DNA of 38,168 bases from Candidatus Gastranaerophilales bacterium (lineage in GTDB: Bacteria > Cyanobacteriota > Vampirovibrionia > Gastranaerophilales > Gastranaerophilaceae): assembly GCA_944322875.1 (NCBI GenBank), contig CALUQI010000005.1, positions 1 to 38,168 on the forward strand. Direction: 5' to 3'. A program made the position numbers and the translations under genes. Of this stretch, positions 1 to 38,168 are shown one piece after another. The notes below the pieces were generated by a model that did not search any database, was not told where the DNA came from, and saw only the letters and a program-made list of their open reading frames with translations. Numbering within the stretch: position 1 is the stretch's first letter; each line of letters begins with the position of its first letter.

Positions 1-1
1 A

Positions 2-1510
2 CTGGTTGCCGCGATTATTTTGGTAATAATCTTAATCGCCGTGCTGATAATTCAGCAAAACAAGGTCAAAAGTGTATTGCAAAGTACACAAAAGGATCGA
101 TTAGATTTAGAGGAAAAAGAGAAACTTCTGTTAAAGGAAGCAAGAATCAAAGCAATTGAAGAAATACAGGAGGACAGAGACAGGCTTAACGAAGAAGAAA
201 GAGAACGCAGACAAGAACTTAACCGTTTGGAACAAAAATTGGTAAAACGAGAGGATATGCTTGAAGATAAAATTCAGGAATATACCGAAAAAGATATCCA
301 GTTACAAAAGAAACTAGATGAGCTGTTAGAGAAAGAGGATTATCTGGCAGAAATCGTTCAGAAGCAAACAACCGAGTTAGAGAGGATTGCCGGCATGTCT
401 GCAGAGGAAGCCAAAAACATGTTACTGGAACAATTAAAACACGATTTAGCTCAAGAACAAATGCAATTGATAAGAGAAAACGAAGCAAAAATAAAAGAAT
501 CGGCATTAGAGAAATCAAAAGAGATTTTGTCAGTGACAATGCAGCGTTGTATGATAGAACAAGTTGTAGAAACAACGGTTTCAGTTGTGGCATTACCCAG
601 TGATGAAATGAAAGGACGTATAATAGGTCGAGAAGGTCGTAATATAAGAGCATTAGAGACATTGACAGGTGTTGATTTAATTATTGATGATACTCCAGAA
701 GCTGTTGTATTATCGAGTTTTGATCCAGTGAGACGTGAAATTGCAAAACTTGCACTAGAAAAGCTTATAGTGGATGGTCGTATTCACCCGGTTCGCATAG
801 AGGAAATGGTAGAAAAAGCCAGAGAAGAAATAGAAAAAAAGATATGGACGGAAGGCGAAAATGCGGCATTTGAAATGGGTGTTATGGGCTTAAACAAAGA
901 GTTGATAAAGACCCTTGGACGTTTATATTACAGAACGAGTTACGGACAAAATGTACTGAAACATTCACTTGAAGTAGGTCATATTGCAGGGATGTTAGCA
1001 GCTGAGCTTGGGGCAAATGAGGTGGTCGCTAAGCGTGCCGGATTATTACATGATATTGGTAAGGCTGTTGATCAAACACAAGAAGGTACACATATACAAT
1101 TAGGTGTTGAATTAGCATCACGTTACGGGGAAAAACCGGAAATTATTCATGCAATTGAAGCGCATCATGATGATGTTGTTGCTAATACAATAGAAGCAGT
1201 ACTTGTAAAAATAGCGGATGCAATCTCTGCAGGCAGACCAGGTGCAAGACGTGATACTTTAGAAATTTATATCAAGCGACTTCAAAAAATTGAAGAAATT
1301 GTAAACAGTTATGATGGTATTAAACAATCTTTTGCAGTACAAGCCGGCCGAGAGGTAAGAATTATTGTTCAGGCAGAGATGTTTGATGATCTTGCGTCAC
1401 AGAAGCTCGCAAGAGATGTCGCAAAGCGTATTGAAGATGAACTGGATTATCCGGGACAAATTAGAGTTACTGTTGTCAGAGAATTCAGAACAACTGAAAT
1501 AGCAAAATAA
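2..1510 (+). CDS. rny: Ribonuclease Y (5'-truncated by window edge)
   Basis: Membrane-anchored endoribonuclease that initiates mRNA decay. The reading frame is open to the left edge (hydrophobic residues [17 protein letters not shown] precede the first possible internal start, a TTG at 20), so the true start lies outside the window. Visible order: N-terminal membrane segment, a long charged coiled coil (about residues 20-185), a KH domain with the motif [15 protein letters not shown] (DNA about 613-657), and an HD domain with [10 protein letters not shown] (about 1045-1075) that carries the metal-binding His-Asp. The C-terminus ([20 protein letters not shown]) matches the family end. At 502 visible residues it is nearly the family's usual 510-520. 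It is followed by a terminator-like hairpin and then ymdB, the same neighbour pair as in Bacillus. Identity is near certain. Confidence 0.97.
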
Positions 1511-1533
1511 GAGCAGGTTATACCTGCTCTTTT
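1511..1533 (+). terminator. Intrinsic terminator-like hairpin between rny and ymdB
   Basis: It starts on the base after the rny stop codon. An 8-bp perfect stem GAGCAGGT / ACCTGCTC (1511-1518 and 1522-1529) encloses a 3-nt loop and is followed by four T residues. The T tract is short and ymdB starts only 15 nt later with no clear new promoter, so partial termination or an mRNA processing/stabilising hairpin is as likely as full termination. Confidence 0.7.
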
Positions 1534-1548
1534 GTACGGGAAAATAAA

Positions 1549-2364
1549 ATGTCAGGTGATGATAAAAAAATAAAGGTAATATTTTTCGGAGATTTAGTAG
1601 GCAAGCCTGGGCGGCACGCTGTCAGGGACTTTTTGACTGTTAATAAAGAAAATTATGATTTTGTAATGGCTAATGTTGAAAATGCATCGCATGGTTTTGG
1701 CTTAACAGAGAAAAATTATAATGAATTAGTCAGTTACGGGATAGATTGCATGACATCGGGAAATCACATATGGGATAAACGTGATATATTTTCTTTTATT
1801 GAGTCAGCAGACAAACTTATTAGGCCAATTAATTATCCTGCAGGAACTAAGGGTGTAGGAAGTCGGATTTTTGATTGTGGCCAACATAAAATAGCTGTAT
1901 TGAATGTTTTAGGAAAGGTTTTCATAAATGCAGTAGATTTTCAATGGGATTTTGTTATTGAAGAAATCAAACGTTTAAAAGAGATTACACCTATTGTTCT
2001 GTTAGATTTTCATGCCGAAGCTACCGCAGAAAAAATTTGTTTTGCTCGTTACTGTTCAGAACTTGGAGTTAGTGCGTTTTTTGGAACACACACTCATGTA
2101 CAGACTTCGGATGAAGTTATAATAAATCATATGGGATATATAACTGATGCAGGTTTTTGCGGTGCCTCAGAAAGTGTAATAGGGATGGAGTATAAGACAT
2201 CTTTAGCAAGATTTGTTACGGGAATACCGGAACGTTATGAAGTTGCATTCGGTGAAAAGCTCCAAGTTAATGCCGTTGAAGTTGAAATTGAACCTTTTAC
2301 GGGACATACTGTTGTTATAAAAAGAATTTTGTACGCAAGAAATGAGGAAACAAATGAAGACTGA
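1549..2364 (+). CDS. ymdB: YmdB-family metallophosphoesterase (TIGR00282)
   Basis: Cytosolic dinuclear-metal phosphodiesterase. The characterised Bacillus YmdB hydrolyses 2',3'-cyclic nucleotides and works near RNase Y. Metal-binding motifs are in the family order: FFGDLVGKPGR at residues 12-22, NVENASHGFGLTE, GNHIWDKRDIF, LDFHAEATAEK and FGTHTHVQTSDE, followed by the late motif GMEYKTSLARF. The 271-residue length is typical. The ATG at 1549 has a modest GGG 8 nt upstream. It sits directly behind rny, and its last codons overlap the PHP gene by 11 nt, so translation is probably coupled. Confidence 0.93.
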   Translation: MSGDDKKIKVIFFGDLVGKPGRHAVRDFLTVNKENYDFVMANVENASHGFGLTEKNYNELVSYGIDCMTSGNHIWDKRDIFSFIESADKLIRPINYPAGTKGVGSRIFDCGQHKIAVLNVLGKVFINAVDFQWDFVIEEIKRLKEITPIVLLDFHAEATAEKICFARYCSELGVSAFFGTHTHVQTSDEVIINHMGYITDAGFCGASESVIGMEYKTSLARFVTGIPERYEVAFGEKLQVNAVEVEIEPFTGHTVVIKRILYARNEETNED

Positions 2365-3208
2365 CCTGCACGTCCATACATATTATTCTGATGGTGTGTT
2401 TTCGCCAGAAAAAATTGTTGATACGGCTATAGATGTCGGACTTCAGGCTATCGCTATAACTGACCACGACAATGTTCTTGCATATGATGTCGCAAAAAAA
2501 TATCTAAAAGAAAAAGATATTGAAAACAAGCTTGAAATAATTCGCGGAATAGAAGTTAATACACTATATAAGAATTATGAAGTGCATATATTAGGATATT
2601 TTATGAATCCTGACAATTCGGATTTTCAGGCGATGCTCAAGCAGCAACAGCAGGCAAGAATAAAACAAACAAAAGAAATAATTACACTTTTGGCAAAAAG
2701 AGAAGGCATAAAAGTTAAGTTTGATGATATAAAAAAGCTGGTTGCGGAAGGAGGCAGTATAGGTCGTCCGCATATTGCAAAGGCTATAACAAATGCCGGT
2801 GGAACAACCAATATAATGGATGCTTATGCAAAATATATTCACGAGGATTCTCCGGTTTATGTGCAGAGAAAGACGGTATCACCTCAAGATGCTGTTGAAA
2901 TAATATATGATGCAGGAGGTATTCCTGTAATTGCTCATCCGCATGATTTGGATATAGCAGAGTCGTTAATAAAAGAACTTATGAATTATGGATTAAGAGG
3001 AATAGAGGCTTACCACAGGAAACATTCTCCTGCTTGTGTTGAATATTTTTCTTCAATGGCGGAAGAGTTAGGTCTAATAGTCACCGGAGGATCCGATTTT
3101 CACACTCCTAATATTATGAATGGACAGATAATTCTAGGGAAAAATTTTGTTCCTGAATGGGTGTATGATAAACTTCTAAAAGAAAAAAAACTTATTGATA
3201 TGGCTTGA
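2354..3208 (+). CDS. PHP-domain phosphoesterase (RNase AM / TrpH-YciV type)
   Basis: PHP-family metal-dependent phosphoesterase. Close relatives (YciV/RnaM, 3',5'-nucleoside bisphosphate phosphatases) degrade nucleoside bisphosphates or short RNA 5' ends. Metal-ligand motifs: DLHVHTYYSDG near the N-terminus, ITDHDN, RGIEVNT, IGRPHIAKAI, IAHPHD and GGSDFHTP. I chose the ATG at 2354 (protein begins MKTDLHVHT) because GAGG at 2344-2347 is correctly spaced; an in-frame ATG at 2342 would lack a ribosome site and lengthen the ymdB overlap. The substrate cannot be settled from sequence alone, but the company of RNase Y and YmdB favours RNA/nucleotide turnover. Confidence 0.88.
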   Translation: MKTDLHVHTYYSDGVFSPEKIVDTAIDVGLQAIAITDHDNVLAYDVAKKYLKEKDIENKLEIIRGIEVNTLYKNYEVHILGYFMNPDNSDFQAMLKQQQQARIKQTKEIITLLAKREGIKVKFDDIKKLVAEGGSIGRPHIAKAITNAGGTTNIMDAYAKYIHEDSPVYVQRKTVSPQDAVEIIYDAGGIPVIAHPHDLDIAESLIKELMNYGLRGIEAYHRKHSPACVEYFSSMAEELGLIVTGGSDFHTPNIMNGQIILGKNFVPEWVYDKLLKEKKLIDMA

Positions 3209-3210
3209 TT

Positions 3211-3855
3211 ATGAGTAAAAAGAATTTCTGGAAAATTGAATATTCTGTAACGCTGTTTATACTTATTGGAATATTAATGTTTTTGATTCCAATGAAATTT
3301 GAGAATTATTATCAGGCAGGTTTAATATCTGCGTGGAACGAGAGATATGATGAAGTATCTTATATGTTTACAGTTATAAATGCGCAAAAAAATGATGAAA
3401 TACTCAAGAGTTTTTCAAATACGGCAGACAGTCAATTACGAGAGAAGTTATTGATGCAGTTGGTAAAACCTTATTTACGATTACAAATCAGCGAAAAAAT
3501 TCCGAAACGGTACTATCCGAAGTATATGAACGGTGATAAAGTCTTGGAAAATGATGAATATAATTTTAAAGATATGTATTTTTCAGAAAATTGCATGCAA
3601 ATTGTTGGCATAAAGGATATAGAAAGAGAGGATGAGAATTCCCCTTGGTTTATGATGATGTTTGATGTAAACGGGGTTTTACCTCCAAATACTTGGGGAA
3701 AAGATATTTACGGGATTTATATATATAATGAAGGAAAGATTAAACCCTTCGGTTATGATAAAACTCAAGAGGATGCATCACTGGATTGCTCAGAAATCGG
3801 AAGTGGAATAAGTTGTTCATATTATTACAGAATAGGTGGTGGATTCAGTGATTAA
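3211..3855 (+). CDS. Membrane-anchored protein with pilin-like C-terminal region
   Basis: Function not recognised. The protein (214 residues) has one N-terminal transmembrane helix (about residues 10-28, TLFILIGILMFLIP) with a short positive cytoplasmic start (MSKKNFWK), then a soluble domain. The C-terminal third reads FDVNGVLPPNTWGKDIYGIY ... KPFG ... DCSEIGSGISC, which resembles the late beta-region of type II pseudopilin/type IV pilin-like proteins in this kind of genome ('D-NG-PN-WG-D' pattern). A canonical prepilin cleavage motif (G then FTLxE) is missing. ATG 3211 is preferred over the in-frame TTG at 3205. It starts 3 nt after the PHP gene and overlaps the LOG gene by 8 nt, so it belongs to the same operon. 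The pilin link is inference. Confidence 0.72.
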   Translation: MSKKNFWKIEYSVTLFILIGILMFLIPMKFENYYQAGLISAWNERYDEVSYMFTVINAQKNDEILKSFSNTADSQLREKLLMQLVKPYLRLQISEKIPKRYYPKYMNGDKVLENDEYNFKDMYFSENCMQIVGIKDIEREDENSPWFMMMFDVNGVLPPNTWGKDIYGIYIYNEGKIKPFGYDKTQEDASLDCSEIGSGISCSYYYRIGGGFSD

Positions 3856-4435
3856 ACGAATATGTTTGTTTGCATCATCATCAAATTATTTAGAATCATC
3901 CTATTACAGTTCGGCTGCGGAATTAGGTCGTCTAATAGGTTTGGGTGGATATGATCTGGTTTATGGCGGAAGTAATTTAGGTTTAATGTGGGCTTGTGCT
4001 TCAGAAGCTAAAGCCAATGGTGCGAAAATTACAGGAGTGATGCCTGAGAAACTTCAAAATTTGGGAGTGAACACCAATGGCTGTGATGAATTTTATGTTA
4101 CCGTTGGTATGAGAGAACGCAAAGCTAAGATTGATAGTATCTCAGATGCTGTGGTAGCGCTGGCAGGTGGATTCGGGACTCTTGAAGAATTATCGGAAAT
4201 GATTGTCCAAAAACAGCTTGGTTACAATAAAAAACCTATTGTTCTTCTTAATACAAACGGATTTTATAATAAGTTAAATGAGTTTTTTGAAGAAGTTATT
4301 AATCAGAAATTTGCTAATAAAAATGTTAGAAATCTATATTATCTTGCCGATTCACCGCAAGATGTTATGGATTATCTGAGAAATTATAAGCCATCTGAAC
4401 TTAACGTAGATAAAAACGCAATTTATGCAAGGTAG
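3848..4435 (+). CDS. LOG-family nucleotide phosphoribohydrolase (TIGR00730)
   Basis: LOG-type Rossmann enzyme; relatives release a free base and ribose 5-phosphate from nucleoside 5'-monophosphates (cytokinin-activating 'Lonely Guy' proteins and bacterial PpnN-like enzymes). Signature motifs: ICLFASSS near the start, DLVYGGSNLGLMWA, GVMPEKL, MRERKAKI and AGGFGTLEELSE. The last corresponds to the PGGxGTxxE catalytic motif, with Pro replaced by Ala. I prefer GTG 3848 (protein MIKRICLF), 8 nt after AGGTGG (3834-3839); a GTG at 3836 is the alternative. About 195 residues, normal for the family. Last gene of the rny operon. Confidence 0.88.
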   Translation: MIKRICLFASSSNYLESSYYSSAAELGRLIGLGGYDLVYGGSNLGLMWACASEAKANGAKITGVMPEKLQNLGVNTNGCDEFYVTVGMRERKAKIDSISDAVVALAGGFGTLEELSEMIVQKQLGYNKKPIVLLNTNGFYNKLNEFFEEVINQKFANKNVRNLYYLADSPQDVMDYLRNYKPSELNVDKNAIYAR

Positions 4436-4541
4436 ATTCTGTTCAAAATCCCAGTACGATTGTCAGCTAAAGTTTCCGATTGAAATTGGTAAATGTCAAG
4501 AAGTTGTAAAATCCAGATATTGTTTAACTTTTTAATTTTCG

Positions 4542-4550
4542 TGCTATAAT
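4542..4550 (+). promoter_or_regulatory. Extended -10 promoter of gatB
   Basis: TGCTATAAT is a perfect extended -10 (TGnTATAAT); the best -35-like match, TTGTTT at 4520-4525, has a long 19-nt spacer. The predicted transcript starts near 4557, giving a leader of about 17 nt with a strong AAGGAG at 4562-4567 before the ATG at 4574. Confidence 0.65.
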
Positions 4551-4573
4551 TATCATACAGTAAGGAGAAAGTA

Positions 4574-6016
4574 ATGGAAAATTTGAGAGATAAATATGAG
4601 GTAGTAATAGGTTTAGAGGTGCACGCACAGCTAAAAACAAAATCAAAGATTTTTGCGCCGGATGGTTGTGAATTCGGAAAGGAACAAAATACAGAGGTAA
4701 GTCCGATAACCTTGGGAATGCCGGGTGTTTTACCTGTATTAAACAAGGAAGCTGTTAATATGGGTATATTGACAGGACTTGCATTAAATTGTGAAATTCC
4801 GTCGCGTTGCAAATTTGATAGAAAACAGTATTTTTATCCGGATTTACCAAAAGGATATCAAATCTCTCAATATGATGAACCTATATGCGTAAATGGCTAC
4901 ATCGATATAAACGGAAAAAGGATAGGTATTACAAGGGCACATTTAGAAGAAGATGCGGGTAAATTAGTTCATGCAGGTTCTGACGGACTTGCAGGTTCGA
5001 GTTACTCTCTTGTGGATTTGAACCGTGCCGGAACTCCCCTTTTGGAAATTGTTTCAGAACCCGATATGAGAAGCTCGGAAGAAGCAAGAGCTTATATGGA
5101 AGAGTTAAGAAATATTGTTAGATATATTGGTGTTTGTGACGGAAACCTTGAAGAAGGATCTATGAGATGTGACGCCAATATCTCAATAATGCCAAAGGGC
5201 TCAAAAGAATTCGGAACCAGAGCAGAAATAAAGAATGTTAACAGTTTTTCAGCATTGCAGCGTGCTATTGAGTACGAAATAGACAGGCAAATTGAAATTG
5301 TTGAAGAAGGGGGCAAAGTCGTTCAAGAAACCAGATTATGGGATGATAATTCAAGAGAAACTCGTTCTATGAGAGGTAAAGAAGATGCCCACGATTACAG
5401 ATATTTCCCGGAACCGGATTTAATGCCTTTGGAAATTTCAAGAGAATGGGTAGAAGATATCAGATCAAAGATGCCGGAACTTCCTTCTGCAAAACGTCAG
5501 CGTTATATGAGTTTAGGTTTAAGTGAATATGATGCAAATGTTATTGTTGAGCAAATGGGTCTGGCACTGTTCTTTGATGAAGTGTTAAAACTCGGTGCAA
5601 CTCCGAAAATAGCCGTAAACTTTATTATGGGTGAAATCGCTGCATATTTAAAAGATCAAAAAATTGAGATTACAGATACTCATTTGACCCCGGACAATCT
5701 TGCAGAATTAATAGAATTGATTGAAAAAAATACAATTTCAAATAATATTGGTAAGCAAATAATTTTTGATATGCTGAAAGAAGGGAAAAGGGCTTCTAAA
5801 ATAGTTGAAGAAAAGGGATTGAGCCAAATTACCGATGAAAGTGCTATAAAAGAAATAGTTCAAAAAGTTGTCGATTCAAATCCAAATCAAGTTACTGCTT
5901 ATAAAGGTGGAAAAGTTCAGTTATTAGGTTTCTTTGTCGGTCAGGTTATGAAAGAAACCAAGGGCAGAGCGAATCCGAAGACGGTTAATGATTTGTTAAA
6001 GGAAATTTTAGGATAG
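4574..6016 (+). CDS. gatB: Asp-tRNA(Asn)/Glu-tRNA(Gln) amidotransferase subunit B
   Basis: GatB binds the misacylated tRNA and activates the side-chain carboxylate in the GatCAB complex, which makes Gln-tRNA(Gln) and/or Asn-tRNA(Asn). The whole family pattern is present: YEVVIGLEVHAQLKTKSKIF at the start, GMPGVLPVLN, the catalytic-core region KFDRKQYFYPDLPKGYQISQ, HLEEDAGK, LVDLNRAGTPLLEIVSEPD, MRCDANISI, the pocket FGTRAEIKNVNS, and a C-terminal helical YqeY-like tail ending RANPKTVNDLLKEIL. At 480 residues it is full length. GatA and GatC are not in the window. It has its own promoter and a strong AAGGAG Shine-Dalgarno. Confidence 0.98.
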   Translation: MENLRDKYEVVIGLEVHAQLKTKSKIFAPDGCEFGKEQNTEVSPITLGMPGVLPVLNKEAVNMGILTGLALNCEIPSRCKFDRKQYFYPDLPKGYQISQYDEPICVNGYIDINGKRIGITRAHLEEDAGKLVHAGSDGLAGSSYSLVDLNRAGTPLLEIVSEPDMRSSEEARAYMEELRNIVRYIGVCDGNLEEGSMRCDANISIMPKGSKEFGTRAEIKNVNSFSALQRAIEYEIDRQIEIVEEGGKVVQETRLWDDNSRETRSMRGKEDAHDYRYFPEPDLMPLEISREWVEDIRSKMPELPSAKRQRYMSLGLSEYDANVIVEQMGLALFFDEVLKLGATPKIAVNFIMGEIAAYLKDQKIEITDTHLTPDNLAELIELIEKNTISNNIGKQIIFDMLKEGKRASKIVEEKGLSQITDESAIKEIVQKVVDSNPNQVTAYKGGKVQLLGFFVGQVMKETKGRANPKTVNDLLKEILG

Positions 6017-6037
6017 TTTTATCTGCGGCAGGTTACT

Positions 6038-7090
6038 ATGTTTAGAAAACAACAGAGTAGTATGGAATGTGAAATTCTTGAACAATCAAGGATTTTGGAA
6101 CATCTTATCAATACATATCTTACTGAAAGTGAAAGTATATCTATTGATGTGCCTCAAGGTATTGAGCAGGTTGTTTTTGTAGCAAGCGGTTCTTCATATC
6201 ATTGTGCACGCTATGGTGCTGATATTTTTGGGAAAATGGCAGCTATAGAAGCTAGGGCAATATATTCCAGTGAGTTTTTGCTGAAACCTGTCATTCCTCA
6301 CGCCGATAATATGCTTTATATTTTTATAACGCAATCAGGCGAAACTTCTGATACAAATAAGGCCTTGATAAAATCAAAAGAATTCGGCGTAAGAACTCTT
6401 TGTATTACTAATAAAGAGGATTCCACAATATGGAATGCATCCGATTATAAAATCTCTTGTCATGCCGGTGAAGAAAGAAGTATAGCAGCTACAAAATCTT
6501 TAACTTCCCAAATGATGTGTGTTACTCTTTTGGCTGTCAAGTTTGCTCAATTAAAAGGAGTGGATGTCAGTGAGTTTGTTAATGAACTTATATCGGTGCC
6601 CAGATATATTGAAGAAACATACAAGCTTAGACCTAAAATTAAGATGCTTGGCAGATTTGTTTCAAAATACAAAAATATTATAGTATGTGCCGATGGGATT
6701 TCATATGCTTTGGCCAAAGAAGCTGCATTGAAAATTAAAGAGACATCTTATATTAACGTTACTTCAAGTATTTTGGGTGAATTTATGCATGGACATGTTG
6801 CTGTGTTAAATAATAAAGCAGTTCTGATATATATTTTGGCAGATGATTTGACTTACACAGCAACAAAAAATCTTAATAAAATAAAGGATGATTATAATCC
6901 TCCCATTTGCATTATTGGAAATAAGAATGTAAAGATAAAATCAACATTCAATGTTAATATCGATTGCGAGAGTGCAATGGTAAAATACTTTTGTGATGTT
7001 GTTATTATACAACTTTTGGCACTTGAAATAGCACTAAAACTTCATAGAAATGTGGATAAGCCGCATGGTCTGAATAAAGTTGTAAAATGA
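6038..7090 (+). CDS. Double-SIS sugar-phosphate isomerase, GlmS isomerase half without glutaminase
   Basis: Two SIS domains (about residues 35-165 and 195-340) homologous to the isomerase half of GlmS. Visible: VASGSSYHCARYG, ITQSGETSDT (residues 97-106, sugar-phosphate loop), RSIAATKSLTSQ, KIKETSYI, GEFMHGHVAV and the C-terminal DKPHGLNKVVK. These keep the counterparts of GlmS catalytic Lys485/Glu488, His504 and Lys603. The N-terminal glutaminase (Cys1) domain is absent: the protein starts at the isomerase linker and is 350 residues, against about 600 for GlmS. It could work as an ammonia-dependent glucosamine-6-phosphate enzyme or a fructosamine-6-phosphate deglycase-like enzyme. It lies 21 nt after gatB and converges on pheS. 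Confidence 0.85.
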   Translation: MFRKQQSSMECEILEQSRILEHLINTYLTESESISIDVPQGIEQVVFVASGSSYHCARYGADIFGKMAAIEARAIYSSEFLLKPVIPHADNMLYIFITQSGETSDTNKALIKSKEFGVRTLCITNKEDSTIWNASDYKISCHAGEERSIAATKSLTSQMMCVTLLAVKFAQLKGVDVSEFVNELISVPRYIEETYKLRPKIKMLGRFVSKYKNIIVCADGISYALAKEAALKIKETSYINVTSSILGEFMHGHVAVLNNKAVLIYILADDLTYTATKNLNKIKDDYNPPICIIGNKNVKIKSTFNVNIDCESAMVKYFCDVVIIQLLALEIALKLHRNVDKPHGLNKVVK

Positions 7091-7101
7091 CGATTATAGT
7101 T

Positions 7102-8139
7102 TTATTTGAATTGCTCCAAAAATCTCACATCGTTATTAAAGAATAATCTTATATCATCGATGGCATATTTAAGCATAGCAAGTCTTTCGACTCCCATTCC
7201 AAAAGCAAATCCGGAATATACATCAGGATCTATTCCAACACCCTTAAGTACGTTCGGATCAACCATACCCGCACCTAAGATTTCCAACCACCCTGTTCCG
7301 GAACATGTTCTGCAACCCTTACCATCGCACATTATACATTGCACATCTATTTCCGCCGATGGCTCCGTAAAAGGGAAAAAACTGCTTCTAAATCTTGTAG
7401 GACGACTTGATCCAAAATACAATCTTATAAATTCGTTTAAAACTCCTTTTAAATCACCAAATGTGATGTTTTTATCTACGTAAAGTCCTTCAATTTGATG
7501 GAAAAAATTGTTCTTACGCGCATTTATATTTTCATTTCGGTAAACCCTTCCTGGGGAAACAACTCGAATTGGAGGTTTTTTATTTTCCATAACATGAATC
7601 TGTGCACCAGATGTTTGGCTTCTTAATAAAACATTAGGTGCAATTTTCGTGTAAAATGTATCTTGCATATCTCGTGCCGGATGATCTTGTGGTACGTTCA
7701 ACATATCAAAATTGTAGTACTCTGTTTCTACTTCAGGTGAATTCTCATCAATAACAACCGAAAATCCTAAGTTCTGAAAAATAGATACAATTTCATTTGT
7801 TGTTGAAGTTAATGGATGGATATGCCCTTGTGGTACGTATTTCCCGGGTAAAGTTATGTCAAGTTTTTCTCCCTGTAATTTAATATCTAATTCTTTTTTA
7901 TAAAATTCATCATGTTTACTTTTTATAGTTGATTCAAGTTTTTGAGTAATTTCGTTTGCTAAAGCACCAATTATTTTTCGATCTTGTTCCGGGAGATCTT
8001 TCAATCCTTTTTTAATTTCATTAAATTCTCCTTTTCGACTTAGGTATTTTGCTCGAATGTCGTCTAAATCATTAATTGAAGATGCCTTTGTAAGATCGTT
8101 TTTTGCATTTTCGTAAATGTTTTCTAATTGAGTTTTCAT
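7102..8139 (-). CDS. pheS: Phenylalanine-tRNA ligase alpha subunit
   Basis: Class II aminoacyl-tRNA synthetase subunit that forms Phe-tRNA(Phe) with PheT (not in the window). N-terminal coiled-coil tRNA-binding arm (about residues 1-85), then the catalytic core: HIHPLTSTTNEIVSIF, LLRSQTSGAQIH, motif 2 RVYRNENINARKNNFFHQIE, a two-CxxC segment (CIMCDGKGCRTC), and motif 3 GFAFGMGVERLAMLKY near the C-terminus. 345 residues, normal. GAGGG precedes the ATG at 8139. It lies 10 nt after the upstream metallo-hydrolase gene in a kdsA-led operon, and its end is only 11 nt from the convergent SIS gene with no hairpin between them. pheT does not follow, unlike in many bacteria. Confidence 0.98.
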   Translation of the reverse strand: MKTQLENIYENAKNDLTKASSINDLDDIRAKYLSRKGEFNEIKKGLKDLPEQDRKIIGALANEITQKLESTIKSKHDEFYKKELDIKLQGEKLDITLPGKYVPQGHIHPLTSTTNEIVSIFQNLGFSVVIDENSPEVETEYYNFDMLNVPQDHPARDMQDTFYTKIAPNVLLRSQTSGAQIHVMENKKPPIRVVSPGRVYRNENINARKNNFFHQIEGLYVDKNITFGDLKGVLNEFIRLYFGSSRPTRFRSSFFPFTEPSAEIDVQCIMCDGKGCRTCSGTGWLEILGAGMVDPNVLKGVGIDPDVYSGFAFGMGVERLAMLKYAIDDIRLFFNNDVRFLEQFK

Positions 8140-8149
8140 ATATTCCCTC

Positions 8150-8755
8150 TTAAATTATCTCATTGTACTTTTTTTCATAACCAATGGTTGTTTTAGGTCC
8201 GTGCCCCGGATAAACAATGGTGTTTTCATCTAAATTGAAGAGATTGTTTTTGATGCTGTCAGAAAGCTTTTGAAAATTACCTCCGGGCAAATCGCATCGT
8301 CCTACACTACCTTTAAATAAGGTGTCTCCTGAAAATAGGTTACCATTAACAAAATAACAAACGCTGCCTTGGGTGTGACCCGGTGTTGAAATTATTTTTA
8401 TTGTGGTATTTCCAAAATTGATAGTGTCACCGTTATTTATAAATCCGTCAGCTTTTGGAGTCTCAACGTTTTGAACTCCGAATGTACGCATGATATCCGC
8501 TGATTCATTCATTCTTTGAATATCTTCCTTATCAATTAATACCTTTGCTCCTGTTTTGGCTCGCATCTCATTAATGCCAAGTACATGATCAAAATGACCG
8601 TGTGTCAAAAGTATATATCGAAGATTTTTATTACTTATTGAATCCAAAATTTCTGGCTTAACTTCTGAACAATCAATAAGAATGGCTTCATCACCATCGG
8701 TTAGTAAATAATTGTTGGCATCAATAGGGCCTGCTGTAAAAGTAGTTATATTCAT
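8150..8755 (-). CDS. Metallo-beta-lactamase-fold hydrolase, glyoxalase II-like
   Basis: Small (201 residues) cytosolic MBL-fold hydrolase. Dizinc ligands in order: THGHFDH at about residues 51-57 (HxHxDH), PGHTQGS (third His), SGDTLF (bridging Asp) and YPGHGPKT (last His). This is the glyoxalase II / YcbL-type thioester hydrolase pattern without the extra C-terminal substrate domain of full glyoxalase II. The ATG overlaps the kdsA stop by 4 nt (ATGA), so translation is probably coupled; there is no separate Shine-Dalgarno. The physiological substrate is unknown. Confidence 0.9.
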   Translation of the reverse strand: MNITTFTAGPIDANNYLLTDGDEAILIDCSEVKPEILDSISNKNLRYILLTHGHFDHVLGINEMRAKTGAKVLIDKEDIQRMNESADIMRTFGVQNVETPKADGFINNGDTINFGNTTIKIISTPGHTQGSVCYFVNGNLFSGDTLFKGSVGRCDLPGGNFQKLSDSIKNNLFNLDENTIVYPGHGPKTTIGYEKKYNEII

Positions 8756-9567
8756 TTTTTTACTATCTCAAAAATCTCTTTGCAAAGCCTAAAAAGCTTT
8801 TCAGTATCTCTTAATGCAATCATGTTTGGTCCGTCGCAGAGCGCTTTATCAGGATTCGGATGTATTTCAAAAAATAACGCATTAGCCCCTGCTGCCATGG
8901 CAGCTTTTGCAAGTGTAGGAACAAATCTTCTGTCACCGCCGGAACTGCTGCCGTTGGCTCCGGGAAGTTGAACACTGTGTGTTGCGTCAAACACAACAGG
9001 ATATCCAAATTCCTGCATTATTGGTATAGATCTGAAATCAACAACTAAATTATTATACCCGAAAGATGTTCCTCGATCCGTAAGCAGAATGCTTTTGTTG
9101 CCTGATTCTTCCACCTTTTTTACTAAGTGTCCCATTTGTTCCGGTGCAAGAAACTGACCTTTTTTTATGTTGACTATTTTCCCCGTTTTTGCTGCTGCAA
9201 CTAATAAATCAGTTTGCCGGCACAAAAAAGCTGGAATCTGTATTACGTCAGCTACTGCGCTTGCAATCATTGCTTGCTCCGGTGTATGAATGTCTGTGAC
9301 AATAGGAATATTATACTTTGATTTTATGTCGTATAACATCTCTAAACCTTTTTCAATTCCAGGACCTCGGTATGAATTTATTGAAGATCTGTTAGCTTTG
9401 TCATACGAAGATTTAAAGATGAAGTTTATACCAAGTTTCTGTGTAATTTCTTTTAAACCTTTTGCTGTTTCGTCAAGTATATCAAAACTCTCCGCCACAC
9501 AAGGACCGGCAAAAATTGTTAATTTATCCCCGCCAATTTCAAAATTTTTAAGTCTAATTTTCTCCAT
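8752..9567 (-). CDS. kdsA: 3-deoxy-8-phosphooctulonate (Kdo-8-P) synthase
   Basis: Condenses phosphoenolpyruvate with arabinose 5-phosphate to Kdo-8-phosphate, the inner-core sugar of LPS; its presence implies a lipopolysaccharide outer membrane. Motifs: FAGPCVAES, FKSSYDKANRSS, SYRGPG, VTDIHTPEQ, IQIPAFLCRQTDL, NIKKGQFLAPEQM, DRGTSFGYNNLVVDFR, FDATHSVQLPG and FFEIHPNPDKALCDGP. Cys23 in AGPC, with the later His, Glu and Asp, matches the metal-dependent class (Aquifex type); the metal-independent E. coli enzyme has Asn at that position. 271 residues, normal. The promoter sits directly against the start codon, so the mRNA may be leaderless. Confidence 0.97.
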   Translation of the reverse strand: MEKIRLKNFEIGGDKLTIFAGPCVAESFDILDETAKGLKEITQKLGINFIFKSSYDKANRSSINSYRGPGIEKGLEMLYDIKSKYNIPIVTDIHTPEQAMIASAVADVIQIPAFLCRQTDLLVAAAKTGKIVNIKKGQFLAPEQMGHLVKKVEESGNKSILLTDRGTSFGYNNLVVDFRSIPIMQEFGYPVVFDATHSVQLPGANGSSSGGDRRFVPTLAKAAMAAGANALFFEIHPNPDKALCDGPNMIALRDTEKLFRLCKEIFEIVKK

Positions 9568-9573
9568 ACGTTT

Positions 9574-9602
9574 ATTATATTAAAAATATACTTTTATTAC
9601 AA
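9574..9602 (-). promoter_or_regulatory. kdsA promoter giving a leaderless transcript
   Basis: On the minus strand TTGTAA (9602-9597), a 17-nt spacer and TATAAT (9579-9574) are followed by only AAACGT before the ATG at 9567. The expected transcription start coincides with the A of the start codon, and no Shine-Dalgarno is present. Confidence 0.72.
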
Positions 9603-9654
9603 TATAATTATTAATTTTATGATAATTACTTTCTATAATTGTTAATTACCATTA

Positions 9655-9683
9655 TTGTCTTAGGCTTAAATTTGTGCTAAGAT
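9655..9683 (+). promoter_or_regulatory. Promoter of the M16-family gene
   Basis: TTGTCT (9655-9660), a 17-nt spacer and TAAGAT (9678-9683) preceded by TGC make an extended -10. The transcript would start near 9690 with a very short leader (about 11 nt) holding GGAG at 9691-9694, 6 nt from the ATG at 9701. Confidence 0.55.
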
Positions 9684-9700
9684 TGCTTCAGGAGAGTGTA

Positions 9701-10915
9701 ATGAATAAAAAAGTTTTTAAATTAAAAAATGACATAGAAGTTTTGTATAAATGTAATAAAAATACTCCGCGCGTGGCTCTTTGTTTTAATTTGTCTTTGA
9801 ATGATCCTATTCCTAATCCGGGTGATTATACTTTAATGACGAGACTCTTTATGCAAGGGACTAAAAATAGGACTGCTCAACAGCTTGCGGAAGAACTTGA
9901 CTTTTACGCTATTGAGTTTTCAAGTGAACTTAAATTGGATTACCTTAAGCTTAAGTTTGTTTGTTTAAATGAAGATTTTGACAAAGCTTTAGAAATTTTT
10001 GAAGATATTATAAAAAATTCTACTTTTGAAGATTTTGATAAAGAAAAAATAAAGTTGATTGGTGAAATTCAAGCGCAATTAGATTCACCTAAGGCTAAAG
10101 TTATTGATAATTTTTATAAAAATTTATATGCGGATCACCATTATGGTTACACAAATACTGTAATCTTAGATAATTTGTCTAACGTAAATCGTGAATGTGT
10201 TTTACGCGGGTATAAGACTTTTATGGAAGACAGTAAAAAAGTTATTGCAGTCGTCGGTGATTTGGATTACGAATATGTTCGTGAAAAACTCAATGAAAAA
10301 TTTGGAGATTTGAGTCCTTCAATTAGTAATCTTCCATTTATCAAACCTCCGATTTTATCTAAGAGTAAGGTTCTTGAAATAACCAAGCCGGATGTTAATC
10401 AAGCTCATATTGTTCAAGGTTGGCTTGCTGATACTGCTGATGGTGAGGATTATCCCGTTTTGGCACTGATGAATATTATATTGGGTGCTTCAGGTTTGTC
10501 GTCCAGACTTTTTCTTGAGCTCCGTGACAAAAAAGGATTGGCTTATGTTGTTAGAAGTTCTTATGATGTGGCCAGATTGTGTTCTAATTTTTCAATTTAT
10601 ATAGCTACTGAACCCAATAATATTGACATTTCTTTAAAAGGATTTGAATTGGAAATTGAAAAAATAAAAAATGAACTTGTTTCTCAAGAAGAACTTGATA
10701 ATGCTAAAAATAATATTATAGGTAAATGGGCGTTTTCGCAAGAAGATAATAATCAGCAAGCTGCAACTTATGCACATTATGCTATTACTGGCTTGGGATT
10801 CGATTTTAACGAAAAAGCAAAGGAACTTATAAAAGCTGTTACGCCACAACAGATAAAAGATTGTGCAAATAAGTATTTTAATGATAAGTATGTTATTTCT
10901 ATAATTAAACCCTAA
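9701..10915 (+). CDS. M16-family peptidase-like protein lacking the zinc motif
   Basis: Pitrilysin-fold (M16B, processing-peptidase-like) protein of 404 residues. The N-terminal domain aligns with active members up to MQGTKNRTAQQLAEELD (active: FKGTKNRT...), but the segment before it reads GDYTLMTRLF where active enzymes carry the HxxEH zinc motif, so catalytic His and Glu are absent. The C-terminal domain keeps the substrate-binding R/Y pair region: GLSSRLFLELRDKKGLAYVV. This combination is typical of the non-catalytic partner in heterodimeric M16B peptidases; the catalytic partner is not in the window. ATG 9701 with GGAG 6 nt upstream is preferred over the in-frame GTG at 9674. No signal peptide is evident. 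Confidence 0.88.
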   Translation: MNKKVFKLKNDIEVLYKCNKNTPRVALCFNLSLNDPIPNPGDYTLMTRLFMQGTKNRTAQQLAEELDFYAIEFSSELKLDYLKLKFVCLNEDFDKALEIFEDIIKNSTFEDFDKEKIKLIGEIQAQLDSPKAKVIDNFYKNLYADHHYGYTNTVILDNLSNVNRECVLRGYKTFMEDSKKVIAVVGDLDYEYVREKLNEKFGDLSPSISNLPFIKPPILSKSKVLEITKPDVNQAHIVQGWLADTADGEDYPVLALMNIILGASGLSSRLFLELRDKKGLAYVVRSSYDVARLCSNFSIYIATEPNNIDISLKGFELEIEKIKNELVSQEELDNAKNNIIGKWAFSQEDNNQQAATYAHYAITGLGFDFNEKAKELIKAVTPQQIKDCANKYFNDKYVISIIKP

Positions 10916-10927
10916 CCTTATCAGGGG

Positions 10928-10956
10928 ATTATTTAAGTCTCAATATATTAAATAAT
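10928..10956 (+). repeat. AT-only inverted repeat before the OmpA-domain gene
   Basis: ATTATTTAA (10928-10936) and TTAAATAAT (10948-10956) are perfect 9-nt inverted arms around an 11-nt loop, beginning just after the M16 stop. It could be a weak terminator of the M16 gene. The right arm also contains AATAAT, 6 nt before the ATG at 10963, which could serve as a -10 element. Confidence 0.4.
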
Positions 10957-10962
10957 TATTTT

Positions 10963-11502
10963 ATGAGATTCATTGTATTCATCATTGCCGTTTTTTTTGT
11001 ATTAAATATAACAATCAAGGCTAATGGGGAGGAAATTGCTTATTCTGCCGGGAATTTGTTTCAGATTTCAGATGTTGAAAGAATGTTTCGAGAGAAAGTT
11101 AAACCTTATAGCGGTATGACTTTTACGTATGTTCCAAGAGGTCTTATTATAAGTATAGATGAAAATGTTTTCTTTAATCCTGGGCAAGAAAAACTAAGAT
11201 GTGAAGGACTTCCTGTGCTTGATGAAATTGCGGGAGTTTTAAGACAATTTAATAAATCCTGTGTGATAGAAGGACATACTGAAAACGTGATTCCTGAAAT
11301 TTCAAGTTTTAAAAATAATTGGGAATTATCCTTAGCCAGAGCAAATAATATTACAATGTATCTTATGCGTTGTGCGAATATTTCACCCGAAAGACTTTTC
11401 CCGATTGGTTACGGTGAATTTGTCCCATTTAGAGGAGACAGTAAAACGAATATGAACAGCCGTATAGATTTTGTTATAATAGACTATGAAGTTTCTCGCT
11501 AA
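10963..11502 (+). CDS. Exported OmpA/MotB C-terminal-domain protein
   Basis: 179 residues. An N-terminal hydrophobic stretch (residues 2-19, followed by KANGEE) acts as a signal peptide or anchor. The rest is an OmpA-like peptidoglycan-binding domain: FFNPGQEKLR, VLDEIAGVLRQF, IEGHTEN, NNWELSLARANNITMYL, ERLFPIGYGEFVPF and NSRIDFVII. The 'NxWELSxARA' wording is MotB-like, but the N-terminal helix lacks the proton-carrying Asp of MotB and the protein is too short, so a stator role is unlikely. No Shine-Dalgarno is visible before the ATG. Its stop overlaps the stop of the convergent sigma-factor gene by 3 nt. Confidence 0.85.
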   Translation: MRFIVFIIAVFFVLNITIKANGEEIAYSAGNLFQISDVERMFREKVKPYSGMTFTYVPRGLIISIDENVFFNPGQEKLRCEGLPVLDEIAGVLRQFNKSCVIEGHTENVIPEISSFKNNWELSLARANNITMYLMRCANISPERLFPIGYGEFVPFRGDSKTNMNSRIDFVIIDYEVSR

Positions 11503-12326
11503 GCAACTATTGATTGCTTCATACGTCTTGATCGGCTTTCACTTAGTATGTTCTTAAGTTTCATAATTCCTTGAGCATGTAATTGGCAAACTCGTGATTC
11601 TGACATACTTATGGTTTCTCCGATTTCTTTTAGCGTCATGTTCTCTTGATAATATAGAACCATTATAATTCGTTCTCGTTCCGGTAATCTTTGCAAAGCC
11701 CTCTCCAATTCTTGTTTTATATTTTTTTCTTCAGCATTTTCTTGTGGATTAAGTTTGTGTGTATCTTGTATTGTATCTATTATCTCTACACTGTCTTCTG
11801 TACTTCCCTTTTTATCGTATATTGATGTAATAACCACATCTTCAGATAAAAGTTGGTTTACCTTTTCCGGGTCCATATCTGTTTGTTCAGCAATTTCTTT
11901 TGATGTTGGGGTTCTGCCCAGTTTTTGTTTTAAGTATTCTTGTGCTTCTTTTATTATTTTTATTTTTTGTCGTACACTTCTTGGAAGAAAATCTTGTGAT
12001 CTGATTTTATCTAGTATTGCTCCTCTTATTCTTATTAGTGCATATGTTTCAAACCTTGTGTTTTTTTGAGGAGTATATCTTTCTATTGCATTTATCAAAC
12101 CTTCCACACCGTAACCGGCTATATCTTCCAATGAAATAGTTGACGGAAGTGTTACTTTTACACGGCCCACAACGTAACGAATCAGATATATGTATTGAAC
12201 TATTAGGGCATCCCGAGAATTTTTATCTGATCTGTTATTCAGATATTTTCCCCAAAGTGCGGTTAATTCATCTTCTGAAAGCCGCTTTATATTATTGTAT
12301 GATGTAAAATCAAAATCTTGACTCAT
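11499..12326 (-). CDS. RNA polymerase sigma factor, FliA/WhiG family
   Basis: Sigma-70 family group 3 factor of 275 residues. Region 2 (about residues 40-110) includes VQYIYLIRYVVGRVKVTLP, SLEDIAGYGVEGLINAIERY and RFETYALIRIRGAILDKIRS; the 'R-ALIRIRGAILDxLRxxDFLPRSVR' wording is diagnostic of FliA/WhiG. Region 3 (about 125-185) has GRTPTSKEIAEQ, and region 4 ends with the helix-turn-helix MTLKEIGETISMSESRVCQL. I chose ATG 12326 (GGGCGG a few nt upstream) over the in-frame TTG at 12338. Flagellar rod genes lie about 3 kb away on the other strand, fitting a flagellar sigma, though I found no convincing sigma-28 promoter before them. Confidence 0.92.
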   Translation of the reverse strand: MSQDFDFTSYNNIKRLSEDELTALWGKYLNNRSDKNSRDALIVQYIYLIRYVVGRVKVTLPSTISLEDIAGYGVEGLINAIERYTPQKNTRFETYALIRIRGAILDKIRSQDFLPRSVRQKIKIIKEAQEYLKQKLGRTPTSKEIAEQTDMDPEKVNQLLSEDVVITSIYDKKGSTEDSVEIIDTIQDTHKLNPQENAEEKNIKQELERALQRLPERERIIMVLYYQENMTLKEIGETISMSESRVCQLHAQGIMKLKNILSESRSRRMKQSIVA

Positions 12327-12338
12327 TAATCCGCCCAA

Positions 12339-12373
12339 ATATTGTTCAATATACTTATATTCTATACAATATT
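12339..12373. promoter_or_regulatory. Repeated CAATAT half-sites upstream of the sigma-factor gene
   Basis: ATATTG (12339-12344) and CAATAT (12347-12352) form a 14-bp palindrome with a 2-nt centre; a third copy, CAATAT, lies at 12367-12372, exactly 20 bp (two helical turns) from the second. The set sits just upstream of the sigma gene's Shine-Dalgarno, where its promoter should be, so it is a candidate operator. No regulator is identified. Confidence 0.4.
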
Positions 12374-12437
12374 AGGATGCTAACATCATTTAAAAAGAGG
12401 AATTCTGCTAAATATCATTAAAGCGATGTAGGTGAAA

Positions 12438-13790
12438 TTATTCTTGGACTTGATCCGATACAGGAGTTTCTTCTTTTAAAATTTCAAGTTTAGTTATTCT
12501 GGCTCCGTCAATTTCTTTAACTATAAATGTTAACCCGTGATGAGATACGGTATCATTAACATTTGCTAGCCTGCCGAGAAGTTTAACTACAAGACCGCCT
12601 ATTGTATCTACGTCCTCGTCTTCAATTAATTCTTCATCCATGGTGAAAAATTCAGCGATTTCGTCAGTGCGCATCATAGCATTTGCTAAATATTTATCCG
12701 GAGATATTTCTATGATATCCGGTTCTTCCTCTTCTTCTTCATCAAATTCATCTTGCACATCACCGAATATTTCTTCAATTACGTCCTCAAGTGTTATCAA
12801 CCCAGAAGTACCGCCAAACTCATCGACTACTATTGCCATTTGGCCTTTGCGTTTTTTGAATTCCAAGACTAAATTATCCATTGTAATCGTTTCAGGAACC
12901 AGCATTATATCGCGCTGTATCCGTTCTATCGGACATGTTGTATCGTCAAGTGATAATTTATATAAATCTTTTACGTGAATTAAACCCGATATGTGGTCTA
13001 TATCATTTTCGTAAACGGGATATCTTGTGTATTGATTTTCTGTTGCAACCTTATTAAGTTCTTCTAATGACATATCAATAGGTACACAAACCATATCTGT
13101 TCGGGGAACCATTACCTGTTTGGCTGTCAAATCAGAAAATTTAAACACGTTATGAAGCATGTCTTTTTCCGTCTCATTCAAAACTCCACCATTGTAACTG
13201 GCATCAACAAGCATATCTAATTCTTCTGATGAATGGACAAGAGATGATTTATGTGAATGAGGGATATTCATAAGTTTTAAAAGCCAATTCCCAAATCCGT
13301 TTAAAAGCCATATGAAAGGATTGAAGACAAAAGTTATCGCTTGCATCGGTTGTGCTATAACAAGAGCCGTCTTTTCAGTATATTCTAACGCTATCGACTT
13401 CGGAATTAGTTCACCAAGTACAACGTGTAAAAAAGTTATTAAAGCAAATGCTAAAGATACAGATACCGTGTGAGTTGCAATTGTTTGTCCCGCACCAGGC
13501 AGAAAATTAAATAATGGTTCTATGATTCTGGCAAGAGTTCCTTCTCCGACCCAACCAAGACCAATACTTGAAATAGTCACACCCAATTGAACTGCAGCTA
13601 TAAATTTATCTAAGTCTTTTATTGCTTCAAGGGCTATTTTGGCACTAAAATTACCTTCTTTAACCAATTGTTCTATTCTTGTTTTTCTAACTTTTACCAT
13701 AGCAAATTCGGCTGCTACGAAAAAACCGTTTGAAAATAATAGGAATGCTATTAAAAATAAATTAAAAAATAAATTTCCCGACTCATCCAT
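12438..13790 (-). CDS. CNNM/CorC-HlyC family membrane protein with CBS domains
   Basis: 450 residues. The N-terminal CNNM (DUF21) membrane domain has about four hydrophobic segments (residues 8-30, 60-85, 95-130 and 135-160) and the motifs AAEFAMVKVRKTRIEQL, QLGVTISSIGLGWVGE and GELIPKSIALEYTEK. A CBS pair follows, with VMVPRTDMVCVPIDMSLEEL and the second repeat ending VVDEFGGTSGLITLEDVIEEIFGD; next comes a very acidic linker (EFDEEEEEEPD) and a C-terminal CorC_HlyC domain with IGGLVVKLLGRLANVND. Relatives are involved in Mg2+/Co2+ efflux or resistance. No toxin function is implied by the old 'hemolysin' label. GAGGG lies 13-14 nt upstream of the ATG. Confidence 0.93.
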   Translation of the reverse strand: MDESGNLFFNLFLIAFLLFSNGFFVAAEFAMVKVRKTRIEQLVKEGNFSAKIALEAIKDLDKFIAAVQLGVTISSIGLGWVGEGTLARIIEPLFNFLPGAGQTIATHTVSVSLAFALITFLHVVLGELIPKSIALEYTEKTALVIAQPMQAITFVFNPFIWLLNGFGNWLLKLMNIPHSHKSSLVHSSEELDMLVDASYNGGVLNETEKDMLHNVFKFSDLTAKQVMVPRTDMVCVPIDMSLEELNKVATENQYTRYPVYENDIDHISGLIHVKDLYKLSLDDTTCPIERIQRDIMLVPETITMDNLVLEFKKRKGQMAIVVDEFGGTSGLITLEDVIEEIFGDVQDEFDEEEEEEPDIIEISPDKYLANAMMRTDEIAEFFTMDEELIEDEDVDTIGGLVVKLLGRLANVNDTVSHHGLTFIVKEIDGARITKLEILKEETPVSDQVQE

Positions 13791-13824
13791 TTTGTATTAT
13801 GTACCCTCAAATAGTGTTGTTACA

Positions 13825-13853
13825 ATTATAATATTATTTATAAAAAAAAGCAA
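13825..13853 (-). promoter_or_regulatory. Promoter of the CNNM/CorC gene
   Basis: Minus strand TTGCTT (13853-13848), 17-nt spacer, TATAAT (13830-13825). The -35 begins at the base next to the metallophosphoesterase stop, so the gene is transcribed independently of its upstream neighbour with a leader of about 28 nt. Confidence 0.6.
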
Positions 13854-14675
13854 CTATTCATCTACTTCTTTAAGCTGCGTGTATATAATTGGTGAAAGTC
13901 TGTCTTTAGAAACTATATCTATAATTTTATATGCATGAGGTTCTTTAAGAAGGGTAGGGGTATTGATGTGATAAATGCCGTCTTGCATAGTTTCACTGTT
14001 AACATGAAAATGTCCTGATATTATAGCGACAACATTGTCGTGCTTTTTCAAAACGGCAAAATAGTCTTCTGGACGATACGTTTTATGAGTCTTTAATCTT
14101 GCTTCACCAAATTCAGGTGAATTAACTATAGGGTAGTGCTGTAAAATAATGACAGGATTTTTCTTGTTCTTACTAAGTTGTTTATCTAGCCAGTCAAGTG
14201 TATCTGCTCTATAATATCCCACAGAACCGGGGATGACTTCTTTGGCTCCGTCAACTACAATAAAAGTATAACCTTTTTTCTTAAAGGTATAATTCCATTT
14301 TTTACGGAACCATAAAAAATTATTGGCATGAACGATTTCGGCATATTGTTCTTTTGACAGTTTCTTACTTTTTGCGACATCGTGGTTCCCTATGACCAAG
14401 TAATAGGGAACGTTTAATTTGTTTATTATTTTTATAAAATCTTCCAAATATTCGGGTTGGGGAGAGTTGATATTATCACCTGTAAATACTACAAAAGAAA
14501 CATCATTTAAGGAATTAATATCTTTCACAGTTTTCTCAAGTGCGTTCACGGTGAAAGCACTTTGAGAATTGAAGTGTACATCCGTAACTTGGACAAACCT
14601 GATAGAGCTTTCAAATCCAAAGCAGTGAGTTTGAAATATAAAAAAAGAAAATAAGAATAAAAAAGCTTTTTTCAT
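13854..14675 (-). CDS. Exported calcineurin-like metallophosphoesterase
   Basis: 273 residues with an N-terminal signal peptide (MKKAFLFLFSFFIFQTHCFG) and no canonical lipobox. The five calcineurin-like metal motifs appear in order: VTDVHFN (about residue 31), FTGDNIN, VIGNHDVAKS, LQHYP and SGHFHVNS. The arrangement resembles periplasmic or extracellular phosphodiesterase/phosphatase members such as the CpdA/purple-phosphatase-like group; the substrate is not predictable. It is divergent from rqcP with only 37 bp between the start codons, and both promoters lie inside that gap. No Shine-Dalgarno. Confidence 0.88.
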   Translation of the reverse strand: MKKAFLFLFSFFIFQTHCFGFESSIRFVQVTDVHFNSQSAFTVNALEKTVKDINSLNDVSFVVFTGDNINSPQPEYLEDFIKIINKLNVPYYLVIGNHDVAKSKKLSKEQYAEIVHANNFLWFRKKWNYTFKKKGYTFIVVDGAKEVIPGSVGYYRADTLDWLDKQLSKNKKNPVIILQHYPIVNSPEFGEARLKTHKTYRPEDYFAVLKKHDNVVAIISGHFHVNSETMQDGIYHINTPTLLKEPHAYKIIDIVSKDRLSPIIYTQLKEVDE

Positions 14676-14682
14676 AATTCTG

Positions 14683-14691
14683 ATTATAACA
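14683..14691 (-). promoter_or_regulatory. Extended -10 for leaderless metallophosphoesterase mRNA
   Basis: Minus strand TGTTATAAT (14691-14683) is a perfect extended -10; CAGAATT (7 nt) separates it from the ATG at 14675. Transcription should start at or 1 nt before the start codon. No good -35 is seen at 17-18 nt. Confidence 0.65.
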
Positions 14692-14697
14692 TGAATA

Positions 14698-14706
14698 TGC
14701 TATAAT
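14698..14706 (+). promoter_or_regulatory. Extended -10 for leaderless rqcP mRNA
   Basis: TGCTATAAT (14698-14706) is followed by exactly GATTCT and the ATG at 14713. There is no Shine-Dalgarno. The element lies 9 bp from the oppositely directed -10 of the metallophosphoesterase gene, so polymerase footprints on the two promoters must overlap. Confidence 0.7.
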
Positions 14707-14712
14707 GATTCT

Positions 14713-14961
14713 ATGAGATTAGACAAATTTTTGAAAGTGTCACGATTAATAAAGAGAAGAACAATTGCCAATGAAGTTTCAGATTTGGGCAGAGTGTTTA
14801 TAAATGGGCATCCGGCAAAGCCTTCTAAACAAATAAAACAAGGTGATGTAATAAGGATTGAATATACATATAAAAAGGTAGAAGTTCGTGTTTTAATAGT
14901 GCCGGAGAATAATGTAAGTATTCAGGAAGCAGCAAGTTTATATGAATTTTTAAATGACTGA
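14713..14961 (+). CDS. rqcP: S4-domain RNA-binding protein RqcP (YabO/Hsp15 type)
   Basis: 82-residue S4 protein. MRLDKFLKVSRLIKRRT at the N-terminus, then NEVSDLGRVFINGHPAKPSKQIKQGD and a C-terminal EAASLYEFL, match RqcP (YabO) nearly word for word. RqcP binds the 50S subunit with RqcH and helps add alanine tails to stalled nascent chains; Hsp15 (HslR) is a related but longer protein. It stands alone here, divergent from an exported phosphoesterase and 193 bp upstream of the rod genes. The start codon is fixed by homology and by the adjacent -10 element. Confidence 0.92.
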   Translation: MRLDKFLKVSRLIKRRTIANEVSDLGRVFINGHPAKPSKQIKQGDVIRIEYTYKKVEVRVLIVPENNVSIQEAASLYEFLND

Positions 14962-15003
14962 TTTTATAATGATTTTGCAGACAGTCAGGATATTTTATAA
15001 TGA
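14961..15003 (+). repeat. 12-bp direct repeat with embedded TATAAT
   Basis: ATTTTATAATGA occurs at 14961-14972 and again at 14992-15003 (31-bp offset, about three helical turns) in the gap between rqcP and the flagellar genes. Each copy contains a TATAAT and could be an alternative -10 or a protein-binding pair. Confidence 0.4.
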
Positions 15004-15121
15004 AATAGATTGTTATCGTTTTTGAGACGAACAACTTTGACTTTTATAAATTTATCATTAAACACATAAAAAACCCATACAAACAGATGATTTTTTCTGT
15101 ATTAATTGAGTAAATACTGAA

Positions 15122-15137
15122 AATATCCGAAGATATT
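15122..15137 (+). promoter_or_regulatory. Small hairpin just upstream of the flagellar operon ribosome site
   Basis: AATATC (15122-15127), loop CGAA, GATATT (15132-15137): a 16-bp palindrome ending 4 nt before AGAGG (15142-15146), the Shine-Dalgarno of the first rod gene. It could affect initiation or be a binding site. Confidence 0.4.
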
Positions 15138-15154
15138 ACCAGAGGTATAAATGT

Positions 15155-15853
15155 ATGAAGATAAATGGCGGTATAAGATTTATAGAAAACGGTATAACTG
15201 CATCAATCAGGGCAATGCATGTAGATAGTGAGCTTATATCAATAGCGAACGAGAATGTAACAGGCTTTGATAAAGTCGGATATCAACGAAAAGATGCAAT
15301 AGTATCATCAATGACGGAATTTTTGGGCGTAAATGGGCTTTCTACAACAGTGGATGATAAGATTGGTCGTATAGCGATATCTGACAATCCTCTAGATATA
15401 TCTTTGGCTGCAAAGGGTTATTTCCAAACGGAAAGTGCCGAAGGTATAAAATTGACCAGAGATGGTCGTTTCAAGTTGGATAAAGAAGGTAATCTTTTAA
15501 CTTTGGATGACAGTAAAGTGTTGTCAAATACCGGTATGCCAATAAAACTTCATATAGTGCCCGATGATTTGAAACAAATAAAAATTAATGATAGCGGCTT
15601 AATAAGCGTTTTCAATCCGCAAACAAATAAACTTGAGAAGGTTGCCTATCTGGGTATTGTGGATTCAAACGGTGCACTTGTGATGGAACCAAAAGTAAAG
15701 CAAGGCTACAACGAATTTTCAAATGTTGCATTACAAGAGGAATTCATAAATATAATGCCTGTAATAAAGAATTTTGACGCAAACAGACAATTATTCATGA
15801 TACAGAATCAGAATTTGCAAAAAGTAATAAGTCAGCTAGGAACAACTTCATAG
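15155..15853 (+). CDS. Flagellar rod/basal-body protein, FlgF/FlgG family (first copy)
   Basis: 232 residues with the flagellar rod-hook family layout. The N-terminal coiled-coil-forming segment reads GITASIRAMHVDSELISIANENVTGFDKVGYQ, the counterpart of 'ANNLANxxTxGYK'. The centre contains NPLDISLAAKGYFQTESAEG, then KLTRDGRFKLDKEGNLLTLDD, and the C-terminal helix ends FDANRQLFMIQNQNLQKVISQLG. This is the shorter FlgF/FlgG type, not the hook protein. The ANNxAN motif is degenerate (ANENVT), which favours a FlgF-like proximal-rod role with the next gene as the second rod protein. AGAGG lies 8 nt before the chosen ATG; an out-of-frame ATG at 15151 is closer but not coding. Confidence 0.87.
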   Translation: MKINGGIRFIENGITASIRAMHVDSELISIANENVTGFDKVGYQRKDAIVSSMTEFLGVNGLSTTVDDKIGRIAISDNPLDISLAAKGYFQTESAEGIKLTRDGRFKLDKEGNLLTLDDSKVLSNTGMPIKLHIVPDDLKQIKINDSGLISVFNPQTNKLEKVAYLGIVDSNGALVMEPKVKQGYNEFSNVALQEEFINIMPVIKNFDANRQLFMIQNQNLQKVISQLGTTS

Positions 15854-15866
15854 AGGGGGTTAGGTA

Positions 15867-16583
15867 ATGTATACAATTCAAGGCATGATTAGAAAAAGTG
15901 TAAATAACACATATACTCAATTTGAAAGATTGGGTTATGTTGCGAATTCTCTTGCTAATTTAAACACCAATGCCTATAAGTCAGTAAGATTTGAACAAAT
16001 GTTGGGTGAAGACGGTTATTTAAAAGGAGCAATAAGAACCGATTTCCAACAAGGTTCCATAAGAATAACTTCAAATCCATATGATGTAGCAATATCCGGT
16101 CAAGGTTTCATTCCTGTAGTTTCTCCTGCAGGTGAAGTTCAATATACTCGTGACGGTTCTTTTAAACAGGGTAAAAATGGGTATTTGGTTACAAACGACG
16201 ATTGGATAGTGGGTGAGGGCATAAAAATCCCAACGAATTGTTATAAATTTGAGATAAAAGGTAATGGAGATGTAATGGCATATGATACAAGAGAATCAGA
16301 AGCCAAATATCTTGGGAATATACCTTTAGTAAGATTTGCCAATCCGGAAGGATTGGAACAGGCAGATATGAATAGATTTGCAATGACAGAAGATTCAGGA
16401 GATCCTGTCTTGGTAAAAGAACATGATTGTTTTAAACAAAATAATGTAGAAATTTCAAACGCGAATGTATATAACTCAACAAGTGAAATGTTAAGATTAA
16501 ATGCATCAATGATTGCAAGCATGCGAATGCTAAAAGTGGTTGATGATATGTACAATAAAGCAATAAATATAAGAGAAGGCTAA
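15867..16583 (+). CDS. flgG: Flagellar distal-rod-type protein, FlgG/FlgF family (second copy)
   Basis: 238 residues. N-terminal rod motif RLGYVANSLANLNTNAYKSVRFEQML, central NPYDVAISGQGFIPVVSP and QYTRDGSFKQGKNGYLVTND, and C-terminal NVEISNANVYNSTSEMLRLNASMIASMRMLKVVDDM, the conserved 'E-SNVN' helix region. This is closest to FlgG, but FlgF and FlgG are hard to separate without alignment; the symbol is tentative. Starts 13 nt after the previous gene behind a G-rich ribosome site (GAGGGGG). Like all axial flagellar proteins it has no cleaved signal peptide and is exported by the flagellar type III apparatus. Confidence 0.87.
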   Translation: MYTIQGMIRKSVNNTYTQFERLGYVANSLANLNTNAYKSVRFEQMLGEDGYLKGAIRTDFQQGSIRITSNPYDVAISGQGFIPVVSPAGEVQYTRDGSFKQGKNGYLVTNDDWIVGEGIKIPTNCYKFEIKGNGDVMAYDTRESEAKYLGNIPLVRFANPEGLEQADMNRFAMTEDSGDPVLVKEHDCFKQNNVEISNANVYNSTSEMLRLNASMIASMRMLKVVDDMYNKAINIREG

Positions 16584-16597
16584 TGAGGGAGGGATAA

Positions 16598-16945
16598 ATG
16601 TATAGTTCATTAGATAGTATTGGCAAAGTTTCATTAATGATGGACTTAATTTCTCAAAGGCAGCGAGCAATAGGTTCAAATATTGCTAATGTTGATACCC
16701 CCGGTTATGTCAGGAGAGATATTAATTTTGCATCTTATTTGGGTTCAATGAACAGTCCATTGGAAACAAAACTTTCAGAGAAATTGGGACCATCCGGAAT
16801 TATAGAAGAAAGACAATATGAAGAAATAAATCCAGCACAGGAATTAATAGCCTTACAAGAGAATTCAATGATGTATTCGATGGCGACAAGAAGAATGTCA
16901 AATATAATTACGGAAATGAAAACAGTAATAAATGTAGGTAAATAA
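16598..16945 (+). CDS. flgB: Flagellar basal-body rod protein FlgB
   Basis: 115 residues (family usually about 130). The diagnostic start is RQRAIGSNIANVDTPGYVRRDINFASYL; the C-terminal helix is NPAQELIALQENSMMYSMATRRMSNIITEMKTVIN. FlgB is the most MS-ring-proximal rod subunit. GAGGGAGGG just upstream is a strong ribosome site, and the gene is 14 nt after flgG. The central loop is shorter than in well-studied homologues but no key motif is missing. Confidence 0.93.
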   Translation: MYSSLDSIGKVSLMMDLISQRQRAIGSNIANVDTPGYVRRDINFASYLGSMNSPLETKLSEKLGPSGIIEERQYEEINPAQELIALQENSMMYSMATRRMSNIITEMKTVINVGK

Positions 16946-16959
16946 CAAGAGGAAAAGAC

Positions 16960-17403
16960 ATGAGTATATTAGAATCTTTCAATATAGGTTCAAATGCATT
17001 AAGAGCACATGGTTTGCGATTGGATACACACGCAAAGAACGTTGCAAATATAGATACTCCTAATTACGTAAGGAAAATCCCTGTATTAAATGCCACAGAA
17101 GATATATCTTTTCATGGTTTGATGAATACGATGAAAAATGATGTCTTTGGTACTGGAGAATTAGGATATTTACAGGGCGGAGTGACATTTAGCGGAGTTG
17201 TAGAGGATCCGACATTGGGAGAAAAGATATACCGGCCTGGTCATCCCGATGCAGATGAAAACGGATACATAAGATCATCAAATGTAAATCCTATGGTAGA
17301 TATGGCAGATGCAATAATGGCGCAAAGAGCATATGAAGCTAACTTAGCGCTAGTGAATATCACAAAATCAATGGCGTTAAGAGCAATAGAAATTGGCAGA
17401 TAG
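16960..17403 (+). CDS. flgC: Flagellar basal-body rod protein FlgC
   Basis: 147 residues. N-terminus SILESFNIGSNALRAHGLRLDTHAKNVANIDTP is the FlgC 'SA--A-R-R---ia-NiAN--T' motif; the C-terminus has RSSNVNPMVDMADAIMAQRAYEANLALVNITKSM, the classic 'SNVNP--Em---i-A-RaYEANv----' signature. AGAGG lies before the ATG. Last gene of the four-gene rod cluster; FliE, which often follows flgBC, is not present here, and no hook or ring genes are in the window. Confidence 0.96.
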   Translation: MSILESFNIGSNALRAHGLRLDTHAKNVANIDTPNYVRKIPVLNATEDISFHGLMNTMKNDVFGTGELGYLQGGVTFSGVVEDPTLGEKIYRPGHPDADENGYIRSSNVNPMVDMADAIMAQRAYEANLALVNITKSMALRAIEIGR

Positions 17404-17449
17404 TATTTACAAATAGGAATTGTTATATTAGACTTGTAAAGTAAGCAGA

Positions 17450-17477
17450 ATTTTGAAAATATAATATCTTTCAAAAT
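17450..17477 (+). promoter_or_regulatory. Inverted repeat around a TATAAT upstream of tRNA-Leu
   Basis: ATTTTGAAA (17450-17458) and TTTCAAAAT (17469-17477) are 9-nt inverted arms flanking TATAAT at 17460-17465, 18 nt upstream of the tRNA. A -35-like TTGTAA (17434-17439) is 20 nt away. Reading: tRNA promoter inside a palindrome, or a weak terminator of flgC, or both. Confidence 0.45.
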
Positions 17478-17483
17478 CATTTT

Positions 17484-17565
17484 GTCGTAGTGACGGAATC
17501 GGTATACGTGCACGTTTGAGGGGCGTGTGGGGTGACCCGTGCGGGTTCAAGTCCCGCCTACGACA
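17484..17565 (+). tRNA. tRNA-Leu (anticodon GAG)
   Basis: Complete class II tRNA. Acceptor stem GTCGTAG / CTACGAC (17484-17490 and 17558-17564) with discriminator A at 17565. D-arm region contains GGAATCGGTATAC; anticodon stem CACGT / GCGTG encloses the loop TTGAGGG, so the anticodon is GAG (17518-17520), reading CUC/CUU. A long variable arm follows, as expected for Leu, then T-arm GCGGG TTCAAGT CCCGC. The terminal CCA is not encoded (ATA follows), so it must be added after transcription. A strong terminator follows after 2 nt. Confidence 0.96.
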
Positions 17566-17567
17566 AT

Positions 17568-17606
17568 AAAAAATGGGATAACATTTGTTATCCCATTTTT
17601 TATTTT
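17568..17606 (+). terminator. Intrinsic terminator of tRNA-Leu
   Basis: Stem AAAAAATGGGATAAC (17568-17582), loop ATTT, stem GTTATCCCATTTTTT (17587-17601), followed by TATTTT. The core GGGATAAC/GTTATCCC is perfect. With A tracts on one side and T tracts on the other it can work in both directions and could also stop transcripts arriving from the minus-strand NADAR gene. Confidence 0.92.
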
Positions 17607-17616
17607 GTGTGGCGAG

Positions 17617-17781
17617 GGGTTTAAGCAGCCTTTAGCGGGTTGCGGATTTTACGAAAGAGTGAAGTCGAGCAAAGCGAGCAAACTCGAGTAAGTGAGGGCG
17701 AAATTTGTGACAACGATGTGAAACAACTTATTCGTCCGAGAGATAGTAAAATCGAAGAAGTAAGTTCAGTTGTCGAAATTT
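17617..17781. repeat. Structured, GC-richer element downstream of tRNA-Leu
   Basis: About 165 bp, visibly richer in G+C than its surroundings and without an ORF. Two parts are seen. (1) 17625-17700 has a GCAGCC/GGTTGC hairpin and repetitive GAGC/CGAG words (for example CGAGCAAAGCGAGC). (2) 17701-17781 is a long imperfect inverted repeat: AAATTT + GACAAC + AACTTA + TTCG on the left matched by CGAA + TAAGTT + GTTGTC + AAATTT on the right (right arm 17753-17781). It may be a foldback/MITE-like repeat, a structured RNA, or the 3' structure of the convergent NADAR transcript. I see no second copy in the window. Confidence 0.5.
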
Positions 17782-17796
17782 AATTCAAGTTCTAAA

Positions 17797-18363
17797 TTAT
17801 AATCTGCCACGTAGATTGTTAAGTAAACCAATAAATTCTTTTTCTGTTAATATTGTTTCTTGTTCTTTTTGTGAGCCAATTGAATGAATTAATGTTTTTC
17901 CTTCAGTTGCTTTTAATGCTTTACGAAATAAAAGATCTTGTCTAAATTTGGCATCATATGCACGTTTCAGTAATTCTTGATATTCATCAGAAAATCGATT
18001 TATTTCTTTACCATTCCAGAATAAAGTATGTCCATCATAACCTTGTTGTTTAAGTATATTTCCAGCGTTTTTAGCTTCTTTACCGACTAACTTACAAACC
18101 TTTTTTTGTATATTAATATCTGAAGTTTTTAAAGATTGCAAAAAACCTTCCATTGAATTTATTTTTATGCGGTCTAATGTAAATTTAGATTTATGAAAAT
18201 TGCTTAAAACGCAACTTGGGAAAGGACTTTTTGAATGTATGTCTATAGTGGAACTTTCAAACACATCTGTTGATAAGCTATTTTTAAAAAGATTTGATAT
18301 CCTTTTAATTGGACTCGTTGCCAATTCATATACTTTTGTTTTAAAATTTAATTTTGTTATCAT
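17797..18363 (-). CDS. NADAR-family (YbiA-like) protein, phage-type variant
   Basis: 188 residues. From residue 53 it follows the NADAR pattern: LSNFHKSKFTLDRIKINSME (the 'LSNF--s-F---g-----S-E' opening), GFLQSLK (72-79), KKVCKLVGKEAKNAG, ELLKRAYDAKFRQD, FRKALKATEGKTLIHSIG (147-163) and KEFIGLLNNLRGRL at the end. Characterised NADAR proteins cleave N-glycosidic bonds, including removal of ADP-ribose from guanine bases, and some act as antitoxins of DarT-like enzymes. The GFLQSLK...HSIG...TILTEKEF wording resembles phage-encoded members. The first 50 residues are extra and open with NFKT, like the FKS tags of nearby proteins. AAGGA precedes the ATG; the gene begins 1 nt after the small upstream gene. 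Family call from motifs only. Confidence 0.75.
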   Translation of the reverse strand: MITKLNFKTKVYELATSPIKRISNLFKNSLSTDVFESSTIDIHSKSPFPSCVLSNFHKSKFTLDRIKINSMEGFLQSLKTSDINIQKKVCKLVGKEAKNAGNILKQQGYDGHTLFWNGKEINRFSDEYQELLKRAYDAKFRQDLLFRKALKATEGKTLIHSIGSQKEQETILTEKEFIGLLNNLRGRL

Positions 18364-18364
18364 T

Positions 18365-18724
18365 TTATTCCTTTACTTTGGAAACTACAACACACCTGTC
18401 GCTATTCCCTATTTTTATTATTTTTAATATCTCTATACCTGATTCTCTATTTATTTGTGGAATATTATATTTATTTGCATATTGACTAAGTGTACATTGA
18501 AACTTATATCCACTACCAACAAAACAGGTATTTCCACAAGAAATAAAATCAGAAGTTTGTGCAACTGTATCATCTAAAATTTTATACATTTCTTGCCTTG
18601 ATGATGCAGTCTCTAGCTTTTTAACAAGTGTCTTTATATATTCAGGTGCATTATTCATAATAATTTTCCTAGATTTAAAATTTAATCTATCTGGGTTGTT
18701 TAAAATTCTTATATCATTGTACAT
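18365..18724 (-). CDS. Small hypothetical protein with N-terminal NFKS tag
   Basis: 119 residues, not recognised. The N-terminus ILNNPDRLNFKSRK carries a short tag (NFKS at residues 15-18) also seen in the Tyr/Pro-rich protein at 22217 and, as NFKT, in the NADAR protein. A helical segment follows (APEYIKTLVKKLETASSRQEMYKILDDT), then a two-Cys region (SCGNTCFVGSG) and a basic/beta C-terminus ending CVVVSKVKE. No signal peptide or membrane helix. GAGGA lies before the ATG. It is followed after 1 nt by the NADAR gene, so the two are almost certainly co-translated; it could be a partner or adaptor of either neighbour. Confidence 0.72.
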   Translation of the reverse strand: MYNDIRILNNPDRLNFKSRKIIMNNAPEYIKTLVKKLETASSRQEMYKILDDTVAQTSDFISCGNTCFVGSGYKFQCTLSQYANKYNIPQINRESGIEILKIIKIGNSDRCVVVSKVKE

Positions 18725-18786
18725 AACTATTTCCTCTTATAATATTTTATAGAATCTTTTATGTTTAATATAAAACTATAAAAAAC

Positions 18787-18806
18787 AAAAATTGCTAGTA
18801 ATTTTT
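18787..18806 (-). terminator. Weak AT-stem hairpin after the PRTase-like gene
   Basis: AAAAATT (18787-18793) and AATTTTT (18800-18806) flank the 6-nt loop GCTAGT; T-rich runs follow on both strands. It lies 17 nt past the stop of the large minus-strand gene and could partly separate it from the two downstream genes. The stem is only A-T pairs, so the call is weak. Confidence 0.4.
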
Positions 18807-18822
18807 ATTTTTTTACAATTAA

Positions 18823-21651
18823 TTAATATAACATCCACCTGTTTTTAACACCTGACTTGTTGAATGTTAATAATGGTGCAATAAATGTTGAGTAAAATGC
18901 GTTATTATTATTTGGAGCCATGTAAGGGAAAACTATACTTGTAGCATTACCCCTGAAACCATACCAACCCAACTCGTCATTAGGCGACATCCATTTTGAA
19001 GCTTTGTCCCCGCTTGGGTCAAATCTTACGTAATTATCAAATGGTTTTATTACTTCTTCATATAATCTTTGTTGGTCTTTTGATAAACCTTTGAAATAAT
19101 CAGAATCAAAAAATAGTGGTATTTCATCTGCAGGCATAAATGTTAACTTTGGATTATTTTTAGTATATTGTGAAAAATTTACAATGGCTGAACCTTCACC
19201 GCTAGTTGATGCTAACGGTGCAATTATAATTTCACCATTATATTTTTGTAATGTTGAGTTGTATGGAATCACATCTGTATATGATTTGTTTAACTCTTTT
19301 TGTATATTTTTAGTTATGTATTCATCAATATTTTCAATTACTGCACCATTTTTAATTTCTTTCTTTATACGTTTTGTGACTTGTTCAGTAATAACTTCTT
19401 TTGGATTTGTTATAGCACGATAATTATCTATTAAACTTTTGCCGCTTCCTGAAAAATCGTCTAGTATTACAAGCATTGATTTATTACCAGCTGGTATTTG
19501 AGAAACATCTGTAATAAATTTTTCTACAGGTACGTTATTTGATTTTCTAAAAATTGTAGCTACCATTCCATAACTTTTTTTACCTTTACCTGCTTCTACT
19601 GTCGGGATTAAATAGTAAATATTATTATAATTAATTCTTTTAGATTTGGCTAATTTAACAATATCAATATATTGTTTTTTTGTTTGTGCAGATAATGTCG
19701 CCATACTTGAAGGTCTTGAAGTTTGCGCTAATACTTCTAATACAACTTGCCTATCTTCTTCTGAATATTTAAGTAAAATATCATCAAGTTGTTCCGCAGT
19801 TATTTTACTTGAAGAATATAAATTTGATAGTTCTGTATTTGTTAATGATTGACCTCTTGTTACTTTTGAACAACGAATAATATCTAAGTTGTCTGCCATA
19901 TTTAGAGCGTTTATTTCATTTATTATTCCACTATTTAGTACTTCTTGAATTGCTTCTGTCTGTGAAACACCCTTATTTTTAATAATATTTTTACTTGCAA
20001 TCAATAAATCATCCAATTTATCTGTTATTTCTTGATTTGTTGAATAGCCAAATGCATTAATTCCACTATCCCAACCTTGAGGTGCAATTAAGCGTATGTT
20101 TGGGTTTTCTTTAATCATATTTTGTAAATTTGAATTATATTTTATAATTTGTATAGTTAAGTCATCAAGAATAATGCCGGCTTTCCCATTTTTTGAAATA
20201 ATATCTTTTATGCCGTCTTCTAATGTATTTGCTTGGAGTACAATATCTTTCGGGAATGCTTTTTTATCAGCTAAGTATGCAAAAATGTCACTCATAGAGG
20301 TTGAATTCTTTTCTGCTACTAATGTTATTCCGCCTTTACTTAGTTGTGTATATAAACTATTTAGACTATCCAAATTTGCAAATTGGCTCATTTCACCTAA
20401 AAGTTCTCGTGCTATAGCTTGGTCTTCTGTTGATGCATATCTGGTTATAAAACTATTAATATCTGCCTCAGTAACCGTTCTCATTTTATTGTTATATAAT
20501 CTTACAATATCATTAACATTTAATTCGGATGCTCCTCTTATTATGCCATTTCGACCTGTTGTGATTTGAGAAATTTTTAAATCGTCCAGTGAGGATTTAA
20601 TTGAGGTTGTGAGCTTACCGGCTCCATTGCCAAAAACTCTCATGCCACCACCGATAACAGGTGATAAAATTAAACCACTAACTGTCCCCGTTCCAACTTC
20701 TTTCATAAATCCTTCAAAAGATTTGTTCTCGCTATCAATTGCAAGGTACCTTGTGCCTGAATCAACTGCTCCTGAAATTACACCATTTACAGCCATATCA
20801 GTACCTGTTACCAATGCTCTTGCTCCATTAGAGCCGCCAATATACTTTACATTTGTTGTTAATAATGTTTTTGTAATAGCACCTTTTGCTCCTCCTTCAA
20901 GTGTTTCCTTTAATATAACTTCGCCACCTTCACGAATTGCAGTTACTCCAACTTTTCCAGCAATTGCTTTGCCGGCAGCACCGCCAATACCTGCAGTTAC
21001 AGGAGCAAAAATACCATTGATACCTCCTGTAGCAAGGTCATATCCAAAAGAATCATATTTTTTACCGCCAACAGCTGCATCTATACCTTTAATAGCTATT
21101 TTAGAAGCTGCACCTGTTGCACCTGCGATACCAAAACCTAATGCAACAAGTCCTAATGAAGCACCACCCGTAAGTGGTGAAGCTGCAATTCCAACTCCTG
21201 TTGCTAATGCAAATACGCCAAATGACACGATACCAGATGCAATATCTGCGATTATATCAACACATTGTTCTTGACCTTCTTTATATTCATTAACAGCTTT
21301 TTCCACTTCTTCCAGGGAAATTTCACCGTTTTCAAACTTTTCTATTGCTTCTTTAGCTTTGTTTGAACCCGCGCCAATTCCTGTTAAGTTTTTAAATCCA
21401 TCCCAAAGTTTGCCAATTAAACCTTGTTCTGATTTTGTTTTTTCTATATCTTTCTTTAATTCAGAAGTGTTTACTTGATTATTTAAAAATGACTGTGTAG
21501 AAAAATCTACAGAATTGCAATTTATATTTGTATAGGAATTATTAACAGAATTAGTTGAAAAAATTTCCTCTTTATTAGTTTTTGCAGAATTTAAAGTTAC
21601 TTTTGTTTCTGCATATAAGTATGGACTATAATTAATACCATTAATACTCAT
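18823..21651 (-). CDS. Large glycine-rich hydrophobic protein with C-terminal phosphoribosyltransferase-like domain
   Basis: 942 residues, start ATG 21651 (GAGGA upstream) rather than the in-frame TTG at 21654. Order: polar N-terminus (1-75); helical segment (76-130); Gly/Ala-rich hydrophobic stretches at about 132-185, 205-235 and 318-340 that look membrane-inserting; a duplicated helical module at about 379-497 and 605-732 (both have LY...T...I...Y...ED...L...L and end ILDD); and a PRTase-like domain whose PRPP-loop motif is MLVILDDFSGSGKSL (726-740). Near the end, IVFPYMAPNNNNAFYS (906-921) resembles the 'F-H--P-NT' segment of PRTase-CE-type proteins known from conflict systems. The first ILDD copy lacks the GSG, so only the second module can be a complete PRPP site. 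No secretion signal is obvious. Role unknown; effector or defence protein is inference. Confidence 0.75.
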   Translation of the reverse strand: MSINGINYSPYLYAETKVTLNSAKTNKEEIFSTNSVNNSYTNINCNSVDFSTQSFLNNQVNTSELKKDIEKTKSEQGLIGKLWDGFKNLTGIGAGSNKAKEAIEKFENGEISLEEVEKAVNEYKEGQEQCVDIIADIASGIVSFGVFALATGVGIAASPLTGGASLGLVALGFGIAGATGAASKIAIKGIDAAVGGKKYDSFGYDLATGGINGIFAPVTAGIGGAAGKAIAGKVGVTAIREGGEVILKETLEGGAKGAITKTLLTTNVKYIGGSNGARALVTGTDMAVNGVISGAVDSGTRYLAIDSENKSFEGFMKEVGTGTVSGLILSPVIGGGMRVFGNGAGKLTTSIKSSLDDLKISQITTGRNGIIRGASELNVNDIVRLYNNKMRTVTEADINSFITRYASTEDQAIARELLGEMSQFANLDSLNSLYTQLSKGGITLVAEKNSTSMSDIFAYLADKKAFPKDIVLQANTLEDGIKDIISKNGKAGIILDDLTIQIIKYNSNLQNMIKENPNIRLIAPQGWDSGINAFGYSTNQEITDKLDDLLIASKNIIKNKGVSQTEAIQEVLNSGIINEINALNMADNLDIIRCSKVTRGQSLTNTELSNLYSSSKITAEQLDDILLKYSEEDRQVVLEVLAQTSRPSSMATLSAQTKKQYIDIVKLAKSKRINYNNIYYLIPTVEAGKGKKSYGMVATIFRKSNNVPVEKFITDVSQIPAGNKSMLVILDDFSGSGKSLIDNYRAITNPKEVITEQVTKRIKKEIKNGAVIENIDEYITKNIQKELNKSYTDVIPYNSTLQKYNGEIIIAPLASTSGEGSAIVNFSQYTKNNPKLTFMPADEIPLFFDSDYFKGLSKDQQRLYEEVIKPFDNYVRFDPSGDKASKWMSPNDELGWYGFRGNATSIVFPYMAPNNNNAFYSTFIAPLLTFNKSGVKNRWMLY

Positions 21652-22040
21652 CAAAAAATCCTCAATATTTGTTTTTTATCAAAGCAGATAATAATATTAT
21701 GCTTAATGATATAAAGTAAACTTTCTTAAAAGAATTGTTAAAAATACTAAAATTATTAACAAAACTTATCGAAATTTTATATAATTAAATTATAAATAAT
21801 ATATAAACAATAAAAGAATAAGTTTAAATCAATTTAATTTTAAAGCGTAAAACACTAATTATTCAAAAATTATATATAACTGCACTTATATCAAACCATA
21901 CATTAATAATAAGGTGGGTCCGTAAGCAATACTGTTATATGCTAATTTATTATAGCAATAGATGATAAAACCATAGTAGTATAAATACATTATCTACAAC
22001 TTTTCTAGCTTGCGTAATATTTTTTGTGTTCCATATTTAA

Positions 22041-22073
22041 ACGGGGTTCTTGTTATTTTGAGAATCTGCCCGT
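22041..22073 (+). repeat. Stem-loop in the AT-rich intergenic region
   Basis: ACGGGGTTCT (22041-22050) can pair with AGAATCTGCCCGT (22061-22073): ACGGG/CCCGT plus GTTCT/AGAAT across a 3-nt bulge, loop TGTTATTTTG. It is unusually G+C-rich for its surroundings and upstream of the likely promoter of the next gene, so it may be an unrelated small RNA fragment or terminator. Confidence 0.35.
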
Positions 22074-22113
22074 ATAGTTAGAATTGAAAGGTTTCCGTAT
22101 CGCTATAATTTGA

Positions 22114-22142
22114 TTGACATTGCATAAATTTTAATATATTTT
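22114..22142 (+). promoter_or_regulatory. Candidate promoter of the Tyr/Pro-rich protein gene
   Basis: Consensus -35 TTGACA (22114-22119) with TATTTT 17 nt downstream (22137-22142); TATATT overlaps at 15-nt spacing. The leader to the ATG at 22217 would be about 68 nt and ends with AGGAG at 22205-22209. Confidence 0.4.
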
Positions 22143-22216
22143 GAAATGAGTAATATATTAGCAAAAATAATTTTTTAGTGTTTTAATAATAGAGTATTTA
22201 AATTAGGAGTATGTGT

Positions 22217-23029
22217 ATGCAAATATTACCTTTGTCTCAAAATTACAGTAAAAATAATAACATAGGCTTTAAATCCCAAAAGGATATAAAAGTAAAAAGT
22301 TCTAACATAACAGTTCCTTCAGGGATAAAAAAAACGGTACCAGCGGCGGCTCTTATTTTAGCTACGATTGGTTCACCAGTGGATAAGGCAGAGGCACATC
22401 CTTATGGTTATTATCCTGGATATCATGCTTATTATCCATATTATCCTTCTACATATTACTGTCCTCCGCCACCTCCGCCGAGAACTTATTATTATGAGCC
22501 TTACAGTTATGTTTTACCTACAATGATGATGCTGCAATATATGCAAAATGTTGCCATAGCTTCTAATGCATATACAAATCAAGTATCACCTGTCTCTGTT
22601 GGCGGTGTTGCCTTTAATAAGCAAGATATTGATTATGTGGGTGCATACGATTATGAAGACAGAGCTTTTAATAACGTAGTTTTAAAAAATGGGACTATTA
22701 TCACTTTCCCCAATCAATATGAAAGCCGTTACGCAGCTGTATATAGAAATAATGAGGGGTATGTAATAGAAGGATTAAAAGATGGGGTTGTTCAAGGTTC
22801 AAACAACCGTGATAGGTATATTCTTAATGGTTGTGAAAACACAGTAGTCAATGTTGCCGATGATGGTTCAAAAGATCGCGTTAACGTGCTTAAATACAGG
22901 ATTTTACCTAACGGATTAAGACAATACACCGATGAAGTTTCGGTCATAGCTGACGAAAAAGATATTGTAAACGACCAAAAGGCTGACTATGATTATCAAA
23001 GAACCACTTACTCCGGTTTTGATTATTAG
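22217..23029 (+). CDS. Tyr/Pro-rich exported-type protein with N-terminal FKS tag
   Basis: 270 residues, not recognised. The start has NNNIGFKSQKD (FKS at residues 18-20). Residues about 40-62 form a signal-peptide-like hydrophobic segment (VPAAALILATIGSPVDKAEA, with AEA before HP), so the tag precedes an internal export signal. Next come a Tyr/Pro-rich stretch with a run of six prolines (YYCPPPPPPRTYYY), then a beta-rich domain (GVAFNKQDIDYVGAYDYED ... LKNGTIITFPNQYESRYAAV ... VEVSVIADEK-like end). ATG 22217, 7 nt after AGGAG, is preferred over ATG 22211. Composition suggests a surface or matrix protein. Stands before uvrA, which has its own promoter overlapping this gene's stop. Confidence 0.75.
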   Translation: MQILPLSQNYSKNNNIGFKSQKDIKVKSSNITVPSGIKKTVPAAALILATIGSPVDKAEAHPYGYYPGYHAYYPYYPSTYYCPPPPPPRTYYYEPYSYVLPTMMMLQYMQNVAIASNAYTNQVSPVSVGGVAFNKQDIDYVGAYDYEDRAFNNVVLKNGTIITFPNQYESRYAAVYRNNEGYVIEGLKDGVVQGSNNRDRYILNGCENTVVNVADDGSKDRVNVLKYRILPNGLRQYTDEVSVIADEKDIVNDQKADYDYQRTTYSGFDY

Positions 23030-23030
23030 T

Positions 23031-23058
23031 TTGAAATTTATATTTTACGTGCAATAAT
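23031..23058 (+). promoter_or_regulatory. uvrA promoter giving a leaderless transcript
   Basis: TTGAAA (23031-23036), 16-nt spacer, AATAAT (23053-23058) preceded by TGC (extended -10), then exactly six bases (ACAATT) and the ATG at 23065. No Shine-Dalgarno precedes uvrA. I found no SOS (LexA) palindrome here. Confidence 0.68.
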
Positions 23059-23064
23059 ACAATT

Positions 23065-25893
23065 ATGCGTGATACTATAAAAATAAAAGGAGCAAAAGAG
23101 CACAATTTAAAGGATGTATCTCTTGAAATTCCTAAAAATGAATTAGTTGTATTTACTGGAGTTTCGGGCAGTGGCAAAAGTTCTCTTGCTTTTGACACAA
23201 TATTTGCAGAAGGTCAAAGAAGGTATATAGAGAGTTTATCCACATACGCCCGCCAATTTTTAGGGCAGATGGACAAGCCCAATGTGGAATACATTGATGG
23301 TCTTTCTCCAGCCATTTCTATAGATCAGAAATCTACAAGCAATAATCCTCGTTCAACTGTCGGTACAGTAACAGAAATATACGACTATTTACGTCTTTTG
23401 TATGCAAGGATAGGAATTCCGCATTGTCCCAAATGTGGAGAAATAATCAAGCCGCAAACTATTGATGAGATAGTTAACAGTATAATGAAACTCAGTGAAG
23501 GCACAAAGATACAAATTCTTGCTCCAATTGCAAGGGGGAAAAAAGGTGAGTTTAATTCTACTTTTGAGGAATTAAGACAGGAAGGATTTGTAAGAGTAAA
23601 AGCAGATGATAAAATTTACAATCTAGATGAGGATGAAATTAAGCTTAGCAAGACCCAAAAACATACAATACATGTTATAGTTGATAGAATAGTAGTTAAG
23701 TCATCTTCAAGATCACGAATAGCAGACAGTGTGCAAATTGCTTTAAAAAAGGCTGATGGAATAGCGATAGTTGACATAATAGGTGATAAGGAAGTAGTAT
23801 ACAGTGAGAAATTGGCTTGTGCAAAATGTAATGTAAGTTATGAGGAATTGGCACCCAGGATTTTTTCATTTAATAATCCTTACGGAGCATGTGAAAGATG
23901 TTCAGGTTTAGGTGCAGACTTTATAATAGATCCTAATTTAATTGTTCCGGATCGAAAAAAATCACTTTCACAAGGTGCCATATATCCTTGGGCAAAAACT
24001 ACAAACTCATATTACGATGATGTGTTGCAGTCCATAGCATCGCATTATGGTATAGATATGGATAAGCCTTTTGAAGAGTTAACTGATGAACAGCAAAAAA
24101 TAATTTTATACGGAAGCGATGATATTATAGCATTCCATGTTAAACGTTTTGGCACTAAGAAGTACCATACGCAATACCACAGACACATAGGAGTAATTCC
24201 ATTTTTAGAAAAAAGATATAACGAGTCAAATGGTGAATACTGGCGAGAAGAAATAGAAAAATATATGGTGACAACTCCATGTCCGGCTTGTAATGGAGCC
24301 AGATTGAATCCATTTTCTTTGGCAGTTACAGTAAATAATAAGAATATTTACGAATTTACTTCAATGTCAGTAGAAGAAGAATACGATTTTATAGAAAATT
24401 TGTATTTAGATTTGTCAGATTATGAACTTCAAATTGCAAAACAAATATTAGATGAAATAAGATCACGTTTACGTTTTATGAAAGATGTCGGCCTAGGTTA
24501 TCTAAATTTGGCAAGAATGTCGGGTACATTGTCCGGCGGAGAGGCTCAGCGAATAAGACTTGCCACACAAATAGGAAGCGGACTTTCGGGCGTGTTATAT
24601 GTTTTAGACGAGCCTTCAATAGGTTTGCACCAAAGAGATAATGACAGATTAATTAAAACTTTGATTAAGTTACGGAACTTAGGAAACACTTTAATTGTTG
24701 TAGAACACGATGAAGAAACTATCAGAAACGCGGATTATATAGTAGATATCGGTCCAAATGCAGGTGTCAACGGCGGAGAAATTATAGCACAAGGTAAAGT
24801 TGATGATATTATATCGTCAGAAAGATCGATTACCGGAAAGTATTTAAGTGGAGAGAAATTTATACCTATTCCGGAGAAGATTCGTGAGGGAAACGGACAT
24901 TTTTTACACGTAAAAAATGCTTACTTAAATAATCTAAAGAATATAAATGTAGACATTCCTCTCGGCAAAATAGTTATATTAACGGGTGTTTCCGGTTCTG
25001 GTAAATCAACTTTGATGCAAGACTTAATATACGAGTATGCGCTTCATAAAATTAGGGGCAACAAGCCAAAACCTCAAGGTGTAGAGGAGATAACAGGTTT
25101 TGAATATATTGATAAAATTATTGATATTGATCAATCTCCGATAGGGAGGACACCAAGGTCTAATCCTGCTACTTACACTGATATTTTTACGCATATAAGA
25201 GAATTATATTCAAAGACAAATGAGGCTAAGTTGCGAGGTTACAAACCTGGCCGTTTCAGTTTTAACGTAAAAGGCGGACGCTGTGAAGCTTGCAAAGGTG
25301 ATGGTTTGGTAAAGATCGAAATGAATTTTTTATCTGATGTTTATGTTAAATGCGATGTATGCAAAGGAAAACGATATAATCATGAAACTTTAGAAGTTAA
25401 ATATAAAGGCAAAACCATATCAGATGTACTGGATATGAGTGTAAAGGAGGCTTTAGAATTTTTTGATAGTATTCCGGCTATTAAAAATAAACTTAAGACA
25501 TTGAATGATGTTGGTCTTGATTATATTAAATTAGGTCAAAGTTCAACAACTCTTTCGGGAGGAGAAGCTCAAAGAATCAAGTTAGCATCCGAATTAAATA
25601 AACGTTCAACCGGGAAAACACTGTATCTTTTGGATGAACCGTCCGTAGGTTTGCATTGGGCAGATTTGGACAAATTGGTGAAAATACTTCAAAGGCTCGC
25701 AGATCAAGGAAATACTATATTGATTATTGAGCATAACATGGATTTGATAAAAGTAGCGGATTATATAATAGATTTAGGACCTGAAGGCGGAAATAACGGT
25801 GGTAATATTATTGCTAAAGGTTCTCCTAAAGAGGTTGCGGATAATAAAAATTCATTTACAGGCCAGTATTTAAGTACTATTTTTAAAAAATAG
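23065..25893 (+). CDS. uvrA: Excinuclease ABC subunit A
   Basis: Damage-sensing ATPase of nucleotide excision repair. 942 residues, full length. First ABC module: Walker A GVSGSGKSS at residues 32-40, a zinc module (CPKC ... CAKC ... and CERCSG), signature LSGGEAQRIRLATQIG and Walker B VLYVLDEPSIGLHQRD. Second module: GVSGSGKSTLMQDL near 640, conserved QSPIGRTPRSNPATYT, zinc cysteines CEACKGDG ... CDVCKGKRYN, second signature LSGGEAQRIKLA and Walker B LYLLDEPSVGLH. The start is fixed by homology (MRDTIKIKGAKEHNLKDVS). It is followed after 10 nt by a small exported protein whose ribosome site overlaps the uvrA stop. Confidence 0.98.
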   Translation: MRDTIKIKGAKEHNLKDVSLEIPKNELVVFTGVSGSGKSSLAFDTIFAEGQRRYIESLSTYARQFLGQMDKPNVEYIDGLSPAISIDQKSTSNNPRSTVGTVTEIYDYLRLLYARIGIPHCPKCGEIIKPQTIDEIVNSIMKLSEGTKIQILAPIARGKKGEFNSTFEELRQEGFVRVKADDKIYNLDEDEIKLSKTQKHTIHVIVDRIVVKSSSRSRIADSVQIALKKADGIAIVDIIGDKEVVYSEKLACAKCNVSYEELAPRIFSFNNPYGACERCSGLGADFIIDPNLIVPDRKKSLSQGAIYPWAKTTNSYYDDVLQSIASHYGIDMDKPFEELTDEQQKIILYGSDDIIAFHVKRFGTKKYHTQYHRHIGVIPFLEKRYNESNGEYWREEIEKYMVTTPCPACNGARLNPFSLAVTVNNKNIYEFTSMSVEEEYDFIENLYLDLSDYELQIAKQILDEIRSRLRFMKDVGLGYLNLARMSGTLSGGEAQRIRLATQIGSGLSGVLYVLDEPSIGLHQRDNDRLIKTLIKLRNLGNTLIVVEHDEETIRNADYIVDIGPNAGVNGGEIIAQGKVDDIISSERSITGKYLSGEKFIPIPEKIREGNGHFLHVKNAYLNNLKNINVDIPLGKIVILTGVSGSGKSTLMQDLIYEYALHKIRGNKPKPQGVEEITGFEYIDKIIDIDQSPIGRTPRSNPATYTDIFTHIRELYSKTNEAKLRGYKPGRFSFNVKGGRCEACKGDGLVKIEMNFLSDVYVKCDVCKGKRYNHETLEVKYKGKTISDVLDMSVKEALEFFDSIPAIKNKLKTLNDVGLDYIKLGQSSTTLSGGEAQRIKLASELNKRSTGKTLYLLDEPSVGLHWADLDKLVKILQRLADQGNTILIIEHNMDLIKVADYIIDLGPEGGNNGGNIIAKGSPKEVADNKNSFTGQYLSTIFKK

Positions 25894-25903
25894 GAGTTAT
25901 TAT

Positions 25904-26515
25904 ATGAAAAGAATATTATTAATTTTATTATTGATGTTATTAGGAACACATCCGGTGTTAGCTTTAAACGTAAAGGTTCAGGCTATGTCAGATTTTAATA
26001 CGGAAAATCCTCCGCAAACGTGGAAACTTAAGGTGGTTGAAGATGTTACAACTAAAAGAAATTATACCATACTTGCCGGCAGTATAATTGAAGGTAAAAT
26101 AACAGATGTAACTGATCCTAAAAGACTTAAACAAAATGCGACATTTACGTTTATTCCTATAACTTTTTATGATTCAGGTAAAAATCAGACATACACCATA
26201 GAACAAAATTTTCAAGGAAAGTATAGTTCATTGAGCGACATAAATGCAGGTGCAGTTGCAAAACAGGGTGCTGTCTATGTTGGTAACAAGCTTGCGGACG
26301 GATTATTTGGCCCGGGAGTTGCGATCGTCGAAGGTGCTGTTAAGAATGAGTATGGGAACCGCGCAAAATCCGCTGCTGTTGCACTTTATGAGAAGACTCC
26401 TTTTTCATATTTAAATAAAGGTAAAGAAATGGAAATAAAAAAAGATCAGATATTTATTATGTCTTTTAAGATGAATGACGAAGATAAGCCAAATTATACG
26501 TATACCGAAGAGTAA
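25904..26515 (+). CDS. Exported protein of unknown function
   Basis: 203 residues. Clear signal peptide: MKRILLILLLMLLGTHPVLA then LNVKV. The mature part is beta-rich: NYTILAGSIIEGKITDVTDPKR, then FTFIPITFYDSGKNQTYTIEQNF, and a Gly/Ala-rich short hydrophobic stretch (GNKLADGLFGPGVAIVEGAV) that may contact a membrane. 'I-AGS-I-G-I--V--PKR' is reminiscent of periplasmic scaffold proteins, but I do not recognise a named family. The Shine-Dalgarno AGGAG (25892-25896) overlaps the uvrA stop, so the gene is read from the uvrA transcript. Confidence 0.75.
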   Translation: MKRILLILLLMLLGTHPVLALNVKVQAMSDFNTENPPQTWKLKVVEDVTTKRNYTILAGSIIEGKITDVTDPKRLKQNATFTFIPITFYDSGKNQTYTIEQNFQGKYSSLSDINAGAVAKQGAVYVGNKLADGLFGPGVAIVEGAVKNEYGNRAKSAAVALYEKTPFSYLNKGKEMEIKKDQIFIMSFKMNDEDKPNYTYTEE

Positions 26516-26529
26516 TATTTTAAGATTAT

Positions 26530-26555
26530 ATTGTTATATTAAAAATTATAACAAT
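26530..26555 (+). terminator. Inverted repeat after the exported-protein gene
   Basis: ATTGTTATA (26530-26538) and TATAACAAT (26547-26555) with an 8-nt loop. A T7 run comes 12 nt later (26568-26574). It probably ends the uvrA transcript before the murC operon; the distance to the T tract makes it atypical. Confidence 0.45.
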
Positions 26556-26615
26556 CAATCCTTCCGGTTTTTTTAGTATTATAATAAGATAGTAAATAGC
26601 ATAAGGATTAAAAAA

Positions 26616-27986
26616 TTGAGAGAAAAATATCATTTTATTGCTATAGGCGGAATAGGTATGAGTGGTTTAGCCAAATACCTTATGGAAAACGGTTGTGAAG
26701 TTTCTGGTTCCGATATAAGTGATAGTAAATATATTAATAAATTAAGAGAAATGGGCGCAAGAATATACATAGGACATGATGCGAACAATGTACCTGATGA
26801 TTGTATTGTTGTAGCAAGTACCGCTATAAAAGAAAATAATCCGGAAATACAAAGAGCAAAAAGTTTAGGATTACCTATATACCACCGATCTGATGTGTTG
26901 GCAAAATTATCCGAAATGGGAAAGTTTTTTATAGGTTACTCGGGAACTCACGGTAAAACAACTACTAGCGGACTTTCTGCTTATGTGATGGAAAAGGCCG
27001 GTTTAAAGCCTTCATTTGTTGTGGGAGGAATTATTCCTGAGATTGGTACTAATGCTCATTCTCAGGATGGTGAATTCTTTTGCGCAGAGTTAGACGAGAG
27101 TGATGGGACTATTGTTAAATATTCTCCTGATGTTGTAGTTATTAATAATCTTGAAGCGGATCATTTGGATTTTTATAAGAATGGTTTAGAGTCTATAATA
27201 GAGACATTTGACAATTTTATAGACGGGTTGAAATCCAGTGCTAAAATATTGATTAACAATGACTGTGAAACTTTAAAAATGTTGTCAGGCGGTAATTTCA
27301 TCACTTTTGGCTTAAATAACGCAGATTATACTGCAAAAAATATAAATTACGGTGAAGATTTTACTGATTTTGACGTTTATTACAGAAATGAATATTTGGC
27401 TAATATAAAAATCAGTTTAAAAGGTGAACATAATGTATACAATACTTTGGCAGTTTTAGCGAGTTTGCATCAATCGGGTATTGATATAGAACTTTTAATT
27501 CCCCATTTTGTAAATTTCACGGGAATGGGAAGACGATTTGAAAAAGTTTGTGAGTTTAATGGTATTTCTGTTTATGATGACTATGCGCATCATCCTACTG
27601 AAATCAAAGCAGCACTTTCAGCTGTTAAATCTTTTAAGAATAGGAATACAATAGCAGTATTTCAACCCCACAGGTATACAAGATTGAGTAGTTTATGGAA
27701 AGACTTTTTGGAATCCTTTGGTGATGTAAATAAGGTAGTAGTTACAGATGTTTATGCAGCTTCGGAAAGTCCGATAGATGGTGTTAATTCTGCAAAGTTT
27801 GCCGACGAATTGTCTTCCAAACTAGATAGCGAGTATATTTCTGGTGATATGAAAACAGTAGCGAAAAAACTTTTACCTATGCTAAAATCAGGTGATATAG
27901 TTATAGGTCTTGGGGCAGGTACCATAACAAATTTGGGAAAGGAACTTCTTAATTTGAGCGGAGATATGGTTGATGTTCGAAAATAA
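26616..27986 (+). CDS. murC: UDP-N-acetylmuramate-L-alanine ligase
   Basis: Adds L-Ala to UDP-MurNAc, first step of the peptidoglycan stem peptide. 456 residues, full length. N-terminal Rossmann motif FIAIGGIGMSGLAKYL, P-loop YSGTHGKTTTSG, CAELDESDGTI, NNLEADHLDFY, GEHNVYNTLAVLA, the C-terminal-domain motif DDYAHHPTEI, and FQPHRYTRL. The start codon is TTG at 26616, fixed by homology to MuRC N-termini (REKYHFIAIGGIGM) and by AAGGA 9 nt upstream. First gene of the murC-murB-ddl-ftsQ-nadE-folC operon; a TATAAT at 26580-26585 is a likely -10. Confidence 0.97.
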   Translation: MREKYHFIAIGGIGMSGLAKYLMENGCEVSGSDISDSKYINKLREMGARIYIGHDANNVPDDCIVVASTAIKENNPEIQRAKSLGLPIYHRSDVLAKLSEMGKFFIGYSGTHGKTTTSGLSAYVMEKAGLKPSFVVGGIIPEIGTNAHSQDGEFFCAELDESDGTIVKYSPDVVVINNLEADHLDFYKNGLESIIETFDNFIDGLKSSAKILINNDCETLKMLSGGNFITFGLNNADYTAKNINYGEDFTDFDVYYRNEYLANIKISLKGEHNVYNTLAVLASLHQSGIDIELLIPHFVNFTGMGRRFEKVCEFNGISVYDDYAHHPTEIKAALSAVKSFKNRNTIAVFQPHRYTRLSSLWKDFLESFGDVNKVVVTDVYAASESPIDGVNSAKFADELSSKLDSEYISGDMKTVAKKLLPMLKSGDIVIGLGAGTITNLGKELLNLSGDMVDVRK

Positions 27987-28881
27987 TTTTGATATTTCGA
28001 AACTAACTTCCTTTAAAATAGGGGGTAAAATCAAAAAAGTTTATTTCCCAAAATCTACTGCTGAGTTTGTTAAAGTATTAGATTTGGAACCTGAAGCGGT
28101 TGTAGTAGGGAATCTGTCCAATGTAATTGTTTCATCGTACGGTTATGATGGTGTAGTTGTCTGCACAAGGCATATAAATGAAATAAAAATAAATTCAAAT
28201 ATAATTACTGCAAGCGCAGGAGTTCGTGGTACAAAACTTGCAAATATCGCTGCCGAAAAAGGTTTAAGCGGGTTGGAATTTATGATAGCATTCCCCGGAT
28301 CTGTAGGTGGTGAGGTATATATGAATGCCGGTGCTCACGGTCAGTGTGTTTCAGATGTTTTATATACAGCGAAGCTTTATTCCAAAGAAAACGGTGTGGT
28401 TGTCCTAAATAATGAGGATATGAAGTTTTCATACAGAAAATCAGTTTGCCAAGAAAGTACATATGTTGTTTTGGAAGCAAGCTTTTTGCTAAAACCAGAT
28501 ACCGTTGAGAATATTAAAAACAAGATGAATGACAATTTAGTTTTTAGACAATCAAAACAGCCTTCTTTGGTCTTACCCAATTGCGGAAGTGTTTTTAAAA
28601 ACCCTGAAGGATATTCTGCCGGTATGCTATTAGAATCCGTTGGGGCAAAAAAAATGGTTTCAGGCGGTGCTAAAGTCTTTGAAGGTCATGCTAATTTTAT
28701 TATTAATAATAACGGGACTTCTTTGGATATATTGACGCTTATGTATAAAATGTCGTCTGCTGTAGAAGAAAAATACGGTATAAAACTTATTCCCGAGGTT
28801 AAGTTTTTAGGTGAAAATAATCAAGATGAGGTTGAATTATGCAGAAAATTGAAAATAGGTTTGATAAAAACTCAAAAATAG
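27973..28881 (+). CDS. murB: UDP-N-acetylenolpyruvoylglucosamine reductase
   Basis: FAD enzyme that reduces the enolpyruvyl group to make UDP-MurNAc. 302 residues, the shorter type II form. Motifs: LTSFKIGGKIKKVYFP, the FAD-binding segment GLEFMIAFPGSVGGEVYMNAG, KFSYRKSV, PNCGSVFKNPEGYSAGMLLE (catalytic Ser in GSVFKNP) and KLIPEVKFLGE near the end. Start ATG 27973 rather than the TTG at 27970; it overlaps murC by 14 nt and ddl overlaps its end by 43 nt, so the three genes are tightly coupled. A few extra residues after VKFLGE carry the ddl start. Confidence 0.97.
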   Translation: MFENNFDISKLTSFKIGGKIKKVYFPKSTAEFVKVLDLEPEAVVVGNLSNVIVSSYGYDGVVVCTRHINEIKINSNIITASAGVRGTKLANIAAEKGLSGLEFMIAFPGSVGGEVYMNAGAHGQCVSDVLYTAKLYSKENGVVVLNNEDMKFSYRKSVCQESTYVVLEASFLLKPDTVENIKNKMNDNLVFRQSKQPSLVLPNCGSVFKNPEGYSAGMLLESVGAKKMVSGGAKVFEGHANFIINNNGTSLDILTLMYKMSSAVEEKYGIKLIPEVKFLGENNQDEVELCRKLKIGLIKTQK

Positions 28882-29789
28882 CAGTGTTATGCGGAGGTAT
28901 GTCCTCAGAAGCGGAAGTTTCAATGCGTTCAGGAAAAGGTTGTTTTGATGCTTTACAGAGGTTAGGTTATAAAAACTCAGAAATTGTTGTTGTAGATGAT
29001 AATATTGCTTTGAAACTTAAAGAAGGCCGCTATGATTATGCTTTTAACGCACTTCATGGTAAATATGGAGAAGATGGTTGTATTCAAGGTGTTTTAGAAA
29101 TTTTGAAGATACCTTATACAGGTTGCGGGGTTATGTCGAGTGCTATTTGTATGAATAAAGAATATACAAAACGTATTCTTTCAACAAACCCTAACATAAA
29201 AATGGCAAAATCAGCATTCATTAGAAAAGGTGATAATCTATATGAAAAAACAAGTGATTTAATATATCCGTTATTTGTGAAACCTGTAAGTGAAGGTTCC
29301 AGCTTCGGAATGACTAAAGTTGATAAAAAAGAGGATTTGGAAACAGCATACATTAATGCCCTAAAGTATAATGATGATGTTTTAATTGAAGAATTCATTG
29401 ACGGTTTTTTTGTAACTGTTGGTGTTTTAGAACGAGATGGAAAAGCTTTTGCAACAGAGATTCTTGAGATACGTCCAAAGACTGAATGGTATGATTTTGA
29501 AGCTAAATATACAAGTGGTTTGTCAGAATTTATTTGTCCTGCTAGTTTATCCGAAAGTGTTACAAATTTTGTGAAAGAACAAGCTGTAGCGGCATTTGAA
29601 ACTGCCGGTTGTAAAGGTGTTTCAAGAATTGACTTTATGATGAAAGATGATGTACCTTATCTTTTAGAAATTAATACAAGTCCGGGCATGACAGCAACAA
29701 GTGATTTGCCTGCCCAGGCTGCTGCGATGAATATTAATTATGACAATTTAGTACAATTGATTTTGAATAGTGCAGGATTGAATAAATAA
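28839..29789 (+). CDS. ddl: D-alanine-D-alanine ligase
   Basis: ATP-grasp enzyme that forms the D-Ala-D-Ala dipeptide for the cell wall. 316 residues. VLCGGMSSEAEVSMRSG at the start, ALHGKYGEDGCIQGVLEIL, PYTGCGVMSSAICMNK, PLFVKPVSEGSSFGMTKV (ATP/Mg loop), LIEEFIDG, RIDFMMKDDVPYLLEINTSPGMT and SDLPAQAA. The GMSSEAEVS and NTSPGMT motifs are standard. The ATG at 28839 lies inside the end of murB with GAGG at 28828-28831 (7-nt spacing), so a 43-nt overlap is real. The ftsQ start overlaps its stop by 1 nt (TAATG). Confidence 0.97.
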   Translation: MQKIENRFDKNSKIAVLCGGMSSEAEVSMRSGKGCFDALQRLGYKNSEIVVVDDNIALKLKEGRYDYAFNALHGKYGEDGCIQGVLEILKIPYTGCGVMSSAICMNKEYTKRILSTNPNIKMAKSAFIRKGDNLYEKTSDLIYPLFVKPVSEGSSFGMTKVDKKEDLETAYINALKYNDDVLIEEFIDGFFVTVGVLERDGKAFATEILEIRPKTEWYDFEAKYTSGLSEFICPASLSESVTNFVKEQAVAAFETAGCKGVSRIDFMMKDDVPYLLEINTSPGMTATSDLPAQAAAMNINYDNLVQLILNSAGLNK

Positions 29790-30640
29790 TGAACGATTAT
29801 AACGAATTTGAAAACCCAGAAGAATTGCTAAAAACAAAGCAACAAGAAAGAAAACTTCGTAAAGGAAAAAAGAAGAAGAGTTTTCTTAAAGGTTTGCTGC
29901 GTTTTGTTACGGCCTGTATTATTGTTGTTTTTGTGTATTATTTTTCAATTTTGAGTGGTTGGTATTTCCCTAAGGGGACATTTAGTAATTTTGATTCTTC
30001 AAGGATTCAAGTTGTTAATAACAAAATTGTTAAAATTGATAAAATCAAGTCAGTATTAAAAGATACTTCAGTACCGAATAGACCTCTTTATATGGTTGGT
30101 TTTAGTGAGTTAAAATCAAAATTAAATTCTTTAGCACCAATTGAAGATGTATATATAAGACGCTACGCTTTTCCCGCGAGAATTTTAATTATAATCCGGG
30201 AAGCTGTACCGGTTTTGACAATTGCTCCGGATGAAAAAGTTATGCCTGTAGCTGCTTACACAAAAGATGGACGATTGATTACTGGTTCGGACTATCTGCC
30301 ATTGCCAAATGAGTATAAAACAATCAAAGTTTTGTCATACGGAAATAGTGGGGATGATTATAGAAAATGGGATGCTGAAAAGGTATTTTTCATCGAAAAG
30401 ATTGTTAAGTATGTGGAAACTTTTTCGCGAGAGAAAGTTTTATATGTGGATCTAAGAAAACCGGATGATGTTTATGTCAAGATTGAAACTGTTTTAGTTC
30501 GGCTGGGACGTCCTGATAATGATATATTTGAAAGGATTAAAAGAATCCCTACAATTTTACCCCAGGTGGAAAAAGTTAAAGGGAAGGTTAAGTATATAGA
30601 TTTGAGTTGGGAAAAAGTAAATTATTTGAAGTTAGAATAA
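29789..30640 (+). CDS. ftsQ: Cell division protein FtsQ/DivIB
   Basis: Bitopic divisome protein. A strongly basic cytoplasmic tail (residues 15-35, KQQERKLRKGKKKKSF) is followed by one transmembrane helix (about 38-58, FVTACIIVVFVYYFSI), then a POTRA domain containing PLYMVGFSELKSKLNSLAPIEDVYIRRYAFPARILIIIREAVP and a beta region with LYVDLRKPDDVYVKIETVLVRLG. The 'PxxLxIxIxEx-P' and 'L-LG' landmarks support FtsQ although overall sequence is divergent. 283 residues. Position after murC-murB-ddl is the classic division/cell-wall cluster position, but ftsA and ftsZ do not follow here; nadE does. Confidence 0.9.
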   Translation: MNDYNEFENPEELLKTKQQERKLRKGKKKKSFLKGLLRFVTACIIVVFVYYFSILSGWYFPKGTFSNFDSSRIQVVNNKIVKIDKIKSVLKDTSVPNRPLYMVGFSELKSKLNSLAPIEDVYIRRYAFPARILIIIREAVPVLTIAPDEKVMPVAAYTKDGRLITGSDYLPLPNEYKTIKVLSYGNSGDDYRKWDAEKVFFIEKIVKYVETFSREKVLYVDLRKPDDVYVKIETVLVRLGRPDNDIFERIKRIPTILPQVEKVKGKVKYIDLSWEKVNYLKLE

Positions 30641-30650
30641 AGGAGCATCA

Positions 30651-32063
30651 ATGAAGATAGCATTGGCACAGACCAGATTTAAAACCGGAGATTTTGAATT
30701 TAATTATAACCAGATAGCTGAACAAATAAAAAACATAAATTGTGATTTGATAATTTTTCCGGAATATAGTATTGAAAATATCGGTGGAAAAGACTTAATG
30801 TATGATGAAAAATGCATTAAGACTCAGCAGGTTATGTATGATAAAATCGCTAAAATTGCTTTTGATAAGGATGTTTTGATTGGTGATATCTTAATTCACG
30901 ACGGCAAAATAAGCTCTTCTGATGATGGTTTTTTTATTATCGGAGGTAAAAATATTTACGTAAATGATGTATATAGAGATGATGTTGTATGTGATCTTTA
31001 TATTTTACCAAAGAACAAATATTTTGTTAAAGATGCATATAGGGATTTTGTTGAAAGTATAAATACTTCCAATAATTTTGTGTACGTAAATGCTGTTGGT
31101 ATGTCTGATGAGAATATCTATGGTGGTTGTAGTTTTGCCAAAAACAAAGATAATGAACTCGTGTTGTTTATGCCGTTATGTGAGTCATCGTGTGAAATAA
31201 TTGATTTTGAAAGAACCATAAATTATCAAGAAGATTCCGCAGAATCAATGATATATAAAGTTTTGACTTTTGCATTAAAAGAATACTGCGAGAATAGCGG
31301 ATTTAAAAAAGTAGTGTTAGGGTTATCCGGAGGAATAGACAGTGCATTAACAGCAGTATTGGCTGCGGAAGCCATAGGTGCTGAGAATGTGTTGGGGATT
31401 ATGATGCCGAGTATGTATTCTTCTGAAGGAAGTATTTCTGATTCAATTAAGTTGGCTAATAATATAGGAATTAAGACAGAAAAACATTCAATTACTCCTC
31501 TTTTTGATAATTTCATGGATAAAATTGCTCATGATTTAAGAAGAGATTTAGCCGAAGAAAATCTTCAGGCAAGATTAAGAGCGCTAATTCTGATGTTTTT
31601 CTCAAATCGTGACAGCAGGTTACTGCTTTCAACCGGTAATAAGTCGGAAATCGCTATGGGTTTTGGAACTTTGTATGGTGATATGGCCGGTGGCTTTAAT
31701 TTAATTTGTGACTTGACTAAAACTAATGTATACAGGCTTTCAGCTTACATTAATAGAGATAGAGAAATTATACCGCAGACGATTATTGATAAAGCTCCTT
31801 CTGCAGAGCTTCATCCCGGACAAAAAGATCAGGATAGACTTCCTGAGTATGAGATTTTAGACGACATTATTGAAATGTATCTGGAAAAAAATGCATCACT
31901 TGATAAAATTGCTGAAAAATACGGAGTTTCCCTAACCGAAGATACAATTAAAAAAATATATCGTGCTCAGTTTAAAAGAAAACAAGGATGTCTTGGTGTG
32001 AGAATTACTGAGCGGTCATTTTGTAACGGGATTAATTTACCAATAGTACAAAGGTTCTATTGA
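30651..32063 (+). CDS. nadE: NAD+ synthetase with vestigial glutaminase (nitrilase) domain
   Basis: The C-terminal synthetase domain is intact: LGLSGGIDSALTAVLAAE (P-loop SGGIDS at 226-231), MMPSMYSSEGS, ENLQARLRALILM, LLSTGNKSEIAMGFGTLYGDMAGGFN and KAPSAELHPGQKDQDRLPEYEILD. The N-terminal carbon-nitrogen hydrolase domain keeps MKIALAQ and the catalytic Glu of IIFPEYS (E38) but is about 60 residues short: the Lys-bearing loop is missing and the segment NIYVNDVYRD (101-110) stands where active enzymes have 'GVLICEDIWF', so the catalytic Cys is absent. 470 residues against 540 or more. The enzyme is predicted to use free ammonia. AAGGAG precedes the ATG. Confidence 0.93.
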   Translation: MKIALAQTRFKTGDFEFNYNQIAEQIKNINCDLIIFPEYSIENIGGKDLMYDEKCIKTQQVMYDKIAKIAFDKDVLIGDILIHDGKISSSDDGFFIIGGKNIYVNDVYRDDVVCDLYILPKNKYFVKDAYRDFVESINTSNNFVYVNAVGMSDENIYGGCSFAKNKDNELVLFMPLCESSCEIIDFERTINYQEDSAESMIYKVLTFALKEYCENSGFKKVVLGLSGGIDSALTAVLAAEAIGAENVLGIMMPSMYSSEGSISDSIKLANNIGIKTEKHSITPLFDNFMDKIAHDLRRDLAEENLQARLRALILMFFSNRDSRLLLSTGNKSEIAMGFGTLYGDMAGGFNLICDLTKTNVYRLSAYINRDREIIPQTIIDKAPSAELHPGQKDQDRLPEYEILDDIIEMYLEKNASLDKIAEKYGVSLTEDTIKKIYRAQFKRKQGCLGVRITERSFCNGINLPIVQRFY

Positions 32064-32065
32064 TT

Positions 32066-33241
32066 ATGGATTATGCAAGTTCAGTAAAACTTTTAAGTTG
32101 TCAAGGAAAATTCCGTATTGAGTTGGGATTGAAAAGGATTTCTAAAATTCTTGATTTGTTGGGAAATCCTCAAGATGAACTCAAGTACATCCATGTTGCA
32201 GGAACGAATGGTAAGGGTTCTGTTTGTTCCGTCATTGCTACTATTTTACAAGAAGCAGGTTTGAAAGTCGGACTTTATACAAGTCCTCATATTTTTGATT
32301 ATACTGAACGGATTAAGATTTCCGGTAATGAAATTTCAAAAAATGATTTTGCCGAATATATTGAAAAAATTTGTAATTTGGCTGATGAACATAATATAGA
32401 TTTAACTGAATTTGAGATATTGACTGCTGTGATGTTTGACTATTTTAACAAGCAAAAAGTTGAAGTTGTTGTCTTAGAAACCGGACTCGGAGGTCGTTTT
32501 GATGCAACTAATGTGATTAAAACTAATCTTTGTTCAATTATTACCCACATAGATTTCGATCATACAGAAAGGTTGGGAAACTCTCTTGATAAAATTGCTT
32601 TTGAAAAAGCCGGTATTATAAAGGAAAATTGTCCTGTATTTGTTAGTGAAGGTTATGAAGTTTTTAAAGATGCAGCAGATGATAAAAATGCATTGTTTGT
32701 TATTGTACCTCCTTTTGAAGATGTAACTAATCTTTCTTTGAAAGGAGTTTTTCAGCAACAAAACCTCTCTTTAGCTTTAGCGGCTGTCAGATTTGTTTTT
32801 CCGAAAATTTCTGAAAATATTATTCAGGCGGCTTTGAAAAAGGTCAAACATCCTTATAGATTCCAATATCTGAAAGATAAAAACATGATAGTTGATTCTG
32901 CTCATAACCCTAATGGTGCTATTGCACTTCGTCAAAGTTTAGATTATTACTACCCTGATATTCCCAGAAGATTTATTTTTGGATGTTTGAGAAACAAAGA
33001 TTTTAAAGCGATGATAAAGTCTTTATTCCAAGAACAGGATGAAATTTATTTTTATCATTTTAATTATCCTAACTCTGCATCGGTAGAAGAATTAAAAACT
33101 GCCTGCCCTTACCCATCCGAAGAATTTAAAAGAAACTTGTTTGTATCTGATAATAGCAAACTTACAATTGTTTGCGGTTCATTTTATATGCTTAAGGAGG
33201 TTTTAACTATTCTCGGAATTAGCCACCATTTCTTCGATTAA
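32066..33241 (+). CDS. folC: Bifunctional folylpolyglutamate / dihydrofolate synthase
   Basis: Mur-ligase-family ATP enzyme that adds glutamate to (dihydro)folate. 391 residues. P-loop HVAGTNGKGSVCSVIATIL, then GLYTSPHIFDYTERI, FEILTAVMFDYF, VLETGLGGRFDATNVI, ITHIDFDHTERLG, FEKAGIIK and DSAHNPNGA. ATG 32066 is chosen over the TTG at 32060; it starts 2 nt after nadE. The 3' end overlaps the convergent glycosyltransferase-like gene by 39 bp (33203-33241). The substrate pattern does not let me separate FPGS-only from bifunctional enzymes. Confidence 0.93.
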   Translation: MDYASSVKLLSCQGKFRIELGLKRISKILDLLGNPQDELKYIHVAGTNGKGSVCSVIATILQEAGLKVGLYTSPHIFDYTERIKISGNEISKNDFAEYIEKICNLADEHNIDLTEFEILTAVMFDYFNKQKVEVVVLETGLGGRFDATNVIKTNLCSIITHIDFDHTERLGNSLDKIAFEKAGIIKENCPVFVSEGYEVFKDAADDKNALFVIVPPFEDVTNLSLKGVFQQQNLSLALAAVRFVFPKISENIIQAALKKVKHPYRFQYLKDKNMIVDSAHNPNGAIALRQSLDYYYPDIPRRFIFGCLRNKDFKAMIKSLFQEQDEIYFYHFNYPNSASVEELKTACPYPSEEFKRNLFVSDNSKLTIVCGSFYMLKEVLTILGISHHFFD

Positions 33242-34759
33242 ATTATTTAGTTTTGCCGGTGAAAATTTAGAACAACTGTTCCAAATTAATGTCGGTTTGG
33301 GTTCTTTTAATGACGGACTTGGATAATCACAGCTGCAGGTTCCTTTAAGCATGTTTGTCGAACCATCTACGCTTGAGGTAAAATGAGAACAGCAGTTGCA
33401 TATTTTTAGGATAAAACCGTAATCATCAAGCTTTGATTTTAATTCCTGTAAAGCATCTATCATTCTCAAATGACAGCCGGTTGTATATTTTTTGTTTTTA
33501 AATATAAACCTTACCTTTGAAAGTCCTTTATCAGAAATAAACTCAAGTTTGCAAGGTAAATCACTTTTTCCGGTTGAAACAACAACATCTATTGATAATT
33601 TATCTTTCTCATTGGATTTTTTGTTATCCGCTATTTTAGCTGTTAATTTTCTTATAGGAGGAAGATTTTTGGTTATGTGTCCTATGGAATATATTGGGTA
33701 TAGTGCTAATAAAAATATTTCTTTGTTGTCCAGTTTTGAGTTTATTAAGCTGATTGCAAATCCGGCAAGCAATATAACAAACGTGAATAATACTACTTTA
33801 AAGTCGACAAAAAAGTAATACTTATAAGAATGTTTCATTAAGTACAGATACCCGATAAAAAGCACCCAGAAATTTGGAGCTATAAGTGAAAATACGTGTT
33901 CTGTGAAAACAAAGTTTTTAGTGAAAATACCCCTAATACAGTTTTTGAAAAGTTTTAATCTTTGAGAAAGTCTAGGTCTTTCAAAAATGTATTCTTCACC
34001 ATTAACAAAGGTTTTGATATTAGGATTATAAGAACATCTACAACCTATTTTTGAAAGCAATAGGCTGTATTTTAGTTCGCTGTCTATATTCTTAAAATCT
34101 ATTGAACCAATTTTACCAACTATTTCTTTTTTAATGATTAATACGCCTGAATCTGCTTCACAGGCTAATCCAAAGAGTGATCTTGCTTGCCTTATGAAAT
34201 TCATATGGTATTTTTGGTACACAGCTTTGATTCTATCTATAATATCAAGGTTATCTGTTAACATTAAAGTTTCGCCGCTCAAGACAGAATTTTTTGTAAG
34301 GGCAGAATTTGCTGCAGATAAAAAGTCATGAGCTATACCTCTGTTCCCCTCTATAAATATGTATGAGTCAATCCAATCATCTTGATTTAGTTGTTCCAAA
34401 AGTAATGATACGGACTTATCTTTACCAAATGTTTCACTATTTTGGAAGTTTATTACATTAACAAACTTGTTTTTATCAAATATTGTTTCAGAACCGTCTG
34501 TACAATTGTCCAAAATGGCAAATACTTTAAAACAGTCTATAGGATAATCCTGCATTTTTATTTGTTCAATAATATTTTCCAATGTGGATTTATTATTGTG
34601 TGAGTATATTATAACAGCCAAGTTGTCTTTTTCTTCGTATTGTGAATAGCGTTTTTCTATTTTAAAAGGTTTATCTTTCAGGTTTCTTAATGATAAAGCT
34701 AAAAAATATACTGAATAAACAGCAATATACAAATATAATAAGTCTAAGATATATTCCAT
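33203..34759 (-). CDS. Divergent GT2-family membrane protein with Cys-rich C-terminal domain
   Basis: 518 residues. N-terminal membrane segment (about 1-24), then a GT2-A-like domain (about 45-270) with VIIYSHNNKSTLENIIEQI, QDYPIDCFKVFAILDNCTDG and FGKDKSVSLLLEQL, which match the processive/multi-membrane GT2 pattern ('ADNCTD...GKg-AL'). The DxD metal site expected in 'vifDADN' reads FIEGNRG, and the late QxxRW motif is not visible, so transferase activity is doubtful. Two or three membrane helices follow (about 290-375), then a cytosolic domain whose last 65 residues hold CNCC (454-457), CSC (475-477) and C496, a possible metal site. AAGGA precedes the ATG. Function of the fusion is unknown. 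Confidence 0.8.
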   Translation of the reverse strand: MEYILDLLYLYIAVYSVYFLALSLRNLKDKPFKIEKRYSQYEEKDNLAVIIYSHNNKSTLENIIEQIKMQDYPIDCFKVFAILDNCTDGSETIFDKNKFVNVINFQNSETFGKDKSVSLLLEQLNQDDWIDSYIFIEGNRGIAHDFLSAANSALTKNSVLSGETLMLTDNLDIIDRIKAVYQKYHMNFIRQARSLFGLACEADSGVLIIKKEIVGKIGSIDFKNIDSELKYSLLLSKIGCRCSYNPNIKTFVNGEEYIFERPRLSQRLKLFKNCIRGIFTKNFVFTEHVFSLIAPNFWVLFIGYLYLMKHSYKYYFFVDFKVVLFTFVILLAGFAISLINSKLDNKEIFLLALYPIYSIGHITKNLPPIRKLTAKIADNKKSNEKDKLSIDVVVSTGKSDLPCKLEFISDKGLSKVRFIFKNKKYTTGCHLRMIDALQELKSKLDDYGFILKICNCCSHFTSSVDGSTNMLKGTCSCDYPSPSLKEPKPTLIWNSCSKFSPAKLNNLIEEMVANSENS

Positions 34760-34834
34760 GTATTTATTCCTTCCTCGACAATATTGTATTTAAAACTAAG
34801 AAAAATTTCCATTACATGTAAATAAATGTTTAAT

Positions 34835-34858
34835 AAAAAAGGCGGACAAAAGTCCGCC
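34835..34858 (-). terminator. Intrinsic terminator of the ycf23 gene
   Basis: On the minus strand GGCGGAC, loop TTTT, GTCCGCC (34858-34841) is followed by TTTTTTATTA. A perfect 7-bp GC-rich stem plus six T residues, 26 nt after the ycf23 stop. It separates ycf23 from the downstream glycosyltransferase-like gene. Confidence 0.93.
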
Positions 34859-34884
34859 TGCAAATTATTCAATTAAGTTTTTTA

Positions 34885-35643
34885 TTAAACTAATTCTAAA
34901 GTTTTTGATGCATTTTTTTCAGCTATCTCAACAAGTTTTTTAATAGTAGCCATCATAGACAGAGTTGAATCCATTTTATTGATACAAGATCCAGCGCCTA
35001 TAGCAGATGCTCCTGCAGCAAAAGCAAATGGAGCTGTCGTAGGATTAATACCCGTAGCAGTCATAATAGGCAGTTCAATATTTCTTGTAAGTTCAAGAGT
35101 GTTAGAAATAGTAAGTTCTGCTCTTTCCATAAGTCCTCTTACACCGTCTGCTTGAGAATCTTTTGAAAAATGTCCTTCTGTTTGTATTAAGTCTATACCA
35201 AGAACTTCAAGTTCTCTTGCAAGTTCAATTTGTTCAGAAACGGCAATTTCACCTGGAATGGTTACTGAAAAGAAAATTTCTTTACCGTTTAGCATTGTCA
35301 GAGTCTCTTTTACCAAATTCAAAACTTCTTTTGCATTGAATGAAATACCTTTTTTGTATAAAACATCAAAATTTCCTAACTCAATTGCATCAGCACCGAG
35401 TTCAACTGCTCTTACTAATTCTTGAGGAACAATTGAAGATACGAATAACGGAAGTTCTGTTATTGAACGAATTTCTTTAACAATTTCTTCTTTTGCACAG
35501 ATATCGACTGCACTAGCTCCTGAATTCTCTGCTGATGTCACTACTTTTTTGATATTTTGTATATCAAAATTGTCGATACCAGCAATAATTTTAACTGCTT
35601 TCTTTTCTTGTAAATGTTGTTTGAATAAATCAATTCTTGCCAT
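34885..35643 (-). CDS. ycf23: Ycf23 / DUF561 TIM-barrel protein
   Basis: 252 residues, close in layout to the Ycf23 proteins of cyanobacteria and red-algal plastids (DUF561). TIM-barrel-like pattern: KAVKIIAGIDNFDIQNIKKVV, SGASAVDICAKEEIV, LPLFVSSIVPQELVRAVELGADAIELGNFD, FFSVTIPGEI, LGIDLIQTEGHFSK, IMTATGINPTTAPFAFAAGASAIGAGSCINKM. The biochemical role of the family is not established; similarity to barrel phosphate-binding enzymes suggests a small-molecule substrate. AAGGAG sits before the ATG and an excellent promoter lies upstream. This gene is the strongest single lineage marker in the window. Confidence 0.85.
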   Translation of the reverse strand: MARIDLFKQHLQEKKAVKIIAGIDNFDIQNIKKVVTSAENSGASAVDICAKEEIVKEIRSITELPLFVSSIVPQELVRAVELGADAIELGNFDVLYKKGISFNAKEVLNLVKETLTMLNGKEIFFSVTIPGEIAVSEQIELARELEVLGIDLIQTEGHFSKDSQADGVRGLMERAELTISNTLELTRNIELPIMTATGINPTTAPFAFAAGASAIGAGSCINKMDSTLSMMATIKKLVEIAEKNASKTLELV

Positions 35644-35665
35644 AATAAATTCTCCTTCTTGATGA

Positions 35666-35694
35666 ATTATACATTAAAATTTTAATAATTTCAA
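35666..35694 (-). promoter_or_regulatory. ycf23 promoter
   Basis: Minus strand TTGAAA (35694-35689), 17-nt spacer, TATAAT (35671-35666). Transcription would start near 35659, and the short leader carries AGAAGGAG in front of the ATG at 35643. This is a conventional leadered promoter, useful as a contrast to the leaderless ones. Confidence 0.75.
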
Positions 35695-35771
35695 GAACTA
35701 ACCAAAAACTAATGATTTATGGTAATACTAAATAAAAAAAATTTTTACATAATATATGCAAAGGGGAAAAA

Positions 35772-36440
35772 ATGCTTAAAAAAATTATTTACGTATTAGC
35801 TTTTTTTGTTATAAGTTTTGGTTCATGTAATGCAGCAAATTATGAACCGGACGAAAAAATTAACATAACAGTTTATGAAAAAATAAACCCTGCAATAGTT
35901 GCTATAGAAGCACAATTATCTGATGGGATTTCAGCTGGTACGGGTTGCATAATTAAGCCAAATGGTGTTATATTAACCGGGTCTCACGTGGTAGAAGATT
36001 GTACCGATATTGATGTAACAACATATAACGGTCAAGTGTATAAAGCGAAAATTATTGCCAAAATGGGTAAAAATAATGATTTGGCACTTTTAAAAATTGA
36101 GCCGAAGACCCCCTTAAAAATAGTAAATTTTGGAGATTCCGAAGATATAAAAGTAGGACAAAAAGTACTAACAATAGGAAATCCTTTCGGGTTTTCAGGA
36201 ACACTGACACAAGGTATAGTTTCAAGAATAGATTATACTAAGAACAGAATACAAACGGATGCTGCTATTAATCCAGGATGTTCAGGCGGTCCTTTACTAA
36301 ATTCTTCCGGACAAGTCATTGGGATTAATCAATCAATTTATAATCCGGATAATAATATATCCAATATTGGAATTGGTTTTGCCATTCCTATCAATGATGC
36401 AAAAAACTTTATCAAAAGTGCAAATATTGCCAAAAATTAG
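35772..36440 (+). CDS. HtrA-like S1C serine protease without PDZ domain
   Basis: 222 residues. Signal peptide MLKKIIYVLAFFVISFGSCNA. Trypsin-fold domain with the triad His72 (ILTGSHVVED), Asp103 (NNDLALLKIE) and Ser171 in NPGCSGGPLLN. GNPFGFSGTLTQGIVS and QTDAAINPG are typical HtrA/DegP text. The usual oxyanion motif GNSGGP is here GCSGGP, and THVV is SHVV. The protein ends right after the protease domain, so there is no PDZ domain for substrate recognition or oligomer control. The ribosome site is AAAGGGG. It is probably periplasmic, acting on damaged or specific envelope proteins. Confidence 0.9.
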   Translation: MLKKIIYVLAFFVISFGSCNAANYEPDEKINITVYEKINPAIVAIEAQLSDGISAGTGCIIKPNGVILTGSHVVEDCTDIDVTTYNGQVYKAKIIAKMGKNNDLALLKIEPKTPLKIVNFGDSEDIKVGQKVLTIGNPFGFSGTLTQGIVSRIDYTKNRIQTDAAINPGCSGGPLLNSSGQVIGINQSIYNPDNNISNIGIGFAIPINDAKNFIKSANIAKN

Positions 36441-36456
36441 TTTTTCGTGATATATT
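36427..36456 (+). promoter_or_regulatory. mlaE promoter giving a leaderless transcript
   Basis: TTGCCA (36427-36432), 18-nt spacer, TATATT (36451-36456) preceded by TGA (extended -10), then exactly CTTTGT and the ATG at 36463. The promoter overlaps the end of the protease gene; no Shine-Dalgarno is present. Confidence 0.65.
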
Positions 36457-36462
36457 CTTTGT

Positions 36463-37200
36463 ATGATAAATTTTTTCGGGTTATGTGTAATTAATTTGTT
36501 AAAAAGTATAAGATATTTGTTTCAAAGGCAGGTAAGATTTTCTTCTGTAATCAATCAGGCGGCTTCTATTAGTTATGATTCTTTGACGATATCTTTGGTG
36601 ATAGCATTTATAGCTGCTGCAGTAATAGCTATTCAGGTTTCAAAACAGTTTCTGATGTCAGGTGCAGAAACATACATAGGCGGCACCATAGCAATTATAA
36701 TGATAAGAGAAATCGCTCCGGGGTTTGTGGCATTGGCTATTGGCGCCAGAGCGGGAACTGCTATTTCAGCCGAAATTGCTAACATGCAAGTTACATCACA
36801 GGTTGATGCAATGAAAACTTTGAAAGTTGATCCTGTCGGATATTATTTCACTCCAAGGATTATAGCGGCAATGTTTACTGTACCGATGGTTGTTTTATTG
36901 GCAGAGCTCGTCGGGATTTTGGGCGGAATGTTCGTTTCATCTGCTACGATTAATTTACATCCTGCAAGGTATATGAATTCGGTTTGGGCTTGGCTTTCTA
37001 CAAGAGATATATATATAAGTCTTTTGAAAGCATCTGTTTTTGGAGGTTTGATAGCGCTTGTTTGTGCTACTCAAGGATATGAAACCAAAGGCGGTGCTAA
37101 AGAAGTTGGAATATCTACAACTCAAGCAGCTATTTTGTCTACTTTGTATATGTTGATTGCCGATTTCTTGATTAATCTGCTGTTTTATATCGCTAAATAA
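36463..37200 (+). CDS. mlaE: MlaE/YrbE-family lipid ABC transporter permease
   Basis: 245-residue inner-membrane permease of the phospholipid transport (Mla/TGD1) family. MlaE-fold landmarks: SYDSLTISLVIAFIAAAVIAIQ, GGTIAIIMIREIAPGFVALAIGARAGTAISAEIANMQVTSQVDAM (the conserved 'REl-Pvl-al-vaGR-Gaa-aAElg-M---eQidAl' block), ALKTLKVDP-like LKVDPVGYYFTPRIIA, and a late GCYxGYxxxGGAxxVG counterpart at CATQGYETKGGAKEVGISTTQA. About five membrane helices. Works with an ATPase (MlaF) and an MCE protein (MlaD), neither in the window. It ends 1 nt from the convergent ATPase-like gene. Confidence 0.95.
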   Translation: MINFFGLCVINLLKSIRYLFQRQVRFSSVINQAASISYDSLTISLVIAFIAAAVIAIQVSKQFLMSGAETYIGGTIAIIMIREIAPGFVALAIGARAGTAISAEIANMQVTSQVDAMKTLKVDPVGYYFTPRIIAAMFTVPMVVLLAELVGILGGMFVSSATINLHPARYMNSVWAWLSTRDIYISLLKASVFGGLIALVCATQGYETKGGAKEVGISTTQAAILSTLYMLIADFLINLLFYIAK

Positions 37201-37201
37201 A

Positions 37202-38168
37202 TTATGCAAGATATTTTTGGATTGTCGTCTTATCAAAAACTTCAAGGCTATCTTTTGAGTGTATAAATATCATACAACTTATCAATGATTTAAGCGTTTC
37301 AAAGTCTGAAAATGCCATTTTATTACGCATATCTTCCATATTGTTTGCCAAAAATTCCATAATTACTGTCTTACCTTCAAAAACGAGACTTGCATAGTAA
37401 TCGAAGGATTCTTTTGTCTTGATGCCTTCAAGGTATATTAGTTCCGGCGATTGAAATTCAATGAATCTTGAAGCTTTATCCATGTTAAAGCCTACATTTT
37501 CATTAAGTTCACATTGATTAACACCGCTAAGGTTGTATTTTGATATGCTTTCAATTGTCATGATATTACGCGTTTTATCTTTTGCAGCTTCCAAGAGCAA
37601 TGAATAAATTATGTGAGTTTTGCCGCTTAATGGTGAACCGCAGACAAGAATTATTCCGGGCTGTTTAAGTGATGCTTTAATAATTTTTCTTGATTTTTCA
37701 ACACTAATAATTTTATCAAGAGATTTGGGAGGCTTGTATATTTTGAGGAAGATTCTTTCCCCCATTATTGTTGGGAATGTTGATATACTTGCAACTAATA
37801 GTGTGTTGTCAACTTTAAAGTTTAATTTGCCAAGTTGTGGAACTTCTGATACTGAAGGATCAAGTTCTGCCAAAGTCTTTAATTTTGCACCAAACGAGGA
37901 TGTTAAGACTCCGGGAATTATACCTTTGTTTATCACCTCTCCATTTTTTTTAAAATTTACTCCTAATCCGGTGTTTTCGCCCTGAAAAGTTACTTCGTGA
38001 ACTTCTTCTATAATTGCCTGTTTTAGTATTGCTCGAATTATCTTTTGAATGTGATTGTCACTCAAATCCTCACTGTGAAGTTCGTCTCTCCAATCGTACA
38101 TATAATCTTTGTCTGTGTATATTTCACCTACTGTACTGTCTGTTTTGTAGTATTCTTCAATTTTCTTT
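37202..38168 (-). CDS. Degenerate GspE/PilB-like secretion ATPase (5'-truncated by window edge)
   Basis: The frame is open to the right edge (residues KKIEEYYKTDSTVGEIYTDK precede the first internal ATG at 38101), so the true start is outside. The order of a type II secretion/type IV pilus ATPase is visible: a VHEVTFQ segment (counterpart of 'SDvHiEp'), MGERIFLKIYKPPKSL, Walker A VCGSPLSGKTH, MTIESISKYNLSGVNQCELNENVGFNMDKASRFIEFQSPELIYLEGIKTKES (counterpart of 'tiEDPvE...QDPDiimvGEIRD-ET'). Walker A is kept, but Walker B/Asp-box and His-box residues are changed (GEIRD to EGIKT; the HTNDA region is EFLANNMED). The C-terminal tetracysteine of GspE is missing. Likely an inactive or regulatory paralogue. 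Confidence 0.8.
   Translation of the reverse strand, partial: KKIEEYYKTDSTVGEIYTDKDYMYDWRDELHSEDLSDNHIQKIIRAILKQAIIEEVHEVTFQGENTGLGVNFKKNGEVINKGIIPGVLTSSFGAKLKTLAELDPSVSEVPQLGKLNFKVDNTLLVASISTFPTIMGERIFLKIYKPPKSLDKIISVEKSRKIIKASLKQPGIILVCGSPLSGKTHIIYSLLLEAAKDKTRNIMTIESISKYNLSGVNQCELNENVGFNMDKASRFIEFQSPELIYLEGIKTKESFDYYASLVFEGKTVIMEFLANNMEDMRNKMAFSDFETLKSLISCMIFIHSKDSLEVFDKTTIQKYLA

Follow-up and report, generated by a model that had tools for sequence, protein, structure and literature searches.

How two divergent genes can be transcribed from a gap of 37 bp is the question raised by positions 14676 to 14712 of the window, the whole 38,168-nucleotide stretch of Gastranaerophilales DNA analyzed here. 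The gap reads AATTCTGATTATAACATGAATATGCTATAATGATTCT and separates a metallophosphoesterase gene (MPE, minus strand) from rqcP (plus strand), and it is made of two promoter cores and almost nothing else. An earlier note on this DNA had described two face-to-face leaderless promoters that exclude one another and couple a ribosome-rescue factor to an exported phosphoesterase. The promoters in fact point away from each other and are back-to-back and divergent. We consider it likely, with a probability of roughly 0.8 as judged from sequence, that both are functional extended -10 promoters that form a constitutive housekeeping pair and leave both genes leaderless.

RESULTS

The plus-strand gene (14713 to 14961) encodes an 82-amino-acid S4-domain protein of the RqcP/YabO-Hsp15 type (Pfam S4, 2e-9), and its best match among solved structures is Bacillus subtilis YabO (PDB 7aqc_Y, 8e-19). 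The protein scores below the NCBIfam Hsp15 equivalog cut-off, and an NFACT/RqcH-type gene is present in the window's genome, G000 (NFACT_N match, 162 bits). We take YabO to be RqcP. Thus, the best structural match and the NFACT/RqcH gene in the same genome make the name given in the earlier note reasonable, and the protein belongs with the small S4 proteins related to YabO that are found in genomes with RqcH. The minus-strand gene (13854 to 14675) encodes a calcineurin-like metallophosphoesterase of 273 amino acids (Pfam Metallophos, 1e-19) with a signal-peptide-like N terminus, which fell below every cut-off when compared with the NCBIfam equivalogs. Both start codons are backed by N termini conserved in the genus, MRLDKFLK for RqcP and the signal peptide MKKxxLTLxF for MPE. 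We note that stop codons or frame breaks disrupt MPE in L012/L013 (G007 C80, G006 C7) and in L095 (G005 C51) while the promoter pair is intact, and that G006 carries a second MPE-rqcP pair, itself unbroken, on C5.

Each strand of the gap carries a perfect extended -10 at the distance from its ATG that had been claimed. On the plus strand, TGCTATAAT (14698 to 14706) is followed by GATTCT (6 nt) and then by the rqcP ATG at 14713; on the minus strand, TGTTATAAT (14691 to 14683) is followed by CAGAATT (7 nt) and then by the MPE ATG at 14675. With the preceding bases included, the rqcP promoter is a TRTG extended -10, TATG-C-TATAAT (14696 to 14706, plus strand; hexamer at 14701-14706), and the MPE promoter is CATG-T-TATAAT (14683 to 14693, minus strand; hexamer at 14688-14683). 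The two TATAAT hexamers are 12 bp apart. Neither of the 6- to 7-nt stretches between -10 and ATG contains a Shine-Dalgarno sequence, and none would fit there, as the earlier note had also observed. No convincing -35 element was found for either promoter, and a scan for -35/-10 pairs returned none for the rqcP promoter; in many congeners the rqcP -10 is preceded, 17 bp upstream, by a weak match, TTCAAA (4/6), where the window has TTCTGA (3/6). Because transcription usually starts about 7 nt past the -10, the predicted starts fall at or next to each ATG. For rqcP the start would be the A of the ATG (14713, plus strand), which is the seventh nucleotide past the -10 and gives a leader of 0 nt, a prediction based on its 6-nt spacing and on the genome-wide peak of leaderless-type starts described below. 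For MPE it would be the A of the ATG or the preceding base (14675 to 14676, minus strand), giving a leader of 0 to 1 nt, as predicted from the 7-nt distance, which is 6 nt in two congeners. A scan for promoters inside the opposite gene gave -35/-10 matches that were all weak and no more numerous than background, and a minor leadered transcript might still arise from there.

The gap is conserved in relatives, whose named contigs are mostly "Candidatus Gastranaerophilales" MAGs together with Candidatus Scatousia. Of the 16 genus genomes (the window's own counted), 15 have MPE and rqcP divergent across a gap of 36 to 38 bp, that is, all those in which both genes are seen on one contig. In G003, the remaining genome, the contig ends soon past the gap and the search reported no MPE match, but the core is still present in the gap sequence (L019). 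That core, ATTATAnCAtrAATATGnTATAAT (24 bp; 14683 to 14706), consists in the alignment of two back-to-back 11-bp extended -10s of the TRTGnTATAAT type and 2 central bp. Invariant columns number 19 of 24 in the core against 1 of 13 in the flanks (Fisher p = 6e-5), and across all 16 genomes the core hardly changes, unlike the drifting flanks. Such conservation does not merely reflect recency, as congener proteins are only about 60 to 77% identical to those of the window. The MPE hexamer is invariant in the genus, and the rqcP hexamer has one variant, TACAAT in L029. The n of the MPE element can be any of the four bases, that of the rqcP element is A, C or G, and the two show no covariation, with dyad symmetry in 3 of the 13 distinct sequences. 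The -10-to-ATG distance is 6 to 7 nt in every genus member with both genes visible, and no Shine-Dalgarno motif was found in the gap of any member. Each side therefore has the conserved TGnTATAAT with a free n of an extended -10 sigma-70 promoter, and both the 6- to 7-nt distance and the absent Shine-Dalgarno sequence of the promoter-proximal leaderless class.

The strict two-sided architecture, two divergent ATGs each with a perfect extended -10 at 6 to 7 nt, was found once in 774 kb of the window's genome and in none of five Markov-1 shuffles. A looser version (5/6 hexamers, TG not required) was observed three times, against zero to four in shuffles, and the weight is therefore carried only by the strict form and its conservation. 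Leaderless-type starts are, however, not confined to this locus. In G000, TATAAT-like hexamers peak sharply 6 to 7 nt before in-frame ATGs (102 against about 26 expected), and the same peak is present in G010 (54 against 12 expected). The peak is ATG specific: no 6-nt peak precedes GTG or TTG, before which there is a small rise at 7 nt in G000 only. A separate Shine-Dalgarno class is present elsewhere in the genome. The pooled excess of leaderless-type -10s amounts to 11.6% of genes in six genus members (G000, G010, G002, G011, G008 and G012) and, for five further genera of the family, to 5.7%, with lower values and smaller samples in other families of the order; these percentages are approximate, as genes were called by a simple hexamer-score ORF caller on sampled stretches. 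Leaderless starts thus appear ordinary in the genus, given the sharp peak and a share of about 11 to 12% of genes. The earlier claim that both mRNAs are leaderless, with leaders of 0 to 1 nt, is in keeping with this class and with the genus-wide conservation of core and spacing.

We note that leaderless-type -10s are about twice as frequent in the window's genus as in the other sampled genera of the family (Fisher p = 6e-4 on raw counts from few genomes), and a lineage-specific rise of leaderless initiation is possible. Tight gaps of double-leaderless type also occur at L087:1892-1928 in G010 (36 bp; aroK and a der GTPase) and at L034:10701-10741 in G000 (40 bp; heptosyltransferase-like and YifB-ComM-like genes), with the names read from translations. 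Moreover, the sequence CATGCTATAATTATAGCATG at L191:2157-2176 in G002, a member of the same genus, is perfectly palindromic over 20 bp. Its two divergent ATGs are separated by only 14 bp, and its two extended -10s overlap, each TG overlapping the opposite start codon. The palindrome sits between a serine recombinase gene, whose identity was searched, and a small ORF of unassigned function, and as a candidate double-leaderless bidirectional promoter it is more extreme than the MPE/rqcP gap. A similar palindrome, CATATTATAATTATAATATG, is found in G013. Finally, the 20-mer CAAATTATAATTCTAATATG is present in about 7 to 11 copies in G010 and G008 and in fewer in the congeners G012 and G007, and it may be either a dispersed repeat or the shared promoter of a gene family.

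Beyond the genus, the promoter pair persists while its surroundings change. Where MPE and rqcP are still adjacent in other genera of the family, the gap is 53 to 99 bp and both extended -10s are mostly kept, and the hexamers are usually about 21 bp apart (16 to 22), compared with 12 bp in the window's genus. There the distance from -10 to ATG lengthens and Shine-Dalgarno sequences appear: MPE has a CGGAG leader in L014, L020, L139, L141 and L142, in which rqcP is still of leaderless type, and rqcP has a Shine-Dalgarno leader in L024, L026, L128 and L136. The two genes are not neighbors in many other genomes of the order, where they occupy separate contigs or separate places. As the -10s persist while the leader changes, what is conserved as a unit is the promoter pair, with a labile leader type. 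The window's genus is the compact form, in which about 9 bp between the hexamers, and the leaders as well, have probably been lost, a direction of change that we infer.

DISCUSSION

How the two promoters would work can be put simply. Each would be recognized by sigma-70 mainly through TRTGnTATAAT, with no real -35. We infer that transcription begins at or within 1 nt of each ATG, yielding two leaderless mRNAs translated without a Shine-Dalgarno sequence, that one polymerase at a time binds the gap in either orientation, and that at ordinary occupancy both genes are expressed independently at constitutive housekeeping levels. The promoter pair itself is inherited, as other genera of the family share both -10s.

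Whether single occupancy amounts to regulation is a separate matter. With the hexamers 12 bp apart, a polymerase bound at one promoter would cover the -10 of the other, which makes double occupancy very unlikely from geometry alone, and to that extent the mutual exclusion of the earlier note is sterically plausible. Exclusion could, in addition, make the gap a regulatory switch in which rqcP and MPE are anticorrelated and ribosome rescue is deliberately coupled to the exported phosphoesterase. The strict spacing within the genus would suit such a switch, as would the retention of the divergent pair in several other genera, and the two consensus extended -10s could be strong enough to compete. 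Five bidirectional promoters of Escherichia coli, however, show little competition at basal activity and compete only when transcription is raised (PMC12825309); thus, mutual exclusion does not in itself count as evidence of a switch, even if the consensus promoters of this gap could be stronger than those tested in E. coli. Moreover, other genera have a spacing of about 21 bp and differing leaders, and in many genomes of the order the genes are apart. Double-leaderless divergent pairs are also about as frequent as independent assortment predicts: 18% of non-operon-internal genes in G000 are leaderless, so that 3.6 such pairs are expected among 112 divergent pairs, and 6 were seen. Finally, the other tight pairs join unrelated genes (aroK with der; a heptosyltransferase with a YifB-like gene). 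We consider a switch unlikely, and the proposed coupling of ribosome rescue to the phosphoesterase is not borne out by pairs that form at a near-independent rate, by unrelated partners elsewhere or by a leader mode that changes between genera.

The core might instead be read as a single palindrome, ATTATAnCAt-N4-aTGnTATAAT, an operator through which a dimeric regulator would govern both genes. The 24 bp come near to an inverted repeat, which is perfect in some species, as in L002 (ATTATATCAT-AAAT-ATGATATAAT). The symmetry, however, follows from two opposed TGnTATAAT promoters, and TRTGnTATAAT explains every conserved position except the central 2 bp. Because the two n positions vary independently, we favor two sigma-70 promoters over one dimer operator; as the half-site spacing also differs among genera (12 against 16 to 22 bp), the operator was rejected as highly improbable. 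Equally hard to credit is a conserved, regulator-free double-leaderless divergent unit in which polymerase exclusion and shared dependence on leaderless initiation would together link RqcP to the exported phosphoesterase, as might happen if stress altered the supply of free 70S ribosomes. Least probable of all is that the sites are chance matches in a window of 67% A+T, both genes being transcribed from elsewhere with longer leaders: loose dual sites do occur at about the shuffle rate, but chance was rejected for the strict form, which no shuffle contained, whose core is kept in 16 genomes while the flanks drift and whose distance from the ATG coincides with the sharp genome-wide -10 peak.

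Why two probable back-to-back housekeeping promoters merit attention lies in their economy. The gap would be a clean natural example of a minimal divergent region, in which two extended -10s and two start codons suffice, and its relatives form a ready series (12 against about 21 bp; leaderless against Shine-Dalgarno led on either side) for gauging the effects of spacing and leader. Such a series would let promoter competition and expression be measured against spacing and against the gain or loss of leaders. The gap also points to a class of leaderless genes in the Gastranaerophilales that is seemingly enriched in one genus. Searches of a literature library found no work on leaderless genes in that order and none that combines leaderless, divergently transcribed and overlapping promoters, although these are weak negatives.

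Each element of the arrangement has a known counterpart. Extended -10 promoters of the TRTGnTATAAT type carry a perfect TATAAT with a TG one base ahead of it and can dispense with a -35, and the promoters of the gap differ from them only in being packed back-to-back. Overlapping divergent promoters with one leaderless transcript are known from lambda PRM/PR and Tn1721 tetR/tetA. The gap resembles these in being divergent and sterically overlapping with a leaderless product, but differs in that both of its transcripts would be leaderless and in showing no evident regulator or operator. Leaderless bacterial genes that carry a TANNNT signal, resembling a -10, some 12 bp ahead of the start codon were described by Zheng et al. 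(2011; PMC3160421). The genes studied here are similar in that the -10 hexamer lies 6 to 7 nt before the ATG, there is no Shine-Dalgarno sequence, and the class is ATG specific and a genome-wide minority. In that survey Cyanobacteria were not listed among the groups in which leaderless genes had been detected, and many such genomes used neither mode, whereas the nonphotosynthetic Gastranaerophilales do show a leaderless class, of about 11 to 12% of genes in the window's genus. Bidirectional promoters of E. coli have shared or overlapping -10s and starts usually 10, 18 or 23 bp apart (PMC12825309, PMC10268837). Like them, the gap has a symmetric -10 core and divergent promoters that, by geometry, should be too close for simultaneous binding; unlike them, its -10s are separate, with 12 bp between, and its predicted starts are 37 to 38 bp apart, so that it falls outside the strict definition of a shared -10 with starts usually 10 to 23 bp apart. 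We conclude that the gap, predicted to be double-leaderless and with separate but overlapping promoters at fixed spacing, represents a variation on known kinds rather than a new kind.
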